Origin: Hallerella porci
GTDB taxonomy: Bacteria; Fibrobacterota; Fibrobacteria; Fibrobacterales; Fibrobacteraceae
Assembly: GCF_003148885.1 (NCBI RefSeq)
Contig: NZ_QGHD01000009.1
Coordinates: forward strand, 1-64,000
DNA: 64,000 nucleotides
Direction: 5' to 3'
Under the pieces are notes generated by a model. That model saw nothing but the letters and a program-made list of their open reading frames with translations. It did not search any database and was not told the DNA's origin. Positions 1 through 64,000 of this stretch are shown here, one piece after another. Position numbers and translations under genes: made by a program. How positions within the stretch are numbered: the first letter of the stretch is position 1; each line of letters begins with the position of its first letter.

Positions 1-50
1 AGCAACAGCCCTGAACGAGTAATCAAGTATTTTGGCGACAAGCATGTCTC

Positions 51-675
51 TTATGCAGCATGACTATGTAAAAAATATATCCGCCGGAGCAATAACACTT
101 CATTGTTTTGAACAAGAGAAAGTTCAAAGCTATCAACATAGCTGTTGGGATAAATTTTGCTGATCGGATACTCGTTGTTGTAATTGAGATTTCCAGGAAT
201 AGAAATAGAAAAAGAATCGATGGCGGTTTGAACTATGAATGCATCGTCGGGTATTGCCGTGAACGCATAAAATTTTTCATTGTACGTAACGGATGTAATT
301 CCGTCTTTTGTTTCTATTGAAGTTAGATCGTTTACGTTGGGAAATGCAAATGGAAAAAAGTCTCCGCAAAGGAAATCGTTCCAAGAACGTATAGAAAATA
401 GGTCTAAAAGTTCTTTGGGCAGGTCGATCAGATAAAAAGAATCGTCAGGATATCCCCCCCCCCGCAATTTTTATGCCCGGATTATTTTTGACCTTATATT
501 TCACAAAAGCAATTTTGGGATTTTTTGCATTGCCGTATAAAACAACTTTGTCTTTCGTTTTTTGAGCAAAATTGACAGCTCCTGTTGCAAAACATTTCTT
601 CTCTGCGGCTGCTGGAGACAATGCGTATGACATTGTCGCTCCGATAAGACTTAGAATCAAATAGATCTTTTTGAT
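51..675 (-). pseudogene. secreted hypothetical protein, frameshifted at a G10 tract
   Basis: Two overlapping minus-strand frames read as one protein of about 205 residues if the C10 run at 454-463 (G10 in the message) were nine or twelve bases. The upstream frame (660 down to 445) encodes a signal-peptide-like segment, and the downstream frame continues to TAA at 53-51. An AGGAG at 689-685 sits nine bases before ATC at 675-673. Reading from there gives IKKIYLILSLIGATMSYALS, a normal signal peptide except that the first codon is ATC, not ATG. The first recognised start is TTG at 660, which would drop the positive n-region. I do not recognise the family. It may be a decayed gene, a phase-variable gene or a homopolymer sequencing error. 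Confidence 0.5.
454..463. repeat. C10 homopolymer tract
   Basis: Ten consecutive C on the plus strand, inside the reading frame of the secreted protein. Tracts like this are classic slipped-strand mispairing sites. The present length puts the 5' and 3' parts of the gene in different frames. Confidence 0.9.
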
Positions 676-746
676 CTTTGTATTCTCCTAATTATGGCGC
701 GAGTTTTCATTGCCAATGCAATTGATGTAAAGTTAAAATCTGTATA

Positions 747-1433
747 CTAAAATTCTTCAATACCGTTTGGCGTAGCAAGGATTACTTTGTTCGCCATTCC
801 GATGAATAACCCGTGGCCCAAAAGCCCGGGCATTTTGTTTAATTCAAAATCGAGTTTTTCGGGATCATCGATAATGCCGAATTTAGCGTCGGCGATTAAA
901 TTGCCCGAATCGCTGATCACGGGACCGTCTTTGCCGGGAGCGCCCATACGGACAGCGAGAGTGCCGCCGAGTTTGCTTACTTTATAAGTAATCGCTCCGA
1001 TTGCGCCCGGGAGAATTTCCAGAGGAACGGCAAATTTTTCGCCGAGTTTCTGCACTTTCTTTCCCGAGTCCGCGATGATAATATAATTGTCCGCCATCGA
1101 TGCGACGATTTTTTCGAGCAAATGCGCTGCGCCGCGGCCTTTGATCAAATTTTTCTGCGGGTCGATTTCGTCGGCGCCGTCAATTGCGATGTCGAGATGA
1201 GTGGCTTCGCCCAAGTCGATGAGAGGAATGCCGAGTTTGCGACATTGAAGAGTTGTGCTCCAACTCGTGCTCACCGCGGTGACTTTTAAACCTTCGTTTT
1301 GAATGCGTTCGCCTAAGCGGTTTACCATATGAGCGGCAGTGCTTCCGGTACCGAGTCCGACGAACATGCCGGATTCAATCATATCTGCGGCGCGGACGCC
1401 TGCTGCTTTTTTGAGTTCATTCAAGTCTGCCAT
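747..1433 (-). CDS. rpiA: ribose-5-phosphate isomerase A
   Basis: 228 residues, the usual RpiA length. The enzyme interconverts ribose 5-phosphate and ribulose 5-phosphate in the non-oxidative pentose phosphate pathway in the cytoplasm. Visible family motifs are GLGTGST at residues 26-32 (phosphate binding), DGADEID at 85-91 (catalytic aspartate region) and KGRGAAHLLEK at 98-108, which carries the catalytic glutamate at 107. The usual KGGGGA is changed to KGRGAA here. The ATG shares one base with the TAA of the upstream FKBP gene (TAATG), so the two are probably translationally coupled. Confidence 0.95.
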   Translation of the reverse strand: MADLNELKKAAGVRAADMIESGMFVGLGTGSTAAHMVNRLGERIQNEGLKVTAVSTSWSTTLQCRKLGIPLIDLGEATHLDIAIDGADEIDPQKNLIKGRGAAHLLEKIVASMADNYIIIADSGKKVQKLGEKFAVPLEILPGAIGAITYKVSKLGGTLAVRMGAPGKDGPVISDSGNLIADAKFGIIDDPEKLDFELNKMPGLLGHGLFIGMANKVILATPNGIEEF

Positions 1434-2056
1434 TATCGCCAGTGCCTCCCGAAATTATTTTGTTCGTCTTCTGGAAAATCTTCGCCTTCGTCGAAATCGT
1501 CATCGCCTTCATCGTTTTCTTCGTATTCGTCGGGAACACCGGTTTCGAGTTCCGTTGCCGAAGCTTCGTCAATTCCTACGATGGTGACTTCAAACGTTAA
1601 ATCTTTCCCGGCAAAAGGATGATTGCCGTCGAGGATGACGGTGTCTTTTTGAATTTCTCGGATGACGTAAATTCCGGTTTCGTCATCGTCATCGTTTTTG
1701 CTGTAAAGTTCCCGCGGATCTTCGGGAATTGAAAATTCTTTGGAATCGGTATCGTTTACCATTTCCAGTTCCATACCGAGCCAAATTTCGCCGATATTTT
1801 TGAGCTCTTCTTTGGAAACTTTAATGATTAAATCGTTGCGGTAAGGGCCGTAGCCTTTGTCGAAAGGAACGTGAGCGATAATGTGTTCGCCGACGGAATG
1901 TCCGTCTAAAGCTTCTTCTAAGCCCGAAATAATGCTATCGCAGCCGTGCATATAAACAAAAGGAACGGAATCGGGAACTTCTTCGACGATTTCGCCGTTT
2001 TCGTTTTTGAGCGTATAGCAAATGCTGATTTTTTTATTCTTGGTAACCGTTTCCAT
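1433..2056 (-). CDS. SlyD-like FKBP-type peptidyl-prolyl isomerase
   Basis: About 207 residues from ATG at 2056; a GTG/ATG pair nine and eight codons further up is possible, but neither site has a clear Shine-Dalgarno. The FKBP core is split as in SlyD: an N-terminal half through VPFDKGYGPY (64-72), an inserted flap domain, then the return strand LDGNHPFAGKDLTFEV (142-157). The family isomerises X-Pro bonds and acts as a folding chaperone. The flap domain carries an acidic insertion near 103-125 and the C-terminus is a glutamate/aspartate-rich tail instead of the histidine-rich metal-binding tail of E. coli SlyD. A nickel-handling role is therefore not supported. It is coupled to rpiA by TAATG. 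Confidence 0.85.
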   Translation of the reverse strand: METVTKNKKISICYTLKNENGEIVEEVPDSVPFVYMHGCDSIISGLEEALDGHSVGEHIIAHVPFDKGYGPYRNDLIIKVSKEELKNIGEIWLGMELEMVNDTDSKEFSIPEDPRELYSKNDDDDETGIYVIREIQKDTVILDGNHPFAGKDLTFEVTIVGIDEASATELETGVPDEYEENDEGDDDFDEGEDFPEDEQNNFGRHWR

Positions 2057-2145
2057 TGGCGTAAAAGATAGAAAAAACATCACCCGAGCAAGGACGCTAT
2101 GATTGACATTTCTAATTCCGAGTTCCTTTGTCTAAATTAAATAGC

Positions 2146-2157
2146 TATATTGTGTTC
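2146..2157 (+). promoter_or_regulatory. predicted -10 box of a leaderless promoter
   Basis: TATATT at 2146-2151 followed by six bases and then ATG at 2158. A -10 hexamer this close would place the transcript start at or next to the A of the ATG. No Shine-Dalgarno is present. The -35 position (about 2123) is only a weak match. Confidence 0.45.
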
Positions 2158-2886
2158 ATGTTATACGGGATATATTCGGATATTCACGCAAATTTGCCGG
2201 CGCTCGAAGTCGTGCTCGAATCGATGACGAGAATGGGCGTAGAACGTCGCGTTTGTTTAGGTGATATTGTCGGATATGGCGCAAATCCCAATGAATGCGT
2301 GGCAAAAGTCAAAGAAAATGCCGACGTTTGCATTCTCGGAAATCACGACAGCGTAGCGATAGAATGGGATTCGGATGTAGGATTTAATCCGTTTGCCAAA
2401 ACAGCAATTCAGTGGACGCAGCAAGCGTTATCCGAAGAATCCAAAGAATATTTGCGCTCGCTCCCGTATATGTACGAAGAAAACGATATTTGTTTTGTGC
2501 ACGCTTCTCCGATGTCTCCGGCCGATTGGATTTATGTCACGGATTTGGAAGACGCATTAGATGCTTTTGATCATTTTGGAGAACGCAGTTGTTTCGTCGG
2601 GCACACGCATACGCCGGTAATTGTCGCTATGCGCGATGGCGAAATTCCCAAAGTCATCGAAACCGGATACTATGAACTCGAAGAAGGTGAACGCTTACTC
2701 GTAAATGTCGGAAGCGTTGGACAGCCGCGCGACCGCGATTCTCGGGCGAGTTACTGCCTTTTCGATACCGAAAAAATGAGCGTCCGCTTAGTGCGTTTAG
2801 AATATGATATTGCGAAAACGCAGCAAACGATGCGCGAAGCTGGAATGCCTGCGTTTTTAGTCGATCGGTTGGAACTCGGACGATGA
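2158..2886 (+). CDS. metallophosphoesterase (YfcE/MJ0936-like)
   Basis: About 242 residues from ATG 2158; the frame opens further up at a TTG, but conserved sequence begins at MLYGIYSDIHANLPALE. Calcineurin-like phosphoesterase signatures are in order: D-x-H at residues 8-10 (SDIHAN), GD in CLGDIVGYG, GNHD, and the C-terminal metal-binding VGHTHTP. These coordinate a dimetal centre that hydrolyses phosphomono- or diesters; the substrate cannot be read from sequence. The stop overlaps the rlmH start as ATGA at 2883, so the two genes are coupled. The start fits a leaderless message. Confidence 0.85.
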   Translation: MLYGIYSDIHANLPALEVVLESMTRMGVERRVCLGDIVGYGANPNECVAKVKENADVCILGNHDSVAIEWDSDVGFNPFAKTAIQWTQQALSEESKEYLRSLPYMYEENDICFVHASPMSPADWIYVTDLEDALDAFDHFGERSCFVGHTHTPVIVAMRDGEIPKVIETGYYELEEGERLLVNVGSVGQPRDRDSRASYCLFDTEKMSVRLVRLEYDIAKTQQTMREAGMPAFLVDRLELGR

Positions 2887-3344
2887 AACTCATCATCGCA
2901 GTTTTTGGAAAACCCGGCTCTCCTTTTATCAAAGACGAAGTTGAAAAATATACGAAGCGTTTACGCTCTTCGAATGTCCAATTAGAAGTTGTCGAATTAA
3001 AACAGAGCAAACGCGAAGATCAAGCGAAAAGCCTTTCGGAAGAAGCCGCAGAATTTGCAAAGCGTTTCCCGCGTGAAAATTATCAATGGATTGCGATGGC
3101 CGAAGAAGGGAAGCTCATGAATACGGTGCAGCTTGCGTCGTGGATAAAACCGCGACTCAATGCGAATTGTGTTTTCCTCATCGGCTCGGCTTACGGCATT
3201 GCGCCCGAAATTAAAAAGCAATCGAGCTTACTTCTTTCGCTTTCACCGCTCACATTTACGCATGATCATGCGCGGATAATTTTAACAGAACAACTGTATC
3301 GTTGTTTAATGGTCATCGCGGGGCACCCTTATCATCACGTTTGA
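2883..3344 (+). CDS. rlmH: 23S rRNA pseudouridine-1915 N3-methyltransferase
   Basis: 153 residues, typical for RlmH, the SPOUT methyltransferase that methylates pseudouridine 1915 in helix 69 of 23S rRNA on assembled ribosomes. The AdoMet-binding trefoil knot is visible as FLIGSAYG at 98-105 and the C-terminal THDHARIILTEQLYR followed by GHPYHH at 126-152. The start overlaps the stop of the metallophosphoesterase by four bases. It is followed after 18 bases by the M32 peptidase gene, which has its own Shine-Dalgarno. Confidence 0.95.
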   Translation: MKLIIAVFGKPGSPFIKDEVEKYTKRLRSSNVQLEVVELKQSKREDQAKSLSEEAAEFAKRFPRENYQWIAMAEEGKLMNTVQLASWIKPRLNANCVFLIGSAYGIAPEIKKQSSLLLSLSPLTFTHDHARIILTEQLYRCLMVIAGHPYHHV

Positions 3345-3362
3345 TTTTTTAGGAGTTTTTTT

Positions 3363-4871
3363 ATGCAAACGGAACTTCAAAAATCTTTAAAAATCGTTTT
3401 TTCCACTCTAGAAGAAAAAGAAAAATTTGAACACGCAAGTCGCTTAATCGGATTTGATGAACAGACAATTTGTCCGCCGAAAGCGATGGAAAATCAAGGA
3501 AAGACAATTGCGTTTTTGACGAATCAAGCGTTTAAATTAACGAAATCGCCTGAATTTATTTCTGCTGCAGAAAATTTATTTGCCCGTCGCGAAGAATTGA
3601 ATTTGCCCGAATGTCTTTTGGCCGAAGGCTTGCACCGCGATTATTTGCAAAGCAAAAATATCACGTCGGAATTGGACGAAAAATTTTCTCTCATTTTAAA
3701 TCAAGCATTTGTCGATTGGTTAAACGCAAAAAATAAAGCGGACTTTTCTTTGTTCGCCGATTCGTTAGAAAAAGTGCGTTGGGTGAATTTAAAACAAATT
3801 GAACTTTCCGAAAATTCATTCGCCACTCCTTACGATCATTTGTTACAAGTTTATGAACGCGGCATCACGACGCAGGATTTGGATTTTTGCTTTGACGCTT
3901 GCAAAGAACGATTGATTCCTTTGCTCAAAAAAATTCAGAAAAGTCCGCGGAAAATTTCTGCTGATTTTCTCACGGAATTTGCTGCGGTCGATGCACAAGA
4001 AAAACTCGCCAAAAAACTTTTGCAAAAAATCGGATTTGATTTTTCTCGCGGTACATTTTCGACGAGCGAACATCCGTTTACCGATGGCATCGCTCTAGAC
4101 GATGCGCGCTTAACGACGAATTACGACGAACATCTTTTGATGTCAAATATCTTTTCGATTTTGCACGAAGGCGGCCACGCTCTCTTTGAACAAAATCAAC
4201 CTGCCGAAGATTTCGTTTATCATTTGACCGGTTTTAAAACATTGGGTCAGCACGAATCCGTTTCGCGTTTTTACGAAAATCGCATCGGACGTTCGCGCGA
4301 ATTTTGCTCACAACTTTTTGAAGAATTGAAAATTTCTTTTCCACAAATTTTTGCAAATCGCACCGCCGAAGAATTATACGATGCCGTGAATCTGGTAACG
4401 CCGAGTTTAATCCGCATCGAAGCGGACGAATTCACTTATACATTCCACATTATCATCCGTTACGAAATGGAAAAAATGATTGTGAATGAAAATGTGAAAA
4501 TTCAAGATTTGCTGAAAATTTGGGCGGATAAATACGAAGAATATTTAGACATTCGTCCGGAAAATGATCGCGAAGGAATTTTGCAAGATGTGCATTGGGC
4601 GAGCGGATTTGGCTACTTCCCAACGTATGCGCTCGGCAATATGTATGGGGCGATGTATTTCAATAAAATGCAAGAAGAATTTGATGTGCACGAAGCGATT
4701 GCGCAATCGGATTTGAAAAAAATCAATCATTGGATGCAAGAAAATGTTTGGAAATCGGCGAATCGTTTAGCGCCAAAAGAATGGATAAAAAATATCACCG
4801 GCCGCGAATTTACGCCGCAAGATTTTTTGGATTATTTAGAAAAAAAATACAGCGAAATTTATGGCGTTTGA
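3363..4871 (+). CDS. M32-family metallocarboxypeptidase (carboxypeptidase Taq)
   Basis: 502 residues, the usual M32 length. The zinc-binding HEGGH at 268-272 lies in the family context ILHEGGHALFEQ, and the third ligand is expected at E298 in HESVSRFYEN. Later M32 motifs (IRIEADEFTY, IRYEMEK, the HWASGFGYFPTYALG stretch) are also present. The enzyme releases C-terminal amino acids from peptides in the cytoplasm with broad specificity. The start has a clear TAGGAG. The 3' end overlaps the following TtcA-like gene by 11 bases. Confidence 0.95.
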   Translation: MQTELQKSLKIVFSTLEEKEKFEHASRLIGFDEQTICPPKAMENQGKTIAFLTNQAFKLTKSPEFISAAENLFARREELNLPECLLAEGLHRDYLQSKNITSELDEKFSLILNQAFVDWLNAKNKADFSLFADSLEKVRWVNLKQIELSENSFATPYDHLLQVYERGITTQDLDFCFDACKERLIPLLKKIQKSPRKISADFLTEFAAVDAQEKLAKKLLQKIGFDFSRGTFSTSEHPFTDGIALDDARLTTNYDEHLLMSNIFSILHEGGHALFEQNQPAEDFVYHLTGFKTLGQHESVSRFYENRIGRSREFCSQLFEELKISFPQIFANRTAEELYDAVNLVTPSLIRIEADEFTYTFHIIIRYEMEKMIVNENVKIQDLLKIWADKYEEYLDIRPENDREGILQDVHWASGFGYFPTYALGNMYGAMYFNKMQEEFDVHEAIAQSDLKKINHWMQENVWKSANRLAPKEWIKNITGREFTPQDFLDYLEKKYSEIYGV

Positions 4872-5742
4872 AAAACAAAAAGCAGAACTTTCGCCTGCGC
4901 AAAAAGCGGAACGCAGCATTTCAAAACAGTTTCGTCGAAAACTGTGGAGCCCTTTTGTTTCGGCGATTAAAGAGTATCAACTGATTCAACCGAACGATAA
5001 AATTGCCGTTTGCATTTCGGGCGGAAAAGATTCTATGCTTCTCGCGAAGATGATGCAAATGCTCAAGCGTTACAGCGATTTTCCGTTTGAGTTAATTTAT
5101 TTGGTCATGGATCCGGGTTATAATGCAGCCAATCGAAAACGCATCGAAGAAAACGCTGCGCGTTTAGAAATTCCGCTGACGATTTTTGAAACGGATATAT
5201 TTGCCGTCGCCGATACGATGGAACATTCGCCGTGTTATATTTGCGCACGGATGCGCCGCGGGCATCTTTACAACAAAGCCAAAGAACTCGGCTGCAATAA
5301 AATTGCGCTCGGACATCATTTTTCGGATGTAATTGAAACGACGGTGATGAGCATGTTTTACGCTTCGCAAATGCAAGCGATGCTTCCGAAATTGCACAGT
5401 CAAAATTTCCCAGGAATGACTCTCATTCGTCCGCTTTATAAAATTCACGAAGACGATATTATCGCGTGGATGCGGGCAAATGAATTGCAATTTATCCAAT
5501 GCGCTTGTCGTTTTACCGAACGCAATGCGGTAAGCGAAAATGAAATTTTTGAAAGCAAACGCAAAGAAGTCAAAGAAATTATTCGGCGATTAAAACGCGA
5601 TAATCCGGGAATTGAAAAAAGCATTTTTCACAGCATTCATTCGGTGCGAATTGAAACATTTCCCGGTTACAAGGCCGACGGAAAAATGCATTCGTTCTTA
5701 GAAAAATTTGATGCGGATTCCGAAAGTTTTGACGAAAAATAA
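4861..5742 (+). CDS. ttcA: TtcA-like tRNA 2-thiocytidine synthetase
   Basis: 293 residues. The PP-loop SGGKDS at 53-58 activates the tRNA base by adenylation. Cys125 and Cys128 in CYICARMRRG, plus a cysteine near 214-216 in CACRF, correspond to the three ligands of the TtcA iron-sulfur cluster. GHHFSDVIETT at 151-161 is the second PP-ATPase motif. TtcA thiolates C32 of certain tRNAs. The gene overlaps the M32 peptidase gene by 11 bases and converges on lrgB. A related PP-loop thiolase such as TtuA is possible, but spacing of the cysteine motif favours TtcA. Confidence 0.85.
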   Translation: MAFEKQKAELSPAQKAERSISKQFRRKLWSPFVSAIKEYQLIQPNDKIAVCISGGKDSMLLAKMMQMLKRYSDFPFELIYLVMDPGYNAANRKRIEENAARLEIPLTIFETDIFAVADTMEHSPCYICARMRRGHLYNKAKELGCNKIALGHHFSDVIETTVMSMFYASQMQAMLPKLHSQNFPGMTLIRPLYKIHEDDIIAWMRANELQFIQCACRFTERNAVSENEIFESKRKEVKEIIRRLKRDNPGIEKSIFHSIHSVRIETFPGYKADGKMHSFLEKFDADSESFDEK

Positions 5743-5761
5743 ATTCGCCAAAAATTAAAAT

Positions 5762-6457
5762 TTAATGCGCCCAAAAGTGCAGTAAAATCGGCGTTAAAAT
5801 AGTCGTGAAAACGCCGCAGACGCCGATGGCGAGCGAACTCATCGCACCTTGAACTTCGCCCATTTCAAGCGCTTTCGCAGTTCCAATCGCATGCGCAGAA
5901 GTTCCAATCGCAATGCCTTGTGCAACGGGATGTTTGATTTTACAAACTTTGCAAACAATCGGAGCCACGACGCCGCCGGTAATTCCCGTAATCACAATCG
6001 ACGCAATCGTAATCGAAGGAATGCCGCCGATAATTCGCGAAAGTTCCATTCCCATCGGAATCGTAATCGATTTCGGGAGAAGCGAATAATGCAACACGAC
6101 ATCGATTTCAAAAATGAACACGCATAAAGAAACGAGAGCAAACGAAACAATACAACCGGTGAAAATTCCAATCACAATCGGAATAATATTTTTCTTTAAA
6201 TTATCCAACTGCTTGTAAAGAGGAACCGCGAGAACCGCTGTCGCAGGCGCTAAAAAAATCGAAATATAATCGCCGCCGATATTATAAGTTTCCAGAGAAA
6301 CTCCGGTGAGAAGCAAAAAGCCGATAAGCAAAATGCTCGCGATTAACATCGGATTGCAAATAGCGAGTTTAAATTTTCGGCTGCAAAAAACGCCGGTTTC
6401 GTAAGCGACAATCGTCATCACAATTCCGAAAAAAGGCGTGTTCAAGACTTCGTACAT
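5762..6457 (-). CDS. lrgB: LrgB/CidB-family membrane protein
   Basis: 231 residues with about seven hydrophobic segments and the conserved GTSAHAIGTAKA near the C-terminus plus PKSITIPMG in the middle, both diagnostic of LrgB. The family pairs with LrgA, once described as holin/antiholin-like regulators of murein hydrolases and later shown in some bacteria to transport pyruvate or related three-carbon acids. It overlaps lrgA by 16 bases, so the two are one operon. No regulator of the LytSR kind is adjacent; the LytTR regulator at 54982 is far away. Confidence 0.9.
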   Translation of the reverse strand: MYEVLNTPFFGIVMTIVAYETGVFCSRKFKLAICNPMLIASILLIGFLLLTGVSLETYNIGGDYISIFLAPATAVLAVPLYKQLDNLKKNIIPIVIGIFTGCIVSFALVSLCVFIFEIDVVLHYSLLPKSITIPMGMELSRIIGGIPSITIASIVITGITGGVVAPIVCKVCKIKHPVAQGIAIGTSAHAIGTAKALEMGEVQGAMSSLAIGVCGVFTTILTPILLHFWAH

Positions 6458-6816
6458 TTTTTTTCCTTCTTTTCAAAACGAGAAAGCAAAATATCGGTTA
6501 CTTTTCCTGTAATAGCCATCGTTAAAATTGTCGCGATAATCGAAAGCAAAAGAAGCACGAGAATGTTTCCTTTGAGCACATCGTAAACGCCGAGAATTCC
6601 AATCGCAGGCGGAAGAAAAAAGAACGGCAATCGTTTGAGAAAAAACGCGGACATTTCTGCAATTTGTTCCACTTTGACAATCTTCGTGCAAAGAAGAAAA
6701 AAGAGAATGAGCATCGCTAAAATATTTCCGGGAAGAGGAATGCCGCAGACTCGATGTAAGAAGTCACCGATAAAGCAAACGGCGAGAATCAAAGCCAGTT
6801 GAAGTAGTAGTCGCAT
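6442..6816 (-). CDS. lrgA: LrgA/CidA-family membrane protein
   Basis: 124 residues with four predicted transmembrane segments and the family motif IPLPGNILAMLILF at about 26-39. First gene of the lrgAB pair. It is divergent from the radical SAM gene across an 85-base gap that must hold both promoters. No Shine-Dalgarno is evident before the ATG. The role in cell-wall turnover or organic acid export is family knowledge and is not separable by sequence. Confidence 0.9.
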   Translation of the reverse strand: MRLLLQLALILAVCFIGDFLHRVCGIPLPGNILAMLILFFLLCTKIVKVEQIAEMSAFFLKRLPFFFLPPAIGILGVYDVLKGNILVLLLLSIIATILTMAITGKVTDILLSRFEKKEKKCTKS

Positions 6817-6888
6817 AGCGCCGCAAATTTAAAAATTTTTTGCAAGGCGAACGGAAAATTTTCAGAACAATTTATACGCTAGAATTTC

Positions 6889-6901
6889 TACTTTTTACTT
6901 C
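6889..6901 (+). promoter_or_regulatory. possible -10 box of a near-leaderless promoter
   Basis: TACTTT at 6889-6894 ends seven bases before the ATG at 6902, and no Shine-Dalgarno is present. A TAGAAT at 6880-6885 is an alternative -10 that would give a leader of roughly ten bases. Confidence 0.3.
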
Positions 6902-9499
6902 ATGAATATTTTTGAAAAACTCGGACAGGTTTTACCTTTAGTCGAAAGTCCCGCACGTTACATGGGCGGCGAAGCAAATAGCGTTGTCAAAGATCCGTCA
7001 AAACTTTTAGCGCGGATGGCTTTTGTCTTTCCGGATTTATATGAAATTGGACTTTCCAATAATGGCTTGCGCGTTTTATATCATGTGGTGAATCGCGATC
7101 CAGAACTTTTGATGGAAGTTGCATTTGCGCCGTGGGACGATATGGCGGAACAAATGCGGAAGAATGATATTCCGCTTTATACGCATGCGACTTGGACGCC
7201 TGTCCGCGAGTTTGATGTGGTGGGAATGAGTCTACAAACGGAACTCAATTTTACCAATGTGCCGTATGTTTTGGAACTTGCCGGAATCGCAGCGTTTTCG
7301 AAAGACCGCAAAGAAGAAGATCCGCTTGTCATTGCGGGCGGCCCCGCGATGGCGAATCCCGAGCCGGTTGCCGATTTTTTTGATGCGTTTAATATCGGCG
7401 ATGGCGAAGAAATGCTTCCGCATATTTTGCGGACAGTGGGCGAATGCAAAAAGCGCGGCATGTCGCGTTTAGAAATTCTCGAAGAAATTGCGAAAATCGA
7501 TGGCGTGTATGTGCCCGCATTTCGCAAAGTGATTCCGGGTGAATTTGGAATGTTCGTGCCCGCAGAACCGGCGAAAGGCTCGTACGAACATACCAATGGC
7601 GTGCGCCGCATTTATGTGCCCGAGCTCAAAAAAGAAGATTATCCTGTTAAAAATTTAATTGCCAATATGCGCTTGGTGCATAACCGTTACAGCGTCGAAG
7701 TCATGCGCGGATGCACACAAGGTTGCCGTTTTTGTCAAGCGGGAATTTGGTATCGTCCTTGTCGTGAGCTTCCTCCCGATGATGTAATGGATTTAGCGAA
7801 AGCGGGATTAAAAGCGACCGGTGAAAATGAACTCGGGCTTTTGAGTTTATCCACCGCTGACTATAAACCGATTGAAGCGTTAACCGATTCCATTATCGAC
7901 GATGCATTTTTTGATAACGTCGACGTCTCGCTTCCGAGTATTCGCGTGAGCAGTTTTGGACAAAGCCTCGCCGAAAAAGTCGCCGCATTAAAAGGCGGAC
8001 GCAGCGGAACATTTGCGCCCGAAACCGGATCAGAACGGTTGCGTAAAATGATCAATAAAACAATCACCGACGAAGATATGTATAACGCAGCGGAACATGC
8101 GTTTTCATCGGGATTCAATAAAATCAAACTTTATACAATGGTAGGCTTCCCGACAGAAAATGATGAAGACATGGAAGCCTTCTGCGGACTGATTGAAAAC
8201 TTGGTAAAAATCGGACGCAAATATCTGCGAGGTGCGCAGATTTCGGTGAGCATGGGAATTCTCATTCCGAAGTCATTTACTGCATTACAGTGGGCGGGAT
8301 TTATGGATAAAGATTTAGCGCTTGCGCATGTGCAATTTGTGCACCGCCGATTCTTTAAACATCCAAATGTCAAAGTGACTTGGGCCGATTGGGAAACTTC
8401 TCGCTTAGAAGCATTTTACAGCCGAGGCGATCGCAGCATTTCAAAACTCATTTACGAAGCGTATAAACGCGGCATGATTTTTGAAAGCGATAATCATCGC
8501 ATTCGCCCCAAAGATTGGGAAGTCCTCTGGAAAGATTTCGGTTATGACGAAAGTTGGATTTACGAAACGCGGAAAAAAGAAAGCGTTTTCCCGTGGGATT
8601 TTATGCACGTCGGCGTGACGAAAGCGTACTTGTGGAATGAATATCAAAAAGGATTTAATCCCGAAGTTTTTAAAGACGCAAAGCCTGTTCCGAATTGCAA
8701 ATGGGGAGAATGTCAACATTGCGGAATTCCTGGAAATGGAAAAGAAGTCCGCTTAGCGGATAATCCAGAAAAATATAAAGCGCCGAGTCGTACTCCCGAA
8801 GAAATTAAAAAGCTCGTCGCCGCGCGCCGTCCTGTTTACGATAAACGTTACACCTATAAATTAACTTTTCAAAAACTCGGTCTCAGCCGTTTCTTGCCGC
8901 ATCAAAATATGTTGAGCGCATTTGTGCGAACATTTTCCAAAGCGGGAATTCCGCTGCGTTATAGCGAAGGCTTTAGCCCGAAACCGCGCATTATCAACAT
9001 GGGTGCGCTTCCGCTCGGACTCGAAACCGTTTGCGAAATTCTCGGCGCAGAAACTTTAGTCCTGCTCGATCTTTCGCCCGAAAATAAATCGAAATTGATT
9101 GAAGAACTCAGCGCTCCATTCCCGATGGGGATGAAAATTTTGGACATTGAACCCATCGATTATAAATTATCGTCGCATTTCCCGACTTCGGTGACGTATT
9201 CGTATCAACCGAAAGAAATCCCCGCCGATTTAATGCAAAAATTTATCGACAAAAAATTACCCATTGTGCAAAATCACCGCGGTCAAGAAATTGATTTGAA
9301 TGAACACATCTGCAATTTGAAAATCGCTAACGGGAAAATTTTCATCCGCGTGAAGTGCAATAATCAAGGCGGCACCGCTAGCCCCTATCCGCTTTTTGGC
9401 GGGCTGATGGGAATGGAAAATGTCAATTCAGCCGCCGCATTAGACGATGCATCTCGCCAATTCTTAATCCGAAAAGAAGAAATGCAATTCAATTCCTAA
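6902..9499 (+). CDS. B12-binding-type radical SAM protein fused to a DUF2344 domain (TIGR03960-TIGR03936)
   Basis: 865 residues. The N-terminal part has the B12-binding-like region of this family, followed by the radical SAM core with Cys271, Cys275 and Cys278 in GCTQGCRFCQAG, which ligate the 4Fe-4S cluster. From about residue 648 the chain continues into a TIGR03936/DUF2344 domain (YTYKLTFQKLGLSRFLPHQN onward). This long fusion is a common genomic form; in many genomes the gene sits near rng and ribosomal L21/L27 genes, which is not the case here. The substrate is unknown to me; a tRNA or rRNA modification role is only a guess. A hairpin follows the stop within ten bases. Confidence 0.9.
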   Translation: MNIFEKLGQVLPLVESPARYMGGEANSVVKDPSKLLARMAFVFPDLYEIGLSNNGLRVLYHVVNRDPELLMEVAFAPWDDMAEQMRKNDIPLYTHATWTPVREFDVVGMSLQTELNFTNVPYVLELAGIAAFSKDRKEEDPLVIAGGPAMANPEPVADFFDAFNIGDGEEMLPHILRTVGECKKRGMSRLEILEEIAKIDGVYVPAFRKVIPGEFGMFVPAEPAKGSYEHTNGVRRIYVPELKKEDYPVKNLIANMRLVHNRYSVEVMRGCTQGCRFCQAGIWYRPCRELPPDDVMDLAKAGLKATGENELGLLSLSTADYKPIEALTDSIIDDAFFDNVDVSLPSIRVSSFGQSLAEKVAALKGGRSGTFAPETGSERLRKMINKTITDEDMYNAAEHAFSSGFNKIKLYTMVGFPTENDEDMEAFCGLIENLVKIGRKYLRGAQISVSMGILIPKSFTALQWAGFMDKDLALAHVQFVHRRFFKHPNVKVTWADWETSRLEAFYSRGDRSISKLIYEAYKRGMIFESDNHRIRPKDWEVLWKDFGYDESWIYETRKKESVFPWDFMHVGVTKAYLWNEYQKGFNPEVFKDAKPVPNCKWGECQHCGIPGNGKEVRLADNPEKYKAPSRTPEEIKKLVAARRPVYDKRYTYKLTFQKLGLSRFLPHQNMLSAFVRTFSKAGIPLRYSEGFSPKPRIINMGALPLGLETVCEILGAETLVLLDLSPENKSKLIEELSAPFPMGMKILDIEPIDYKLSSHFPTSVTYSYQPKEIPADLMQKFIDKKLPIVQNHRGQEIDLNEHICNLKIANGKIFIRVKCNNQGGTASPYPLFGGLMGMENVNSAAALDDASRQFLIRKEEMQFNS

Positions 9500-9507
9500 T
9501 ACAAAAA

Positions 9508-9538
9508 CCGCGAAAGTTGGAGACAACTTTTGCGGCTT
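9508..9538 (+). terminator. hairpin terminator after the radical SAM gene
   Basis: A 12-bp stem (9508-9519 with 9524-9535, one G-U pair, GAGA loop) begins nine bases after the stop at 9499. The 3' U-tract is poor (CTT AG), but A-rich sequence precedes the stem. Confidence 0.5.
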
Positions 9539-9601
9539 AGTTCAAAGCGTTTTTTTACAAAACTTTGATTTCGTCAATTGTAAGGCAGGTGACTTTGTCT
9601 C

Positions 9602-9649
9602 AATTGTTAATTGTACAAATGCATAATTGATAATGAACAATTAACAATT
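9602..9649. repeat. 13-bp perfect inverted repeat
   Basis: AATTGTTAATTGT at 9602-9614 is the exact reverse complement of ACAATTAACAATT at 9637-9649, with a 22-base spacer that is itself AT-rich. It could be a protein-binding palindrome, a cruciform or an insertion remnant. Confidence 0.6.
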
Positions 9650-9708
9650 ATAAAATTAGGCAGCTTCGCTGCTATTTATAACAAGCGCGCCGCAGACACA
9701 TCCGCCGT

Positions 9709-9747
9709 GTCATCCTGAACGGAGCCGAAGGCGAAGTGAACGGATCT
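9709..9747. repeat. GTCATCCTGA...GGATCT-type dispersed intergenic repeat
   Basis: A 39-base segment beginning GTCATCCTGAACGGAG and ending GAACGGATCT. It resembles the GTCATCCTGAG...GGATCT intergenic repeat I know from several bacterial genomes; only one copy is visible here, so repetition in this genome is inferred. Confidence 0.4.
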
Positions 9748-9990
9748 AGCAGTAATTTTCAGCGTTAAAAATTAAAAGAAGATATTTTTCGTTCAAGATT
9801 TGTTCAAAAATTTTTAAAGATGAGTTCCCGCGTTCAAAATAATGGCAAGAAATTTCATTTGAATCGTCCATCTGAAAAAATAATGGCGCTCCGCGCGAAA
9901 AACTTCAAAAAAGTACCGCTTTAGAACTTTGCGTTTTCCCCCGCGCGCCATCATCTACATTCCTAACTTCTCCTTCCTAATTCCTAATTA

Positions 9991-10017
9991 AAATTCTATC
10001 CCCGATAGAATTTTTTT
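9991..10017 (+). terminator. intrinsic terminator
   Basis: AAATTCTATC, a CCC loop, then GATAGAATTT running into seven or more T. The plus orientation has the strong T-tract. No plus-strand gene ends nearby, so it may insulate the downstream elements from read-through. Confidence 0.6.
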
Positions 10018-10045
10018 ATATTTTTCCCCGTAAAATTTCAGGGTT

Positions 10046-10299
10046 TTCTCTTATTCTCAGATAGAAATCTCGACAGTTTCAGACACTGAGAGTAGGCGAA
10101 CGCTCACGTCTGCAGGTAAAACTGCATCTTTCGTATGACATTGGTGTGTATATTTTCGCCTTTGTTTGCGTTTGACCTTATGGGGCGTGGGTTGTTTGTA
10201 TTTATTTGTGTCGGGCAGTCGAGAGCCTCTATCTGGTAAGTACATTCAACACCACGCCTTTTTCATTTTAAAAATCGCGCAGGGGAATGCGAATAAGAG
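10046..10299. ncRNA. candidate structured RNA or miniature element, copy A
   Basis: A closing stem pairs 10048-10056 (CTCTTATTC) with 10291-10299 (GAATAAGAG), nine perfect pairs. The 5' arm can alternatively form an 11-bp local hairpin, 10050-10060 with 10086-10096, around a 25-base loop. That loop contains TCTCGAC (10068-10074), exactly complementary to GTCGAGA at 10218-10224. A further stem pairs GGCGTGG (10184-10190) plus GTTG with CAAC plus CCACGCC (10252-10258) and is followed by five T, which suggests transcription on the plus strand. The loop recurs almost unchanged 270 bases downstream in copy B. The RNA interpretation is inference; the ends also resemble terminal inverted repeats of a small mobile element. 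Confidence 0.4.
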
Positions 10300-10315
10300 T
10301 AAACGCTGAGCAGTT

Positions 10316-10496
10316 TGCTCTTGTTCTTAGATAGAAATCTCGACAATTTCAAGACCAAAGAATAAGGCAAATAACGGATAGACAGCGCTTTTGGGCGGCT
10401 GCATTTTTGCGTATTGCGCGTGCGCCCATCGTGTATCGAGTCGTCTTGTATTTGCTTGAATTTTGAAACCGTCGAACTCTCTTCGAATCAAGAGTG
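10316..10496. ncRNA. candidate structured RNA or miniature element, copy B
   Basis: Homologous to copy A: 28 of 31 bases match between 10051-10081 and 10321-10351, and all three differences are transitions. The closing stem pairs 10318-10326 (CTCTTGTTC) with 10485-10494 (GAATCAAGAG, one bulge), so an A-U pair in copy A is a G-C pair here. The local hairpin is also kept (10320-10328 with 10058-equivalent 3' arm at 10358-10366), with a C-G to U-A change. The loop sequence TCGAC can pair with GTCGA at 10471-10475. It ends 34 bases before the methylase ATG, so it may act as that operon's 5' leader. Confidence 0.4.
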
Positions 10497-10530
10497 ATTT
10501 AGTCACCTTAACGCGAAGGAGCGAGGATCG

Positions 10531-11661
10531 ATGGCAAGCCAATTACAAAAAGCAGACAAAGTTCTTGATCCAATTATTAAATGGCCAGGCGGAAAAGAAC
10601 GCGAGCTAAATAAAATATTTGAATTTGCTCCTATAAAATTTGAAAATTTTATTGAGCCATTTGTGGGTGGCGGCTCTGTTTTTATGGCAATGCATGCAAA
10701 AAAATATTTCATCAATGATTTCTCTACTGAATTAGTTTCATTATATAGACAGATTGCTCAGCAAAATAAACAATTCTATTACAATGCAAAATCTCTAACA
10801 CAAAGCTGGGAAAACATTTTAACTGAATTCAATAAAATAAAAGATTCACTCATTGAGCTATATCAAGAAAAATTTTCAGCAAATGAAATTCAAGAAAAAA
10901 TTCAAAAGGTTCTTTCTTCAAAAAAATTTCTTTTCCAAAACATTGTCGAAAATTTTGACGGAAATCAATTTGATTTTACCAAAGATATACAATGCAGTAT
11001 TTTACAAAAAATCAAGCGAATGAAAAAAATTGAACAAAAAAAAGGAATTCTATCTACAAAGGATTTATGTGACAATTTTGAAACCGCTATTCGAAACGCA
11101 TTTTATCTTCATTTAAGAAAACTTTATAATAGCAAAAATAATTCTCCAGAATTGCAAGCTATTTTATTTTTCTTTATCCGTAATTTTGCCTATAGCGGAA
11201 TGTTTCGATATAATCAGCAAGGAAAATTTAATGTTCCTTATGGAGGCATTGGGTATAATCGAAAAAATATTCAAAAGAAAATTGAGTTTTATAAATCGAA
11301 AGAAGTTATAGAACATTTCAAAAATTGCTGTATAGAAAATTTGGATTTTGAAAAATTTTTAACAAAGTATAAACCCCATAAAAATGATTTTATGTTTTTA
11401 GATCCGCCGTATGATTCTGAATTTAGTACTTACGCAAAAAACGACTTTACAAAAAAAGACCAAGAACGACTAGCAAATTTTTTAATCAACAAATGCAAAT
11501 GTAAATGGATGTTAATTATAAAAAAGACAGACTTTATCTACAACCTTTATGCAAACAAAAAAGGAATCACTGTTTTAAGTTTTGAAAAAAATTATTCCGT
11601 CAGTTTTATGAATCGAAATGAAAAAAATGTAACACACCTTTTAGTGAGAAATTATGTCTAA
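10531..11661 (+). CDS. D12-class (Dam-like) N6-adenine DNA methyltransferase
   Basis: 376 residues. KWPGGK at 17-22 and EPFVGGGS at 42-49 form the AdoMet site, and DPPY at 291-294 is the catalytic motif of N6-adenine methylases. Order and spacing fit the D12 class. At 376 residues it is longer than Dam (about 278), with a lysine-rich helical insertion at roughly 75-190. AAGGAG at 10516-10521 supports the start. It overlaps the McrB-like gene by eight bases, so it is the protective methylase of this restriction operon. The gene is strikingly AT-rich (13 G/C in the 60 bases at 11281-11340), a sign of transfer. The target site cannot be read from sequence. Confidence 0.9.
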   Translation: MASQLQKADKVLDPIIKWPGGKERELNKIFEFAPIKFENFIEPFVGGGSVFMAMHAKKYFINDFSTELVSLYRQIAQQNKQFYYNAKSLTQSWENILTEFNKIKDSLIELYQEKFSANEIQEKIQKVLSSKKFLFQNIVENFDGNQFDFTKDIQCSILQKIKRMKKIEQKKGILSTKDLCDNFETAIRNAFYLHLRKLYNSKNNSPELQAILFFFIRNFAYSGMFRYNQQGKFNVPYGGIGYNRKNIQKKIEFYKSKEVIEHFKNCCIENLDFEKFLTKYKPHKNDFMFLDPPYDSEFSTYAKNDFTKKDQERLANFLINKCKCKWMLIIKKTDFIYNLYANKKGITVLSFEKNYSVSFMNRNEKNVTHLLVRNYV

Positions 11662-13110
11662 GTTTAGCGAACCTATGCTTTTAATTCCATCAGTCCTTAT
11701 TGCAGGAAAAAATGGTGGCTACATTTCTACGACCGATTTAATAAATAAATTGATTGATTTTCTGCAGCCTAGCGGAGAAGATTTGCAAATTAACGAAAGT
11801 AGAAATGATACAAAATTTTCACAAAAAGTAAGAAACATTATTGCACACAAATCATTAGAAAATATTGGTTTAGCGATTAAAAAAGATGATGGTATAGAAT
11901 TAACTTCACAAGGAAAAGAAATTTATCAGTCCTTTTTATCTCAAGATCAATCCCAATTAAATATTCTTCAATCCCCCGTCCCCGATAATTCTCGCGATCT
12001 CTTCTCCGCCTATTCCCCAAATCATACGCCTTCGCAAGTGATTTTTTACGGCGTGCCGGGCTGCGGGAAAAGCCACACGATTGATTCCACATTAGAAAGT
12101 GTTGACGAATTTTGCAAAATGCGTGTGGTGTTTCATCCGGAATATACGAACGCTGATTTTGTAGGACAAATTCAACCTGTCAAAAAAAGCGAAAATATTT
12201 CATACGATTTTATCCCGGGACCTTTCAGTAAAATTTTAAAGCGCGCCTATTTTAATCCCGAAAAACATTTTTATTTAATCATTGAAGAAATCAACCGCGG
12301 ATACGCTGCAGCAATCTTCGGCGATATTTTCCAACTCATGGATAGAAAAAATGGCGTTAGTACATATCCTATCGAAAACGATTTTATCAACGATTACATC
12401 CGAAAAATCGAAGAGAGTTTTAAAGACTCTAAATTTGTAAAAGATATTCCTGACGGAGAAAAAATGATTCTTATTACAAACAAATTCATTTTGAAAAGTT
12501 TGATTTTAATTTTGAAACAGGGATTCGCTTGCCAAAAAATTTATCGATTATTGCCACGATGAACACGAGCGATCAAAATGTGTTCACCTTAGATAATGCT
12601 TTCCAGCGTCGCTTTGATATGGCGCTAATCCCGAATGAATTGGACGAAAAATCCGCGCAAAAAAATGCAGAAATCGCAGAAACTAAAATTACTTGGGGCA
12701 CATTTTGGAAATGGATTAACGAGAAAATGATGCAATCAGATACCGGTATGGCAAGCACCGAAGATAAACGTTTAGGCGCTTGGTTTATCGTGAATCAAGA
12801 TGGAAAAATCAATGAAAAAGTTCTTGCCGAAAAAGTCTTAAAATATTTATGGGATGATGCGTTTAAATTCAAACGCAAAGATATTTTTGACGAAAATATT
12901 TCATCGCTAGAGATGCTTATCAATGAATTTAAAAAATCACGATTTAAGGTTTTCAAAGAGAATGATGAACTTCTTAGGAAACAAGGAGAAAAACAAAATC
13001 CGCAAAATTCTGATTCGTCCGATGAAAATGCAAATGAATTGGGTTCGAATGAACAGACGAACGAATCTAATTTAAACGAAAATTCGGAACAAAAAAATAG
13101 CGAATCGTAA
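11654..13110 (+). pseudogene. McrB-like AAA+ GTPase subunit of a restriction system, split by a frameshift
   Basis: The first frame (11654-12562) encodes a winged-helix-like N-terminal domain (about 1-100), then GVPGCGKS at 133-140 (Walker A) and LIIEEINRG at 208-216 (Walker B). The second frame, open from about 12463, supplies ETGIRLPKNLSIIATMNTSD, the McrB-type MNTxD nucleotide-recognition motif, and the rest of the motor. The two parts join if one base is added in the A6 run at 12459-12464. The C-terminus is a low-complexity Asn/Glu/Ser tail. McrB-type subunits bind DNA with the N-terminal domain and translocate using GTP. The gene overlaps the methylase and is followed after eight bases by the nuclease. 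Mutation, slippage or sequence error are all possible. Confidence 0.8.
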
Positions 13111-13118
13111 AAATCAAA

Positions 13119-14450
13119 ATGTCGCTGAAAGATTGTTGCAAATGCGCTACGAATAATCAAAATGACGACGATTCTTTTTTCGTCGGCATTCGCTTTCGTA
13201 AAGGAAATCCGGAAGTTCAATTTCCGCTTGGTTACTTTTCCGATGCAGAATTGCGTGAAATTTCCGAAGAAAATCTACGCAAAGAAATTCTAACGCTTTT
13301 CGAAATTTTAAGCGATGCAACGCTTATAAAAAATGACGAAAATTCTGAAATCAATTTCGAAAATTTAAACGAAGAAAATGAGACTTTTCCGTTTCAAGCT
13401 TATCGCAATGTGCTGCAAAATTTTTTGGAATTTGGTTATTACAAAGAACGCGAAGTCATTTACAAACAAGGCGCACACGGAAAAATTCATTGGGGGCGAA
13501 CTATCAAAATGACTCGCCCCATCGTTTCAGGGAAAAATCTGATTTACTTAAAACCGATTGCTCGCAAAGTAAGCTATAACGAAAATGAACTCATCACACA
13601 AATTCACAAATTCTGCGTTCACGATGCGTTTGAAAAAATTGGATTTTTATACAGCATCAGCGAGACCGAGAACTCCTATTTGACTTTTGACGAAGAATTA
13701 TTTACCGCGGTTTTGAATGAAAAAATTTCAAAAACATTTAACGACCGCGATTTGCAACTCTTTTACGATTTGCAAAAAATCGTTGCGTATTTAGCGGGGA
13801 AATTTAAAAGCGGAAAGATGCAAACGGATTTTACTTTTGGCGTGAAAAAATTCCACACGATTTGGGAAAATTTAATCGATAAAATTTTGGGGAACTTAAA
13901 CGTCGGCGAAGATAAAAGTGAATTTAATCCAAATTGCGGTTGGGAATTAGAAAATAAACAAAAGTATAACGAAAATAAAAAATACGCAATGCGCCCCGAC
14001 ACGTTAATGCGTTATCAAAATGAAAATGGCAACTATCTTTTTATCGTGGATTCAAAATTTTATCAATACGGCTTTACGCAAAACACAAATGATTTACCTT
14101 CATCGGGTTCTATCACAAAGCAGATTGCCTACGCCAAATTTGCAGAAATTCATCACAAAGTAAAATGCGAAAATCCAAACGATGCCGGCAATCGCATTTA
14201 CAATATTTTCATTTTACCCTACAACGCAAACGACGATTATTTTGCCAATTTTTCAAAGGAAAATTTTCAAAATTCATTTTACAAAATCAAATCCATCGGT
14301 TACGCCAAAACGGATTGGGTGAATTTAGACGAACGCCCCTATCACAAAATTTATAGTTTTCTATTTGACTTAAAAGCCGTTATGCATCGCTATCAAAAAT
14401 CCGAAGAAACGCAAAAAGAAATCGCAGAAAATGTGATAAAGCTCGGGTAA
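13119..14450 (+). CDS. LlaJI-like (McrC-type) restriction endonuclease subunit
   Basis: 443 residues. The architecture fits the LlaJI restriction endonuclease family, the nuclease partner of an McrB-like GTPase. A PD-(D/E)xK-type site is visible: Pro293-Asp294 in MRPDTLMRY, then VDSKFY with Asp311 and Lys313. Upstream, KIHWGRTIKMTRPI (about 126-139) is the conserved region preceding the nuclease core. It would cut DNA lacking the partner methylase mark when recruited by the McrB-like subunit. In LlaJI itself the methylases are cytosine-C5 enzymes, whereas the only methylase here is an N6-adenine type. The frame is intact even though the motor gene is interrupted. Confidence 0.75.
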   Translation: MSLKDCCKCATNNQNDDDSFFVGIRFRKGNPEVQFPLGYFSDAELREISEENLRKEILTLFEILSDATLIKNDENSEINFENLNEENETFPFQAYRNVLQNFLEFGYYKEREVIYKQGAHGKIHWGRTIKMTRPIVSGKNLIYLKPIARKVSYNENELITQIHKFCVHDAFEKIGFLYSISETENSYLTFDEELFTAVLNEKISKTFNDRDLQLFYDLQKIVAYLAGKFKSGKMQTDFTFGVKKFHTIWENLIDKILGNLNVGEDKSEFNPNCGWELENKQKYNENKKYAMRPDTLMRYQNENGNYLFIVDSKFYQYGFTQNTNDLPSSGSITKQIAYAKFAEIHHKVKCENPNDAGNRIYNIFILPYNANDDYFANFSKENFQNSFYKIKSIGYAKTDWVNLDERPYHKIYSFLFDLKAVMHRYQKSEETQKEIAENVIKLG

Positions 14451-14579
14451 GCACTATCCACTAGTTTTTCTTGCAAAATGCCTTTTTTTATTTCTAATTC
14501 GCCGAAGGCAGAGCACGGCGCCGCCGAGCGAACTAATTCCTTATTTCTAATTTATTGTATATTTACTTCGGAGTCTCTT

Positions 14580-15656
14580 ATGAAAAAAATTCATCTTGCT
14601 ATTTGCGGTTCTTCTCTCTTTTTCCTTTTTGCTTGCGCTTCGCAGCCCAAGTATCAAGAAGTGGATGTTTCGAAAAAAAGTCCGAGTGAACAAACTGCTC
14701 TTGCAGAAGATTCTCTGCATGCGGTGGGGGAAAGTTACCAGCTGACTGCGGCGAAACAAACGCGCGCTCAAGCAGCGGCGCCGGCACCGAAAAAAATGGA
14801 ACTTCCCAAGCCGACTTTGATTGTGATTCCGGCGGGAACGCACAACTTGAACGAAGCGCTTCAAAATTTAGCAGACATCGAATTTGCGCAAGATGCGGAA
14901 AATGCGATTAACAATTATTTGACAGATAAACGCTATAATGTTGTCGCTTTGGAATCGGCGGCAAATACAAATGAAATTCTTTCGGTGCAAAGCATTCTTT
15001 CGCCGCAAAACGAAGATCTTTCTTATGTCACCGGACTTTCTTTTGGCGCAGACATTTGCATTAAGTTTAATTTCAACATTCATCGTAAACAAATTCTCGC
15101 GAATTTAAGCGCTTACGAATCGGCATCGGGACGTTTACTCGGTACGCAATCTTCGACGGTAAACGATAACGGCACGAATAAAGCGGAACTCGTCGCCAGT
15201 GCGGTGCACAAAGCGCTCCCGAGTCTCTTGAAAAAAATTGACGCTTATTGGAAAGAAAATATTTCACTCGGCGTTCCTTATAAAATCATTTTGCAACTGG
15301 CGAGTACGAGCGAAACCGATGAAAATTTCCATCAAATTACGACGCAGTTAAAAGAAGCTTTTGTCAAAATCAAAGCGAATTCGGTGACGGAAACTTCTGT
15401 TGATTTGACTGTCTATACCGATCCGAAAAAAATGGAAAGCATTTACAGCGTTTATGCAGAATTGCAAAAAATTTTCAGCGAAAATTATGCGGTCAAAAAA
15501 ATCAATGTCACGCAGCGTTTGTTGATTTTAGAATTGAATGAAAAGCAAGCTGCCGTGGAGTCCGCAGAAAGTGCTCCGACCGAAGCCGTTTCGAATGATT
15601 CCGTTCCTAATAGCGAATCGGTTCCGGCGAATGCAAATTCGGAAGTTGCTCCTTGA
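14580..15656 (+). CDS. lipoprotein of unknown function
   Basis: 358 residues from the ATG at 14580, preceded by CGGAG and a TATATT about 20 bases upstream; the longer frame opening at 14478 has no support. A lipoprotein signal peptide ends in the lipobox LFAC at about 15-18. The mature part begins with an alanine/lysine-rich linker, then alternating helices and strands containing VIPAGTHNLNEALQ and a duplicated pattern in the last 150 residues. The C-terminal tail is Ala/Ser/Glu/Pro-rich. I do not recognise the family; the overall look recalls envelope assembly or CsgG/LPP20-like lipoproteins, but no signature proves it. Its TGA overlaps the next gene's ATG. Confidence 0.75.
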   Translation: MKKIHLAICGSSLFFLFACASQPKYQEVDVSKKSPSEQTALAEDSLHAVGESYQLTAAKQTRAQAAAPAPKKMELPKPTLIVIPAGTHNLNEALQNLADIEFAQDAENAINNYLTDKRYNVVALESAANTNEILSVQSILSPQNEDLSYVTGLSFGADICIKFNFNIHRKQILANLSAYESASGRLLGTQSSTVNDNGTNKAELVASAVHKALPSLLKKIDAYWKENISLGVPYKIILQLASTSETDENFHQITTQLKEAFVKIKANSVTETSVDLTVYTDPKKMESIYSVYAELQKIFSENYAVKKINVTQRLLILELNEKQAAVESAESAPTEAVSNDSVPNSESVPANANSEVAP

Positions 15657-16312
15657 TGATGCGCATTATTTATTTGCTTCTCGCTTTTGCGGTTTCGCTT
15701 TTTGCGTTTGCGCCAAGCGCTTCGCCCGTAGATGATCGCGCAGGATTTTTTTCCGAAAAAGAACGCGCAACTTTCGAAGAATTTACACGCGAACTTTATT
15801 CTCGCACCGGATTCTCGCTTTATTTATTTACCGCCGACAAAGAAATTGCGCAAGTCAAATCTCTCGCGGATTCACTTTGTGAAAGCGGTGCTACCGAAGA
15901 TTCTCTGCGGGCGGTAATCGTCATCGACGGCTCCACGCATTCGCGCGCCTTTGCCATTTCACCGGCGGCGAAAAAATTTCTTTCGGACGAAACAGCCGAA
16001 CGCCTTTCGCAAAAATTTTTACTTCCCGAATTTCGCAAAGATCGTTATGGCTATGGCATTCTCGTCTTCTCTGCAGAAATTGCCAAATACATTGCACGCT
16101 TAAATGATGTGCGTTTGACGACTCCGCTTCCGCGGCCGAGCAAAGATGGAATTCCTCCGATTGCGTGGTTTTTAATTTTCGCAGTCGTCGCTTCGGTTGT
16201 CATCGCTTACGCTTACTTTGTGCGTCAAAGTAAGCGTGCAAAACGTCGCGAGCGCAGCCGCGATTTCGGCGGTTTTCCGCATTCAAGATTTGACTCCGGT
16301 TTTGGGAGATAA
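15656..16312 (+). CDS. TPM-domain membrane protein
   Basis: About 218 residues, starting at the ATG that shares a base with the preceding stop (TGATG); a second ATG follows directly. A signal peptide (1-21) leads to a TPM domain (DDRAGFFSEKERATFEEF onward, about 26-150), the fold shared by TLP18.3/Psb32 and MOLO-1. A single transmembrane segment near 172-192 anchors it, leaving a basic Arg/Gly/Phe-rich cytoplasmic tail. TPM proteins are implicated in photosystem or membrane-protein maintenance, with no defined role in non-photosynthetic bacteria. Coupling to the lipoprotein upstream suggests a shared envelope function. Confidence 0.75.
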   Translation: MMRIIYLLLAFAVSLFAFAPSASPVDDRAGFFSEKERATFEEFTRELYSRTGFSLYLFTADKEIAQVKSLADSLCESGATEDSLRAVIVIDGSTHSRAFAISPAAKKFLSDETAERLSQKFLLPEFRKDRYGYGILVFSAEIAKYIARLNDVRLTTPLPRPSKDGIPPIAWFLIFAVVASVVIAYAYFVRQSKRAKRRERSRDFGGFPHSRFDSGFGR

Positions 16313-16313
16313 T

Positions 16314-16985
16314 ATGAAGAAAATTTTGACATTGCAAGATATTGAAAATTCGCATTGGAGCGAAAAATTTTACGAAACCTTTGGCGAAAATTTAATCGCT
16401 GCATTTTTGCATGGGAATTGTCTTTACGAAGGATTTGATGCGCTTCATGAAATGTGGCAAGTGAGTTTAATTCTTCGCGAAGCAACGCCTTCGCAGTTGC
16501 AAAAGGCGCATGCGCTAACTCGCGAAATGGTAAAAGATAATCTCAAATTCGGATTCTTTTTTAGCGAAAAATTTTTAGCGGAGAATGCACAAATTTATCC
16601 GCTCGAATTTTTACATCTTTCGCAAAAGAATGTTCCACTTTTTGGAACGGCTCCGCTTCCGCAGTTTTCTCCCGATGACGCAGCGCTTCGCGCCGAATGC
16701 AAACGCGAATTAAAAAATCGTTCGCTGTATTTATTGCGGGAATTTTCTCGCATTCAAGCGGGCATGACTCCGATGGATTTTTTCATCGAAGTTTACGATG
16801 AATTGATTCCGATTCTTGATGGTGTTTTCTTTTTGACGTGCAAAAAATTTCCACAAAATCGCGCTGAAATTTTTGCTCAATTTCCCGCTTTTCAAATTGA
16901 AGAGCCGGCGTTACAGCCCGAAGAAAACAGCAAACGCGCCAATGCAATTTTCGTTGCAATAGAAAATCTCATTTCAAGTCTTTGA
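16314..16985 (+). CDS. hypothetical protein
   Basis: 223 residues from ATG 16314, preceded by GGGAG and one base after the TPM gene's stop; the frame extends further up but that part overlaps the TPM gene. It is soluble and largely helical, with no signal peptide or membrane segment. Features include FLHGNCLYEGFDALHEMWQ near residues 26-44 and a C-terminal half rich in aromatic residues. There is a distant look of a nucleotidyltransferase-like helical domain, but no catalytic GS/DxD motif is visible, so I leave it unassigned. It probably belongs to the 14580-16985 operon. Confidence 0.65.
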   Translation: MKKILTLQDIENSHWSEKFYETFGENLIAAFLHGNCLYEGFDALHEMWQVSLILREATPSQLQKAHALTREMVKDNLKFGFFFSEKFLAENAQIYPLEFLHLSQKNVPLFGTAPLPQFSPDDAALRAECKRELKNRSLYLLREFSRIQAGMTPMDFFIEVYDELIPILDGVFFLTCKKFPQNRAEIFAQFPAFQIEEPALQPEENSKRANAIFVAIENLISSL

Positions 16986-16987
16986 GT

Positions 16988-17022
16988 TTGCCTTTTGGAA
17001 ATTTGCAATTTATATTCTAAGT
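16988..17022 (+). promoter_or_regulatory. predicted leaderless promoter of the phosphopantetheinyl transferase gene
   Basis: TTGCCT at 16988-16993 (-35-like), a 17-base spacer, TATATT at 17011-17016, six bases, then ATG at 17023. This is the most complete example of the -10/6/ATG arrangement in the window. No Shine-Dalgarno is present. Confidence 0.5.
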
Positions 17023-17568
17023 ATGACAGAACAATATGAATTGAACACGCCATTTGGCAAAGTTTTCTGGTGCGTTTTACCGGTCAAAAATCATTTAGAT
17101 GAAATTTTGAAAATTCTTTCGTCGGCGACGGGAATGCAATTAACGCGCAACGATTTGCGCAGAACTCCCGAAGGTCGCCCCGAATTTCCCGATTCTGGTT
17201 TGGATGCAAATTGGACGCACAGCAAAGATGTTTGCGTTCTCGCGTATTCGTTTACGGCAAAAGTCGGTGTTGATATTGAAAAATTGCGCCCGCGTGCGCT
17301 CCGCATTGCAGAACGTTTTTTTGCCAAAGAAGAAGTGGATTTGCTTTTGCATCAAGGGATTGCTCCCGATGAAGCGTTGCGTCAATTCTATCGCATTTGG
17401 TGCCGCAAAGAAGCGCTTTTCAAATGCAAAGGCGGATCTTTTTTCGGTGAAATTTTATCGAAGAATGTTCTCGCAGATAAAATTGACGGTGCGATTCTCC
17501 AAGAAATTCAGTTGCCGTTAGAATCGCCTTTTGCGGCAGTTGTTGCCGTTGCAAGTCGCGAGCATTAA
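17023..17568 (+). CDS. 4'-phosphopantetheinyl transferase (Sfp-type)
   Basis: 181 residues. Signature motifs are in order: THSKDVCVLAYS, VGVDIEKLRP at about 82-91 (the magnesium-binding aspartate and glutamate), RFFAKEE, and IWCRKEALFKCKGG at about 126-139. The enzyme moves the phosphopantetheine arm of CoA onto a serine of acyl or peptidyl carrier proteins. It is somewhat shorter than Sfp (224). No carrier protein or synthase gene is nearby, so it may serve fatty-acid ACP as well as other carriers. A palindromic terminator follows. Confidence 0.9.
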   Translation: MTEQYELNTPFGKVFWCVLPVKNHLDEILKILSSATGMQLTRNDLRRTPEGRPEFPDSGLDANWTHSKDVCVLAYSFTAKVGVDIEKLRPRALRIAERFFAKEEVDLLLHQGIAPDEALRQFYRIWCRKEALFKCKGGSFFGEILSKNVLADKIDGAILQEIQLPLESPFAAVVAVASREH

Positions 17569-17575
17569 CAAAAAA

Positions 17576-17591
17576 GCACGGCTAGCCGTGC
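17576..17591. terminator. bidirectional terminator between convergent genes
   Basis: GCACGGC-TA-GCCGTGC is a perfect 7-bp stem. On the minus strand it runs into TTTTTT, on the plus strand into GATTTTAA. It sits between the convergent stops at 17568 and 17596. Confidence 0.75.
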
Positions 17592-17595
17592 GATT

Positions 17596-18021
17596 TTAAT
17601 TCATTAACGGATTCGGTTCTTTCGGCGTTAAATCGTGAATGTAAATCGGGAGCGCTGTATCGACGACGATTTCGTCTACGCGTAAACGCAGCAAATATTT
17701 TCCGCCTTGCGCAATCCGCATCCGATTCAAATTCAAAATGAGATTTACCGCTGCGGAGTCCATGCCATCGGGGACCGGAAGAAAATTGACTTTGCTTTCG
17801 ATCGGCGGCATCAATTCCGAATGTTCAAACGGATTTTGAATACTCACGGTAATATGATGTTCCGCAATTTCGGAACGCGTGTAACGAATGCGAAATACAA
17901 CGGAGCAACGCGGAATTACAATCGGCAATTCCGCTTCGATGTAATCAAAGACGCCGAGCATATTCAGCTTGCCGCTTTGATCGGTTGCGGCATCACAGAT
18001 GGCTGCGACTTCGACTTTCAT
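17596..18021 (-). CDS. DUF6941-like cytoplasmic protein
   Basis: About 141 residues beginning MKVEVAAICDAATDQSGKLNMLG. The pattern (xxLCDxAxxxxGKLxxLGxFDxI, then RCSVVFRIRYTRSEIAEHH and a C-terminal strand-rich half) matches the DUF6941 family as I know it; function unknown. No signal peptide is visible. The ATG shares a base with the TAA of the 1744-residue lipoprotein (TAATG), so it is the second gene of that operon. An IgG-like beta-sandwich is likely from the strand pattern, but this is inference. Confidence 0.7.
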   Translation of the reverse strand: MKVEVAAICDAATDQSGKLNMLGVFDYIEAELPIVIPRCSVVFRIRYTRSEIAEHHITVSIQNPFEHSELMPPIESKVNFLPVPDGMDSAAVNLILNLNRMRIAQGGKYLLRLRVDEIVVDTALPIYIHDLTPKEPNPLMN

Positions 18022-21000
18022 TACCAATTATCTCCGCGATATTCCATTAACATCGGCCCATTCTTTGTGCCCGGAAGAGTCGAAGCAGCGCTCGATGCGG
18101 TTTCTTGTGCGCGCAGCGACAAGTAAACAGTTCCCGAAGGCGATACGACTAATTGCGGGTGGAAGCCGCGTACATAATAACCATATTTTTTGCCGAAGAC
18201 ATTTTTGAAATACGGCAATTCGTTTTCGCCGAGTTCGCCCCACGCGCCATTTTCAAAGCGGTAAACGTGCACTTGAGAATTGCGGGCGTAGAACGCATCG
18301 TCGATGGCGAGAATCGGATTTCCGTTTCCATCAATTGTGAAATACGTGTTATAGCAGCGGTGGCCAAATGCAGTGGATTCGGCACCTTTTGTGATGAACG
18401 AAAGATTTGAAGCGTTCGCAACAGAACGAATGAGTCGCGGTAAACCGTCGTCGTCACGGCTACGGAATCCGACATAGAAATAATTGTTGGCGTAAAGCGC
18501 TTGAATGGATTCTGCGTTGACGTTTTCAATTTTGCCGTTCTTGCTTTTTGACGTTGAATTATTCGGCACGTAGTAATAGTAAATCGTATAATCGCCCGAA
18601 GAGAAGCCTTCGCCGATGATGAGTCGATTTCCTGAATTATCAAATGTCATATCCATTTCGCGGTATTGCCAATCCGAATTTGCCATGTTTGTATATTCCG
18701 AACTCCAAGCAGAGCCCGAGTAATCTTGAACGCGCAAGTAATTATTGCTGAGATAAATGACAGACGGATTATTTGTCTTCGGATTGATGTGAAGTTTTAA
18801 TGCGGTTAAATTCGAGCCCAATGCGCTGCCCAATTTTGTCCACGAGCCCGATGCGCCCGCCGATTTGTAAACGTAGCCTTTCTTTTCGGAACTGTTAATG
18901 TAAGAAAAGTAAAGGTTTCCGTTTTTATCGCAGGCTAAATTCATCGAATTTTCGGCGACATTTGAAATGTTCGGATTTCCAAATGTGCTCCAACGATTTC
19001 CGCTGCGGGATTTCGTCACCAATTTTCCGCTTTGATTGACATAAGCCGAAATCAATTTGTCGCTGCAATAGGCGATTACAGGAGCGCTTGCGTCTGTCGT
19101 CTTTTCAAGAATGGAATCGGCGCCAGAAATATTCAGCCACGCTTTGCGGAAGTAAACTGTCCGCGATACAATCGGCGCTTCATGACGAGCGACAAAGTTT
19201 TGATCCATTTCGGTTTTCGAAGAATCGTAGAAGTCGAGTTGCACGCGGATAGAACCTTCTTCGGATTGGCGTAGGAATGCCGCGTTAAATTCTGCGATGC
19301 TCGTGTCAATCGTTCCATCGCCACGGCCTTCGTACCAATATTTATCGCTCACATTGCTGAAGTTCCACCAGAATTTCCGAACTTGATCATCGCCCAAAGT
19401 GCCGAGTTCCGATGCGCTTGCATTTGCTTCGCTTGTGTACCAATACTGCGCCTTCGGAGAAATTTCCGACGAGTCTTGGCTCCAGAGGTAAACGGTATCC
19501 GGCATGCTGATAATGCCCTTCGGAAGCTTGGACATGGTGCGGATAATTGTCGTATCGGTTGCGACAAAATTAGAACCCGCTTCTTGCGCCCAAACGATGC
19601 AATAGAATTCGGTGTTACCGCGGGAAAGTTTTTCGATGGTACTATCGGCGTTGCCATTTGCATCGGTATCCCAGAAGTAATAATCCGAAGTTTTGTAATC
19701 CGTCGAATTGTTAAAGCCCCACCAAATATGATTTTTCGAAGAAGTATCCGAAAGCGCCTTTGAACCCTTGGCGCCGCAGGTCCATGTGTAACGCTTTACA
19801 CTTTGCCAAGCGTCATTGACTTTTGCGGTCAATTCCGTAGAAGTTCCCGCAAGAATATAGGCGACGCCTTGATCCACGGTAATCACCGGAATATCGGTGG
19901 TGAAGGAAACGCGGATGGTATCTTGCACTTGGTTGCCGTCGTCATCGGTCACGCGGGCGACGCAGTAGTAAGTTGCTACAGGAGTTGTAGGCCCTGTCCA
20001 CGTCGTGTCAAATTCCGAAACGGATTTCCAGTTGTTGTTAATGTCCGATGGACTTCCGCAACTCCATTCGCGTTTGGTAATGTAGCCGTATTTGTCATCG
20101 GCAGAAGCGTCAATTTCAATCGGATAATTGGTGCGCGTTGTAATTTTCTTCGTCGAAACTTTTAATGTCGGCGGATCCAAAAGAACGGCAATCTTTGTCG
20201 TATCTTGTGCGATGTTTCCATCGTCATCGGTCACGCGGATAATGCACATATAATCCTTCGCTTCGGTGGAAGGCATAATCGCTGAGTAACGTGGCGTCGA
20301 TGTGGAAGAAACAAAATTTTTTCCGGCGACTCCTTTATTGCCGCAGCTCCATTGATAGAGCACGATTTGTCCGAGTTTATCCGAAGCCATTGCGTCGAGT
20401 TCTAGCGTATCTTTAATCGTCACCGTCATCGTATCTTCGCTTGCGCGGACTGTCGGCAAATCCAAAAGAACCGTATATTTTGCGGTATCGAGTGCGGTTA
20501 AATTATCGTCATCGGTAACGCGCATCATGCAAAGCCAAGTGCTCGCTTTATTCGGCATGGTGATAGTTGTATCCGGTTTGGAAAGTGTAATCCACGTCGG
20601 ATTTTTCAGACTTGTGTCGCAGAACATTTCGTAGGATTCAATTTGTCCGAGAGTATCGGCCGCAGAGCCCGCAAATCGGACTTGCGAATTGATTTTTACG
20701 TCGGCAGAATTGGTGAAGAGGCGAATCGTCGGCTTATCGAGAACGGCGCGGAACGCAATCGTATCGTAGCCCATTTCGTCGTCATCATCGACCGCGCGGA
20801 CAATGCATTTGAATTTATCGGTTTCTGTATTCGGAAGCGTTACATTCATCGTTGCCGAAACGGATTTGCCCGCAGTAATTGTCGCCGCAGAATCAAAGGT
20901 GATTTTTCCTGTGCCGCAGCCCCATTCGACTTTCATCACTTTGCCATAATTGTCATTGGCATTGACAGGGAACGAAAGTTTTGCATTGATTTTTTGACGA

Positions 21001-23255
21001 ACGACATCTTCATTTGTTTTAATCGTAATCGTCGGCGGATCTGCAATCACATTGATTGAAATCGTATCGGCTGCGGAAGTGCTATCGGAATCGGTCAAAG
21101 TTAAAATCACTTTTTTCTTTCCCGTCGTTTTCCACGCGAGAATTCCCGAGCCCGCATCGACTGCGGGGCATTCTGTGTCATCGGTTAATGTGCCATCGCA
21201 TTTCCAAGTCACGCTGCCCGTCGTTTCTTCGGGTAAGAATTTTTCGTAGGTAAATTTCAGCGAATCATTCTTTGTAATCGTCGTATCGGCTTTCGGCGTT
21301 AGGAAATAAATAATCGGATGCGTTCCAATGAATCCAAAGCGCACGCTGTCGATGACAGTTCCCTTGGCGACAGACGCATATAATGTGTAGAATTTTCCGA
21401 GTTCTGCGCCTTCGATATCCGCTTTGTGCAAAATTAAAGTCGCGACGCTATCGGCTCCGATTTTTGATTTTTTCGTCACCTTTTTCGTTGCGCCATAACT
21501 CCATTCAACGGAATCGGGAAGCGGATTTACTTTTCCGGCGTAGGCTTTGAAAGTTAACGGAGATTCTTCACCGACCATCGAAGTGGCTTTGCCGTTGACC
21601 GTCAAAAGAAGCGAAGACGCGCGCACGGTAAAATCAATTTTCGCGGTATCTGAGACATTCTTTGCGCTATCGAGTACGACGAAACGGAATTTGTGATCGC
21701 CGTCGATCAAATCTTTTAACTGCATACTCCATTCGTTGACTTTCAAAACGGAGAGGCTAATTTCTTCGCCATCGAGCCACGCTTTTGCGCTCGCAATTTG
21801 CGAACCGGAATCCGAAAGGGAACCGGAGAATGAAACTTCGCGCGAGCGGACGAGAGAAGCGTAATTGTCAATGCGAATTTTCGGCGCTAAGGTATCTTCG
21901 AGAAGCATCGTCGCGACAATTTTTTCGTCGCCCATTTCTACATATTGACTGTCGAGAATTAAACGCTGATAACCGAGGCCTGTAGTATCGCAAGCGTAAA
22001 TGCGGTAAAGTCCCGGATCGACTGTAGCGTTGAAGTATCCGGTTTGACTTGTATGCGTAAAGGTAAAGTTGGAAGTCTTCAAATTTTCGAGAACGATTTG
22101 AATTCCGTTATGCGCTTTTCTGCCTTGGAATTTGGCGTAGCCGTAGAAAGTTCCCGTTGTAGCGCTCAAGTCTCCGAAGAAGAAATTCCAAGTCGGCGAA
22201 ATGGCTGTATCCAAACCATCGGTCGCTAAAACTTGCCAATAAAGGCGACCGCGTAAATTTTCGTCCATTTTCCAAACGGAATCGGTAATCGCTTCCCAAC
22301 TTTTTTCGCGGAGACCGGATGCGACCAAATTTGCATCGGTTAAAACCGGAGCGGTTCCGGCGTTATCCGGACTTTTTCCGACGCGGATGGAATAGCGCAA
22401 ATCCGCGGGATTGTCATCGTCAGAGCCCGCATAGTAGAACGCAAAACGCGAAACGAAAATGCTTTGACGGCTTGCGGAATCCGGAGAAAGCAGCGAAACT
22501 GTCGGCAATTTATTGAAGTGTAAAATCGCGGTATCTTTTGAAACATTTCCGTCTTCATCGACGGCGCCGAAAATGTAGCGCACTTCATTATTCTTGTCCA
22601 AAAGTCCTTTCACTTTTTCATATTTGACTTTTGCGGTATAACTATTTTTGAGCGAATCCGCAGCGGCTGCAATTGTATCGGCGGGCTTGTTTTTTGTGTT
22701 CAACAAAATGACAAATGCACTGTCAATTTTTCCAAACGAATCCGAAGCGAAGAACGAAACGGCGGCATCTTGTTTCCCGCGCACCCAAAGGGTGTCTTTT
22801 TCTACAGAAATATCGGGCGGCGTATCGATGACGCGGATATATTGCCCACGGCCTGCGGTATCGCGGGCATTTGCTCCATCGACTGCGATAAATAGCGGCG
22901 AATAAACTCCTGCCGAATCATACGCGTAACGGAAAAGCGTTTCATTTTGCCCAGCCCAAAGCGAATCGGAATCTCCCATTTTCCACGCGTAGCGCAGAAC
23001 TTTGTCCGCATTATATTTGAGAAATCCGACGAAGTAAACGGTATCGTGCACGGTTACCGTAATCGTATCGTATGTATAAACCGAATCGAGTGCGGCAATG
23101 GAATCGACGAAAGCGTTCAAACTATCGGGATTCTCGGTAAACGCAAAAATCACCGAATGATTATTGCGCAGCGTTCCATTGACGCGAATATCGGATTCGC
23201 GGGAACAGCCAACCCAAGCTAACAGGATCAAAGCAACAAAGAGCAGTTTTTTCAT
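18021..23255 (-). CDS. giant surface lipoprotein with PKD/Ig-like repeats and a beta-propeller-like C-terminus
   Basis: 1744 residues from ATG 23255; the frame reaches further up but the signal peptide starts here, ending with the lipobox WVGC (Cys17). Successive beta-sandwich modules of about 85-90 residues fill the middle. At least five share a W/F-x-C-G motif and a second cysteine in Y/F-x-C-x-x-R-V-x-DDD, followed by a D-T pair. The last 400 residues (ISAYVNQSGKL, YRFENGAWGELGE, GTVYLSLR) have repeating blade-like strands typical of a propeller or sialidase-like fold. It is probably outer-membrane anchored and exposed, for adhesion or substrate binding. The TAATG junction couples it to the DUF6941 gene. 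Confidence 0.8.
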   Translation of the reverse strand: MKKLLFVALILLAWVGCSRESDIRVNGTLRNNHSVIFAFTENPDSLNAFVDSIAALDSVYTYDTITVTVHDTVYFVGFLKYNADKVLRYAWKMGDSDSLWAGQNETLFRYAYDSAGVYSPLFIAVDGANARDTAGRGQYIRVIDTPPDISVEKDTLWVRGKQDAAVSFFASDSFGKIDSAFVILLNTKNKPADTIAAAADSLKNSYTAKVKYEKVKGLLDKNNEVRYIFGAVDEDGNVSKDTAILHFNKLPTVSLLSPDSASRQSIFVSRFAFYYAGSDDDNPADLRYSIRVGKSPDNAGTAPVLTDANLVASGLREKSWEAITDSVWKMDENLRGRLYWQVLATDGLDTAISPTWNFFFGDLSATTGTFYGYAKFQGRKAHNGIQIVLENLKTSNFTFTHTSQTGYFNATVDPGLYRIYACDTTGLGYQRLILDSQYVEMGDEKIVATMLLEDTLAPKIRIDNYASLVRSREVSFSGSLSDSGSQIASAKAWLDGEEISLSVLKVNEWSMQLKDLIDGDHKFRFVVLDSAKNVSDTAKIDFTVRASSLLLTVNGKATSMVGEESPLTFKAYAGKVNPLPDSVEWSYGATKKVTKKSKIGADSVATLILHKADIEGAELGKFYTLYASVAKGTVIDSVRFGFIGTHPIIYFLTPKADTTITKNDSLKFTYEKFLPEETTGSVTWKCDGTLTDDTECPAVDAGSGILAWKTTGKKKVILTLTDSDSTSAADTISINVIADPPTITIKTNEDVVRQKINAKLSFPVNANDNYGKVMKVEWGCGTGKITFDSAATITAGKSVSATMNVTLPNTETDKFKCIVRAVDDDDEMGYDTIAFRAVLDKPTIRLFTNSADVKINSQVRFAGSAADTLGQIESYEMFCDTSLKNPTWITLSKPDTTITMPNKASTWLCMMRVTDDDNLTALDTAKYTVLLDLPTVRASEDTMTVTIKDTLELDAMASDKLGQIVLYQWSCGNKGVAGKNFVSSTSTPRYSAIMPSTEAKDYMCIIRVTDDDGNIAQDTTKIAVLLDPPTLKVSTKKITTRTNYPIEIDASADDKYGYITKREWSCGSPSDINNNWKSVSEFDTTWTGPTTPVATYYCVARVTDDDGNQVQDTIRVSFTTDIPVITVDQGVAYILAGTSTELTAKVNDAWQSVKRYTWTCGAKGSKALSDTSSKNHIWWGFNNSTDYKTSDYYFWDTDANGNADSTIEKLSRGNTEFYCIVWAQEAGSNFVATDTTIIRTMSKLPKGIISMPDTVYLWSQDSSEISPKAQYWYTSEANASASELGTLGDDQVRKFWWNFSNVSDKYWYEGRGDGTIDTSIAEFNAAFLRQSEEGSIRVQLDFYDSSKTEMDQNFVARHEAPIVSRTVYFRKAWLNISGADSILEKTTDASAPVIAYCSDKLISAYVNQSGKLVTKSRSGNRWSTFGNPNISNVAENSMNLACDKNGNLYFSYINSSEKKGYVYKSAGASGSWTKLGSALGSNLTALKLHINPKTNNPSVIYLSNNYLRVQDYSGSAWSSEYTNMANSDWQYREMDMTFDNSGNRLIIGEGFSSGDYTIYYYYVPNNSTSKSKNGKIENVNAESIQALYANNYFYVGFRSRDDDGLPRLIRSVANASNLSFITKGAESTAFGHRCYNTYFTIDGNGNPILAIDDAFYARNSQVHVYRFENGAWGELGENELPYFKNVFGKKYGYYVRGFHPQLVVSPSGTVYLSLRAQETASSAASTLPGTKNGPMLMEYRGDNW

Positions 23256-23346
23256 AAAATTTCCATTTTGATTCTTCTCTAAAATTAGATTCTTTTGGGG
23301 TAAAGCGTTTTGATTCTCGATTTTAAAATTTCTAATTTGCTCTAAA

Positions 23347-24342
23347 ATGAAGCATCTTGGACTTAAAATCGTTGCGTGCATTTTTGGAATTGCGCTGTGG
23401 TTCTATGTCATCTCGGCGCGGGTGACGACCGTGGACATACAAGCTCCGCTGATCTTTGCGCGGTTGCCAGAAAATCTTGCCATCGCCTCGCGTCCTGCGT
23501 CGCATATTACCGTTACAGTGCGCGGTACTGCTATCGATTTGATTCGTTTAAAAAGTGCAAACGAAAATGCAGCGCGGATCGTCGTCGATTTACACGATGC
23601 GAATTTAGGGCTTGAACGCATTTTACTTTCCGAAGAAAATTTTATGGCGCCTGATTTTCCGAAGGTGCATTACGAATCGGCAAATCAAATCGCCGCTCTC
23701 GAAATTGAAATTGACACGCGCATTTCGCGGACAATTCCCGTTCATTTCAAAGGTTCTTTTAGCGCCAAAGACGGCTACACAATTATCGGGGAACCGACGC
23801 CTTCGCCGGATACCATTACGATTTCCGGTGCTCGCGAAGCGTTAATGCGAATTTTTGAAATTCAAACCGAAGAAATTTCTCGGCAAAATTTGGATTCAAA
23901 TTTAAAATTCAGCGTGCCTCTCGATTTCTCAAAATTTCCGCCTTATGTTTTTCCGAGCGATAGCGTAACCACGATTCCTGTTGTCGTGCAACAACTTTCG
24001 CGCAAATCGTTTGAACATATTCCGGTGCGCCTTATCGGACAATACGATCATTCGCTTTATAGCCTTGAACCCGCAGAAACGACCATTGAAATTTCGGGCG
24101 GAACGGGCGTGCTCTCGCAACTTTCCAAAGACGATATTTTACTCTTAATCGAATTTAACCGTTTTGCGATTGAAGACGCAGATAGTTTAACGCCGACCGT
24201 GCGCATTAACGGCGAAATTAAAAACTTCCAAATGCATCCGGAAAAATTTTATTTAAAGAAAAAGCTTCCTGAAATTCCGGAAAATCCCGCAGAATTGATG
24301 GCGAAAGATTCTGCAAAATCTGTTTTGGAGAATGCAAAATGA
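23347..24342 (+). CDS. YbbR/CdaR-like domain protein
   Basis: 331 residues. A single N-terminal membrane segment (about 6-24, GLKIVACIFGIALWFYVIS) is followed by repeated YbbR-type beta domains, with the typical TVRGTAIDLIRLKSANENAARIVVDL and IPVHFKGSFSAKDGYTIIGEPTPSPDTITISGA patterns cut short here. In Firmicutes the YbbR protein CdaR regulates the diadenylate cyclase CdaA; no cyclase gene lies next to this one. It overlaps tsaD by four bases (ATGA). It is divergent from the giant lipoprotein. Confidence 0.85.
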   Translation: MKHLGLKIVACIFGIALWFYVISARVTTVDIQAPLIFARLPENLAIASRPASHITVTVRGTAIDLIRLKSANENAARIVVDLHDANLGLERILLSEENFMAPDFPKVHYESANQIAALEIEIDTRISRTIPVHFKGSFSAKDGYTIIGEPTPSPDTITISGAREALMRIFEIQTEEISRQNLDSNLKFSVPLDFSKFPPYVFPSDSVTTIPVVVQQLSRKSFEHIPVRLIGQYDHSLYSLEPAETTIEISGGTGVLSQLSKDDILLLIEFNRFAIEDADSLTPTVRINGEIKNFQMHPEKFYLKKKLPEIPENPAELMAKDSAKSVLENAK

Positions 24343-25349
24343 TTTGGCTTGGCATTGAATCGAGCTGCGATGAAACCGCTTGCGCCATTTTGCGCGACGA
24401 TCCTTTGGAAATTCTTTCCAATCCGCTTTATAGTCAAATTCAAGAACACGCTCTTTACGGCGGCGTTGTTCCCGAAGTCGCTGCCCGCGCGCACTTAGAA
24501 AAAATTACGACGATTTGCCAAGAAGCGATTTCCGAAGCGAAAATTTCTCTTTCCGATATCGATGCGATTGCTTTTACGCGTGGCCCCGGACTCATGGGAC
24601 CGTTACTTGTCGGCGCGAGTTTTGCGCGCGGACTTGCCCGCGATTTAGGAATTCCCGCTTACGGAATCAATCACTTGGAAGGGCATCTTTCGGCAGCGTG
24701 GCTTACGGAACCGGATTTGGAACCGCCGTATTTGACTCTTACGGTTTCTGGCGGACACACGGAACTTGTTTTAGAAGAACCGGGATTTCGTTACACTCTT
24801 CTCGGTCGCACGCGCGATGACGCTGCTGGCGAAGCATTTGACAAAAGCGGAATTCTCATCGGATTAAAATATCCTGCGGGTGCTGCAATCGGTAAATTAG
24901 CCGCCGGAAAAAATCGGAAATTTCATCATTTTCCGCGGGCGCTTCAAAGTGAAGACAATGGCGAATTTTCGTTCAGCGGACTCAAAACGGCTGTTCGTCG
25001 CTACGTGGAATCAAACACGCCAGAATTCATTCAAGAAAATCTCGGCGATATCGCAGCCTCTCTCGAAGACGCCATTGTGGACAGTCTCGTTGCCAAAACG
25101 ATTTGGGCGCTGAAAAAGACCGGAATGAAAACGTTAATCGTCGGCGGGGGAGTTTCGGCAAATCATCTTTTGCGCGAACGCCTCGGCAAGTATTGCGAAT
25201 CGCACGGAATCCGTTTAGCGTTCCCGACTCTTTACAACAGCACCGATAACGGAGCGATGATCGCAGCTGCGGCCATTCGCCGCGCCCGCGTAGGAATGCT
25301 TCCCGAAACCTCAACCGAAGTCAAACCGTGGCTTCCTCTTGCGCTATGA
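24339..25349 (+). CDS. tsaD: tRNA N6-adenosine threonylcarbamoyltransferase
   Basis: 336 residues, full length. TsaD transfers threonylcarbamoyl from the TsaC product to A37 of ANN-decoding tRNAs, working with TsaB and TsaE. GIESSCDET at 5-13 starts the ASKHA fold; His112 and His116 in NHLEGH bind iron or zinc; SGGHTEL at 137-143, VGGGVSANHLLR and the STDNGAMIA loop complete the nucleotide site. It overlaps ybbR upstream and a small secreted-protein gene downstream (ATGA at both joins), forming a tight three-gene operon. Confidence 0.97.
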   Translation: MIWLGIESSCDETACAILRDDPLEILSNPLYSQIQEHALYGGVVPEVAARAHLEKITTICQEAISEAKISLSDIDAIAFTRGPGLMGPLLVGASFARGLARDLGIPAYGINHLEGHLSAAWLTEPDLEPPYLTLTVSGGHTELVLEEPGFRYTLLGRTRDDAAGEAFDKSGILIGLKYPAGAAIGKLAAGKNRKFHHFPRALQSEDNGEFSFSGLKTAVRRYVESNTPEFIQENLGDIAASLEDAIVDSLVAKTIWALKKTGMKTLIVGGGVSANHLLRERLGKYCESHGIRLAFPTLYNSTDNGAMIAAAAIRRARVGMLPETSTEVKPWLPLAL

Positions 25350-25735
25350 AAATTTTTGCAGCTTTGATGTTTTTAGGAATTGGCTTCGCTTTGGCTGCGA
25401 ATGATCCCGTTATTTTTCAGCCGAAAAAAGCGGCTCAAATTTCGAATGTCGATTCGACGAATACGCATTCCATTCATTTTGATGTCAGCATTTTTGGTGA
25501 AGGCGCAATCGGTTCTATGTACATTCTTTGGGATGACGTAGATCTTTCCGTCGAAGTAAAAGAATTGCTCACCAAGCATGAATTTCGCACAAACGAATAT
25601 TACATGCAAAATATCGACCGCGAACAATTTGAACAAGAACGAATGCTTCAACTCTTCGAAGATAAAAAGCGGGAATACTTCCGCATTTTCCCCAGCGAAC
25701 TTCTAAAAGAAAAAGAAGATGAAGAGAATAATTGA
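25346..25735 (+). CDS. small secreted hypothetical protein
   Basis: 129 residues from the ATG at 25346, which overlaps the tsaD stop; an earlier GTG in the same frame lies inside tsaD. Residues 1-18 form a signal peptide ending FALA. The mature part is acidic/basic mixed and helical towards the end (EQFEQERMLQLFEDKKREYF), closing with EKEDEENN. No family recognised. Translational coupling to tsaD is probably positional rather than functional. Confidence 0.7.
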   Translation: MKIFAALMFLGIGFALAANDPVIFQPKKAAQISNVDSTNTHSIHFDVSIFGEGAIGSMYILWDDVDLSVEVKELLTKHEFRTNEYYMQNIDREQFEQERMLQLFEDKKREYFRIFPSELLKEKEDEENN

Positions 25736-25742
25736 TAATTGC

Positions 25743-25755
25743 GCGACGAAGTCGC
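25743..25755. terminator. weak hairpin between convergent genes
   Basis: GCGAC-GAA-GTCGC with T-rich sequence further downstream, between stops at 25735 and 25781. A short stem and no immediate T-run make it only a candidate. Confidence 0.35.
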
Positions 25756-25780
25756 CTCTCTTCAACTTCTAATTTTTCAT

Positions 25781-26470
25781 TTACAAAACATCTCGATTTA
25801 ACAAAACGCCGTGGCTGAGCATTAAACGGCGGAAAGGACTATTCATATAAAAGTCCGGATTGTGAGTTGCCATTAAAACCGTTGTTCCGCGGGCGTTGAT
25901 TTCTTTGAAGATTTTAAAAACTTCATTCGCATTTTCGGGGTCCAAATTTCCCGTCGGTTCATCGGCTAAAATCAAATACGGATTGTGCACCATCGCACGG
26001 GCAATGGCGACGCGTTGCTGTTCACCGCCCGAAAGAGTGTAAGGCATCGCTAAACGTTTTTGGCTAATGCCCACGAGTGCGAGCGCATCAAAGACTTTTG
26101 CGTTGAGTTGCTTCGCCGGCGTTCCTGTAATCCGCAGCGCTAATGCGACATTTTCAAAAACATTGCGATCGGGAAGCAGCTTAAAATCTTGGAAGACAAT
26201 GCCGATGTGCCTACGCAATTCTTGCACTTGTTTTTCTGTCGCCGTTTTCGAATCAAAAACCAAATTCGGTTTAAATTGAATCATGACTTCGCCACCGTGA
26301 AAATCATTGGGACGTTCATCCATATAAATCAATTTTAAAAGAGTCGATTTCCCGGCGCCGCTGTGCCCTGTCAAAAAAACAAATTCGCCTTGCCCAATGC
26401 GCAAGGTCACATCGGAAAGCGCTTTCCAATTATCTTCATAAGTTTTCGTGACATGCAAAAAACGAATCAT
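25781..26470 (-). CDS. ftsE: cell-division ABC transporter ATPase FtsE-like
   Basis: 229 residues. Walker [10 protein letters not shown] at 35-43, the FtsE-typical [22 protein letters not shown] stretch (partly quoted), signature LSGGEQQR and Walker [13 protein letters not shown] are all present. FtsE works with the membrane protein FtsX to activate cell-wall hydrolases at the division site. No ftsX gene follows: the next feature is the convergent tsaD operon. It lies seven bases after the surA-like gene, so it is co-transcribed with two folding factors. LolD is an alternative assignment, but the [10 protein letters not shown] motif favours FtsE. Confidence 0.8.
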
Positions 26471-26477
26471 TGAAATT

Positions 26478-27755
26478 TTAATCCTTCAATCGAATTTCAA
26501 TGTGCACTTCTTCGCGCCATTTTTTGACGAGTTCGCGGAGCTTTTCATCTTCCATATAATTGATGGCGAACATTTCCACTTTCATGTAATCTTCTTCCAA
26601 ATTATAATCGCGGACTTGCTTCATATCTTCGAGGCGAATTAAATGATAGCCATCGCCAGCGAGGAATGGATCCGAAATTTCTCCGACTGCTAAATCCGAG
26701 ACGATGGAAACATAAGCGGTATCAACTTCGGCTTTTTCGACCCAGCCTAAATTGCCGCCGTTGAAATTCGTTTCTTTATCCGAGCTCAATTTTTTCGCAG
26801 CGTCTTCAAAAAGAGAATCCGTAGTGAGAACTGATTTTAACGAATCCGCGAGATGTAAAATTTTTGCGGTATCGGCTGCAGTCGGAATCATTTGCAAAAG
26901 AATCATCGCCGTGCGCACGCCGTCTTCTTTACGACCAATGACGCGGATAATATTCCAACCGCGTTCGGTTCGCACCGGATTTGGTGTGTAAGCGCCATTG
27001 TCTACGGTTTTAATCGCGCGTTCATAAGCGGGATCCAAAAGGCCTTTTTGGAAGTAACCGATGTCGCCGCCTTTCTTTGCCGAAGAATCTTGCGAATGAT
27101 TTTTGGCGAGAATTTCCCAACTCATCCCGTGATCCAACGAGTCGATAAGAGTTTCTGCAAATTGCCGTACCGAATCGACGACGAGAGTATCGGGGTGAAT
27201 TTTGAGTGCGATATGCGCAAGCTTCATGCAGTTGTATTGGCGCGGAATGGAATCTTTATAATGTTCGTAAAAGGCTGCGACTTCTTTGCGGGTCGGCTTA
27301 ATTCCTCCGACATAACGCTGGCGAATGCGTCCAATCGTCATCTGTTCGCGGACTTGCTTTGCCAAATTATCGCGGTACTGCGCCATACTCATTCCGAGCT
27401 GTGCACGAATCGCGCGTTCGAGAACTGCCATGCTGATATTTTGACGCGCTGCTAAATTTTGCAAATGTTGCGTGACGCGCAAATCGACTTCGTCATCTGT
27501 AATTTTAATGGAATCGCGATCGACACGCGAAAGCAAAACTTTATCGTCAATCAATTTATCAAGCACGTAGGCAATCTGTTCTTTTTCCGATTTGCCCGAA
27601 GCTTCTGCGGAATTTTGATATTGATAAAGATTTTCCATCACTTCGGAACGCATGATCGGTTTGCCATCGACAATCGCAGCGATCGATTCAAAAAGTTCCG
27701 GAGCTGCAAAAAGCGAAGAAACGCTGAGCGAAAAAAGAATCATCCACTTTTTCAT
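26478..27755 (-). CDS. surA: SurA-like periplasmic peptidyl-prolyl isomerase
   Basis: 425 residues from ATG 27755, which has GAGGA seven bases upstream overlapping the previous stop. A signal peptide (1-18, ending LFAA) is followed by the SurA N-terminal chaperone region (IAAIVDGKPIMRSEVMENL) and parvulin domains, with GGDIGYFQKG and GGNLGWVEK marking two successive rotamase modules. SurA escorts outer-membrane proteins across the periplasm. It sits between a related lipoprotein and ftsE in one operon. Confidence 0.85.
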   Translation of the reverse strand: MKKWMILFSLSVSSLFAAPELFESIAAIVDGKPIMRSEVMENLYQYQNSAEASGKSEKEQIAYVLDKLIDDKVLLSRVDRDSIKITDDEVDLRVTQHLQNLAARQNISMAVLERAIRAQLGMSMAQYRDNLAKQVREQMTIGRIRQRYVGGIKPTRKEVAAFYEHYKDSIPRQYNCMKLAHIALKIHPDTLVVDSVRQFAETLIDSLDHGMSWEILAKNHSQDSSAKKGGDIGYFQKGLLDPAYERAIKTVDNGAYTPNPVRTERGWNIIRVIGRKEDGVRTAMILLQMIPTAADTAKILHLADSLKSVLTTDSLFEDAAKKLSSDKETNFNGGNLGWVEKAEVDTAYVSIVSDLAVGEISDPFLAGDGYHLIRLEDMKQVRDYNLEEDYMKVEMFAINYMEDEKLRELVKKWREEVHIEIRLKD

Positions 27756-27762
27756 AAATTCC

Positions 27763-28587
27763 TCATTTGGTAGCAGTTCCGGAAATCGCTCCCGGATAAA
27801 CGAAAATCGCTTGTTGCTTTTTAATTTCATTTTGCCAAGTCGCGATGAAAGTTTTCCGCTTTTCATTGGCAGCGAGAATTTGCGCAAGTTCAGAAACTTC
27901 GGCGAAAGGACGAACGCTGCCCGCTGCCGTTTTCGAAAGAACGATGACGCTTTTCAAATTTTTTCCGCAGGATTTTGGCGGAGAAATTTTCCCGACGGAA
28001 AGAGATTCCAAATCGATTCTCGGACAATCGAGCGGGAGAAATTTCGTTGCTTCAAAAGTTTCTACATCGCGGACGAGCCAATTTTTTGCAGGCGCTTCTG
28101 TAATCGTTTTCCGCGTCGCTGGACCGTAATATTGCCACGCTGTTTGACCGCTCATATACGTGACAACCGCTAAATTATAAATGCTTGAATCCAACAAAAA
28201 ATGTTCGGGATTTTTGCTGTAAAAGTCTGCGGCTTCGGATTCGGAAACCGAAACGGTATCCATCACGCGTGCATAAAATGCGCCGACGATAATTTTCTTT
28301 TTTGCATCTTCAACAAGATTTTTCACTTCGGGAAGTTCGTCAATTCCTTCGGACAAAGCGCGTTCATATACCGAAGTTTGCGAAACCCAACTTTCAACGC
28401 GGCTGAATTTTTCATCTTGAGAAAGCGAATCCCACGAACCATCCATTCGCATTTCCGAAAGTTTTAATTCTGAATTTTCTACCCGCGCAAGAGTCGGATC
28501 GGAAGAATCTCCCGAGACATCGCAAGCCGAAAGGCAAAACGAAAGGCTAGACGCCAAAGCAAAAGTTGAAAAAAGAAAAAATCGCAT
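27763..28587 (-). CDS. SurA/PpiC-like lipoprotein
   Basis: 274 residues with a lipoprotein signal ending in CLSAC (Cys22). The mature chain resembles the SurA N-terminal helical region (LARVENSELKLSEM, then VSQTSVYERALSEGI and VSESEAADFYSKNPEHF), which is the usual lead-in to a parvulin domain. The catalytic parvulin core itself is not obvious, so it may be a chaperone-only paralogue. It is the first gene of the lipoprotein-surA-ftsE operon. Confidence 0.7.
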   Translation of the reverse strand: MRFFLFSTFALASSLSFCLSACDVSGDSSDPTLARVENSELKLSEMRMDGSWDSLSQDEKFSRVESWVSQTSVYERALSEGIDELPEVKNLVEDAKKKIIVGAFYARVMDTVSVSESEAADFYSKNPEHFLLDSSIYNLAVVTYMSGQTAWQYYGPATRKTITEAPAKNWLVRDVETFEATKFLPLDCPRIDLESLSVGKISPPKSCGKNLKSVIVLSKTAAGSVRPFAEVSELAQILAANEKRKTFIATWQNEIKKQQAIFVYPGAISGTATK

Positions 28588-28606
28588 CGGCTCTTAAATT
28601 AGAAAA

Positions 28607-31600
28607 TCAATGATTCTTAAACCGCTCGCGCAACTTCAGAATATCAGAAATTTCCACTTTTTCTTCGGGAGCTTGCGCAAGCATAGAACGTTTGTAACGC
28701 AAAAGCTCAAAGTTATCCAAAAGAATTTGCAAAGAAATCGCGGAATCAAAGATTTCGGCATCGCTGCGTTTCTTCTCGGCGAGTGAAAGCATTTCGCGGG
28801 CATTTTTCAGCTCGTTTTCTTTTAAGAATCGACCGGCAAAATACGGCGAAAATTTTTCGCGGAAATTTTTCGTGGACGGAATAGAAAGTTCTTCGTGCCA
28901 ATCGGCAAATTGCTTCGATTCTTCGGGAAGAACTGAGTCAGCGATGAAACGAATGCGCGCAAAAAGATTTTCTTCATTCGAAAGTTTTGCTGCAAGCCGA
29001 AGCAAATTTTCTGCCACGTGATTGCCTCGGCGGAATCGCACAAATGCATCTCGGAAAATTTCCCAAGCCCGCACAAATGCGGTGACGCCTAAATACGCCG
29101 AATCAAAAACCAAACGGAAAAGTCCTTCGCGCGATGCGATTTCTGCATTCGTTTCTTTCGAAGACATTTCGGCAAAAGAACACAATTTATGCGAACGCGC
29201 AAATTCAATTCCCGAAAAACGCGGAAGCGCTTCGTCTAAAAAATTTGCCGTGAATTTTTCTTTTTCATTTTCCGTCATCGCAAGCAAAGAGCGAAGCGCA
29301 AAACCCGATTCATCTTTGCGGTTGAGAAATGCAAATCGCGATTCAAAAAGAGATTTTAACGGCGAATCTTCTAAGCCGACTAAACGAATGCGGCGATAAA
29401 ATTTTTGCCAAAATTCCGCTTCGAGAGAATGCATGGCGCGGGCGCCGCTCGGGCTCCAACCAAAGGCGAGATTCATCACGGGCACAGTAATTGCAGCCTT
29501 TTGCACCAACGGACGAATCGCATCAAAGAAACCGCATTCGCCCCATTCTGGCGAAAGTTCTAACGGATATTTTTCGGAAAATTCCGGCGAAGAAATTTGC
29601 AAATGCAAACGCAGATGATGTTCATTTTGCGGATTTAAAACCGGCAAAGCACCATCGATTTCTCCAAAACTTTGGAAGGCTTCGTAAAGAGAAAGCATCG
29701 GCGATTTTGCGGGATTTTTTTCGAGAAAATCGACAAAGCGATCATCTAAATCATCTTTTTTCTGTTCAAATTTTTTGCGCTCAGCCCGCGGAAGTTCGCG
29801 GATAAACGATTCGAGCATCCACGAACGCCAACGCAAAATTTCGTGTGCAAAAACAGCCGGCGAAAGTTGCGGTAAAAAATCTGCGGGAATTTCTAAAGTT
29901 AAACCGTCCCATTTTTTACTCGAATCAAAAACCAATTCACTTCGGATTTGTCTATCGAGAATGCGTTCAAATTCAATGACGCCGCCGTGTTGCGCATTCT
30001 TTTTTTCTTCCAATGCTTTGGCAATTTTTTTGCGGTAAGCTGCAGCGATGACCGGATTATTTTTGAAAGATTCAAAATGTTCCATTCCCGTTTCCGATGC
30101 ATGGAACCAATCTTCGGGATCGTAGCGCAGAGATTTATCCGAATTTTTTTCGATGAAATCTTTTAAAGTTTTTAATGAAAAAACACCGGGCGCACGGTCG
30201 ACTAAATAATCGACTTGCAAATCATCGGACGGGCAAATTCCCCAGCGGCGTAAACGCACTTCGCTCGCTCGCAGCGATTCTAAAACGCGTTCATTGTGCT
30301 GCATAAACGGAAATGGCGTCGGCATATCGCCTTCGACAACAGCTTCTAAGAAAAATATTCGCGCCGCTTCTTCGGGATTCACGCGACCGTAATCGACTCG
30401 ATGCGAACGCGAAAGCACCATGCCTCGGAACGAAACTTCTTCGACTGCTTCGACAAATCCGCGGACAGCATTCCATTTCGGTTCGTACCAACGGTATGTG
30501 CAAAAATCTTTGGCGACTTTGATAATCCATTCCGGTAAAATTTCCGCTGCTTTCGTTAAAAAAACGCGACTCGTTTCGCGCACTTCTGCGGATAAAACGA
30601 AATCGGGAAATTTTCCAGCGAGATCGCTTCCGGGGAAAAGATACGCATCGCGTCCGCCGACAAGACGATAACAGCCGTTATCGCGGTCACGGTGAGCGAC
30701 GCCGCCTAAAAATCCTGCGAGTAATGCAATGTGCAAATTATCCCGATGAAAAGAATCGAACGGGCACACATACGAATCAAATTTGACTTTTAAAATTTTC
30801 GAAAATTGTTCGTATAAATCAATCCATTCGCGGCATCGCAAAAAATGCAAATAATTTTTTTCGCAATATTTGCGCAGCGTATTCCACGTCGTCCCATTCC
30901 ATTCTCGGCAGAATCCATTCCATTCCGCAAGGAAAGTGAGAAAGTCGCTTTTGTGTCCGCCCTTCGCTTTGTGCAATCGCCGAGCTTTTTCCTTCCCCGC
31001 ATCGTCCGATGGAAAAATCCGCGGATCTTGAATGGAAAGTGCAGAGCACACGATAATTGCGGGCTGCAAAACGCCGGAATTGCGGGCGCGTAACAGCACC
31101 GCAGAAAGTGCGACATCCATCGGCAAGTGCGCCATTTCGGCGCCAAACGGCGTCACACGCGCTCCGCGTTCAACGCTAGAAAGTGCGCCTAATTCGAAGA
31201 GCGATTTATACGCCCCGCGAAATGCAGAACGCGGCGGCGGCTGAATAAACGGAAATTCTTCGACAGAAAGTCCAAGACTTCGCAGTTGCAAAACGACATT
31301 CGAAAGATTTGAACGCCGAATTTCGGGCTCTGTAAATTCTTCGCGTTCATTAAAATCTTCTTCGGTATAAAGCCGCACACAAACGCCGGGTTTTACACGC
31401 CCCGCGCGCCCCGTTCGTTGCCGCGCGCTCGCTTGCGAAATTTTTTCAACCGGAAGTCCTTGAATTCTCGTCTGCGGATTATATCTTGAAACGCGCGCCA
31501 TTCCGGTATCGACGACGTAAGCGATGCCCGGAATTGTGAGAGAAGTTTCTGCAATATTCGTCGCTAAAACAATTCGTGTTTTTCCCGAATTTCTGAAAAC

Positions 31601-32416
31601 GCGTTTTTGTTCCTGCGGGCTCATTCGTCCAAAAAGCGGAAGCACTTCAAAATTTTTTTCGTCTAATTTTTGCAAAAGCTCCGCATTCAAATCTTGAATG
31701 TCGCGTTCCGTCGGTAAAAAGCAAAGCAGATTATCTTTGCCGACGGTTTCTTCTAAAGCGACGATGGCATCGGCAGCTTCTTCGACTAAGGCCGAATCGC
31801 CTTTGCTTTTCGAATCATTTTCTTGCGGATTTGCGTAAATGACTTGCACCGGATAAGTGCGTCCTTCGGCTTCGAGGACTGCAGAATTTTCGTAAAATTT
31901 TTCAAAAAGTTTTGCGTCTAAAGTAGCGCTCGCAATGACAAGACGAAATTCGGGGCGTTCGCGGAGAACGCTTTTAAAAATGCCGAGCAAAATATCGATG
32001 TTTAACGAACGTTCGTGCGCTTCGTCAATCATAATCGCCGAATACATTTTAAAAAGACGATCGCGGCGAAATTCTTGCAGCAAAATGCCGTCGGTCATCA
32101 CTTTAATCGGCGCATCTTTTGAACCTTCTTCTAAAAATCGAATTCGCGTTGAAACGAGATTTTCGTTTTTCAATTCTTCGCGCAAACGGTCGGCAATTGA
32201 CATCGCCGCAAGTCTTCTTGGTTCGGTAACGCCTAAGCGTCCTTTTTCGGCGAGGCCGCTTTCTAAAAGAAATTTCGGCACTTGCGTGGATTTGCCCGAG
32301 CCTGTATCCGCTTTGACAATTACCACTTGATGCGATTTTAAAAGTTCTAAAAATTCTTCGCGTTTTTTGACAACCGGAAGATCGGGATATTCAATTTTTT
32401 GCGGTAAATTTTCCAT
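28607..32416 (-). CDS. hrpA: ATP-dependent RNA helicase HrpA
   Basis: 1269 residues, the length of proteobacterial HrpA. DEAH-box motifs in order: TGSGKSTQVPKF from residue 38 (motif I), DEAHERS (motif II), SAT (III), and QRTGRAGR (VI), then helicase-associated and OB domains and the long C-terminal DUF3418 region. HrpA unwinds RNA and in E. coli helps rescue stalled ribosomes. The ATG shares its A with the TAA of the upstream zinc-ribbon gene (TAATG). Confidence 0.95.
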   Translation of the reverse strand: MENLPQKIEYPDLPVVKKREEFLELLKSHQVVIVKADTGSGKSTQVPKFLLESGLAEKGRLGVTEPRRLAAMSIADRLREELKNENLVSTRIRFLEEGSKDAPIKVMTDGILLQEFRRDRLFKMYSAIMIDEAHERSLNIDILLGIFKSVLRERPEFRLVIASATLDAKLFEKFYENSAVLEAEGRTYPVQVIYANPQENDSKSKGDSALVEEAADAIVALEETVGKDNLLCFLPTERDIQDLNAELLQKLDEKNFEVLPLFGRMSPQEQKRVFRNSGKTRIVLATNIAETSLTIPGIAYVVDTGMARVSRYNPQTRIQGLPVEKISQASARQRTGRAGRVKPGVCVRLYTEEDFNEREEFTEPEIRRSNLSNVVLQLRSLGLSVEEFPFIQPPPRSAFRGAYKSLFELGALSSVERGARVTPFGAEMAHLPMDVALSAVLLRARNSGVLQPAIIVCSALSIQDPRIFPSDDAGKEKARRLHKAKGGHKSDFLTFLAEWNGFCREWNGTTWNTLRKYCEKNYLHFLRCREWIDLYEQFSKILKVKFDSYVCPFDSFHRDNLHIALLAGFLGGVAHRDRDNGCYRLVGGRDAYLFPGSDLAGKFPDFVLSAEVRETSRVFLTKAAEILPEWIIKVAKDFCTYRWYEPKWNAVRGFVEAVEEVSFRGMVLSRSHRVDYGRVNPEEAARIFFLEAVVEGDMPTPFPFMQHNERVLESLRASEVRLRRWGICPSDDLQVDYLVDRAPGVFSLKTLKDFIEKNSDKSLRYDPEDWFHASETGMEHFESFKNNPVIAAAYRKKIAKALEEKKNAQHGGVIEFERILDRQIRSELVFDSSKKWDGLTLEIPADFLPQLSPAVFAHEILRWRSWMLESFIRELPRAERKKFEQKKDDLDDRFVDFLEKNPAKSPMLSLYEAFQSFGEIDGALPVLNPQNEHHLRLHLQISSPEFSEKYPLELSPEWGECGFFDAIRPLVQKAAITVPVMNLAFGWSPSGARAMHSLEAEFWQKFYRRIRLVGLEDSPLKSLFESRFAFLNRKDESGFALRSLLAMTENEKEKFTANFLDEALPRFSGIEFARSHKLCSFAEMSSKETNAEIASREGLFRLVFDSAYLGVTAFVRAWEIFRDAFVRFRRGNHVAENLLRLAAKLSNEENLFARIRFIADSVLPEESKQFADWHEELSIPSTKNFREKFSPYFAGRFLKENELKNAREMLSLAEKKRSDAEIFDSAISLQILLDNFELLRYKRSMLAQAPEEKVEISDILKLRERFKNH

Positions 32417-32811
32417 TATAATTTATCGATGAAATCCGAAACGTCTACGCAATTATCCAATTCCTTTCGCAATTTATCGACTTCTTCTTGCGAAATTTTT
32501 CCCGTATGGCTTTGGGCTTTTTCATCGGTATTTTTCTTCGCTTCTTCGCGCGCTAACGCTTTTTCGAGAAGAGGCGTTACGACATCTTGATGCGTTTCAA
32601 CGCTTTCGCGCAGAGCGTCGACGACTCGCGCTAACTTTTGCCGCAGCCCGCGAAATTCTTCTCGGTCAAGTTCAAAAACTTCTCCATCCATCATCATTAA
32701 CGGGGATTTGCAATGTCCGCAAACGCAGAGGACAAGCGAACTCTTTTTCCCGCGGAGAGTTACTTCCATTTCATTGCCGCAGCAAGGGCATTTAATATGC
32801 AATTCTTCCAT
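32416..32811 (-). CDS. zinc-ribbon hypothetical protein
   Basis: 131 residues. Two CxxC-type pairs (CPCCGNEME near residue 8 and CVCGHCKSPL near residue 30) make a zinc ribbon, followed by a helical, charged region and a C-terminal EEVDKLRKELDNCVDVSDF. It is probably a small nucleic-acid or protein-binding factor. TAATG coupling to hrpA suggests a link with RNA metabolism, but that is inference from position. Confidence 0.75.
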   Translation of the reverse strand: MEELHIKCPCCGNEMEVTLRGKKSSLVLCVCGHCKSPLMMMDGEVFELDREEFRGLRQKLARVVDALRESVETHQDVVTPLLEKALAREEAKKNTDEKAQSHTGKISQEEVDKLRKELDNCVDVSDFIDKL

Positions 32812-32823
32812 ATCTTTAAAATA
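32812..32823 (-). promoter_or_regulatory. predicted -10 box of a leaderless promoter
   Basis: On the minus strand TATTTT (32823-32818), six bases, then ATG at 32811. There is no Shine-Dalgarno; same arrangement as at 2146, 17011, 51420, 54970 and 63781. Confidence 0.4.
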
Positions 32824-32895
32824 GAAACTTCAACAACTCTTCGTCTATTTTTTGATTTGCAAAAAGAGAAATGAAAATTATCGCCCGATAAAAGC

Positions 32896-32920
32896 AAAAG
32901 CCCCGCTGCGCGGGGCTTTT
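32896..32920. terminator. strong bidirectional terminator
   Basis: AAAAGCCCCGC-TGC-GCGGGGCTTTT, an 11-bp stem flanked by A and T runs. It closes the DUF3332 gene on the minus strand. Confidence 0.85.
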
Positions 32921-32940
32921 GAAATTCGCTTAGACGAAAA

Positions 32941-33375
32941 TTACTTCACATCGTATTGAGCAACGACTTCGCCGTTTGCATCGAGAGCGCGGATCACGTC
33001 TGCATCGCGTTCGAGCTTGAGGTTAGCCTTGTTGCCTTGAGCGTCGGTGATTTCCATCGAGAGAGAACCGTCAGCGTTCTTCACTGCTGCAACTTGGTTA
33101 CCCTGAGCGTCCTTTTCATAATAGGTATCGCCCGAAGCGACCGGATTCGAACCCGACCAGAATTCCACCGTGTTGAGCACTAAGCCATCGATAAGGCCTG
33201 CGCAAATCGGGTAAACCGGGATAATCCACATGAGGAAGTGAACGCAAGAATTGAGCCACTTGTTGCCAAGTGTTCCGTTCCATTTGTAGAGCTTCGTTGT
33301 GAGACCATAGCTACCATAGCAAGCAGTAAAAGTGAATGCTGCGGCAAGACCGAGAGCAATGAGACCTTTTTTCAT
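32941..33375 (-). CDS. DUF3332 lipoprotein
   Basis: 144 residues from ATG 33375, preceded by AAGGAG; the frame reaches ten codons higher without support. The signal peptide ends in a lipobox-like FTAC (Cys19). The DUF3332 pattern is clear: LTTKLYKWNGTLGNKW, the hydrophobic IIPVYPICAGLIDGLVLNT and EFWSGSNP. The family is common in Bacteroidota and Fibrobacterota and its function is unknown. The C-terminal half is a small beta domain. A strong terminator follows. Confidence 0.85.
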   Translation of the reverse strand: MKKGLIALGLAAAFTFTACYGSYGLTTKLYKWNGTLGNKWLNSCVHFLMWIIPVYPICAGLIDGLVLNTVEFWSGSNPVASGDTYYEKDAQGNQVAAVKNADGSLSMEITDAQGNKANLKLERDADVIRALDANGEVVAQYDVK

Positions 33376-33597
33376 TTTGAACTCCTTGAAGTAGGTTTCC
33401 GCCAAAAAAGTTAAAAAAAAAAGATTTTTTCGGAATATTCCAATTTGTTAAATCTTAGTTTTCTTCTTTTTTTGTGAGAAACGTCACATTGCACTTTTAA
33501 TTTTGCAAACAAATTAAAAGTTTTTTCACAAATATTTTACTTTACAATAAAAACGCCCTTTTTGCGGATTTTACATATAAATTTTACAGAAAGGTGT

Positions 33598-33625
33598 TTA
33601 TCCGCATGAATTTACGTGCAGATAA
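33598..33625. promoter_or_regulatory. inverted repeat upstream of the sugar-binding protein gene
   Basis: TTATCCGCA (33598-33606) and TGCAGATAA (33617-33625) form 8 of 9 pairs around a ten-base centre, 28 bases before the ATG at 33654. It could be an operator dyad or a leader hairpin. The Shine-Dalgarno TAGGAG lies between it and the start. Confidence 0.4.
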
Positions 33626-33653
33626 GGAATGTTATTTTTAGGAGTTTGTTGGG

Positions 33654-35189
33654 ATGTTCCTTCGTTTAATGACTCGCACTCTCGCAGCTGTTTCTCTCGC
33701 TGCAGGGATGCTTTCGGCTGCTGCCCCGCTCGAAGTTTGGATTATGCCAAACGGCGCAAATCCGCAGGGTATGCTCGAACAGAGACTTTCTCTTTTCGAA
33801 AAAGAAACCGGACTCAAAACCAAAGTCGTCGTCTTGGATTGGGGCGAAGCGTGGAGTGCGATTACTCGCGCCCTCGAAGGAAAAACCGAAGCGCCTGCAG
33901 TTCTTCAATTAGGTACAACTTGGGTTTCTTATTTTGCTTCGCGCGGTGAACTGGCGAAACTCGATCCATATTTGAATGAAATTAAACCCGACCGTTTCGT
34001 TAACGTCAGTTGGAATACAACGGGAACCGACGGCGATTCTTCGGTTTATTCTATTCCTTGGTTTATCGATGCTCGCGCTCTTCTTGCGAACAAAACTATT
34101 TTGGAACAAGTGGGAATTACCGCAAACGATGTTTCTACTTACGAAGGATTTGCAAAAGCATTGCGTAAAATCAATGACGCAAAAATTCAGCGGAAAGATG
34201 GTTTTCAAGTCAAATCTTACGCATTCCCCGGAAAGAGCGACTGGAATATTCCGCATAATTTTGCACCGTGGGTTTGGTCTGCCGGCGGATCTTTTGTCCG
34301 CAAAGATGAAAAAGGCGTATGGCATTCGAATTTGATGGATCCGCAGACGATTACGGGCATCGCATCGTATTTGAATTTCGTCTTGGATTCTCTCGTCGAT
34401 AAGACGAGCCTCCGCGATAATACTGCGCAAGTGGTGCAGCATTTTAACAGCGGGGAAGTCGCTTTCATTTTGAACACGACCGAACTTGTCATGCAAACGC
34501 GTCACGAAGCTGCCGAAGGCGGCCTTGCGGCTTCTCAAATCAATACCGATGGCATTGAACTCATGCAAGTTCCCGCGGGCAATGCGGGGAGCGTCTGCTT
34601 TATCGGTGGAAGCAACCTTTCGATTCCAAAATCCAAAGCGAATGACCCGAATGCGGCAAAGCTTCTCAAATTCTTAATCCGCAACGATAATTTGGACGCT
34701 TATACAAAGCAAATCGGATTTCTCCCGCCGGTGAAAGAAGTTCTCCAAAATTGGGCGCAGGATTCGTCGTATAAAATTCTCATCAAGCTTTTGGAAAATG
34801 GACAGAACTATCCGAACATTCCCGAATGGACGCTTATCGAAGGTTCTCTCGTGAGCCTCTTCAGCGACATTTGGAGTATGCTCGATATTGGCGGTCTCTA
34901 TTCCGATGAAGCGGTCTACAGCACTCTTTTGACTTACAACCAAAAAATTAACGACATTCTTCACGCACCGACCGAAAGTACACCGCCGATGCGCTTGGAA
35001 GAGTTCTTAAAAATTTGGAAAAAGGCGACGACGATTTCGGGCATTTCTTCGGCAGCAGGCGAAAGTTCTAGCGCTGGCGTCGATGAAGAATCCGCATCTT
35101 CTGCGAAAATCGGACTTTCGATTTTCATTTTCCTCTTGGCCGTATTCTCGGGCTTTATCGTCACCTATATGCGGAAGAGAAAACAGTAA
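33654..35189 (+). CDS. membrane-tethered carbohydrate-type solute-binding protein
   Basis: 511 residues. Signal peptide 1-22 (LSAAA), then a family-1 extracellular solute-binding fold (LEVWIMPNGANPQGMLEQRL, FEKETGLKTKVVVLDWGEAW, later AGGSFVRKDEKGVW) as in MalE/UgpB. Unlike free binding proteins it continues into a Ser/Ala-rich linker near 455-478 and a C-terminal transmembrane helix (about 480-502) ending in a basic RKRKQ, so the ligand domain is tethered on the periplasmic face. No permease or ATPase gene is present. The diguanylate cyclase follows after 21 bases, which points to sensing rather than transport. Confidence 0.85.
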   Translation: MFLRLMTRTLAAVSLAAGMLSAAAPLEVWIMPNGANPQGMLEQRLSLFEKETGLKTKVVVLDWGEAWSAITRALEGKTEAPAVLQLGTTWVSYFASRGELAKLDPYLNEIKPDRFVNVSWNTTGTDGDSSVYSIPWFIDARALLANKTILEQVGITANDVSTYEGFAKALRKINDAKIQRKDGFQVKSYAFPGKSDWNIPHNFAPWVWSAGGSFVRKDEKGVWHSNLMDPQTITGIASYLNFVLDSLVDKTSLRDNTAQVVQHFNSGEVAFILNTTELVMQTRHEAAEGGLAASQINTDGIELMQVPAGNAGSVCFIGGSNLSIPKSKANDPNAAKLLKFLIRNDNLDAYTKQIGFLPPVKEVLQNWAQDSSYKILIKLLENGQNYPNIPEWTLIEGSLVSLFSDIWSMLDIGGLYSDEAVYSTLLTYNQKINDILHAPTESTPPMRLEEFLKIWKKATTISGISSAAGESSSAGVDEESASSAKIGLSIFIFLLAVFSGFIVTYMRKRKQ

Positions 35190-35210
35190 TCTCGTCCCCA
35201 AAGGATTTTT

Positions 35211-36989
35211 ATGACTAAGCAGAAGGAAACTCTTTCTGGCGAAATTCACAGCCATATTCCGATCATTCATACGATCGCATTTCGGAGTATGGTCGTTTTT
35301 GCTGCGGTGTTTTTCCTCACTCTCGCAGTCGGTGGAATTTTCCTCATCTCTTCGCAGATGAAAAATTTCCAAGAAACGGCGAGCAAAGAAAAGAAGCAAG
35401 CGACTGAGCAAGCGATGGGACTTATCAAAGTGCAATGCAGCACTTTCTTAAATCGTTTAACATTACTGGCGACGACGCCGTTCATCGAAAACCAAGACCC
35501 TGAAGAATCGAGCCGCTTCTTAAAAGGCTATAATGTTGCGCCGCTTTTTATCCCCGGTGAATACGTCGCCCTTTATAATGCGAAGCACGAAAAAGTGAGC
35601 GATAATTCGATGGTGGGAATTGCGCAACTCAATTCCTCGTACCAAGAATTAAAAAATTTCAAAGCGGTGGAACCGCAGAATCCGTATATTTCGCCGCTCT
35701 TCTGGGAACAGCACACGCCGAAGAAAATTATGGCGGTTCTCGTTGAAAATCGGGCGAAATCCGACGGCTATTTGGCGGCTTCATTTTCCATTCGCCGACT
35801 TTGGGAAGTTTTTGAAAATAATTCCATCGGTAAAGAAGGATTTTTCGTCATCGTCGATGAAAGCAATGTCATCGTTTATCATCCGAATTTACGCGAATGG
35901 GTGAACGGAACGAAAAAGGCGCAAGATTTAGGACTTAAAAATTTTAATGCGAGAACTTTCAAACCGACTCAAGATTTTTACACTCTTTCCGACGGCAAAG
36001 AATATTTGTTGAATTATGTCTATGATCCGCGGATTAAACTCGGCGTTCTCGCTTTGCAGCCAAAGAGCGAAGTCATGGCGCCCGCCCAAGCGTTCTTGCA
36101 ACTTTTCCTCTACATCGGAATCATCTTCCTCATCGCTCTTCTCGGAATTACGCTTTGGCTCTTCTTTAGCATTGAAAAACCGCTGCAAGGTTTGATCAAT
36201 AAAATGCTCATTATCGCGAGCGGAAACTACGAAGAATCGAGCGGTATTTCGGGAAACAAGCAAAACGAAATTCACGTTCTCGCTCACGTATTCGACCGGA
36301 TGCGTTTAACGATTCGCGAAAAAATGCACGATCTTGCAGAACATCAAGCGCATTTGGAACAAGAAGTGTTTAAGCGGACCGAAGAATTGGCGAAGATTAA
36401 TAACACGTTGAAGATGATTTCTCGGACCGATGAATTGACGCAGTTGCCGAATCGCCGCGAAATCCGCGAAAAAATTAGTTACGAAGCATCGCGTTACGAA
36501 CGCACGAAACGCAAATTCTCGTTCCTCTTTGTGGATATTGATAAATTCAAAGATTTCAACGATAAATTCGGACATGTTTGCGGTGACTTGGTTTTGAAAA
36601 CGGTGGCAGAAACCCTCCGCGATCAAATGCGCAAGCAAGATGTCGTCGCACGTTGGGGCGGTGAAGAATTCTTGGTGCTTCTCCCGGAAACGGCTATCGG
36701 CGGCGCAACTCTCGTCGGAGAACGCGTTCGCAAGAGCATTGAAAATCGCAATGTGGAATTCGGCGGACAACAGCAGCATGTGACGATTACCGTCGGCGTT
36801 GCAGAATACGATGAGCGCTTAGGAATGGATCACAGCATCAACTTGGCGGATAAGGCGCTTTACAGTGGAAAGCAAACCGGCCGCAATAAAGTCGTCGTTT
36901 TCCATCCCGAAGATATTTCTGAAGAAGATATTAAGGCGGCGCAAGAAGAACTCAAATATGCGAAAAGCAATGAAACGCATCCGCAATAA
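35211..36989 (+). CDS. Cache-HAMP-GGDEF diguanylate cyclase
   Basis: 592 residues. A transmembrane segment near 24-48, a periplasmic double-Cache-like region (about 50-290), a second segment near 295-317, a HAMP helix pair and a GGDEF domain from about 400. The active site GGEEF at 483-487 is intact, and the inhibitory I-site RKQD (474-477) lies five residues before it. DELTQLPNRR marks the domain start. It makes cyclic di-GMP in response to the periplasmic domain. AAAGGA precedes the ATG; it is co-transcribed with the sugar-binding protein and followed by a strong terminator. Confidence 0.9.
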   Translation: MTKQKETLSGEIHSHIPIIHTIAFRSMVVFAAVFFLTLAVGGIFLISSQMKNFQETASKEKKQATEQAMGLIKVQCSTFLNRLTLLATTPFIENQDPEESSRFLKGYNVAPLFIPGEYVALYNAKHEKVSDNSMVGIAQLNSSYQELKNFKAVEPQNPYISPLFWEQHTPKKIMAVLVENRAKSDGYLAASFSIRRLWEVFENNSIGKEGFFVIVDESNVIVYHPNLREWVNGTKKAQDLGLKNFNARTFKPTQDFYTLSDGKEYLLNYVYDPRIKLGVLALQPKSEVMAPAQAFLQLFLYIGIIFLIALLGITLWLFFSIEKPLQGLINKMLIIASGNYEESSGISGNKQNEIHVLAHVFDRMRLTIREKMHDLAEHQAHLEQEVFKRTEELAKINNTLKMISRTDELTQLPNRREIREKISYEASRYERTKRKFSFLFVDIDKFKDFNDKFGHVCGDLVLKTVAETLRDQMRKQDVVARWGGEEFLVLLPETAIGGATLVGERVRKSIENRNVEFGGQQQHVTITVGVAEYDERLGMDHSINLADKALYSGKQTGRNKVVVFHPEDISEEDIKAAQEELKYAKSNETHPQ

Positions 36990-37033
36990 TTTCTGCGATT
37001 GGTAAAATTCTCTGCTTTTTGAAAAATCAATTT

Positions 37034-37056
37034 CCCCACCCGCGTCGCGGGTGGGG
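37034..37056. terminator. terminator of the binding-protein/cyclase operon
   Basis: CCCCACCCGC-GTC-GCGGGTGGGG, a perfect 10-bp stem followed by TTGCTGTTT, 45 bases after the cyclase stop. Confidence 0.8.
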
Positions 37057-37304
37057 TTGCTGTTTATAGTCTGCGATAAAATAAAATGATCAGCGGCAAA
37101 AGTAACTTGGCAAATATAAAAAGCAAATTTCTTGCGAGGATAGATTTAAAATTGTTGAGATGAAACGGAAAATTTTTAGAAATAAAATCAAGAAATTTTG
37201 AAATCAAACTGCGACATTTTTTGAAAATGAAGTCGTAAAAAATCGCGGTCGTGAAATGGCAAATGCAGAAAAATTCAAATCGCAATAGCGCAGACATTTA
37301 CAGC
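37057..37304. other. spacer with no supported gene
   Basis: AT-rich stretch between two terminators. The 77-codon frame on the minus strand has no ribosome site or promoter of its own, and I see nothing else in it. Confidence 0.6.
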
Positions 37305-37331
37305 AAAAGCGCGCTCGAAGAGCGCGCTTTT
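37305..37331. terminator. strong bidirectional terminator
   Basis: AAAAGCGCGCTC-GAA-GAGCGCGCTTTT, a perfect 12-bp stem. It ends the minus-strand operon of the two tandem membrane proteins. Confidence 0.85.
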
Positions 37332-37356
37332 CCATTTTACTTGGCGAATAATTTTC

Positions 37357-37824
37357 TTATTCTTCCATTTCGTCTTCGGCAGTTTCCGGTTCCAAAGCTT
37401 TTGCTTTGCCGAGAAGAGCGTTGACGTTAATGCCTTGTAATTTATTTGCTTTATCAAATGCGGCGACGATGTAATAATCGCTGTTCCACGAAACCGTGCG
37501 CAATTTGCCGTTTCCATCGGGTGTGCCCGAGACTTTGCTCGAAAAGACCGAAGCATTTACCATGCGCTTTTCAATCGTCGCAAATTCCTTCGATGTTTTC
37601 GCTTGCTGATTTGCGGTGCACGCTAAATTCCAAAGAATTGCATTATTTTCAATCACCGAATTTTGACCATCGACGATATTCACCGCGTTCTTATAATAGG
37701 CTTCTGTTTTCTTTTGATAAGCTTCCGAAGCCTGCGAAACATAAGCGCCCTTTTGCATAAAGAGAAGTCCGAAAATCGCAAGATTGAGCGCGAGAGAAGC
37801 GATCATAATATATTTGAGTTTCAT
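37357..37824 (-). CDS. membrane-anchored hypothetical protein, tandem paralogue 2
   Basis: 155 residues: one N-terminal membrane anchor (6-23, SLALNLAIFGLLF region) and an extracytoplasmic domain. It aligns with the upstream gene over YxxQAxEAYxxxTxxYxxxVxxVVxxQNxxIxxxxALW, then diverges, ending in an acidic tail ETAEDEMEE. Both are exactly 155 residues. GGAGG lies before the ATG, nine bases after the first paralogue's stop. Function unknown; a long helix after the anchor is probable. Confidence 0.75.
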   Translation of the reverse strand: MKLKYIMIASLALNLAIFGLLFMQKGAYVSQASEAYQKKTEAYYKNAVNIVDGQNSVIENNAILWNLACTANQQAKTSKEFATIEKRMVNASVFSSKVSGTPDGNGKLRTVSWNSDYYIVAAFDKANKLQGINVNALLGKAKALEPETAEDEMEE

Positions 37825-37833
37825 AAATCCTCC

Positions 37834-38301
37834 TTACTGAGCCTGGAAATTAAAGGGAGCCGGCTTGGAAACCGAGAATGTTGCTGCGGGAGAAATCGAA
37901 GCGAGCGCTTTATAATCGACGCTTACAAATTTTCCGTTTTTGAAGGTGAACTTCACTGCGCAATCGGCGCCGCACGATAAAGTCGTTTCGTTGCCCGTTG
38001 TTTGCGGATTCAAAAGCTTGTCGGCATCGAGTTCGGCGACGCGGGCATTAAATGCAGCCTGCGACAAATTCTGCGCAGTCGTTTCGAAAATAATTTGCCA
38101 AAGGGCGTTTCCTGTTTTGATGAAGGTATTTTGCGCATTGACAACGCTCGCCACTTGATCGGTGTATGTTTTGGTTGAAACTTTGTAGGCTTCTTGCGCT
38201 TGGTCTTTGTAACCGTTTTTGAGCACAAGCATAATGACAATCAAAGCGATGTTGACAGCAACTGAAACTGCCAGAATGAGTTTCATCTTCTTTGGATCCA
38301 T
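37834..38301 (-). CDS. membrane-anchored hypothetical protein, tandem paralogue 1
   Basis: 155 residues, first gene of the pair. An N-terminal anchor (about 7-26) is followed by the same helical region as its paralogue and a small beta domain with a CGADC pair near 110-115 that the second copy lacks. AGGAG sits before the ATG. It diverges from the 38375 gene across a 73-base gap that holds both promoters. Confidence 0.75.
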   Translation of the reverse strand: MDPKKMKLILAVSVAVNIALIVIMLVLKNGYKDQAQEAYKVSTKTYTDQVASVVNAQNTFIKTGNALWQIIFETTAQNLSQAAFNARVAELDADKLLNPQTTGNETTLSCGADCAVKFTFKNGKFVSVDYKALASISPAATFSVSKPAPFNFQAQ

Positions 38302-38374
38302 ACGAAATAATTCTCCTAAATGTGGGAATGATAGCTATAATGTATATTTTCACGAAAAGAGAAAGGGTAAAAAA
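38302..38374. promoter_or_regulatory. divergent promoter region
   Basis: On the plus strand TATAAT at 38336-38341, with a leader of about 27 bases and AAGGG before the ATG at 38375. On the minus strand TATAGCTATCATT-like sequence precedes AGGAG and the ATG at 38301. The two promoters overlap back to back. Confidence 0.5.
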
Positions 38375-38884
38375 ATGCAAAAAAATCTCTCGGAAGCGGT
38401 TTTTGAAAACCTGAAAGAACTTCTCAAAGCGAAAAACGCCGCCCACGAGTCGATGTTTAAATTCAGTTGGAAAAAATTGTGGCCGTTTAACCTCATTTGG
38501 CCGCAGGTCGATTACATTCGCATTCAGCGTTTTATGGGCGAAGTGAAAGAACAAGCGCTTTCCCAGAAAAAATTTATTCAAAGCAATCGCGGACAAGCGA
38601 CTTCCGATGAAATAGAGTTTTTAAATGCAGTCCCCGCTTACGTCGAAGCGTTAGCCGTTTCTTGTGAAAAATTAGCGCGCGTCGCCGAATTTAAACAAGG
38701 CATTTTGGAAAAAACGCAGAAACGCGATGTTTTTGCGTTTAACAATATCCTCAAAGATTACGAAACCGCACAAGCAGAGCTCACGCGCGCGGGCGCATTC
38801 GTGCAAGTGGCTTGGGGAAAACTCAATTTGAAAAACGCTGCAGAAAAATCCGAAGCAAATTCCAACGCCAGCGCAGCCGATTAA
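38375..38884 (+). CDS. hypothetical helical protein
   Basis: 169 residues from the ATG at 38375 (AAGGG upstream); the frame reaches much further up but that part lies in the divergent promoter. Mainly long amphipathic helices (FENLKELLKAKNAAHESMF, later ILKDYETAQAELTRAG) with a Trp-rich FSWKKLWPFNLIWPQ near 28-42 that may touch a membrane. The last 20 residues are Ala/Ser/Asn-rich, and their codons overlap antisense the end of the glycosyltransferase gene by 62 bases. No family recognised. Confidence 0.7.
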   Translation: MQKNLSEAVFENLKELLKAKNAAHESMFKFSWKKLWPFNLIWPQVDYIRIQRFMGEVKEQALSQKKFIQSNRGQATSDEIEFLNAVPAYVEALAVSCEKLARVAEFKQGILEKTQKRDVFAFNNILKDYETAQAELTRAGAFVQVAWGKLNLKNAAEKSEANSNASAAD

Positions 38885-39533
38885 AAAAATTCGCTTTTTT
38901 ATGATTCAATAAATCGGTTGCAGTTTCTGCATGGCGACGATAACAAAGCAACGGTTCGTTTACAAAGCGGACCTTTTTTGATTTTTCAGCGATGAGTCCG
39001 AGCCATTGATCGTGCATTGGAAGCGACTTGGGGAAGGGAAGTGCTCGAAGAAGCAGCTCGCGGCGAAATGCTATACAGCAGCCGGTGAAACTATTTCGCA
39101 GCCAATTTTTGAAAATACCATGAACGGGTTTTCGCTTTTCAAAAATCGTTGTTCCGCATTTCCAATTTCCATTTTTTTCTTGCGTGTAAAAATAGGCATT
39201 GTGCAGAACGAGAATGGAATCTTGCAACTCTTGCTTGCAAACGGAAACTTTTTGCGGAAGCCATACATCGTCTTGGTCCGCTAAGAAAATCAAATCGCCT
39301 TTGGCTTGAAGAAGTGCGCGTTCTAAATTGTAAATCGGTCCGAGATGCGATTCGCATTGAATCAAATGAATTCGCGCATCCGAAAAATTTTGAATGAGAG
39401 AAATAGTCGCATCGGTAGAACCATCGTCTGCGATGATGACTTCGTCGGTTGCAGCAAGTTGCGAAAGAATACTTTCGAGTTGTTCCCGAAGAAATTTTTC
39501 GCCTTGAAATGTAATCATGCAAACCGAAATCAT
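38823..39533 (-). CDS. family 2 glycosyltransferase
   Basis: 236 residues. The GT-A start SVCMITFQGEKFLREQLESIL is followed by DEVIIADDGSTDAT (nucleotide-sugar site) and FLADQDDVWLPQK with the DQDD metal motif. The pattern matches rhamnosyltransferase-like GT2 enzymes of O-antigen clusters. Last gene of the minus-strand glycan operon; its 3' 62 bases overlap the convergent gene at 38375. The sugar cannot be told from sequence. Confidence 0.85.
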   Translation of the reverse strand: MISVCMITFQGEKFLREQLESILSQLAATDEVIIADDGSTDATISLIQNFSDARIHLIQCESHLGPIYNLERALLQAKGDLIFLADQDDVWLPQKVSVCKQELQDSILVLHNAYFYTQEKNGNWKCGTTIFEKRKPVHGIFKNWLRNSFTGCCIAFRRELLLRALPFPKSLPMHDQWLGLIAEKSKKVRFVNEPLLCYRRHAETATDLLNHKKANFFNRLRWRWNLLRIFLQRFSN

Positions 39534-39534
39534 T

Positions 39535-40404
39535 TTAATACTTTAAGAAAATTCGCGGGATGAAAAGTTTTGGAAAATGCATCCAAAATGTTTTTGTGCA
39601 AGTGGCGAGTTGCGGCAATTTTCGGAGAGCTTCTCGTTTTTGATTGTAAGCGAGAGAAGAAAACCATCGCGTTTTCCAAAGGGCAACGGCTTGCGAATAA
39701 GCGGGATGATTTTTATACTTTTCAATGACCGCGAGAATTTGTTTGTAAATGAAATTCAAATTGCGATGCATTGAAGTTTCAAGAATACGATAATAGCAGC
39801 AAACCGTGCGAAGCACAGGAATTTTTCCGTAACGATATGAAAGGGCAAGCCAAGCAGGAAAATCTTCGAAACGAAAATTTTCATCGTAATTTCCGACGGC
39901 GGCAAATTTTTCTTTGACTATCATTTCGGTGGCGCCGTGCAATTCTGCTTTTCCCAAAAGAATTTCTTCAAAAGTCGCTTCTTGCGTTTTGGCGTAACGC
40001 AGATCAACTGTATCTTCTAAATTTCCATCGCTGCGTAAATTTTTTACTTGCCCTGCGCATGCTGCGAATTCCGGATGCGTTTCTAAAAATTGACTTTGCG
40101 CAGCTAAACGTCCTGGCGCCATCACATCGTCCGAAGCAAATGTGCAAAAATATTTTCCATGGGCGAGAGTGAGCATTTCGTTTAAGGTTTGCACTAGTCC
40201 GCGATTTTCGCGATGCTTATAATAAAAGCCGAATTCGTGCGAAAGGCGTTCTAAAATTTGCGGAGAATTATCGGTGCTGCCATCATCGATTACAATCAAT
40301 TCAAAGGCGACACCGGATTGCGAAAGAATAGAGCGCACCGCGGCTTCGACAAATGGCGCGTGATTATAACTCGCAAGAAGAACAGAAACTAAAGGTTCTT
40401 CCAC
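39535..40404 (-). CDS. family 2 glycosyltransferase
   Basis: About 289 residues. I start it at the GTG at 40404, which has GGAGG five bases upstream and gives VEEPLVSVLLASYNHAPFVE; the frame opens at 40443 without a ribosome site. ELIVIDDGSTDNSPQIL and CTFASDDVMAPGRL carry the GT-A aspartate motifs. It overlaps the flippase gene by 16 bases and is followed after one base by the second transferase, so all three are one transcript. Confidence 0.85.
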   Translation of the reverse strand: MEEPLVSVLLASYNHAPFVEAAVRSILSQSGVAFELIVIDDGSTDNSPQILERLSHEFGFYYKHRENRGLVQTLNEMLTLAHGKYFCTFASDDVMAPGRLAAQSQFLETHPEFAACAGQVKNLRSDGNLEDTVDLRYAKTQEATFEEILLGKAELHGATEMIVKEKFAAVGNYDENFRFEDFPAWLALSYRYGKIPVLRTVCCYYRILETSMHRNLNFIYKQILAVIEKYKNHPAYSQAVALWKTRWFSSLAYNQKREALRKLPQLATCTKTFWMHFPKLFIPRIFLKY

Positions 40405-41654
40405 GAAAGCCTCCGTGTGAGAATGAAAAGCGAAATAAAGCAAATCGCATTTTCAATGGCGTAAGCGTAAAAGGGCGCTTGATATTTCCACGCAGCCGCG
40501 CCAAAAATGGTGAGCAATGTGAAGAATAAATCCGAAGCGATTTCAACCGAAATAAAGGCGACCGTTTCTTTCCGCGCGACAAGCGCTAAACCCAAACACC
40601 AACAGCCCGATTTGAAAAAATCGCCTACAAGTTGAATCGGCAAAAGCGAAGAAAGCGGTAAAAATTTTTCGGAAAGCGCAAAGAGAATTAAATAATCGCG
40701 GACAAAAAACAGGAAACCAAAAAGCACAAAAGCGAGAATCATCACGCGGAGAAGTAATGCGGACAATGTTTTTTGAAATTCAATTTTTGAAGTCGCAGCC
40801 GATAAACGCGGAAGCAAAACTACGCCGAGAACCGATGAAAATCCGACGTTGAAAAAATCTGAAATGCGAAGCGCACCTTGCCAAAATCCTGCGGCGTCCC
40901 AACCGAAATGATTGCCGATATACGATCGCATAAACATGTAAAGTGCGGGCGTTAAAATCATCGGAATAATTCCCATGACCGCATAACCTTTCCACGGACG
41001 AAATTCAGCGCGCAATTTTGCATAGAAACGACGATAACGAAAACCGCCGCGATGCGCAACGAAAAATGCAAAGAAAGATGAAACGATGGACTGCGTCGCA
41101 ATCGCAGAAAGAATTGACATCGCATGAAAATGAATAAATAAAATGACCCAAAGGCAATTCAAAATGGAAGAGCCCGCAGTAATGATCGCCCAGCGTTTAT
41201 AATCCGAAAGTCCATTCATGACCGCGGAACAAATCGCAATGACCGAGAGTGAAATGACTCCGGGAACAGCGAAGAGAATTGCGGCTTGCATATAACGCGG
41301 CGGAATGCCGGGGAATAAAGTTTGCAGCGGAGCGATAAACGCAAAGAGAACAAAGAAAATCGCAGTTCCAATGGAGGCGTAAACCGAAATGCGAAAACCG
41401 CCGCGCCAAATGGGTCCTAATTTATCTTCTTCATTTTTATGGCGAGCGGTTAAACTGACCCAGCCATTTTGCAAAGCGAGAGACGAAGTTCCTTGGCCTA
41501 AATTGATGAGATTTTGCAACTGCCCTGCGATTGCAAATCCCACGGGTCCCATGACCATCGCTAAAAATTTATTGGTGATAAATGCGCAAGCGATGCGAAT
41601 CGCAGTGGCGATTCCCGAGCCTGCTGATTGTTTCCAAAATCCATTCATTTTCAT
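40389..41654 (-). CDS. wzx: Wzx-type oligosaccharide flippase
   Basis: 421 residues with about 12 hydrophobic segments. NKFLAMVMGPVGFAIAGQLQN at the N-terminus is typical of the WzxE/MOP-type flippases that turn undecaprenyl-linked oligosaccharides across the inner membrane. ATGA overlap with the upstream acyltransferase gene. It implies that the glycan is built as a lipid-linked unit and exported by the Wzx route. Confidence 0.85.
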   Translation of the reverse strand: MKMNGFWKQSAGSGIATAIRIACAFITNKFLAMVMGPVGFAIAGQLQNLINLGQGTSSLALQNGWVSLTARHKNEEDKLGPIWRGGFRISVYASIGTAIFFVLFAFIAPLQTLFPGIPPRYMQAAILFAVPGVISLSVIAICSAVMNGLSDYKRWAIITAGSSILNCLWVILFIHFHAMSILSAIATQSIVSSFFAFFVAHRGGFRYRRFYAKLRAEFRPWKGYAVMGIIPMILTPALYMFMRSYIGNHFGWDAAGFWQGALRISDFFNVGFSSVLGVVLLPRLSAATSKIEFQKTLSALLLRVMILAFVLFGFLFFVRDYLILFALSEKFLPLSSLLPIQLVGDFFKSGCWCLGLALVARKETVAFISVEIASDLFFTLLTIFGAAAWKYQAPFYAYAIENAICFISLFILTRRLSWKNL

Positions 41655-42598
41655 AATGTGTACTCGTAAATATCAAAGGCGACGCCACGTCCTGCGTACA
41701 TTTCTTTTTTGTGCGCAAGCCCTTCGTTTAGAACGCGGCCTTGTTCTTCGTTCGAAGTTCCCCAATCAAACCAACGCATTTCGGAAAATTGCGAAAGTAA
41801 ATTCAGCATTAAAAAATCCATCGCAAAAAGAGAACGACCTTTTTCGGAACTCGCCAAATATTGCGTATGCGCAACTTGCTTGGAAATGTAAACGATTCCG
41901 CCGGCGAGAAGTTCTGCGTTTTTCGTAACGGTAAATAATCGAATATTTTCGGGAAAGCGCGAGGCGAGCAAATTCAATTCGGCTTTGGAATGCACCGGAT
42001 GCGCCGTGTGTCTTTCGGCAAGGCAAGCGTCGAGTAAATCCCAAAATGCAGAAAAATTTTTTGACTCCGAAAAAACAAGTCCTTCGCGTTCACAACGGCT
42101 TTGATAATATCTTTTTTTTGCGGGCGGTTTCGAAATTTTCGGTTCTAATGCGCTTGAAATAAGTCGCGCTTTTAACGTTGCATTTTTTCGGAAAAGCCAA
42201 TATAAATCTTCTTGCGAAGGGCGCTCGGCAAAAATCCACGGCAGCGGTTTGTAGATGACTTTTTGCACATTCAATTTGCGCAATTCTTCATCGAGAAGAG
42301 AAAAAAGAATTTCAAATTCAGCGACGCTTACTTCGTCATCGACGACAAATCCGCCGAAAGTAAGTCCTGCGTGTGAACTGAAAATTCCTTCTTTTGAAAT
42401 TGTCCCCGGAATGACGGCGCAAATTTTTTGCTTTTGAAAAAAGAGAAAAGATGCATCGGGAAAACGGTCGGCGTGATAATCCATGTAACCGCGATGAAAA
42501 AGAAAATTTCCGTTTCGCGCTTGACGAATAAATGCATTCCAAATTTCTGCATCGGCTGCTGTATAACGGCGAATGGAAATCGGATATTTTTCAACCAT
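41651..42598 (-). CDS. FemAB/GNAT-like acyltransferase
   Basis: 315 residues from ATG 42598, which overlaps the upstream stop by eight bases; the longer frame is unsupported. The C-terminal half shows the acyl-CoA or aminoacyl N-acyltransferase pattern of the FemAB-like group (ELLAGGIVYISKQVAHTQYLASS, then MRWFDWGTSNEEQGRV). Such enzymes put an amino acid or acyl group on an amino sugar. In this operon the acceptor could be the 3-amino sugar made by the cupin/aminotransferase genes. Confidence 0.75.
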   Translation of the reverse strand: MVEKYPISIRRYTAADAEIWNAFIRQARNGNFLFHRGYMDYHADRFPDASFLFFQKQKICAVIPGTISKEGIFSSHAGLTFGGFVVDDEVSVAEFEILFSLLDEELRKLNVQKVIYKPLPWIFAERPSQEDLYWLFRKNATLKARLISSALEPKISKPPAKKRYYQSRCEREGLVFSESKNFSAFWDLLDACLAERHTAHPVHSKAELNLLASRFPENIRLFTVTKNAELLAGGIVYISKQVAHTQYLASSEKGRSLFAMDFLMLNLLSQFSEMRWFDWGTSNEEQGRVLNEGLAHKKEMYAGRGVAFDIYEYTL

Positions 42599-43166
42599 GT
42601 ACTTCTCCGATGATTTTTGCGGGAACGCCGCCGAGGATAACGCCTGCGGGGAATTTTCCTGCGACAACGGCGCCCGCTGCGACAACAGAATGTTCTGCAA
42701 TTTCGGAACCTTTTAAAATCATCACGTTATCGCCGATCCAAACATCTTCCGCAATTTTTACGGCTGCGCGTTTTGGCATTGCAGATAAACGCACTTCGGG
42801 TGCTGTCGAATGAAAATCGGAATCGTAAATTTTTACACCGTTACCGATGAGAGTATTTTTACCGATGAAAATTCCGGGACCTTCGGCGATGGCGACGAAA
42901 CGATTTCCGACCCAAACATTTTCTGCAATTTCGATTTTTGCATTTTCATTTCGCGGATTGAAAAATGCATACGAATTCCAAAAGTCTGCATCATTTTCAA
43001 CGCCGACATGAACATTTTTTGCAAAGGAAATTTTGCCCGCGCCTTGCGCTAAAAGGGGCGAAGAATTTATCGGTTTTCCGCTGACGTGAGCGTCCGACAA
43101 AATGCGGTAAAATGCTCGGCGAAAAATCATCGCCGCTTTGCGCAAAATTTTACGGACGATACGCAT
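42591..43166 (-). CDS. left-handed beta-helix acetyltransferase
   Basis: 191 residues with hexapeptide repeats ([50 protein letters not shown]) and the closing [10 protein letters not shown]. Trimeric acetyltransferases with this fold use acetyl-CoA. Position after an FdtB-like aminotransferase suggests it N-acetylates the dTDP-3-amino sugar, as FdtC/QdtC do, although O-acetylation of the glycan is equally possible. Confidence 0.85.
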
Positions 43167-44259
43167 TCACCGCCTCGATGATTTGTGAAATTTCGTTTTC
43201 GGTTAACTGCGGATAAAGCGGCAAACTGAGTTCTGTCTCCGCGATATTTTCTGCAATCGGAAACGAGAGCGCATTCCATTCGGCGTAAGCTTTTTGCTTG
43301 TGCGGTGGAATTGGATAGTGCACCAAAGTTCCAATGCCGCGGAGTTTTAAATGTTCTTGCAAAGCTTCGCGATTTTTTGTGCGAATCGCAAAAATGTGCC
43401 ACACATGTTCGCCCGCATTTCCTGCATCCGGAAGTTGAATTGCTTCGTTTTGAATTTCTTGCAGATAACGTTTTGCAATTTTTTGACGGCGCAAATTTTC
43501 GGCATCTAAATGTGGTAATTTTTTGGCGAGAATTGCCGCTTGCAATTCGTCTAACCGCGAATTCATTCCGCGAAATGCGTTGACATATTTTTGTTCGCTG
43601 CCGTAATTGGCGAGTGCGCGAATTGTCTTCGCTAAATTTTCGTCCGAAGTCGTGACGGCGCCAGCGTCGCCGAGTGCGCCTAAATTTTTCCCCGGATAAA
43701 AACTAAAACCTGCGGCATCACCGAAAGCGCCTGCGCGAATTTCATCTTGCTTTGCGCCGTGACCTTGAGCCGCATCTTCAATCAAAAGCAGATGATTTTC
43801 TTTGGCAAATTTGGCAAGTTCTTTTCCCGGAATGACGCGGCCGTATAAATGCACTGCGAGAATGGCTTTCGCTTCGGGATTTTTAGCAAATGCTTCTTGA
43901 ATATTTTTCAAAGAAATGTTAAAAGTTTTTTCGTCGGGTTCCACTAAAATCGGTTTTAATCCCGCTTCGTTAATCGCCAAAATCGAAGCGATGTAAGTAT
44001 TTGACGGCACAAAAACCGCATCGCCGACATTTAATTTTTTTAAGAGAATGAGCGCTCGGAAAATGAGAGTTAATGCTTCAAGTCCGTTTCCGACGCCAAC
44101 GCAAAATTTTGTGCCACAAAATTTCGCAAATTGCATTTCAAAATTTTCGCATTCTTTGCCGCGGATATACCAACCGCTTTCGATAACGCGCTGAGTCGCT
44201 TCCGAAATTTCTTCGTGAAAAAATTCCGTCACCCGTTTTAAATCCAAGTAAGGAATCAT
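43150..44259 (-). CDS. DegT/DnrJ/EryC1 aminotransferase (FdtB/QdtB-like)
   Basis: 369 residues from ATG 44259 (ATGA overlap with the cupin gene). Motifs of the sugar aminotransferases are visible: [13 protein letters not shown] start, [22 protein letters not shown] (PLP aspartate) and [16 protein letters not shown] with the PLP lysine. The enzyme would put an amino group on a dTDP-keto sugar. With FdtA-like isomerases just upstream, the product is probably a dTDP-3-amino-3,6-dideoxyhexose. It overlaps the acetyltransferase gene by 17 bases. Confidence 0.9.
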
Positions 44260-44684
44260 TTGCTGCCTCGCCGTGTTGCGGCGTATTCTGTAAAACGCGC
44301 GTAATCGCGAATGTAATCGGCTTCGTCGTAAGCGTGCGAGGCGAGCACTAAACAAATGGATCCCGAAGAAAAATTCAATTCTTCTGCCCACACGCCAGGC
44401 GGCACATAAACACCGTAATAAGGACGATCCAAGTGAACGATTTGCGAATGAATGCCGTCGTCAATTTTTGCATCAAATGAACCCGATGCAGCGATCAAAA
44501 GTTGATGACATTTTTTGTGCGCATGGCCGCCGCGATTTTCACCGCCCGGAATATCGTAGAGGTAAAAAACGCGTTGAATTTCAAAAGGAAGATTTTTTGA
44601 ATTTTCTAATGCGGTAAGCGAGCCGGAGCGTTCACTGATCCGCGGAAATTCAATGAATTGACAACCGGCAATTAAATTTTGCAT
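44256..44684 (-). CDS. FdtA/QdtA-type dTDP-4-keto-6-deoxyglucose 3,4-ketoisomerase
   Basis: 142 residues from ATG 44684, inside the end of the upstream cupin gene. A small cupin with the family core [18 protein letters not shown], in which the HAH pair supplies the active-site histidines. It moves the keto group from C4 to C3 so the aminotransferase can act. ATGA coupling to that aminotransferase supports the pathway. The C-terminus has [13 protein letters not shown]. Confidence 0.85.
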
Positions 44685-45091
44685 GCGCAAGCCTTTTGAA
44701 ACACATCCCAATCCCAGATGTAATCATCTGGATCGTAAGCGGTTGAACTGAGAACGAGTGCTACGGAATTTGTAGAAAAATTATCGAGAGTGCGAAAATG
44801 CATCGGCGGCACATAAAGCCCTTGATATGATCTGCGAAGCGAATAACGTTCTTCTTTTTTTCCGTTGTGCAAAAGAACGTCAAAACTTCCCGAAAGAGCG
44901 ATGATGAATTCGTGCTGCGTTTTAAACGCATGACTTCCGCGCAATTCGCCACCGGGAACATCGTAAATCCAATAGCAGCGTTGAATGCGAAAAGGAATGT
45001 GCTTTTCGGATTCGATGAAACTCAAATTTCCGCGATCGTCTAAAATCTTCGGAAGGGAAATGAGCTGCGGAATAAGCGGCTGCGAAATCAT
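44672..45091 (-). CDS. FdtA-like cupin with an altered active-site motif
   Basis: 139 residues. It clearly shares the FdtA fold (DDRGNLSFIESEKHIPFRIQ, then VPGGELRGSHAFKTQHEFII and YDPDDYIWDW), but the HAH of the active site is HAF. It is the first gene of the glycan operon and overlaps the second cupin by 13 bases. It may make a different keto isomer, bind only, or form a mixed dimer with its neighbour. RmlA and RmlB, which supply the substrate, are not in the window. Confidence 0.8.
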   Translation of the reverse strand: MISQPLIPQLISLPKILDDRGNLSFIESEKHIPFRIQRCYWIYDVPGGELRGSHAFKTQHEFIIALSGSFDVLLHNGKKEERYSLRRSYQGLYVPPMHFRTLDNFSTNSVALVLSSTAYDPDDYIWDWDVFQKACACKI

Positions 45092-45112
45092 AATGATAAA
45101 ATAGAAAATTGC

Positions 45113-45691
45113 TTATTCGCAATCCAAGCATTGCCAATCGACAACGCCTGAGTCATAACCGAAGCGGTCGCGCGTGAAACTTTCGATGTCGATTAAAAAT
45201 CCGATATCGCCTGCATTTTCGGTGCAACAACCATCGCAATCGGAATCGGAGCAAATATCGTAAACGGTGGCGTCAATTTCTGCGCCATTTTTCCGCAACC
45301 GAAACGTTTTTAATCCGTATTGTTTCCAATCTTTTTCGTGCACCGCGATAATGTTGTGCGATTTCACCCAATCTTTGCTTTGAACGCCGTCGAGACCGTA
45401 AAATTGACCCGCCCACGTGCAGCCATTATATTCAATGCATTCTTCGCTGTTGGAATCTGGATACGATTCATACCAAGTGAGATTTGCTTGATTCCAAACT
45501 TCGAAAACAGAATCTTTTGTCGCAGGCAATTCACTGGAACTTGAAATATCGGCAGAAGAAATTTTGGTTGCAGAAGATATTTCTTGCGATGAAGAAATAA
45601 TCGGCTCTTCGCTCGCTGAGCTAGAACTGCTATCATCGCAAGCGATGAGTAAAAGAGAAATGCAGAGGCCGAAGAAAATTGATAATTTCAT
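45113..45691 (-). CDS. expansin-like (double-psi beta-barrel) lipoprotein
   Basis: 192 residues from ATG 45691, with AAGGAG upstream. Lipoprotein signal with LIAC (Cys18), then a Ser-rich linker typical of Fibrobacter (19-60). The remaining domain has the expansin-like order: YNGCTWAGQFYG, HNIIAVHEKDW, DATVYDICSDSDCDGCC with the expansin-type aspartate, FLIDIESFTRDRFG and VDWQCLDC. Double-psi barrels of this kind loosen polysaccharide networks without hydrolysis. It is probably anchored on the outer surface. The rest of this stretch carries no other wall-degradation genes. Confidence 0.65.
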   Translation of the reverse strand: MKLSIFFGLCISLLLIACDDSSSSSASEEPIISSSQEISSATKISSADISSSSELPATKDSVFEVWNQANLTWYESYPDSNSEECIEYNGCTWAGQFYGLDGVQSKDWVKSHNIIAVHEKDWKQYGLKTFRLRKNGAEIDATVYDICSDSDCDGCCTENAGDIGFLIDIESFTRDRFGYDSGVVDWQCLDCE

Positions 45692-45720
45692 AGAAGTCTC
45701 CTTTTTCTCCGAAAATAAAT

Positions 45721-47217
45721 TCACCAAACCAATTTTGCAATACGCGCAACATTATTTTTCCCTGCGCGATTATCGCTCGGCGTTTTCGCAATTACCGATT
45801 GATAACGATCATTGCCGAGATAAGTTAATTTGTAATGTTTCCCGTCTTCGCTGATGCGGAATCCTAAATTTTCTAATTCTTGTCGCAGCGGTTTTGTCAT
45901 GCCTGTGTAACTATTTAAAAGTCGTTTGAGTTCGCTCGATTTCTTTTCGCAAAGATGTTGATACTGATTGGCTTGAATAATTTGAGTGATCACATCTTTT
46001 CTTCGCGAAATTTCTTGCAAATTGGGAAGAGCATCTTTTAAAGTCGAAAGAACGATGTCTTTAATTTCGCCCGGAAAAGCTTCGCGTTCATCGCCACTAA
46101 ATAAAACGGGAAAATTTCCTGAGGCATCTAACTTGGCGCGCAATCCTTGATTTTCATAGGATAAATTTTCGTTTGCCCGCATGAGATCTTGAATTTGTTT
46201 TTGCAAACGCTCCGTGTCGTCATCAAAACTTTCAATCATTTTATTCGCTTCTTCTTGCGCTTGCGCCCGAATGCGAGCTTCTTCATCGTCAAAAGAATTG
46301 ATTAGCTGAACGACTTCGGATTTTGCAACTTGGCACGCTTTTTCGGCGGCGATGCGTTCTTCTTGTTGATGTTTTAAGCGGTCTTGTAAAATCGCATTAT
46401 TGACGCCGTGCCATGTGAAAAGTGTATCGACCATTTGCTGATTTGCATAATGGATGACTTGTCGCACAATTTGTAAATAAAGCGATGAATTTTTTTCTAC
46501 TCCCGCTTGCGAATAAAGGCGACGTTTTTCCATCGGCGGATTCGGATAATAAATTCCTACGGTGCCGTTAAATTCATTGCGACCATTGGATTCTTCGCGT
46601 AATTGACGATAAAGAAAAACATCTTTTTGTACAACGACATGAGCGATTCCCGCTAAAGTTTTTGCTAGGGCAAATGCATCAACCGCTTCTTTGCCATTGC
46701 GCATTTTCGACACAAAAACAACGGGCAATTCATATTGAATATTTCCGAGCATCAGCTCGGTGAGAAGAGATAAATTTTCTTCGTCAATGGTAAAAGGTTT
46801 CCAATCGATAGGAAAGTCGCCGTCGTTTTGCACATAGCTGCGATCGATTAAAAGCGAAATAAAATGCGGCGTAGAAAATTTTGAATCGACGGGAATGGCG
46901 TCGGAACGATAACTGCGATCTAAACGAATGGAAATTTTTCTTTCGTTAAAATGGATCACATAATCGGTATCCCAAATCACACCGTCTGCGTCTTTCTTTT
47001 CGTAGCGCACCGCAATCATATTTTGATTGCGATATTCTTCAATCGCTAAAGAGCGATTTTCAAATTGGTAGAAAATATTTCGTTCGCCGTTCCATTGGAT
47101 ATTTGGAATGATATTCTCGGGATGAGAACTCGTTTGATTCCATTCGATGACTAATCGAATAAAATCTTCAGGCGTTAATTTTTCGTTAATTCGAAGAATC
47201 GTTGAAAATAAAAGCAT
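45721..47217 (-). CDS. unknown protein with coiled coil and HicA-like C-terminus
   Basis: 498 residues, GGAGG before the ATG. The first 250 residues form an alpha/beta region of unknown family (IAHVVVQKDVFLYRQL, GTVGIYYPNPP). About 280-370 is a coiled coil with two similar EAxxxIxSFDDD repeats. The last 60 residues (ENLGFRISEDGKHYKL, AKTPSDNRAGKNN) look like a HicA-type double-stranded RNA-binding fold. No signal peptide, so cytoplasmic. The single-gene unit lies between the expansin-like gene and dinB. I infer an RNA-binding stress or defence role but cannot name it. Confidence 0.65.
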   Translation of the reverse strand: MLLFSTILRINEKLTPEDFIRLVIEWNQTSSHPENIIPNIQWNGERNIFYQFENRSLAIEEYRNQNMIAVRYEKKDADGVIWDTDYVIHFNERKISIRLDRSYRSDAIPVDSKFSTPHFISLLIDRSYVQNDGDFPIDWKPFTIDEENLSLLTELMLGNIQYELPVVFVSKMRNGKEAVDAFALAKTLAGIAHVVVQKDVFLYRQLREESNGRNEFNGTVGIYYPNPPMEKRRLYSQAGVEKNSSLYLQIVRQVIHYANQQMVDTLFTWHGVNNAILQDRLKHQQEERIAAEKACQVAKSEVVQLINSFDDEEARIRAQAQEEANKMIESFDDDTERLQKQIQDLMRANENLSYENQGLRAKLDASGNFPVLFSGDEREAFPGEIKDIVLSTLKDALPNLQEISRRKDVITQIIQANQYQHLCEKKSSELKRLLNSYTGMTKPLRQELENLGFRISEDGKHYKLTYLGNDRYQSVIAKTPSDNRAGKNNVARIAKLVW

Positions 47218-47310
47218 TGTGTCCTCCTCAATTTCTGTTAAATATACAATTTTGAATTTGAAAATTTTTGAAATATCGAAAAATTAAAATTTAATTTGTG
47301 CGTAAAATTT

Positions 47311-48387
47311 TTAAAAAAGTTCTGTTTGAATATGGATCTCATTTTCGGCAGAATTATTCTCGAGACGAATGCCGGCGCCGAGTAATCGCACTTTTTGTTG
47401 TGAATTATAACGCTCGCGGAAAAGAGAAGAAAATCGCTTCCACGAAACGTCAGAAAATGTGCGTTCGATCGTCGTCGATTTGAAATTTTCGTATTTGATT
47501 TTTACGAAGCAATGAAAAACCGGAAAAGTTTTTTGCGATTCTTTTTCGATGTAGCGATTGGCGCGTTTTAAAAATTCGAAATAAACGGTGCGCAATTCTT
47601 TCTCACAATTTTCAACGCCGAAGACATCTTGCGGAAAAGTAAATTCGGTGGAAATGGATTTGCGAATGCGCGAAGGATTCACCGGACGATTATCAATTCC
47701 GCGTGAAAAATCATAAAGCGATTCGCCCAAACTGCCGAAGCGTTGAAATAATTCTTCTTTCGAAAAGGGGCGAATGTCTTTGCACAAAACGAAACCTTGC
47801 GCGAGAAATTTTTTGAGACTCGCTTTTCCGACGCCGGGAATTTTTTCAAGAGGAAGTTCTGCGGTAAAATTGTCCACATCTTCGGGGCGAATGGTAAATT
47901 GACCGTTGGGCTTTTTCCAATCGCTTGCGACTTTTGCTAAAAATTTATTGGGAGCAATTCCTGCGCTAGCTGTGATGCCGCCGCGTTCTTCAAAAATGGC
48001 ATTGCGAATTTCTTGGGCGATGAGAGAGGCTGAACCGTTTTGCGTGTCGCTGCCGGTAACATCTAAAAAAGCTTCGTCTAAACTGAGGCCTTCGACGCGG
48101 TTTGTGTAGCGATAAAAAATTTTGAAAATTTCTGCGGATTCTGCTTGATAAGCTGCGTGATCAACGGGTAGCAAAACGAGATTCGGGCAACGTTTTAACG
48201 CTTGAAATGTGGACATCGCAGAATGCAATCCGAATTCTCGTGCGGGATAATTGCAAGTGGAAAGAACGCTGCGATTTTCGACGCTTCCGCCAACAGCCAT
48301 CGGCACAAAACGATATTCGGGATGTCTTCGCATTTCGACTGCTGCGTAGAAACAGTCCATATCGATGTGGATGATTTTGCGAATCAC
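47311..48387 (-). CDS. dinB: DNA polymerase IV
   Basis: 358 residues. Y-family polymerase with the catalytic carboxylates in IIHIDMDCFYAAVE (residues 5-18) and SLDEAFLDV, the steric-gate region and the little-finger domain (FTFPQDVFGVENCEKEL). It copies past DNA damage and mismatched ends. ATGA overlap with uvrC at 48384 couples two repair genes in one operon, a sensible SOS-type pairing, although I did not find a LexA box. Confidence 0.93.
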   Translation of the reverse strand: MIRKIIHIDMDCFYAAVEMRRHPEYRFVPMAVGGSVENRSVLSTCNYPAREFGLHSAMSTFQALKRCPNLVLLPVDHAAYQAESAEIFKIFYRYTNRVEGLSLDEAFLDVTGSDTQNGSASLIAQEIRNAIFEERGGITASAGIAPNKFLAKVASDWKKPNGQFTIRPEDVDNFTAELPLEKIPGVGKASLKKFLAQGFVLCKDIRPFSKEELFQRFGSLGESLYDFSRGIDNRPVNPSRIRKSISTEFTFPQDVFGVENCEKELRTVYFEFLKRANRYIEKESQKTFPVFHCFVKIKYENFKSTTIERTFSDVSWKRFSSLFRERYNSQQKVRLLGAGIRLENNSAENEIHIQTELF

Positions 48388-50225
48388 AAAAGCTCCGCAT
48401 CGGGAATGTAATTTTCAATTTTTTCGCGAATGGAAAGTCCGCGATTTTTCCCGAAAAGATCTTGAATATCTTCGATGGGAGCGTTTAAAAAATCGCTGCG
48501 ACTTTTGTATTTCGAAAGAATTTTAATTCGCGTTTCATCACCGATTCCCGGCAAGTTTAACCAATCGACTCGCAAATCTTCTTTGCGTTTGCTGCGTTGA
48601 TAAGTAATCGCAAAACGGTGCGCTTCATCGCGGGCATTTTGCAGCAATTTTAAAGCGGCGCTGGTGCGGTGTAAAACGATGGATTTTCTGTCGTCGGGAA
48701 AAACGATTTCTTCTAAACGCTTTGCAAGACCGATCAGCGGCAAATCTTTATCGTGGCCGAGTTCTTTTAAAATTTGCATGGTCGCATCGACTTGACCTTT
48801 ACCGCCATCGCAAACCCACAAATCGGGCATCGGTAAATTTTCTTCTTCTAATCGGCGGATGCGTCGCGTCATCACTTCGCGCATGCTTGCAAAATCATCG
48901 ACACCCGAAACGGTTTTGATGATAAATTTGCGATAATTTTTTTTATCGGGTCGTCCATTTTTAAAAGCGACAAGACTCGCAACGGTATGCGTTCCCGCTA
49001 AATGCGAAATATCAACGCATTCAATGCGAAACGGCGTTTTCGCAAGGCCGAGTTCACGCTGCAAATCGAAAACGCTTTGCTCCACTTCATCGAAATGTTT
49101 TACTTCGGATTTTGCTTCGACTAAAAGCATTTCGGCGTTGGCGAGGGCGAGCTTCATAAATTGCACGCGGTCTCCGCGCTGTGGCACTGTAATGCTTACT
49201 TTATGCGTTGTCTTTTCGGCGAGTTCTTCTTCGATTTGAATGCGGTCTTCGTCGGGAATTGCATTGCTGATGACGATATCGTTCGGAATGACTTCTTCGT
49301 TTTCGTACCAAGTCGGAAGCATTTCGCAGAGAATTTCTGCTTCATCTTGATCTTGATCGCATTCGAGCTGAAAATGTCTGCGCCCCGAGATGACGCCTTT
49401 GCGATATTCGAAAATAACTGCGGTCGCTAAATTTCCGTTGCGACGAACGGCGACCACGTCTAATTTCAGCGCGGTATCAGTTGTGTCGGCTTTTTGATTT
49501 GTATTGGTCGCTTGTAATGCTTCAATCGCATCGCGTTTTTTTGCGGCAGTTTCAAAGTCGAGAGCAAGACTCGCTTCTTCCATTTCGCGCGTCCACTTGG
49601 CGAGTAAATCGTTTCGTTTTCCATCGAGAACGCGAATCATTTCGTTCACATTTTCTGCATACTTTTCGGGAGTGCAAAGCCCCGCGCAAGGAGCAAGGCA
49701 ACGCCCGATGTGATAATTTAAGCAAGGGCGTTGCGGTTTCGAAAGCGGAAACGAAAGTTTGCATTCGCGCATTTGAAAAAGGCGAGCTGAAATATCGACG
49801 AGAGTGCGGAAAGCTTTAGAACTCGGGAAGGGACCAAAACAGCGATAACGCGAAGAAGCGTGCCGCGAAAGAAATAATCGCGGAAACGGATCGCGCATAT
49901 CGATTGCGATATAAGGATAATGTTTATCGTCTTTTAAGCGAACATTGTAAAGCGGTTTATGTTTGCGAATTAAATTCGCTTCGAGAATAAAAGCTTCTTC
50001 TTCGGTGTTGGTGACAATCCATTCGATGTTGTGAATATACGGAAGCATTAACATCGCTGCGCGATGTCCCGGTTTGGGTTTTCCGTCAAAGTAACTGCGA
50101 ACGCGATGCGCAAGAACTTTTGCTTTCCCGACGTAGATGATTTTTCCCGCAGCATTTTTCATCAAATACACGCCGGGACGCATCGGAAGTTCCGTTAACC
50201 GTTTTTGAATTGCCTCTGAAAACAT
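48384..50225 (-). CDS. uvrC: excinuclease ABC subunit C
   Basis: 613 residues from ATG 50225; a TTG two codons upstream is less likely. GIY-YIG nuclease (PGVYLMKNAAGKIIYVGKA), the cysteine-containing linker (CLNYHIGRCLAPC), UvrB-binding motif, RNase H-like endonuclease (ECVDISHLAGTHTVAS, VCDGGKGQVDA) and C-terminal helix-hairpin-helix (LPGIGDETRIKIL) are in the usual order. UvrC makes both cuts in nucleotide excision repair. Coupled to dinB. Confidence 0.97.
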   Translation of the reverse strand: MFSEAIQKRLTELPMRPGVYLMKNAAGKIIYVGKAKVLAHRVRSYFDGKPKPGHRAAMLMLPYIHNIEWIVTNTEEEAFILEANLIRKHKPLYNVRLKDDKHYPYIAIDMRDPFPRLFLSRHASSRYRCFGPFPSSKAFRTLVDISARLFQMRECKLSFPLSKPQRPCLNYHIGRCLAPCAGLCTPEKYAENVNEMIRVLDGKRNDLLAKWTREMEEASLALDFETAAKKRDAIEALQATNTNQKADTTDTALKLDVVAVRRNGNLATAVIFEYRKGVISGRRHFQLECDQDQDEAEILCEMLPTWYENEEVIPNDIVISNAIPDEDRIQIEEELAEKTTHKVSITVPQRGDRVQFMKLALANAEMLLVEAKSEVKHFDEVEQSVFDLQRELGLAKTPFRIECVDISHLAGTHTVASLVAFKNGRPDKKNYRKFIIKTVSGVDDFASMREVMTRRIRRLEEENLPMPDLWVCDGGKGQVDATMQILKELGHDKDLPLIGLAKRLEEIVFPDDRKSIVLHRTSAALKLLQNARDEAHRFAITYQRSKRKEDLRVDWLNLPGIGDETRIKILSKYKSRSDFLNAPIEDIQDLFGKNRGLSIREKIENYIPDAELL

Positions 50226-50243
50226 GAGCAAAAAATGAAAAAT

Positions 50244-51329
50244 TTACGGCGCAGAAGAATCGCTTTCGAGAGAATTTTCGTCCGATGAATTTTCGCTAGA
50301 AATTTCTGCAGAATTTTCTGTTTCCGCAGAATTTTTTGGTGCGGAATTTTCTTCGGATTTTACTTCTTTTTCGTCTTCATTTTTTTCGGATTTTTTCTCG
50401 GGTTCATTGCCGATGTTAAACGATTTCTTGAAATAAATTACGTTTGCGTTAAACGAATTGTTCGCGCCGACATTGTAACCGACGACAGGGTGGAAACTTT
50501 CGCCAAAGGCAAAGGCGACTTCAAGTCCTAAGCGGAATACGCCGCGTCCATCTACGCTCACATCGGGATTGACTTTTCCTTGATAAGTTCCGTCTTTTGC
50601 ATAAGCGTCTAAGCTTCCGTCTGCATCCATTGTCGAAGTTTGATAACCGAGAGAAAGCATCACTTCGACGAGATTTAACGGTTTAAATCCGAAGACGATT
50701 GCCGTGTAAGTGGTTCCGAAATCCAAATCCAATTTTCCTTTCCATTTATCGGGAGTGTAGCCGATATACGCAGAGTTATAACCGAAGAAAAGGCTTACGT
50801 CAAAGCAGCGAAGAATCGGCGGTAATTTTTCGCGGAAGAAATGTCCGAAGCTATGCTGCACACCGAAAGAAAGAAGATGATAACCTTGAAATTCGCTCAC
50901 CGACGGAAAATACATGCCGCGGAACACAAGACGCGTATAGAAGAAACTTACGCCGAGTTGCAAATAAGGCAAAGTGAAAACAGAAATTCCGTGCAAATCT
51001 TCGTTACCGCCGAGGCCGAGATCCGCTTTGCTACCAAAGATTGTCGGCACATCGCCGTAGACCGAAGAATGATATTCGCGATCGCCAGATTCGATGAGCG
51101 CAATTTGAAAAGGCATGCCCGCTTCAAAAGCAAGTCGGCGTTCTACCGAAGCAGTTGAAAGCCAGCTGCCATTGAGAATTGTTCCCATATAAGTCGCAAT
51201 GGGTTTTACATAACCTTCGCGGTTTACATTTTTTTGAAACGCAATCATCGATTGATAATCGCTCGCCCATTCTGCAGCAAAAGCGGAAATGGAGAAAATG
51301 AAAACGAAAAATAAAATGCACTTTTTCAT
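50244..51329 (-). CDS. outer-membrane beta-barrel-like protein
   Basis: 361 residues. Signal peptide 1-18 (ISAFAA), then alternating strands of aromatic and glycine residues (GVSFFYTRLVFRGMYF, LFFGYNSAYIGYT, VEVMLSLGYQTSTM) typical of a barrel, with a DUF6588-like look. The last 60 residues are a low-complexity Glu/Ser/Asn tail, probably not in the barrel. A TATTTT lies seven bases before the ATG with no strong Shine-Dalgarno. It is followed by uvrC after 18 bases. Confidence 0.7.
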   Translation of the reverse strand: MKKCILFFVFIFSISAFAAEWASDYQSMIAFQKNVNREGYVKPIATYMGTILNGSWLSTASVERRLAFEAGMPFQIALIESGDREYHSSVYGDVPTIFGSKADLGLGGNEDLHGISVFTLPYLQLGVSFFYTRLVFRGMYFPSVSEFQGYHLLSFGVQHSFGHFFREKLPPILRCFDVSLFFGYNSAYIGYTPDKWKGKLDLDFGTTYTAIVFGFKPLNLVEVMLSLGYQTSTMDADGSLDAYAKDGTYQGKVNPDVSVDGRGVFRLGLEVAFAFGESFHPVVGYNVGANNSFNANVIYFKKSFNIGNEPEKKSEKNEDEKEVKSEENSAPKNSAETENSAEISSENSSDENSLESDSSAP

Positions 51330-51419
51330 GATTCCAAAAATAGATTTAATCGTTTCGAAATGAGGAATTGAGAATGGGATAATGCAGTTCTCTTTGCGGG
51401 TTTAACTGAGAAATCTTTC

Positions 51420-51431
51420 TACTTTTATTTT
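51420..51431 (+). promoter_or_regulatory. predicted -10 box of a leaderless promoter
   Basis: TACTTT at 51420-51425, six bases, ATG at 51432. No Shine-Dalgarno is present. Confidence 0.35.
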
Positions 51432-52226
51432 ATGAAATTTTTATCAATTCTCGAACGCGCAAAAGTTTTTGCCGAAGAAGCTGGACGGAAAGCGCTTGAA
51501 ATGCAAAAGCATTTGGAAAGCATCCGATTCAAAAATCCGAAAGATGTTGTCACTTCTGCGGATTTAGAAAGCGAGCGCATTATCATTTTTCATCTTCAAG
51601 AAGAATTTCCAGATCATTCAATTCGCACCGAAGAAGCGGGACATGTAAAAGATGGCTCTCGCTATGAATGGATTATCGATCCTGTGGATGGCACGGTAAA
51701 TTTTAGTCGAGGCATTCCGCTTTGGGGCGTTTCGATTGCCCTTGTCGAAAATACAGAAAACGGTGCCGTTCCAATTGTCGCAGCGATTTCTCTTCCGGGA
51801 TTAGGAAAAATTTATACCGCATCCAAAAACGGTGGCGCTTTTGTCAACGGCGAACGCATTCATGTGAGCGAAACCGCAGATCTTTCCAAAGCGATTGTTT
51901 CGAACGGTGATTTTAATGTGGGAAATTGGGAAAAAATCAATGCGCAAAATTTGAAAAATTTTCAGCGGGAAGCAGAAAATTGCACGCGTGTCAAATGCTA
52001 TGGCAGCGCTGTGATCGAAGGCACTTTTACTGCGCAAGGTTCTCTCGATGCCTTTGTGATGACGATGAGTTATCCGTGGGATATCGCGGGCATTGCATTA
52101 ATCGTCACCGAAGCCGGCGGAAAAGCGACCGAAATTTCGGGCGATCCGATTCGATTTGTCGATGGAGAACAAGTTCTCTTTTCCAACGGAATTTTACACG
52201 ATCAAATGGTTCAAATTTTAAAGTGA
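51432..52226 (+). CDS. suhB: inositol monophosphatase family phosphatase
   Basis: 264 residues. IMPase motifs: SADLESERII, EEAG, WIIDPVDGTVNFSRGIP with the metal-binding DPVDGT, and the C-terminal WDIAGIALIVTEAGG. Bacterial members hydrolyse inositol-1-phosphate, other sugar phosphates or nucleotides, and E. coli SuhB also has an rRNA-transcription role. It is followed after seven bases by the symporter pair, so it may be co-transcribed with them. Confidence 0.88.
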   Translation: MKFLSILERAKVFAEEAGRKALEMQKHLESIRFKNPKDVVTSADLESERIIIFHLQEEFPDHSIRTEEAGHVKDGSRYEWIIDPVDGTVNFSRGIPLWGVSIALVENTENGAVPIVAAISLPGLGKIYTASKNGGAFVNGERIHVSETADLSKAIVSNGDFNVGNWEKINAQNLKNFQREAENCTRVKCYGSAVIEGTFTAQGSLDAFVMTMSYPWDIAGIALIVTEAGGKATEISGDPIRFVDGEQVLFSNGILHDQMVQILK

Positions 52227-52233
52227 GCGAAAA

Positions 52234-53586
52234 ATGAAACGCGAAGGATTTAAATCTCGTCTTGGCTTTTTACTGGTTTCTGCGGGCTGCGCTGTCGGCA
52301 TTGGAAACGTTTGGAAATTTCCATTTCTCGTCGGACAAAACGGCGGCGGATTTTTCGTTCTCTTCTATTTACTTTTCTTGATTCTCATGGGCGCACCTGT
52401 GCTTACGATGGAACTTGCCGTCGGACGCGCCTCGCGGAGAACTGCGGTTTCGGGCTATCGCCGATTGGAACCGCCGGGCAGTAAATGGCACCTTCACGGT
52501 TATGTTTGCTTCCTCGGCTGTTTGTTATTGATGATGTATTACACGACGGTTTCGGGTTGGATGCTCAATTACTTTTTCAAATTTGCATCGGGCAGTTTTG
52601 CAGGTTTGACATCGGAACATGTCGGCGATGTTTTTAGCACAATGCTTTCGAGCCCTTCGCAAATGCTTCTCGGCATGGGCGCAACCGTTTTCCTCGGATT
52701 TCTCATCAACAGTTTCGGTGTGCAAAAAGGATTGGAAGCGGTTTCCAAAGTGATGATGATTGGACTTTTCGTTTTAATCTTAGCGCTCGCCGTGCACAGT
52801 TTAATTCTTCCGAACGCATGGGAAGGCGTCAAATTTTATTTGCTGCCGAGCTTAGATAATATTAAAAATCAAGGACTTTCAAACGTCATTACTGCGGCGA
52901 TGAATCAAGCGTTTTTCACGCTTTCGTTGGGCGTCGCAGCGATGGAAATTTTCGGTTCTTATACATCGGATAAATATACCCTCGGCGGTGAAGCGGTTCG
53001 TATTTGCGCGTTGGATACAACGGTTGCGATTGCAGCGGGCTTTATTATTATCCCCGCTTGCTTCTCGTTCGGCGTGCAGCCCGATGCGGGCCCGAGTTTA
53101 ATTTTCATCACGTTGCCGCATGTCTTTTTGAATATGTCGGGCGGTCGTTTCTGGGGCGCAGCCTTCTTCCTCTTTATGACATTTGCGAGCCTTTCCACTG
53201 TCCTTGCGGTCTTTGAAAATTTGCTTTCGGGATGCATTGACGAATTTCAGTGGAATCGTAAAAAGGCGACATTTGTCTGCTTGCTCGTCGTCTTCGTTCT
53301 TTCAATTCCGTGTGCACTCGGCTACAATCTCTTGAGCGAAGTCCATCCGATTGGTTCCAAAGACATTCTCGATTCCGAAGATTTTATCGTTTCGAATTTC
53401 TTGCTCCCGCTCGGTTCTCTTGTATATCTGCTTTTCTGTGTCACCAAATGGGGCTGGGGATTTGACAATTATTTAGCCGAAGCGAATAAAGGCGAAGGCT
53501 TAAAAATTCCGCGCTGGTTTAAAAATTATTTCCGTTTTATTTTGCCGATTTTATTCCTCTTTGTTTTCATCAACGGACTTTTATAA
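52234..53586 (+). CDS. neurotransmitter:sodium symporter family transporter
   Basis: 450 residues, about 11-12 transmembrane helices. The LeuT-type helix 1 AGCAVGIGNVWKFPFLVGQNGGG (cut here to stay short) has the sodium site and unwound GNVW region; later FFTLSLGVAAMEIFGSY is helix 6-like. It takes up amino acids or small amines with sodium. The following gene is the same length and nearly identical over the first 60 codons. Substrates are not readable. Confidence 0.9.
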   Translation: MKREGFKSRLGFLLVSAGCAVGIGNVWKFPFLVGQNGGGFFVLFYLLFLILMGAPVLTMELAVGRASRRTAVSGYRRLEPPGSKWHLHGYVCFLGCLLLMMYYTTVSGWMLNYFFKFASGSFAGLTSEHVGDVFSTMLSSPSQMLLGMGATVFLGFLINSFGVQKGLEAVSKVMMIGLFVLILALAVHSLILPNAWEGVKFYLLPSLDNIKNQGLSNVITAAMNQAFFTLSLGVAAMEIFGSYTSDKYTLGGEAVRICALDTTVAIAAGFIIIPACFSFGVQPDAGPSLIFITLPHVFLNMSGGRFWGAAFFLFMTFASLSTVLAVFENLLSGCIDEFQWNRKKATFVCLLVVFVLSIPCALGYNLLSEVHPIGSKDILDSEDFIVSNFLLPLGSLVYLLFCVTKWGWGFDNYLAEANKGEGLKIPRWFKNYFRFILPILFLFVFINGLL

Positions 53587-53589
53587 AAA

Positions 53590-54942
53590 ATGGAACGTGA
53601 ATTTTTCAAAACGCGATTGGGATTTTTGCTCGTTTCTGCGGGCTGTGCTGTCGGCATCGGAAATGTTTGGCGCTTTCCATTTCTCGTCGGACAAAACGGT
53701 GGCGGATTTTTCGTTCTCTTCTATTTACTTTTCTTGATTCTTATGGGCGCACCTGTGCTTACGATGGAACTCGCCGTCGGACGCGCGTCGCATCGCACGG
53801 TCCGCTCTGCATTTAAAATGCTCGAACCGAAAGGAAGTTTTTGGCATTTGCACGGCGTTCTTTGCTTTTTCGGCTGTTTGCTGTTGATGATGTATTATAC
53901 GACGGTTTCGGGCTGGATGCTTAATTACTTCGGAAAATTTTCGCTCGGAACATTTTCGGAAATTTCGTCGGAACAAGTAAACGGCATTTTTGATGCGATG
54001 TTACAAAGTCCGGCAGAAATGATTTTGGGCTTAGGAATTATTGTCTTCTTTGGATTTTTCGTCAACAGTTTCGGTATCCAAAAAGGATTAGAAAAAATTT
54101 CCAAGTGGATTATGATTGGACTTTTTTTGCTCATTGTTTTACTCGCACTCAATAGTTTAAGACTTCCCAATGCGATGGAAGGCGTCAAATTTTACCTCTT
54201 ACCGAATTGGGATAATTTGAAGGAGCAAGGAATCGGAAATGTGTTGACCGCTGCGATGAATCAAGCGTTCTTCACCCTTTCTATCGGCATCGGCTCGATG
54301 GAAATTTTCGGTTCGTATATGTCGGATAAATTTAGCATCGGCGGAGAATCGATTCGCATTTGTTCCTTGGATACTCTCGTCGCATTGATGGCTGGATTTA
54401 TCATTATGCCCGCGTGCTTTGCTTACGGCATCCAACCAGATGCTGGACCGAGTTTGATTTTCCTTTCTCTGCCGCAGGTTTTTGTTCATATGTCGGGCGG
54501 ACGTTTTTGGGGCTCTGTCTTTTTCTTGTTTATGACATTTGCGAGTTTCTCCACGGTGCTTGCGGTCTTTGAATATTTGATTTCTTATTGCTTAGACGAA
54601 TTTCATTGGACGCGGAAAAAGACGACGATTTTATGTTTCTTCGCCGTCTTCTTGCTTTCTCTTCCGTGTGCGCTCGGCTATAATATTTTAAGCGATTTAT
54701 ATCCGATAGGAAACCGCGACATTTTGGAATCCGAAGATTTCATTCTTTCGAATATCTTGCTTCCGTTCGGCGCTTTAGTTTTTATACTATTTTGCGTGAC
54801 CAAATGGGGCTGGGGATTTGATAAATACATCGCCGAAGCGAATAAAGGCAAAGGATTAAAAATTCCGCATTGGTTCAAATATTACTTCCGCTTTGTGCTT
54901 CCTATCCTAATTTTTATCGTCTTTATCAACGGACTTCTCTAA
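53590..54942 (+). CDS. neurotransmitter:sodium symporter family transporter, tandem copy
   Basis: 450 residues, starting three bases after the previous stop. All landmarks of the first copy are kept, including GIGNVWRFPFLVGQ and AFFTLSIGIGSMEIFGSY. About 113 bases near the 5' end (53674-53787) differ from the first copy at only three synonymous sites, whereas the middle and end have diverged. A duplication with later local gene conversion, or selection at helices 1-2, would explain this. Confidence 0.9.
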   Translation: MEREFFKTRLGFLLVSAGCAVGIGNVWRFPFLVGQNGGGFFVLFYLLFLILMGAPVLTMELAVGRASHRTVRSAFKMLEPKGSFWHLHGVLCFFGCLLLMMYYTTVSGWMLNYFGKFSLGTFSEISSEQVNGIFDAMLQSPAEMILGLGIIVFFGFFVNSFGIQKGLEKISKWIMIGLFLLIVLLALNSLRLPNAMEGVKFYLLPNWDNLKEQGIGNVLTAAMNQAFFTLSIGIGSMEIFGSYMSDKFSIGGESIRICSLDTLVALMAGFIIMPACFAYGIQPDAGPSLIFLSLPQVFVHMSGGRFWGSVFFLFMTFASFSTVLAVFEYLISYCLDEFHWTRKKTTILCFFAVFLLSLPCALGYNILSDLYPIGNRDILESEDFILSNILLPFGALVFILFCVTKWGWGFDKYIAEANKGKGLKIPHWFKYYFRFVLPILIFIVFINGLL

Positions 54943-54969
54943 TTTAAACGAAGAATGGGTGCGAATAAT

Positions 54970-54981
54970 TATATTAAGAGT
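54970..54981 (+). promoter_or_regulatory. predicted -10 box of a leaderless promoter
   Basis: TATATT at 54970-54975, six bases, ATG at 54982. There is no clear -35 and no Shine-Dalgarno. Confidence 0.45.
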
Positions 54982-55749
54982 ATGCAGTTTAAGACTTTGA
55001 TCGTAGATGATGAACCGTTGGCGCGCATGCGAATGCGCAAATTGTTGGAACCGTATTCGGATTTGGTAAGCATCGCTGGCGAAGCGAGCACCGGAGAAGA
55101 AGCGGTTGCACAAATTCGTTCGCTGCATCCCGATTTGGTTTTCTTGGACATTCAAATGCCAGATAAAAATGGCTTTGATGTATTGAAAGAAGTCGATTCT
55201 GAAGAAGATCCGCTGGTCGTCTTTACAACGGCTTACGATGAATATGCGTTAAAAGCTTTTGCCGAAGATACCGTTGATTATTTGTTAAAGCCGATTGAAG
55301 AAGAACGTTTGCAAAAATGCATGGACAAAGTGCGTCGCTTAGGCGCAATCCTCGGCGGCACAGTGGATACCGAAGAAGATATGCAGCGTTTGCTGAATCG
55401 CGCTCCAAGCAATCAACCGCAATATCTGCGTCGTATTCAAGCGAAAATTGGCGACCGCACCATTGTGATTCCCATCGAAAATATTTTCCGTTTTCAAAGC
55501 GAAGAAAAATATACGACTGTTTATGCGTCGAATGGAAAATTCATCATTAGCACGCCGCTCGTCGATTTAGAAAAACGTTTAGATCCGGCACAATTTGTCC
55601 GCGTTCATCGGGCGCATTTAATCGCCATCGATGCGATTACCGAATATCAGCGTTTGCCAAATGGACATTTTTCGATTAAACTCCACGACAAAGACAATTC
55701 GGTCATTCCAGTCAGCCGTAATTTTGTGAGCAATTTACACTCCTTGTAA
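54982..55749 (+). CDS. LytTR-family response regulator
   Basis: 255 residues from ATG 54982; nine codons further up are open but the conserved start is MQFKTLIVDDEPLARMR. Receiver domain 1-120 with acidic pocket VDDE, phosphoacceptor in VFLDIQMP and the lysine in DYLLKPI. LytTR DNA-binding domain from about 150 (IPIENIFRFQSEEKYTTVY, then FVRVHRAHLI). It regulates transcription by binding direct repeats. No histidine kinase is adjacent. A terminator follows 45 bases after the stop. Confidence 0.93.
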   Translation: MQFKTLIVDDEPLARMRMRKLLEPYSDLVSIAGEASTGEEAVAQIRSLHPDLVFLDIQMPDKNGFDVLKEVDSEEDPLVVFTTAYDEYALKAFAEDTVDYLLKPIEEERLQKCMDKVRRLGAILGGTVDTEEDMQRLLNRAPSNQPQYLRRIQAKIGDRTIVIPIENIFRFQSEEKYTTVYASNGKFIISTPLVDLEKRLDPAQFVRVHRAHLIAIDAITEYQRLPNGHFSIKLHDKDNSVIPVSRNFVSNLHSL

Positions 55750-55794
55750 AAAGCAATCTCGTTTCTGCAAAGAAAACGGAATGAATTGCTAAAG

Positions 55795-55820
55795 AAAAGC
55801 GTACTCCATGTGCGCTTTTT
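55795..55820 (+). terminator. intrinsic terminator after the LytTR gene
   Basis: AAAAGCGTAC-TCCAT-GTGCGCTTTT, ten pairs with one G-U, then T-rich sequence. The Shine-Dalgarno of the next gene lies just after it. Confidence 0.7.
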
Positions 55821-55837
55821 CTATTTTTGGGAGCCCT

Positions 55838-57283
55838 ATGCCAAATAGCTTAGAAACAGATAGCAAATTTCTAAAAAAAGGTGTCATTGTAAACATCATC
55901 GGCACCATTCTAAAAGTGTGCGGGCCGATGCTCACCTTTGTGCTTGCCCGCGTTTTTGGACCGGCGGAATTTGGCATTTTTGTGTCGGCGCAGACTTTGC
56001 TTTTGACGATTTCGCGCTCGGCGACTCTCGGACTGGATAAAGGGCTTTATTGGTATTTGCCGCAGAATAAATTGCAAGGGCGCAAACCTTTTGACGGTGT
56101 GATGGAATCGTTCTGGGTTTCTGTCGTCGTGTCGTTTATTTGTTTGGCTGTCATTTTTGTCGGCTCGTTTACGCCGTATATTTCAAAAGAACTTCCGTGG
56201 TACGCGCTATCGATTGTCTTCTTTGCCGCGTCCTACGTGTTGAGCAATACTTCGGAAGGAAACCGCAAACCGCAAAATGCCGTTTTCATCAATTCATTTT
56301 TTGTCGCCGTTTTATCGCCCGCGACATCGATTGCTTTACATTTTTTGAATGTTCCGCATGCGCTTCCGCTTGGACTTTTGGTCGGTCAAATGGGCGGATT
56401 TATTTTGCATTTCATTTTAGTGAAAAAGCAATTCCCGGAAATGCCATTCTTCCCAGGAAAATTTGTTTCGAAAGAACTTTTAAAATATTCTATTCCGCTG
56501 GGCTTTAATGAATTTGTTTCTTCATTTTTAATTCGCTCGGGCCTTTGGATGGTGATGCTTTTCTTTGGACCCGAGAAAGCGGGCGCTTACGGAATTATGG
56601 TGACGATTTCGAATGCGCTTCAAACGATTCGCGTAGGCTTTACGCCAATTCTTACGCCTGTTGTTGCGGGCATGGAAAAGGAACGTTTGAAAACGGACTT
56701 AAAACCGGTTTATAGTTATTGCGTTTTCATGGTGACGTTTATTCAACTTTTGATTGGATTTTTTATCGTGCTTTTCCCGAGTGAAATCATGAGCATCGCA
56801 GGAAAAGCGTTTATTATTCAGCCCGAAACTTTGGGAATTCTTTTGCTTGTGCATTTGGTGATGGGATTTGGCGGAATGACTTTAGTCGTGATCAACGGAA
56901 TCGGAAAAAGTTTATACACCTTAAAAATGAATTCATTTTGTTTAGCGGTTGCGTTAATTTCGGGATATTTTTTAGTGCCCGCATTCGGACTTGTCGGCGC
57001 TGCACTTTCGATGCTTTTATACAGCTTAATTGAAATTTTGTGGAACAATGTTTACTTGTGGCGTCTCGGGCTTCGCGTGTATTCGGCAAAGCTCATTTCG
57101 CAAGGTTTATGGGTTATCGGACTTATCGTCTTTTACATTTTAATCAATTTGAATTTATTCGCATTTTCGCTTGTCGAAAAATCCGTTTTATATATCGTTA
57201 TCGTCGCAGGACTTTTAGCTTATTGGAAAGTGATGAGCAAAAAAATGGCTGCCGATAAAAATTCTAATGGGGTTAAAGGCTAA
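55838..57283 (+). CDS. polysaccharide flippase (MOP family)
   Basis: 481 residues from ATG 55838, with GGGAG upstream; the ten codons above are in the terminator. About 13 hydrophobic segments and the family pattern VARVFGPAEFGIFVSAQ-like near the N-terminus (LARVFGPAEFG). It is the first gene of the second glycan operon and shares a base with licD (TAATG). It is only distantly similar to the flippase at 40389, so the two clusters probably serve different glycans. Confidence 0.85.
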   Translation: MPNSLETDSKFLKKGVIVNIIGTILKVCGPMLTFVLARVFGPAEFGIFVSAQTLLLTISRSATLGLDKGLYWYLPQNKLQGRKPFDGVMESFWVSVVVSFICLAVIFVGSFTPYISKELPWYALSIVFFAASYVLSNTSEGNRKPQNAVFINSFFVAVLSPATSIALHFLNVPHALPLGLLVGQMGGFILHFILVKKQFPEMPFFPGKFVSKELLKYSIPLGFNEFVSSFLIRSGLWMVMLFFGPEKAGAYGIMVTISNALQTIRVGFTPILTPVVAGMEKERLKTDLKPVYSYCVFMVTFIQLLIGFFIVLFPSEIMSIAGKAFIIQPETLGILLLVHLVMGFGGMTLVVINGIGKSLYTLKMNSFCLAVALISGYFLVPAFGLVGAALSMLLYSLIEILWNNVYLWRLGLRVYSAKLISQGLWVIGLIVFYILINLNLFAFSLVEKSVLYIVIVAGLLAYWKVMSKKMAADKNSNGVKG

Positions 57284-58101
57284 TGAAAAAATTAAACACG
57301 CACGAATGTCGTGAAATTCAAATGTCTGTCTTGGATGAAATTGACAGACTTTGTAAAGAAAATCATTTGAAGTATAGCCTTGCGTATGGAACTTTACTCG
57401 GAGCGATTCGTCATAAAGGCTACATTCCTTGGGACGATGACATCGATATTTTTCTTTTGCGAAGCGATTACGACAAATTGATTTCGCTTTTGAAAAATGC
57501 TAGCATTAAAAAAGCCGATTGGCTTACGCTTGCTGACGATACTTGCAGCGATTACTTTTATCCGTTTGCCAAAGTTTACGACAATCGCACGACAGTGAAA
57601 ATGGAACGCCACAAAGGCGAAATGGGACTTTGGGTCGATATTTTCCCGATGGATAATTTACCGCAAAAGCAATTCTTTGAAAAATTTTTCGTTTACTATT
57701 GCAGTTTTTTGCGCGTGATTAGTTTATCGATTACAACGGATTTTGAATCCAAACAATACGATAAATGGACTTTATTTTACAAACGCATTTTCCACACTTT
57801 TGCAAAAGTCATCGGCGAAAAAAGATTTTGCCGTTACGTGGAACGCGTTTATCAAAAGTATGCAAATAAGCCTTCGAAAAATGTGGCGACTCTTTTCTTT
57901 GATACAAAAACCGACCGCATTTTAGACAAAGAAAAAATTGCAGAAACCGTTTCGTATGCGTTTGAAAATAGACATTACGATGGCGTCAAAAATTACGATT
58001 ATTATTTGACGGAATTTTACAGCGATTATATGCAGCTGCCGCCTGTCGAAAAACGCTACAATCACGGGCTCGATTGCTATTTAAAAGACGAAAAAATTTA
58101 A
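57283..58101 (+). CDS. licD: LicD-family phosphotransferase
   Basis: 272 residues. LAYGTLLGAIRHKGYIPWDD at 33-52 with the acidic cluster DDDID at 51-55 is diagnostic for LicD/fukutin-type enzymes, which transfer a phospho-amino-alcohol such as phosphocholine from a CDP carrier to a glycan. It overlaps the flippase gene by TAATG and precedes a HisC-like and a LicC-like gene. The donor here may not be choline. Confidence 0.88.
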   Translation: MKKLNTHECREIQMSVLDEIDRLCKENHLKYSLAYGTLLGAIRHKGYIPWDDDIDIFLLRSDYDKLISLLKNASIKKADWLTLADDTCSDYFYPFAKVYDNRTTVKMERHKGEMGLWVDIFPMDNLPQKQFFEKFFVYYCSFLRVISLSITTDFESKQYDKWTLFYKRIFHTFAKVIGEKRFCRYVERVYQKYANKPSKNVATLFFDTKTDRILDKEKIAETVSYAFENRHYDGVKNYDYYLTEFYSDYMQLPPVEKRYNHGLDCYLKDEKI

Positions 58102-58121
58102 CACTCAACAAAAGGCAAACT

Positions 58122-59153
58122 ATGAATTACTTAGATAGAAACGAATTCAATTTCAAACCTTCCGAAAAAGTTTTGAATGCAATTCGAAATTTTAATCCCG
58201 AAGAACTTTGCTTTTACACGCGCATTTACGACGAAGGTAAAAAGAGCATTTTCTCGGTGAAGTTAAGCGCAATCTACAATGTTCCCGAAAGTCAAATTTT
58301 ATTGGGCTACGGTGGCGAAGATATTTTGAAAAATGCCGTGCATTATTTTTTAATGAAAGGCGATAATAAAACCATCATGATTCCCGAATTTTCGTGGTGG
58401 TATTATAATCGCATTGCGGGCGAATGCGGCGGCACTTTTACGATGTATCCGCTTTACGAAAAAGAAGATACCTTTGCTTACGATGTCGATGAAGTGATTA
58501 AACTGACCAATCAAAATCATCCGCGGATGTTGCTTTTGGCATCTCCGAATAATCCGACGGGAAATTCTTTAACTCCCGATGAAATTTCTCGCATCATGGA
58601 AAACATTCCAAGCGATACAATTGTTTTAATCGATGAGGCTTACGCTTCGTTTATTTGCACCGATACCGCTTACATTGCGCCGCTCGTTGCAAAATATTCG
58701 AACTTGATTATTTCGCGCACACTGTCTAAATTCTTCGGGCTTCCGGGTCTTCGCATGGGCTTTGGATTTATCGGAAAAGGTCATGATTCGTTCTTGAGTT
58801 ACGCCAATAAATATTTGGGCTACAACCGTTTTAGCGAAGCGGTTGCGATGGCTGCAATCGATAGCGAAGATCATTATCGGAAAGTCGCCGATGAAATGCA
58901 GTGGGACAGAGACCTTTTCCAAAAAGAACTCGGCGGTCTTCCGGGCTTTAAAATTTACAAGAGCGTTGCCAATTTTATTTTGATTAAATATCCGGTGCGC
59001 ATTCAGGAAGCGCTCAAAAAAGCGCTCGCCGAACAAGATTACAAAATCAAATTTATGACCGATAAAGGTTTGGAAGATTGCTTGCGCATTACTCTCGGGC
59101 GGAAAGAACAAATTCAACTCGTCGTCGATACGATTAAAAGGTGCGCATTATGA
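58122..59153 (+). CDS. HisC/CobD-like PLP-dependent enzyme
   Basis: 343 residues from ATG 58122. Fold-type-I motifs: SPNNPTG at 141-147, DEAY at 171-174, the PLP lysine at 203 in SRTLSKFFG, and the carboxylate-binding arginine at 211. HisC and the threonine-phosphate decarboxylase CobD share this shape. Between licD and a cytidylyltransferase gene it could make a phosphorylated amino alcohol or amino phosphonate instead of histidine. No other his gene is nearby. ATGA overlap with the next gene. Confidence 0.8.
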   Translation: MNYLDRNEFNFKPSEKVLNAIRNFNPEELCFYTRIYDEGKKSIFSVKLSAIYNVPESQILLGYGGEDILKNAVHYFLMKGDNKTIMIPEFSWWYYNRIAGECGGTFTMYPLYEKEDTFAYDVDEVIKLTNQNHPRMLLLASPNNPTGNSLTPDEISRIMENIPSDTIVLIDEAYASFICTDTAYIAPLVAKYSNLIISRTLSKFFGLPGLRMGFGFIGKGHDSFLSYANKYLGYNRFSEAVAMAAIDSEDHYRKVADEMQWDRDLFQKELGGLPGFKIYKSVANFILIKYPVRIQEALKKALAEQDYKIKFMTDKGLEDCLRITLGRKEQIQLVVDTIKRCAL

Positions 59154-59875
59154 TTGCTGTCATTTTAGCCGCAGGAATTGCTTCGCGTCTGCGCCCGCTC
59201 ACAAACGATACGCCAAAGTGCTTGCTCGATGTCAAAGGCAAATCGCTTTTGGAACGTTCGATGAACGCGTTAATCGATGCGGGCATTTCGGAATTTGTGA
59301 TTGTCACGGGTTATCTCAATCAAAAAATTGAAAATTTCGTAAACGCAAATTACAAACAAATTAACGTTACCTTTATTCATAACGATGTTTACGAATTGAC
59401 CAATAACATTTATTCTTTGTGGCTTTCGCGCAAAGTCGTCGATGCCAAAGACTTTTTGCTTTTAGATAGCGATCTACTTTACGACCCGCAAATCGTAAAA
59501 AATGTCTTGGCGGATAAAAACGAAAATGTGCTCACGCTCATTCGCCATGAACTTGGCGAAGAAGAAATGAAAGTCGTCACCGACGAAAAAGGCGCAATCG
59601 TTGAAATCAGTAAAACTTGCGACCCGAAAATGGCTGCGGGCGAAAGTTTAGGCATCGAAAAAATCGGCAAAAATTATTCGAAAGCTTTGTTCATCGAACT
59701 TGATAAAATGATGAACCAAGAGCATTTGGAAAATAAATTCTACGAGCTTGCTTTTGAACGCTTGATTCAGCAAGGGCACACTTACAGCGTTTTAGATGCA
59801 TCAAATTATTTTTCGTGCGAGCTTGATACCGTCGAAGATTTTGAAAATGCGAAAGTGAAAATTCCGCTGCCGTAA
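59150..59875 (+). CDS. LicC-like nucleotidyltransferase
   Basis: 241 residues from ATG 59150. ILAAGIASRLRPLT at 5-18 is the nucleotide-binding loop (with Ala in place of the usual second Gly), followed by PKCLLDVKGKSLLER and a DSD metal motif in FLLLDSDLLYD. Close to LicC-type CTP:phosphocholine cytidylyltransferases and their relatives in phosphonate pathways. It would activate the small phospho-compound for LicD. Confidence 0.83.
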   Translation: MIAVILAAGIASRLRPLTNDTPKCLLDVKGKSLLERSMNALIDAGISEFVIVTGYLNQKIENFVNANYKQINVTFIHNDVYELTNNIYSLWLSRKVVDAKDFLLLDSDLLYDPQIVKNVLADKNENVLTLIRHELGEEEMKVVTDEKGAIVEISKTCDPKMAAGESLGIEKIGKNYSKALFIELDKMMNQEHLENKFYELAFERLIQQGHTYSVLDASNYFSCELDTVEDFENAKVKIPLP

Positions 59876-59908
59876 AAACGCTGAAAATTTTTGCAAGGAA
59901 ATGAAACC

Positions 59909-60922
59909 ATGGTGAAGTATCTTTTTGTTCTGACGAGTTCTCCGAAAGATTTTTTCTGCGAACAAACTTTGGTTGCTATCGCATCGTTGCGGGATCACAA
60001 TCCGAATGCGTTTGTGACTCTTTTGACGGATGACAAAACGGCTGCAACGCTCACGGGGCCGCGGGCTGCATTAAAAGATGCTGTCGATGAATTTAAAGCG
60101 CTTACGTTAGATGAAAAGTTTACGCCGATGTTGCGTTCGCGTTATTTGAAAACGGTCATGCGCAATGTCATCGATGGCGATTTTCTTTACATGGATTCGG
60201 ATATCGCAATCGTCGATGATTTGACAATTCCCGCAGAATGGGCAGGCGGCATTTACGCGGTTCTCGATTTTCACACGAATTTGCACAAGGCAATCAATCG
60301 CAAAAAAGTGTTGAACAATGCGAAGCGTCTCGGTTTTTCGCCGATTTTAAATGACGAAATTTTTAACGGAGGCGTGATGTTTGCTGCCGATACGCCGGAA
60401 TGCCGCAAATTTTTTGAAACGTGGCATGAACTTTGGCTGTATTGCGTGAACAAAAATTTCCCCTACGATATGGCTTCTCTCGCTGAAGCGAATTTCAAAT
60501 TTCATTATGTGACACGGAAAATGCCCGGCGGTTGGAATTGTCAACTCGCTTACGGCAACCGTTTTCTCCCGACTGCAAAAGTGCTCCACTTCTTCGGTTC
60601 TCGCATTATCGATACTTGCGGCCACAAAGTTCCTGAATCGATGAATTTATTTTTGCCGAAAATTTTGCGGAAAGATTTTTACACGAATTTGAAAAATATT
60701 CCGGTGAAAGTCGGCGCCGATAAAAAAATCACAATCAACGAATATTACGACGATGTGATTTTACACGCCAAAGAAGAATTTGAATATCAAACGAAAAAAG
60801 TGGGAGCCGCTGGCGCTTATATTATTCGCAGTTATGCGTTTGCAAAATCGCTAGCGTGGATTTATAAGAAGGCGCCGTTCCTTACCAAATTGCTTTCGGG
60901 AATTGGAAAAATTATTGGGTAA
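59909..60922 (+). CDS. DXD-type glycosyltransferase
   Basis: 337 residues from ATG 59909, with AAGGA about eight bases upstream. GT-A features: FVTLLTDDKTA, YMDSDIAIVDD (the DXD metal site near 93-99) and FNGGVMFAAD, as in family-8-like or nucleotide-diphospho-sugar transferases. Last gene of the operon. It ends tail to tail with the gene at 60912, with 11 bases of overlap. The C-terminal segment SLAWIYKKAPFLTKLL may contact the membrane. Confidence 0.8.
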   Translation: MVKYLFVLTSSPKDFFCEQTLVAIASLRDHNPNAFVTLLTDDKTAATLTGPRAALKDAVDEFKALTLDEKFTPMLRSRYLKTVMRNVIDGDFLYMDSDIAIVDDLTIPAEWAGGIYAVLDFHTNLHKAINRKKVLNNAKRLGFSPILNDEIFNGGVMFAADTPECRKFFETWHELWLYCVNKNFPYDMASLAEANFKFHYVTRKMPGGWNCQLAYGNRFLPTAKVLHFFGSRIIDTCGHKVPESMNLFLPKILRKDFYTNLKNIPVKVGADKKITINEYYDDVILHAKEEFEYQTKKVGAAGAYIIRSYAFAKSLAWIYKKAPFLTKLLSGIGKIIG

Positions 60923-62018
60923 TGTTAAAAAGTTTTCGTTCTTGATTTTGCAAAATTTGAATGAAAGAATCTTGCGAAAAATCAAATGGGCGAATGTCGT
61001 AATCGATGGCGAGCAAATACGGCGACGCATTATGGAAATTGAATTTGTCAATTTCCGATTGCAGCTCTTGTAAACAATTTTCGATTGCTGAATTTTCTTG
61101 GGAAGTTATCAAAATTAAAAATTCATCGCCATCGCAGTGGATGGAATTGCCGCGATCGCCGACTGCGGTTTTTAACATTTGCGCAAAATTTTGAATAAAA
61201 GAATTTTGCGGAAAACTCAAATTGATTTTTCGAAAATCGTGAACTGTTAAAAGAATCGCCGTCATTTTGGTGGGACGAATTTTGGCAGAAACGCGTTGCA
61301 AAAAATTCAAATAATTGCGATTGTAAAGTCCGGATTCTTGATCGCGGAAAAGTTTTTCGTTCTGTAAACTGACGAGAATTCCCGCAAGAGAAATGGCGAG
61401 AGAAACGGAGAGAACAGAATTGCCGTAGAAAAAAGTTTGAACGCTTCCGCCGATAATCGCGGGCAATAAATAAGCCCACAGCGGAAAGGATTTGAAAACG
61501 CCGCCGCGCAGGCGCGTGCAAAAATAAAAGATAATCGAATCGATTAAAATGCCGTAATCGATGCAAAGGAAATAATTGTAGAAAGTTTCGCGGTGGTAAA
61601 AATTATTATCGTCGAGAGAAAAGGAAAGCGGTTCGATAAAATTGATGCAAAGAAGAAAAATCCCCGAAGCGATGGCGACAAATAAGCAGCCGTTATGTAA
61701 CTGCGAAAGCGGAGATTTTAAATGCGCCGCCAAAAAACGCAGCCAATAAAAACTTGTGAGCATAATGGAAACATAAAGCCAACTCGTAGAAACGGCGATG
61801 AAAATGCGCGCAAATTGTCCGGGATGTCCGATAAATAAATACGAAAGTGGGTCGGCGATGCAGTTAGACAACGAGCAAATCATCAAAATCGTTAAATTTT
61901 TATTTTCTTCGGAATTATCTTTAAATCGCCAGCGGCTCGTGAGCAGCAAAAGGCAAATCAAAAGACAACCGAAAAGGTTGACGATAAAAATATTTTCCAA
62001 ATCAAAATTTGTAGGCAT
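60912..62018 (-). CDS. membrane protein with a degenerate GGDEF domain
   Basis: 368 residues from ATG 62018 (a TTG 12 codons up is possible). The N-terminal half has about seven transmembrane helices. From about 245 a GGDEF-like domain begins at DQESGLYNRNYLNFL, but the signature is CDGDEF instead of GGDEF and no I-site is seen. It may be a weak cyclase, a c-di-GMP or GTP sensor, or inactive. It is divergent from the FISUMP gene. Confidence 0.75.
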   Translation of the reverse strand: MPTNFDLENIFIVNLFGCLLICLLLLTSRWRFKDNSEENKNLTILMICSLSNCIADPLSYLFIGHPGQFARIFIAVSTSWLYVSIMLTSFYWLRFLAAHLKSPLSQLHNGCLFVAIASGIFLLCINFIEPLSFSLDDNNFYHRETFYNYFLCIDYGILIDSIIFYFCTRLRGGVFKSFPLWAYLLPAIIGGSVQTFFYGNSVLSVSLAISLAGILVSLQNEKLFRDQESGLYNRNYLNFLQRVSAKIRPTKMTAILLTVHDFRKINLSFPQNSFIQNFAQMLKTAVGDRGNSIHCDGDEFLILITSQENSAIENCLQELQSEIDKFNFHNASPYLLAIDYDIRPFDFSQDSFIQILQNQERKLFNITQ

Positions 62019-62109
62019 AGAATAAATTCTTAAAAATTCTTTTTTAATATCCAAAAGATAACTAAAAATTACTATTTTTGCGAGCGAATTTCATTTTGAG
62101 GGTGAAAAA

Positions 62110-63780
62110 ATGAAGAAAAATTTTTTTACAAAAGTTCTTTTGGTGAATGTTCTGTTTGTGCTGACGCTGAACGGATGGGCACAAGAAACGGAATCGGCTG
62201 ATTCTCTTGTTGTAAAAGAACCGGCAATCGATAGCCTCGCTTGGATGGAAACGAAAATTCGAAATTCCTGTGCGGGCGTTGAAGAGGAATCGCTTTGCTT
62301 GGAATGGATGCGGACGCATTCTGCTCTGCAATGGAAAACTCTCGATTCTTTATTTTGCAAAAATCGCGAATCGATTGATGCGTGCAAATTGTATTTGGAT
62401 AGCATTCCGCGTGAAAAGCGCGGACCGTATTTGCGCACATTAGAATCCGAAGGACTTTTGAATTTTACGCGCACTGTTGAATCGGATACCGTTTACGAAA
62501 AAACGCTGACAACGGGCGAGTGCTTCCGCGATCTCGAAGAAATGACAAATCGCACAATGCGAATGATTGCGGAATCGGATGCGGGCGATTCGATGCATTT
62601 TGATTTTGGAAATTGCGCTTTTGATGGAAGCGATTCAGCGAAGCACGATTGCGAAAGTTTGATGAATGCATTTGCGCAAGCGCGAAAAGAAGAATGTGCG
62701 ACGAGCGTTGTCACGAAAATGGTCCGCGAAAAATTTGAAAAAGTAGAACAAGTTCATTTATTCGATCGGCAAATTGATGCGCTGTGGTCGGGGCTTTGGA
62801 ATTTAGATTGGTATAAACGCGATACATCGTGGAATCGCGATATGGAATTTTTAGGAAAAATGGGGCTCAGTTATTCCGAAGAATATTTGCGGACGCAAAT
62901 TCGCGATGCGTTTCAAAATACGAATGATGTGTGGAATTTCCACCTTCTCAATGCGTGTTCCGTTTACCCGACAATCGATGACGGCTACGAAAAAATGCAA
63001 TATTTCCGCTTATTCGATTGCGATTCGATTTTGAAAAATCATCAGTTGAGTTGCGACGGAAGCGTTCTCGAAAAAGAAGTGCCGCGGACGATGAATGGTC
63101 AACAACCGGTAAAAGTCATTTGCGATTTGAAAGAACATCGTTGGCGGGAAATGAATGAAGAAGAACGTCGCTTTGGATTATGTTCTGCGAAAAATTTCGG
63201 CGAAGAAAAGAAAACGCCGACGGGAATTTTTATCTGCGATCAAGGTTGGAAAAAATTGACAGAAGCGGACACTTGGGATAGGGATTTTTCCAGTGGATTT
63301 GCTGCGGGAAAATTCCGTCCGAAGCGAGAATATTTTCAAGATTCGCGTGATGGAAAAGTTTATCGCATTGTCAAAGTGGGAACGCAAACATGGATGGCGA
63401 TGAATTTAAATTACGCGACTTTGTGGGGAAGCCGTTGCGGAAACGGAAAAGACATCAACTGCACAGCTTACGGTCGGCTTTACAATCAAGAAGCTGCGCA
63501 AAAAGTTTGCCCAGCCGGTTGGCATTTGCCGACTTCTGCCGATTGGGAAAATTTGTATGCTGCTTTGCAAAATCAAGTGCCTGCGAATCAGAAAAATAAA
63601 TTGATTTCTGCGGGAGGATTTGTGTGGCAGCCGGCACCGAAAAAAGAGGCGATGGTTTATTGGATTCCCGATGTAACTGCCGAAAGAATGACTGCGCGAG
63701 TCAAGCAAACGGGAATTTCTTGGGATGCGGAATCGGGAAAATTTCCCTATCATCCAGTACGCTGCGTGCTCGATGAATAG
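62110..63780 (+). CDS. secreted FISUMP-domain protein
   Basis: 556 residues. Signal peptide 1-25 (LNGWAQ), a long helical cysteine-bearing middle (ECFRDLEEM, HDCESLMNAF, ACSVYPTIDD) and, from about 412, the Fibrobacter succinogenes major paralogous domain: YRIVKVGTQTWMAMNLNY, NCTAYGRLYN, VCPAGWHLPTSADWENL and the closing HPVRCVLD. The domain is widespread in extracellular proteins of the phylum; its role is unknown. Its regular pairs of cysteines suggest disulfides. Confidence 0.88.
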   Translation: MKKNFFTKVLLVNVLFVLTLNGWAQETESADSLVVKEPAIDSLAWMETKIRNSCAGVEEESLCLEWMRTHSALQWKTLDSLFCKNRESIDACKLYLDSIPREKRGPYLRTLESEGLLNFTRTVESDTVYEKTLTTGECFRDLEEMTNRTMRMIAESDAGDSMHFDFGNCAFDGSDSAKHDCESLMNAFAQARKEECATSVVTKMVREKFEKVEQVHLFDRQIDALWSGLWNLDWYKRDTSWNRDMEFLGKMGLSYSEEYLRTQIRDAFQNTNDVWNFHLLNACSVYPTIDDGYEKMQYFRLFDCDSILKNHQLSCDGSVLEKEVPRTMNGQQPVKVICDLKEHRWREMNEEERRFGLCSAKNFGEEKKTPTGIFICDQGWKKLTEADTWDRDFSSGFAAGKFRPKREYFQDSRDGKVYRIVKVGTQTWMAMNLNYATLWGSRCGNGKDINCTAYGRLYNQEAAQKVCPAGWHLPTSADWENLYAALQNQVPANQKNKLISAGGFVWQPAPKKEAMVYWIPDVTAERMTARVKQTGISWDAESGKFPYHPVRCVLDE

Positions 63781-63792
63781 TACATTAAGAAT
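63781..63792 (+). promoter_or_regulatory. predicted -10 box of a leaderless promoter
   Basis: TACATT at 63781-63786, directly after the FISUMP stop, six bases, then ATG at 63793. There is no Shine-Dalgarno and no evident -35. Confidence 0.35.
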
Positions 63793-64000
63793 ATGCTGAA
63801 TTTTTTACAAAGTGAATTGTTTCAAAAAGTGCGAAAAGTTTTGCCCGCAGCCTCTTTCTTCGGAGGCTTTACGTGGGATTCCATTACTCTCGGCAAATTG
63901 GTGCAGACTTCGGACTTGGCGATACTTCTTTTGTATTATCTCGCTTCTCTCGTTTTCTTAATTCTTCTCGCCGCCGAACCGGGAAAATTTTTAAACCGCA
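63793..64000 (+). CDS. membrane protein, 5' part only
   Basis: 69 codons to the window edge, reading MLNFLQSELFQKVRKVLPAA at the start. FFGGFTWDSITLGKLVQ and the hydrophobic LAILLLYYLASLVFLILLAA look like the beginning of a polytopic membrane protein, perhaps of the DUF2914/DUF5924 kind, but the sequence is too short to settle it. Coding is supported by the open frame and host-like codon use. Confidence 0.6.
   Translation, partial: MLNFLQSELFQKVRKVLPAASFFGGFTWDSITLGKLVQTSDLAILLLYYLASLVFLILLAAEPGKFLNR

Follow-up and report, generated by a model that had tools for sequence, protein, structure and literature searches.

Attenuators of the trp type are built from four segments that pair as 1:2 and 3:4 in the terminated state or as 1:4 and 2:3 in the antiterminated state. 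Transcription attenuation is also the basis of copy control in pT181-type plasmids, where it is exerted by an antisense RNA (PMC3753616). In restriction-modification (R-M) systems, antisense RNAs have been described for EcoRI and Eco29kI, which arise at reverse promoters within the R-M genes, each serving one system only (PMC3874152), and delayed endonuclease expression has been discussed for R-M systems controlled by a C protein (PMC3695507).

The window analysed here is a stretch of 64,000 nucleotides from Hallerella porci. Within it, two leader elements, A and B, immediately precede, in the same orientation, an operon encoding a D12 methyltransferase, an AAA subunit and a LlaJI-family endonuclease (Table 1). 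The AAA gene changes frame near position 12500, while homologues at loci L045, L048 and L064 run through 577-705 aa in one frame; the split is a frameshift or a sequencing error. No gene for a regulator protein was found between leader and operon. A simple scan of the window for a sigma-70 consensus promoter upstream of A returned none, and many loci carrying both elements show a -10-like TATATTT about 20-25 nt upstream of the 5' hairpin, R. The original prediction described A and B as two homologous structured elements. Positions 10051-10081 and 10321-10351 indeed match at 28 of 31 bases, the three differences all being transitions, and the direct repeat extends to 39 nt at 90% identity with a spacing of 270. 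The homology is limited to the R hairpin; outside it, no clear resemblance is left between the bodies of the two elements. Compared with shuffled sequence, the fold of A stands out (z = -6.6), whereas B alone has no significant fold (z = -0.9). On balance, A and B, which belong to a large RNA family, appear to form one composite, two-stage leader of the LlaJI-like operon.

Table 1. Features of the composite leader and the operon behind it (positions in the window).
Feature	Position	Strand	Evidence
Closing stem of the antiterminated rod, 5' side, pairs with 10291-10299	10048..10056	+	inverted repeat; homologues
R hairpin of A: stem 10050-10058 with 10088-10096; upper stem GAAAT/GTTTC; loop CTCGACA	10050..10096	+	homologue alignment
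Locus address inside R of A	10057-10065, 10068-10074, 10082-10086	+	address pairing
Antiterminator strand AACGCTCACG	10099..10108	+	kept in nearly all homologues
Intrinsic terminator of A: stem 10184-10194 with 10247-10258, apical stem, T-run 10259-10263	10184..10263	+	covariation
T, the address complement, apical part of the terminator (10208-10212, 10218-10224, 10228-10236)	10208..10236	+	partner of R in both A and B
Closing stem of the rod, 3' side	10291..10299	+	inverted repeat
R hairpin of B: stem 10320-10328 with 10358-10366; A's address (10327-10335, 10338-10344); no T	10320..10366	+	
3' end of leader B	10470..10533	+	sequence; start codon 10531-10533, Shine-Dalgarno 10516-10521
D12-class adenine DNA methyltransferase, first gene of the LlaJI-like operon	10531..11661	+	Pfam PF02086 E=1.9e-35; PADLOC type II MTase
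AAA restriction subunit, split over two frames	11654..13110	+	Pfam AAA_5 E=4.5e-5; PADLOC REase_II; ORF list
LlaJI-family restriction endonuclease	13119..14450	+	Pfam PF09563 E=2.7e-36

Across the aligned loci, element A follows a common plan: the R hairpin, an antiterminator strand, a variable centre and a terminator. The local hairpins proposed for both copies are conserved in homologues; in 41 A-type homologues, the outer 9-bp stem of R is paired in 97.6% of cells, and the hairpin overall is 94.4% paired. The GC stem followed by five T residues proves to be an intrinsic terminator, its apical loop holding the complement of the CTCGAC in the loop of R. Its helices are paired in 98.4% of cells with double changes present, a level reached in 0 of 500 shuffles; a conserved, covarying terminator with a T-run is what a transcription attenuator leader has between promoter and gene. 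Upstream of it, GCTCACG at 10102-10108 can pair with CGTGGGT at 10186-10192 in the terminator 5' arm, which is the pairing partner of the antiterminator CUCACG, and this pairing is mutually exclusive with the terminator. In the divergent loci L231, L233, L240, L265, L271 and L273 the antiterminator covaries with the terminator arms, with antiterminator, 5' arm and 3' arm changing jointly to CUCACACC/GGUGUGGG/CCACAC or to CUCGCACC/GGUGCGGG/CGCACC.

R and the terminator hairpin each present two inner-loop strands and an apical loop, and the set in the terminator (T) is complementary to that in R. Because both the R:T pairing and the pairing of antiterminator with terminator arm covary, R:T with the antiterminator on the one hand, and the R hairpin with the terminator on the other, constitute alternative folds. 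The first of these forms a long rod, whose closing stem, already suspected in A, falls within a 22-nt inverted repeat that is 86% complementary; in homologues a run of 8 or more occurs in 51%, compared with 15% of shuffles. The median energy gap between the two competing folds is 2.8 kcal/mol, and the lowest-energy fold is the rod in 92 of 151 loci and the full terminator in 55; the computed folds on which this scheme rests exclude pseudoknots and kissing loops. The covariation of antiterminator and terminator, together with these close energies, bears out the mutually exclusive folds that had been proposed. Its sequence marks element A as a transcription attenuator whose two folds are mutually exclusive.

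The R:T complementarity spans about 25 bp and differs at every locus yet covaries fully, constituting a locus-specific address. The distant complement of the CTCGAC loop seen in the original prediction is a real long-range pairing, but it represents just the middle third of this longer one. On an alignment made without structure, the 22 R:T pairs are paired in 92.4% of cells, where shuffles give 65% and slid controls 33-39%; the covariation score is 0.673 versus 0.181, and double changes occur in 20 of the 22 pairs. All four Watson-Crick pairs are used at nearly every R:T position among 152 loci. The duplex of R with its own T has a mean predicted energy of -31.7 kcal/mol in 152 distinct loci, against -14.1 kcal/mol with foreign T, foreign pairs being the proper control because the duplex program finds a best pairing for any two strands. 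The separation persists within single genomes (own/foreign -34.6/-13.7 for 10 loci, -34.9/-14.0 for 13 loci and -34.0/-14.5 kcal/mol for 25 loci), and in terms of the recognition between leader hairpin and regulator known from pT181, the predicted potentials for own and foreign pairing are clearly distinct. The 25 addresses of F. intestinalis ATCC 43854 hardly cross-pair, the few exceptions being identical duplicates (L254/L255 and L256/L259), the neighbouring units L244/L245 and the weak pair L247/L266. In F. intestinalis, two A+B units 2.1 kb apart (L045:4392-6892) carry similar addresses with a predicted cross-pairing of -30.3 versus -33.2 kcal/mol for own pairing, offering a natural test of cross-talk. 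A type III R-M leader occurs twice in one genome (L050 and L051) with the address unchanged, and a full-length mod gene follows only one of these copies.

Element B occurs solely a short way downstream of A, and what follows it is nearly always a DNA methyltransferase. Among loci fetched with long flanks, some 30 have it immediately behind A. A T always stands 31-104 nt upstream of B (5-95% range). The R hairpin of B has B-specific flanks but the address of the adjoining A. With the T of its own locus it pairs at -28.4 kcal/mol versus -14.9 with foreign T in 60 B candidates, some of which are weak, so that the true contrast is if anything larger; at the present locus, the T duplex is predicted at -31.4 kcal/mol with R of A and at -24.1 with R of B. 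The agreement between A and B within a locus exceeds that between different loci by 0.2-0.47 at most address columns and by about 0 in the flanks, variable ones included. The body of B contains no locus-specific partner for its R hairpin (-21.4 versus -21.2), and T of A is therefore its sole locus-specific partner. A candidate stem over the Shine-Dalgarno sequence is formed by CTCTTCG at 10479-10485 with CGAAGGAG at 10514-10521; sequestration of this kind was rejected as a general rule, the enrichment in homologues being only modest (49% versus 28% in control genes). As had been proposed, element B is the leader proper of the methyltransferase. Conservation and covariation across the family demonstrate, at the level of predicted pairing, the family fold, its two alternative folds, the pairing of the address and the copying of the address in B. 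The earlier interpretation had grasped the paired copies and their competing folds, while missing the address itself, the logic of antiterminator and terminator, the repetition of A's address in B without a partner for it there, and the other loci.

Those other loci are numerous. In a DNA search, 20 of 61 relatives contained homologues, about 70 stretches in all, and a covariance model of the terminator domain found the element in 90 of 111 Fibrobacteraceae genomes, with up to 25 loci per genome, and in none of the 57 genomes searched elsewhere in the phylum. The several hundred matches are confined to Fibrobacteraceae. Comparison of the window with Rfam 15 gave no family at the gathering score, the best sub-threshold match (E=1.4) lying on the other strand, and relaxed thresholds yielded nothing. 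The proposal of a new RNA family is upheld by this lack of a match together with the many covarying homologues: the family is new to Rfam. No description of such leaders in Fibrobacter was found in the literature library searched. Besides Fibrobacter records, a pattern scan of public genomes returned some short contigs under other labels and a handful of matches regarded as chance, in Rheinheimera, a gammaproteobacterium and a betaproteobacterium. The short contigs that carry the element (L097, L105, L150, L176, L187 and L202) are labelled Bacteroidales, Bacilli or Treponema; they are probably misbinned Fibrobacter, or the element may have been acquired by transfer. An exact-motif scan of viral contigs was empty, and a single viral match to the terminator pattern was discarded, the element itself being absent. 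Two loci with R only (L088 and L091) were considered as trans targets of an A elsewhere in the genome and set aside as degenerate or deleted copies with no convincing partner.

Among the loci fetched with long flanks, R-M genes follow 26 of the 28 A+B units with a readable downstream gene, including methyltransferases of C5, D12, N6/N4, EcoRI and Eco57I types and a Tsp45I-type endonuclease. The exceptions are the second unit of L045, which precedes a DUF4417 gene, and L059, where B is degenerate. In one F. intestinalis locus (L044:3670-4704), the reading frame of the C5 methyltransferase that follows the leader contains an in-frame TAG. Units with A only precede type I, IIG, III and ISP R-M genes, EndoU and a Zorya-like operon, as well as Fib_succ_major lipoproteins, 8xMP and very long surface proteins. 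At L034:3315-9404, such a leader stands before genes for ZorA-like and OmpA-domain proteins and a HerA-like ATPase, possibly a divergent Zorya-like defence system. At L055:2203-10501, L086:2117-8447, L061, L066 and L067, leaders of the A-only kind stand before Fib_succ_major lipoproteins or very long surface proteins; the leader is therefore not a feature of R-M systems alone. Since the downstream systems are mutually unrelated, the leader is modular. Only a minority of the methyltransferase genes in these genomes have a leader, and the same holds for the C5 genes of F. intestinalis.

In the proposed mechanism, one fold would combine the local R hairpin with the downstream terminator, stopping transcription and releasing an RNA of about 220 nt. 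In the other, R would pair with T in the terminator loop to form the long rod, and the antiterminator strand would capture the terminator 5' arm, allowing transcription to continue. Transcription of A would stop in part at its own terminator, and T of the terminated transcripts would pair, probably in trans, with the R hairpins of A and B leaders being newly made, blocking the rod and lowering expression of the operon. Every operon would in this way have an RNA feedback loop to itself, shielded from those at other loci. When an R-M system enters a cell, the result may be high early expression of the methyltransferase-first operon followed by damping; such timing is not the general purpose of the family, since A-only loci lack B and many of them precede surface lipoproteins. 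Selection on the address of B is most simply explained by T acting in trans, because the T of the same molecule is expected to be already engaged by R of A. R of B could nevertheless use the T of its own transcript, and T in the finished A RNA could be hidden by its own R, in which case trans pairing would not be guaranteed. Repression is the least certain step; the negative sign follows from the model's treatment of R:T within one leader as the antiterminated state. That a second leader repeats the address points to control of each operon by an RNA of its own, free of cross-talk, and a two-stage, self-addressed attenuator in which T of A acts on R of B, giving orthogonal feedback, is somewhat favoured as the explanation. 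More tentatively, RNA feedback circuits that need no protein and are orthogonal to one another may form a natural library in Fibrobacter genomes, up to about two dozen in number, in which private addresses of about 25 nt are common to attenuator, terminator and, in R-M loci, second leader, and by which each R-M or surface-protein operon would sense the dose of its own leader transcript.

A purely cis-acting attenuator that senses a ligand or protein is a rather unlikely alternative, although it accommodates all of the strong evidence. R:T would then be an internal helix drifting by compensatory change, and B a serial second stage using the T of its own transcript. Covariation in the terminator, the antiterminator and R:T fits a cis switch equally well, the constant position of B a short distance downstream of a T makes cis pairing possible, and the central domain between antiterminator strand and terminator, which is large and conserved in A+B members, could be an aptamer. 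However, this domain is absent from the minimal members L039, L041, L257 and L260, and in transcripts that reach B, T should already be paired with R of A. Furthermore, addresses are fully replaced between paralogues whose flanking stems are conserved, a pattern that selection for insulation fits better than drift.

It is improbable that the leader serves processive antitermination, loading a factor on RNA polymerase for long, horizontally acquired operons. Long R-M operons and very large surface proteins (for example 1862 and 2482 aa) do lie downstream, but this function predicts neither locus-specific addresses nor their repetition in B, and it has no need for a conserved terminator inside the leader. 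Concerted evolution, with R of A and R of B kept alike through gene conversion between direct repeats 270 bp apart, is very improbable even though the two segments are such repeats. The confinement of the excess agreement between A and B to address nucleotides argues against it, as this excess vanishes in the variable flanking columns and in the interspersed stem columns; moreover, at several loci B departs from A and still pairs with T equally well or better (20 of 60 loci). Slighter still is the chance that the address is a recognition or recombination site, at the DNA level, of a locus-specific protein. The modular occurrence of the elements before unrelated operons would agree with such a site, but the layout is strand-specific with terminator and start codon, and unrelated systems (C5 in L044, Tsp45I in L063) have nearly the same address. 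Recognition by the linked methyltransferase itself is rejected, given that methyltransferases 95% identical (units L064/L026 and L037) have different addresses. Least probable of all are the two miniature mobile elements of the original prediction, suggested by dispersed copies and inverted repeats at their ends: these repeats are RNA stems, the copies examined lie shortly before a gene on the same strand and are strongly diverged rather than near-identical, and homologues show compensatory change pervasively and on a massive scale.

If the self-addressed attenuator is correct, an uncatalogued RNA family with unusually strong covariation exists in culturable fibre-degrading bacteria and provides a protein-free way to dose and time many R-M systems per genome without cross-talk. 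The idea is directly testable, since the address can be swapped. Compared with C-protein controlled R-M systems, the possible purpose is similar, namely the timing of expression after entry, but RNA alone would be used here, with no regulator protein gene between leader and operon. The EcoRI and Eco29kI systems likewise place R-M expression under RNA control; here, in contrast, a modular sense leader stands before unrelated R-M types. The trp-type attenuators exhibit the same four-segment alternation as A, which differs in having no leader peptide or known ligand, in carrying a locus-specific address, and in being followed by a second leader that repeats segment 1. The pT181-type system is similar in that a leader hairpin open to a complementary RNA decides between the terminator and the antiterminated fold, with specificity residing in the hairpin loop and adjacent bases and with members that can be made orthogonal (PMC3753616). 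It differs in that no antisense gene is seen here, the complement being carried by the sense leader itself, within the hairpin of its terminator. The Fibrobacteraceae leaders are also chromosomal, with many natural members per genome; set against the engineered 7 x 7 orthogonal set of pT181-type regulators (PMC3753616), the 25 loci of one genome would constitute a larger, natural one.
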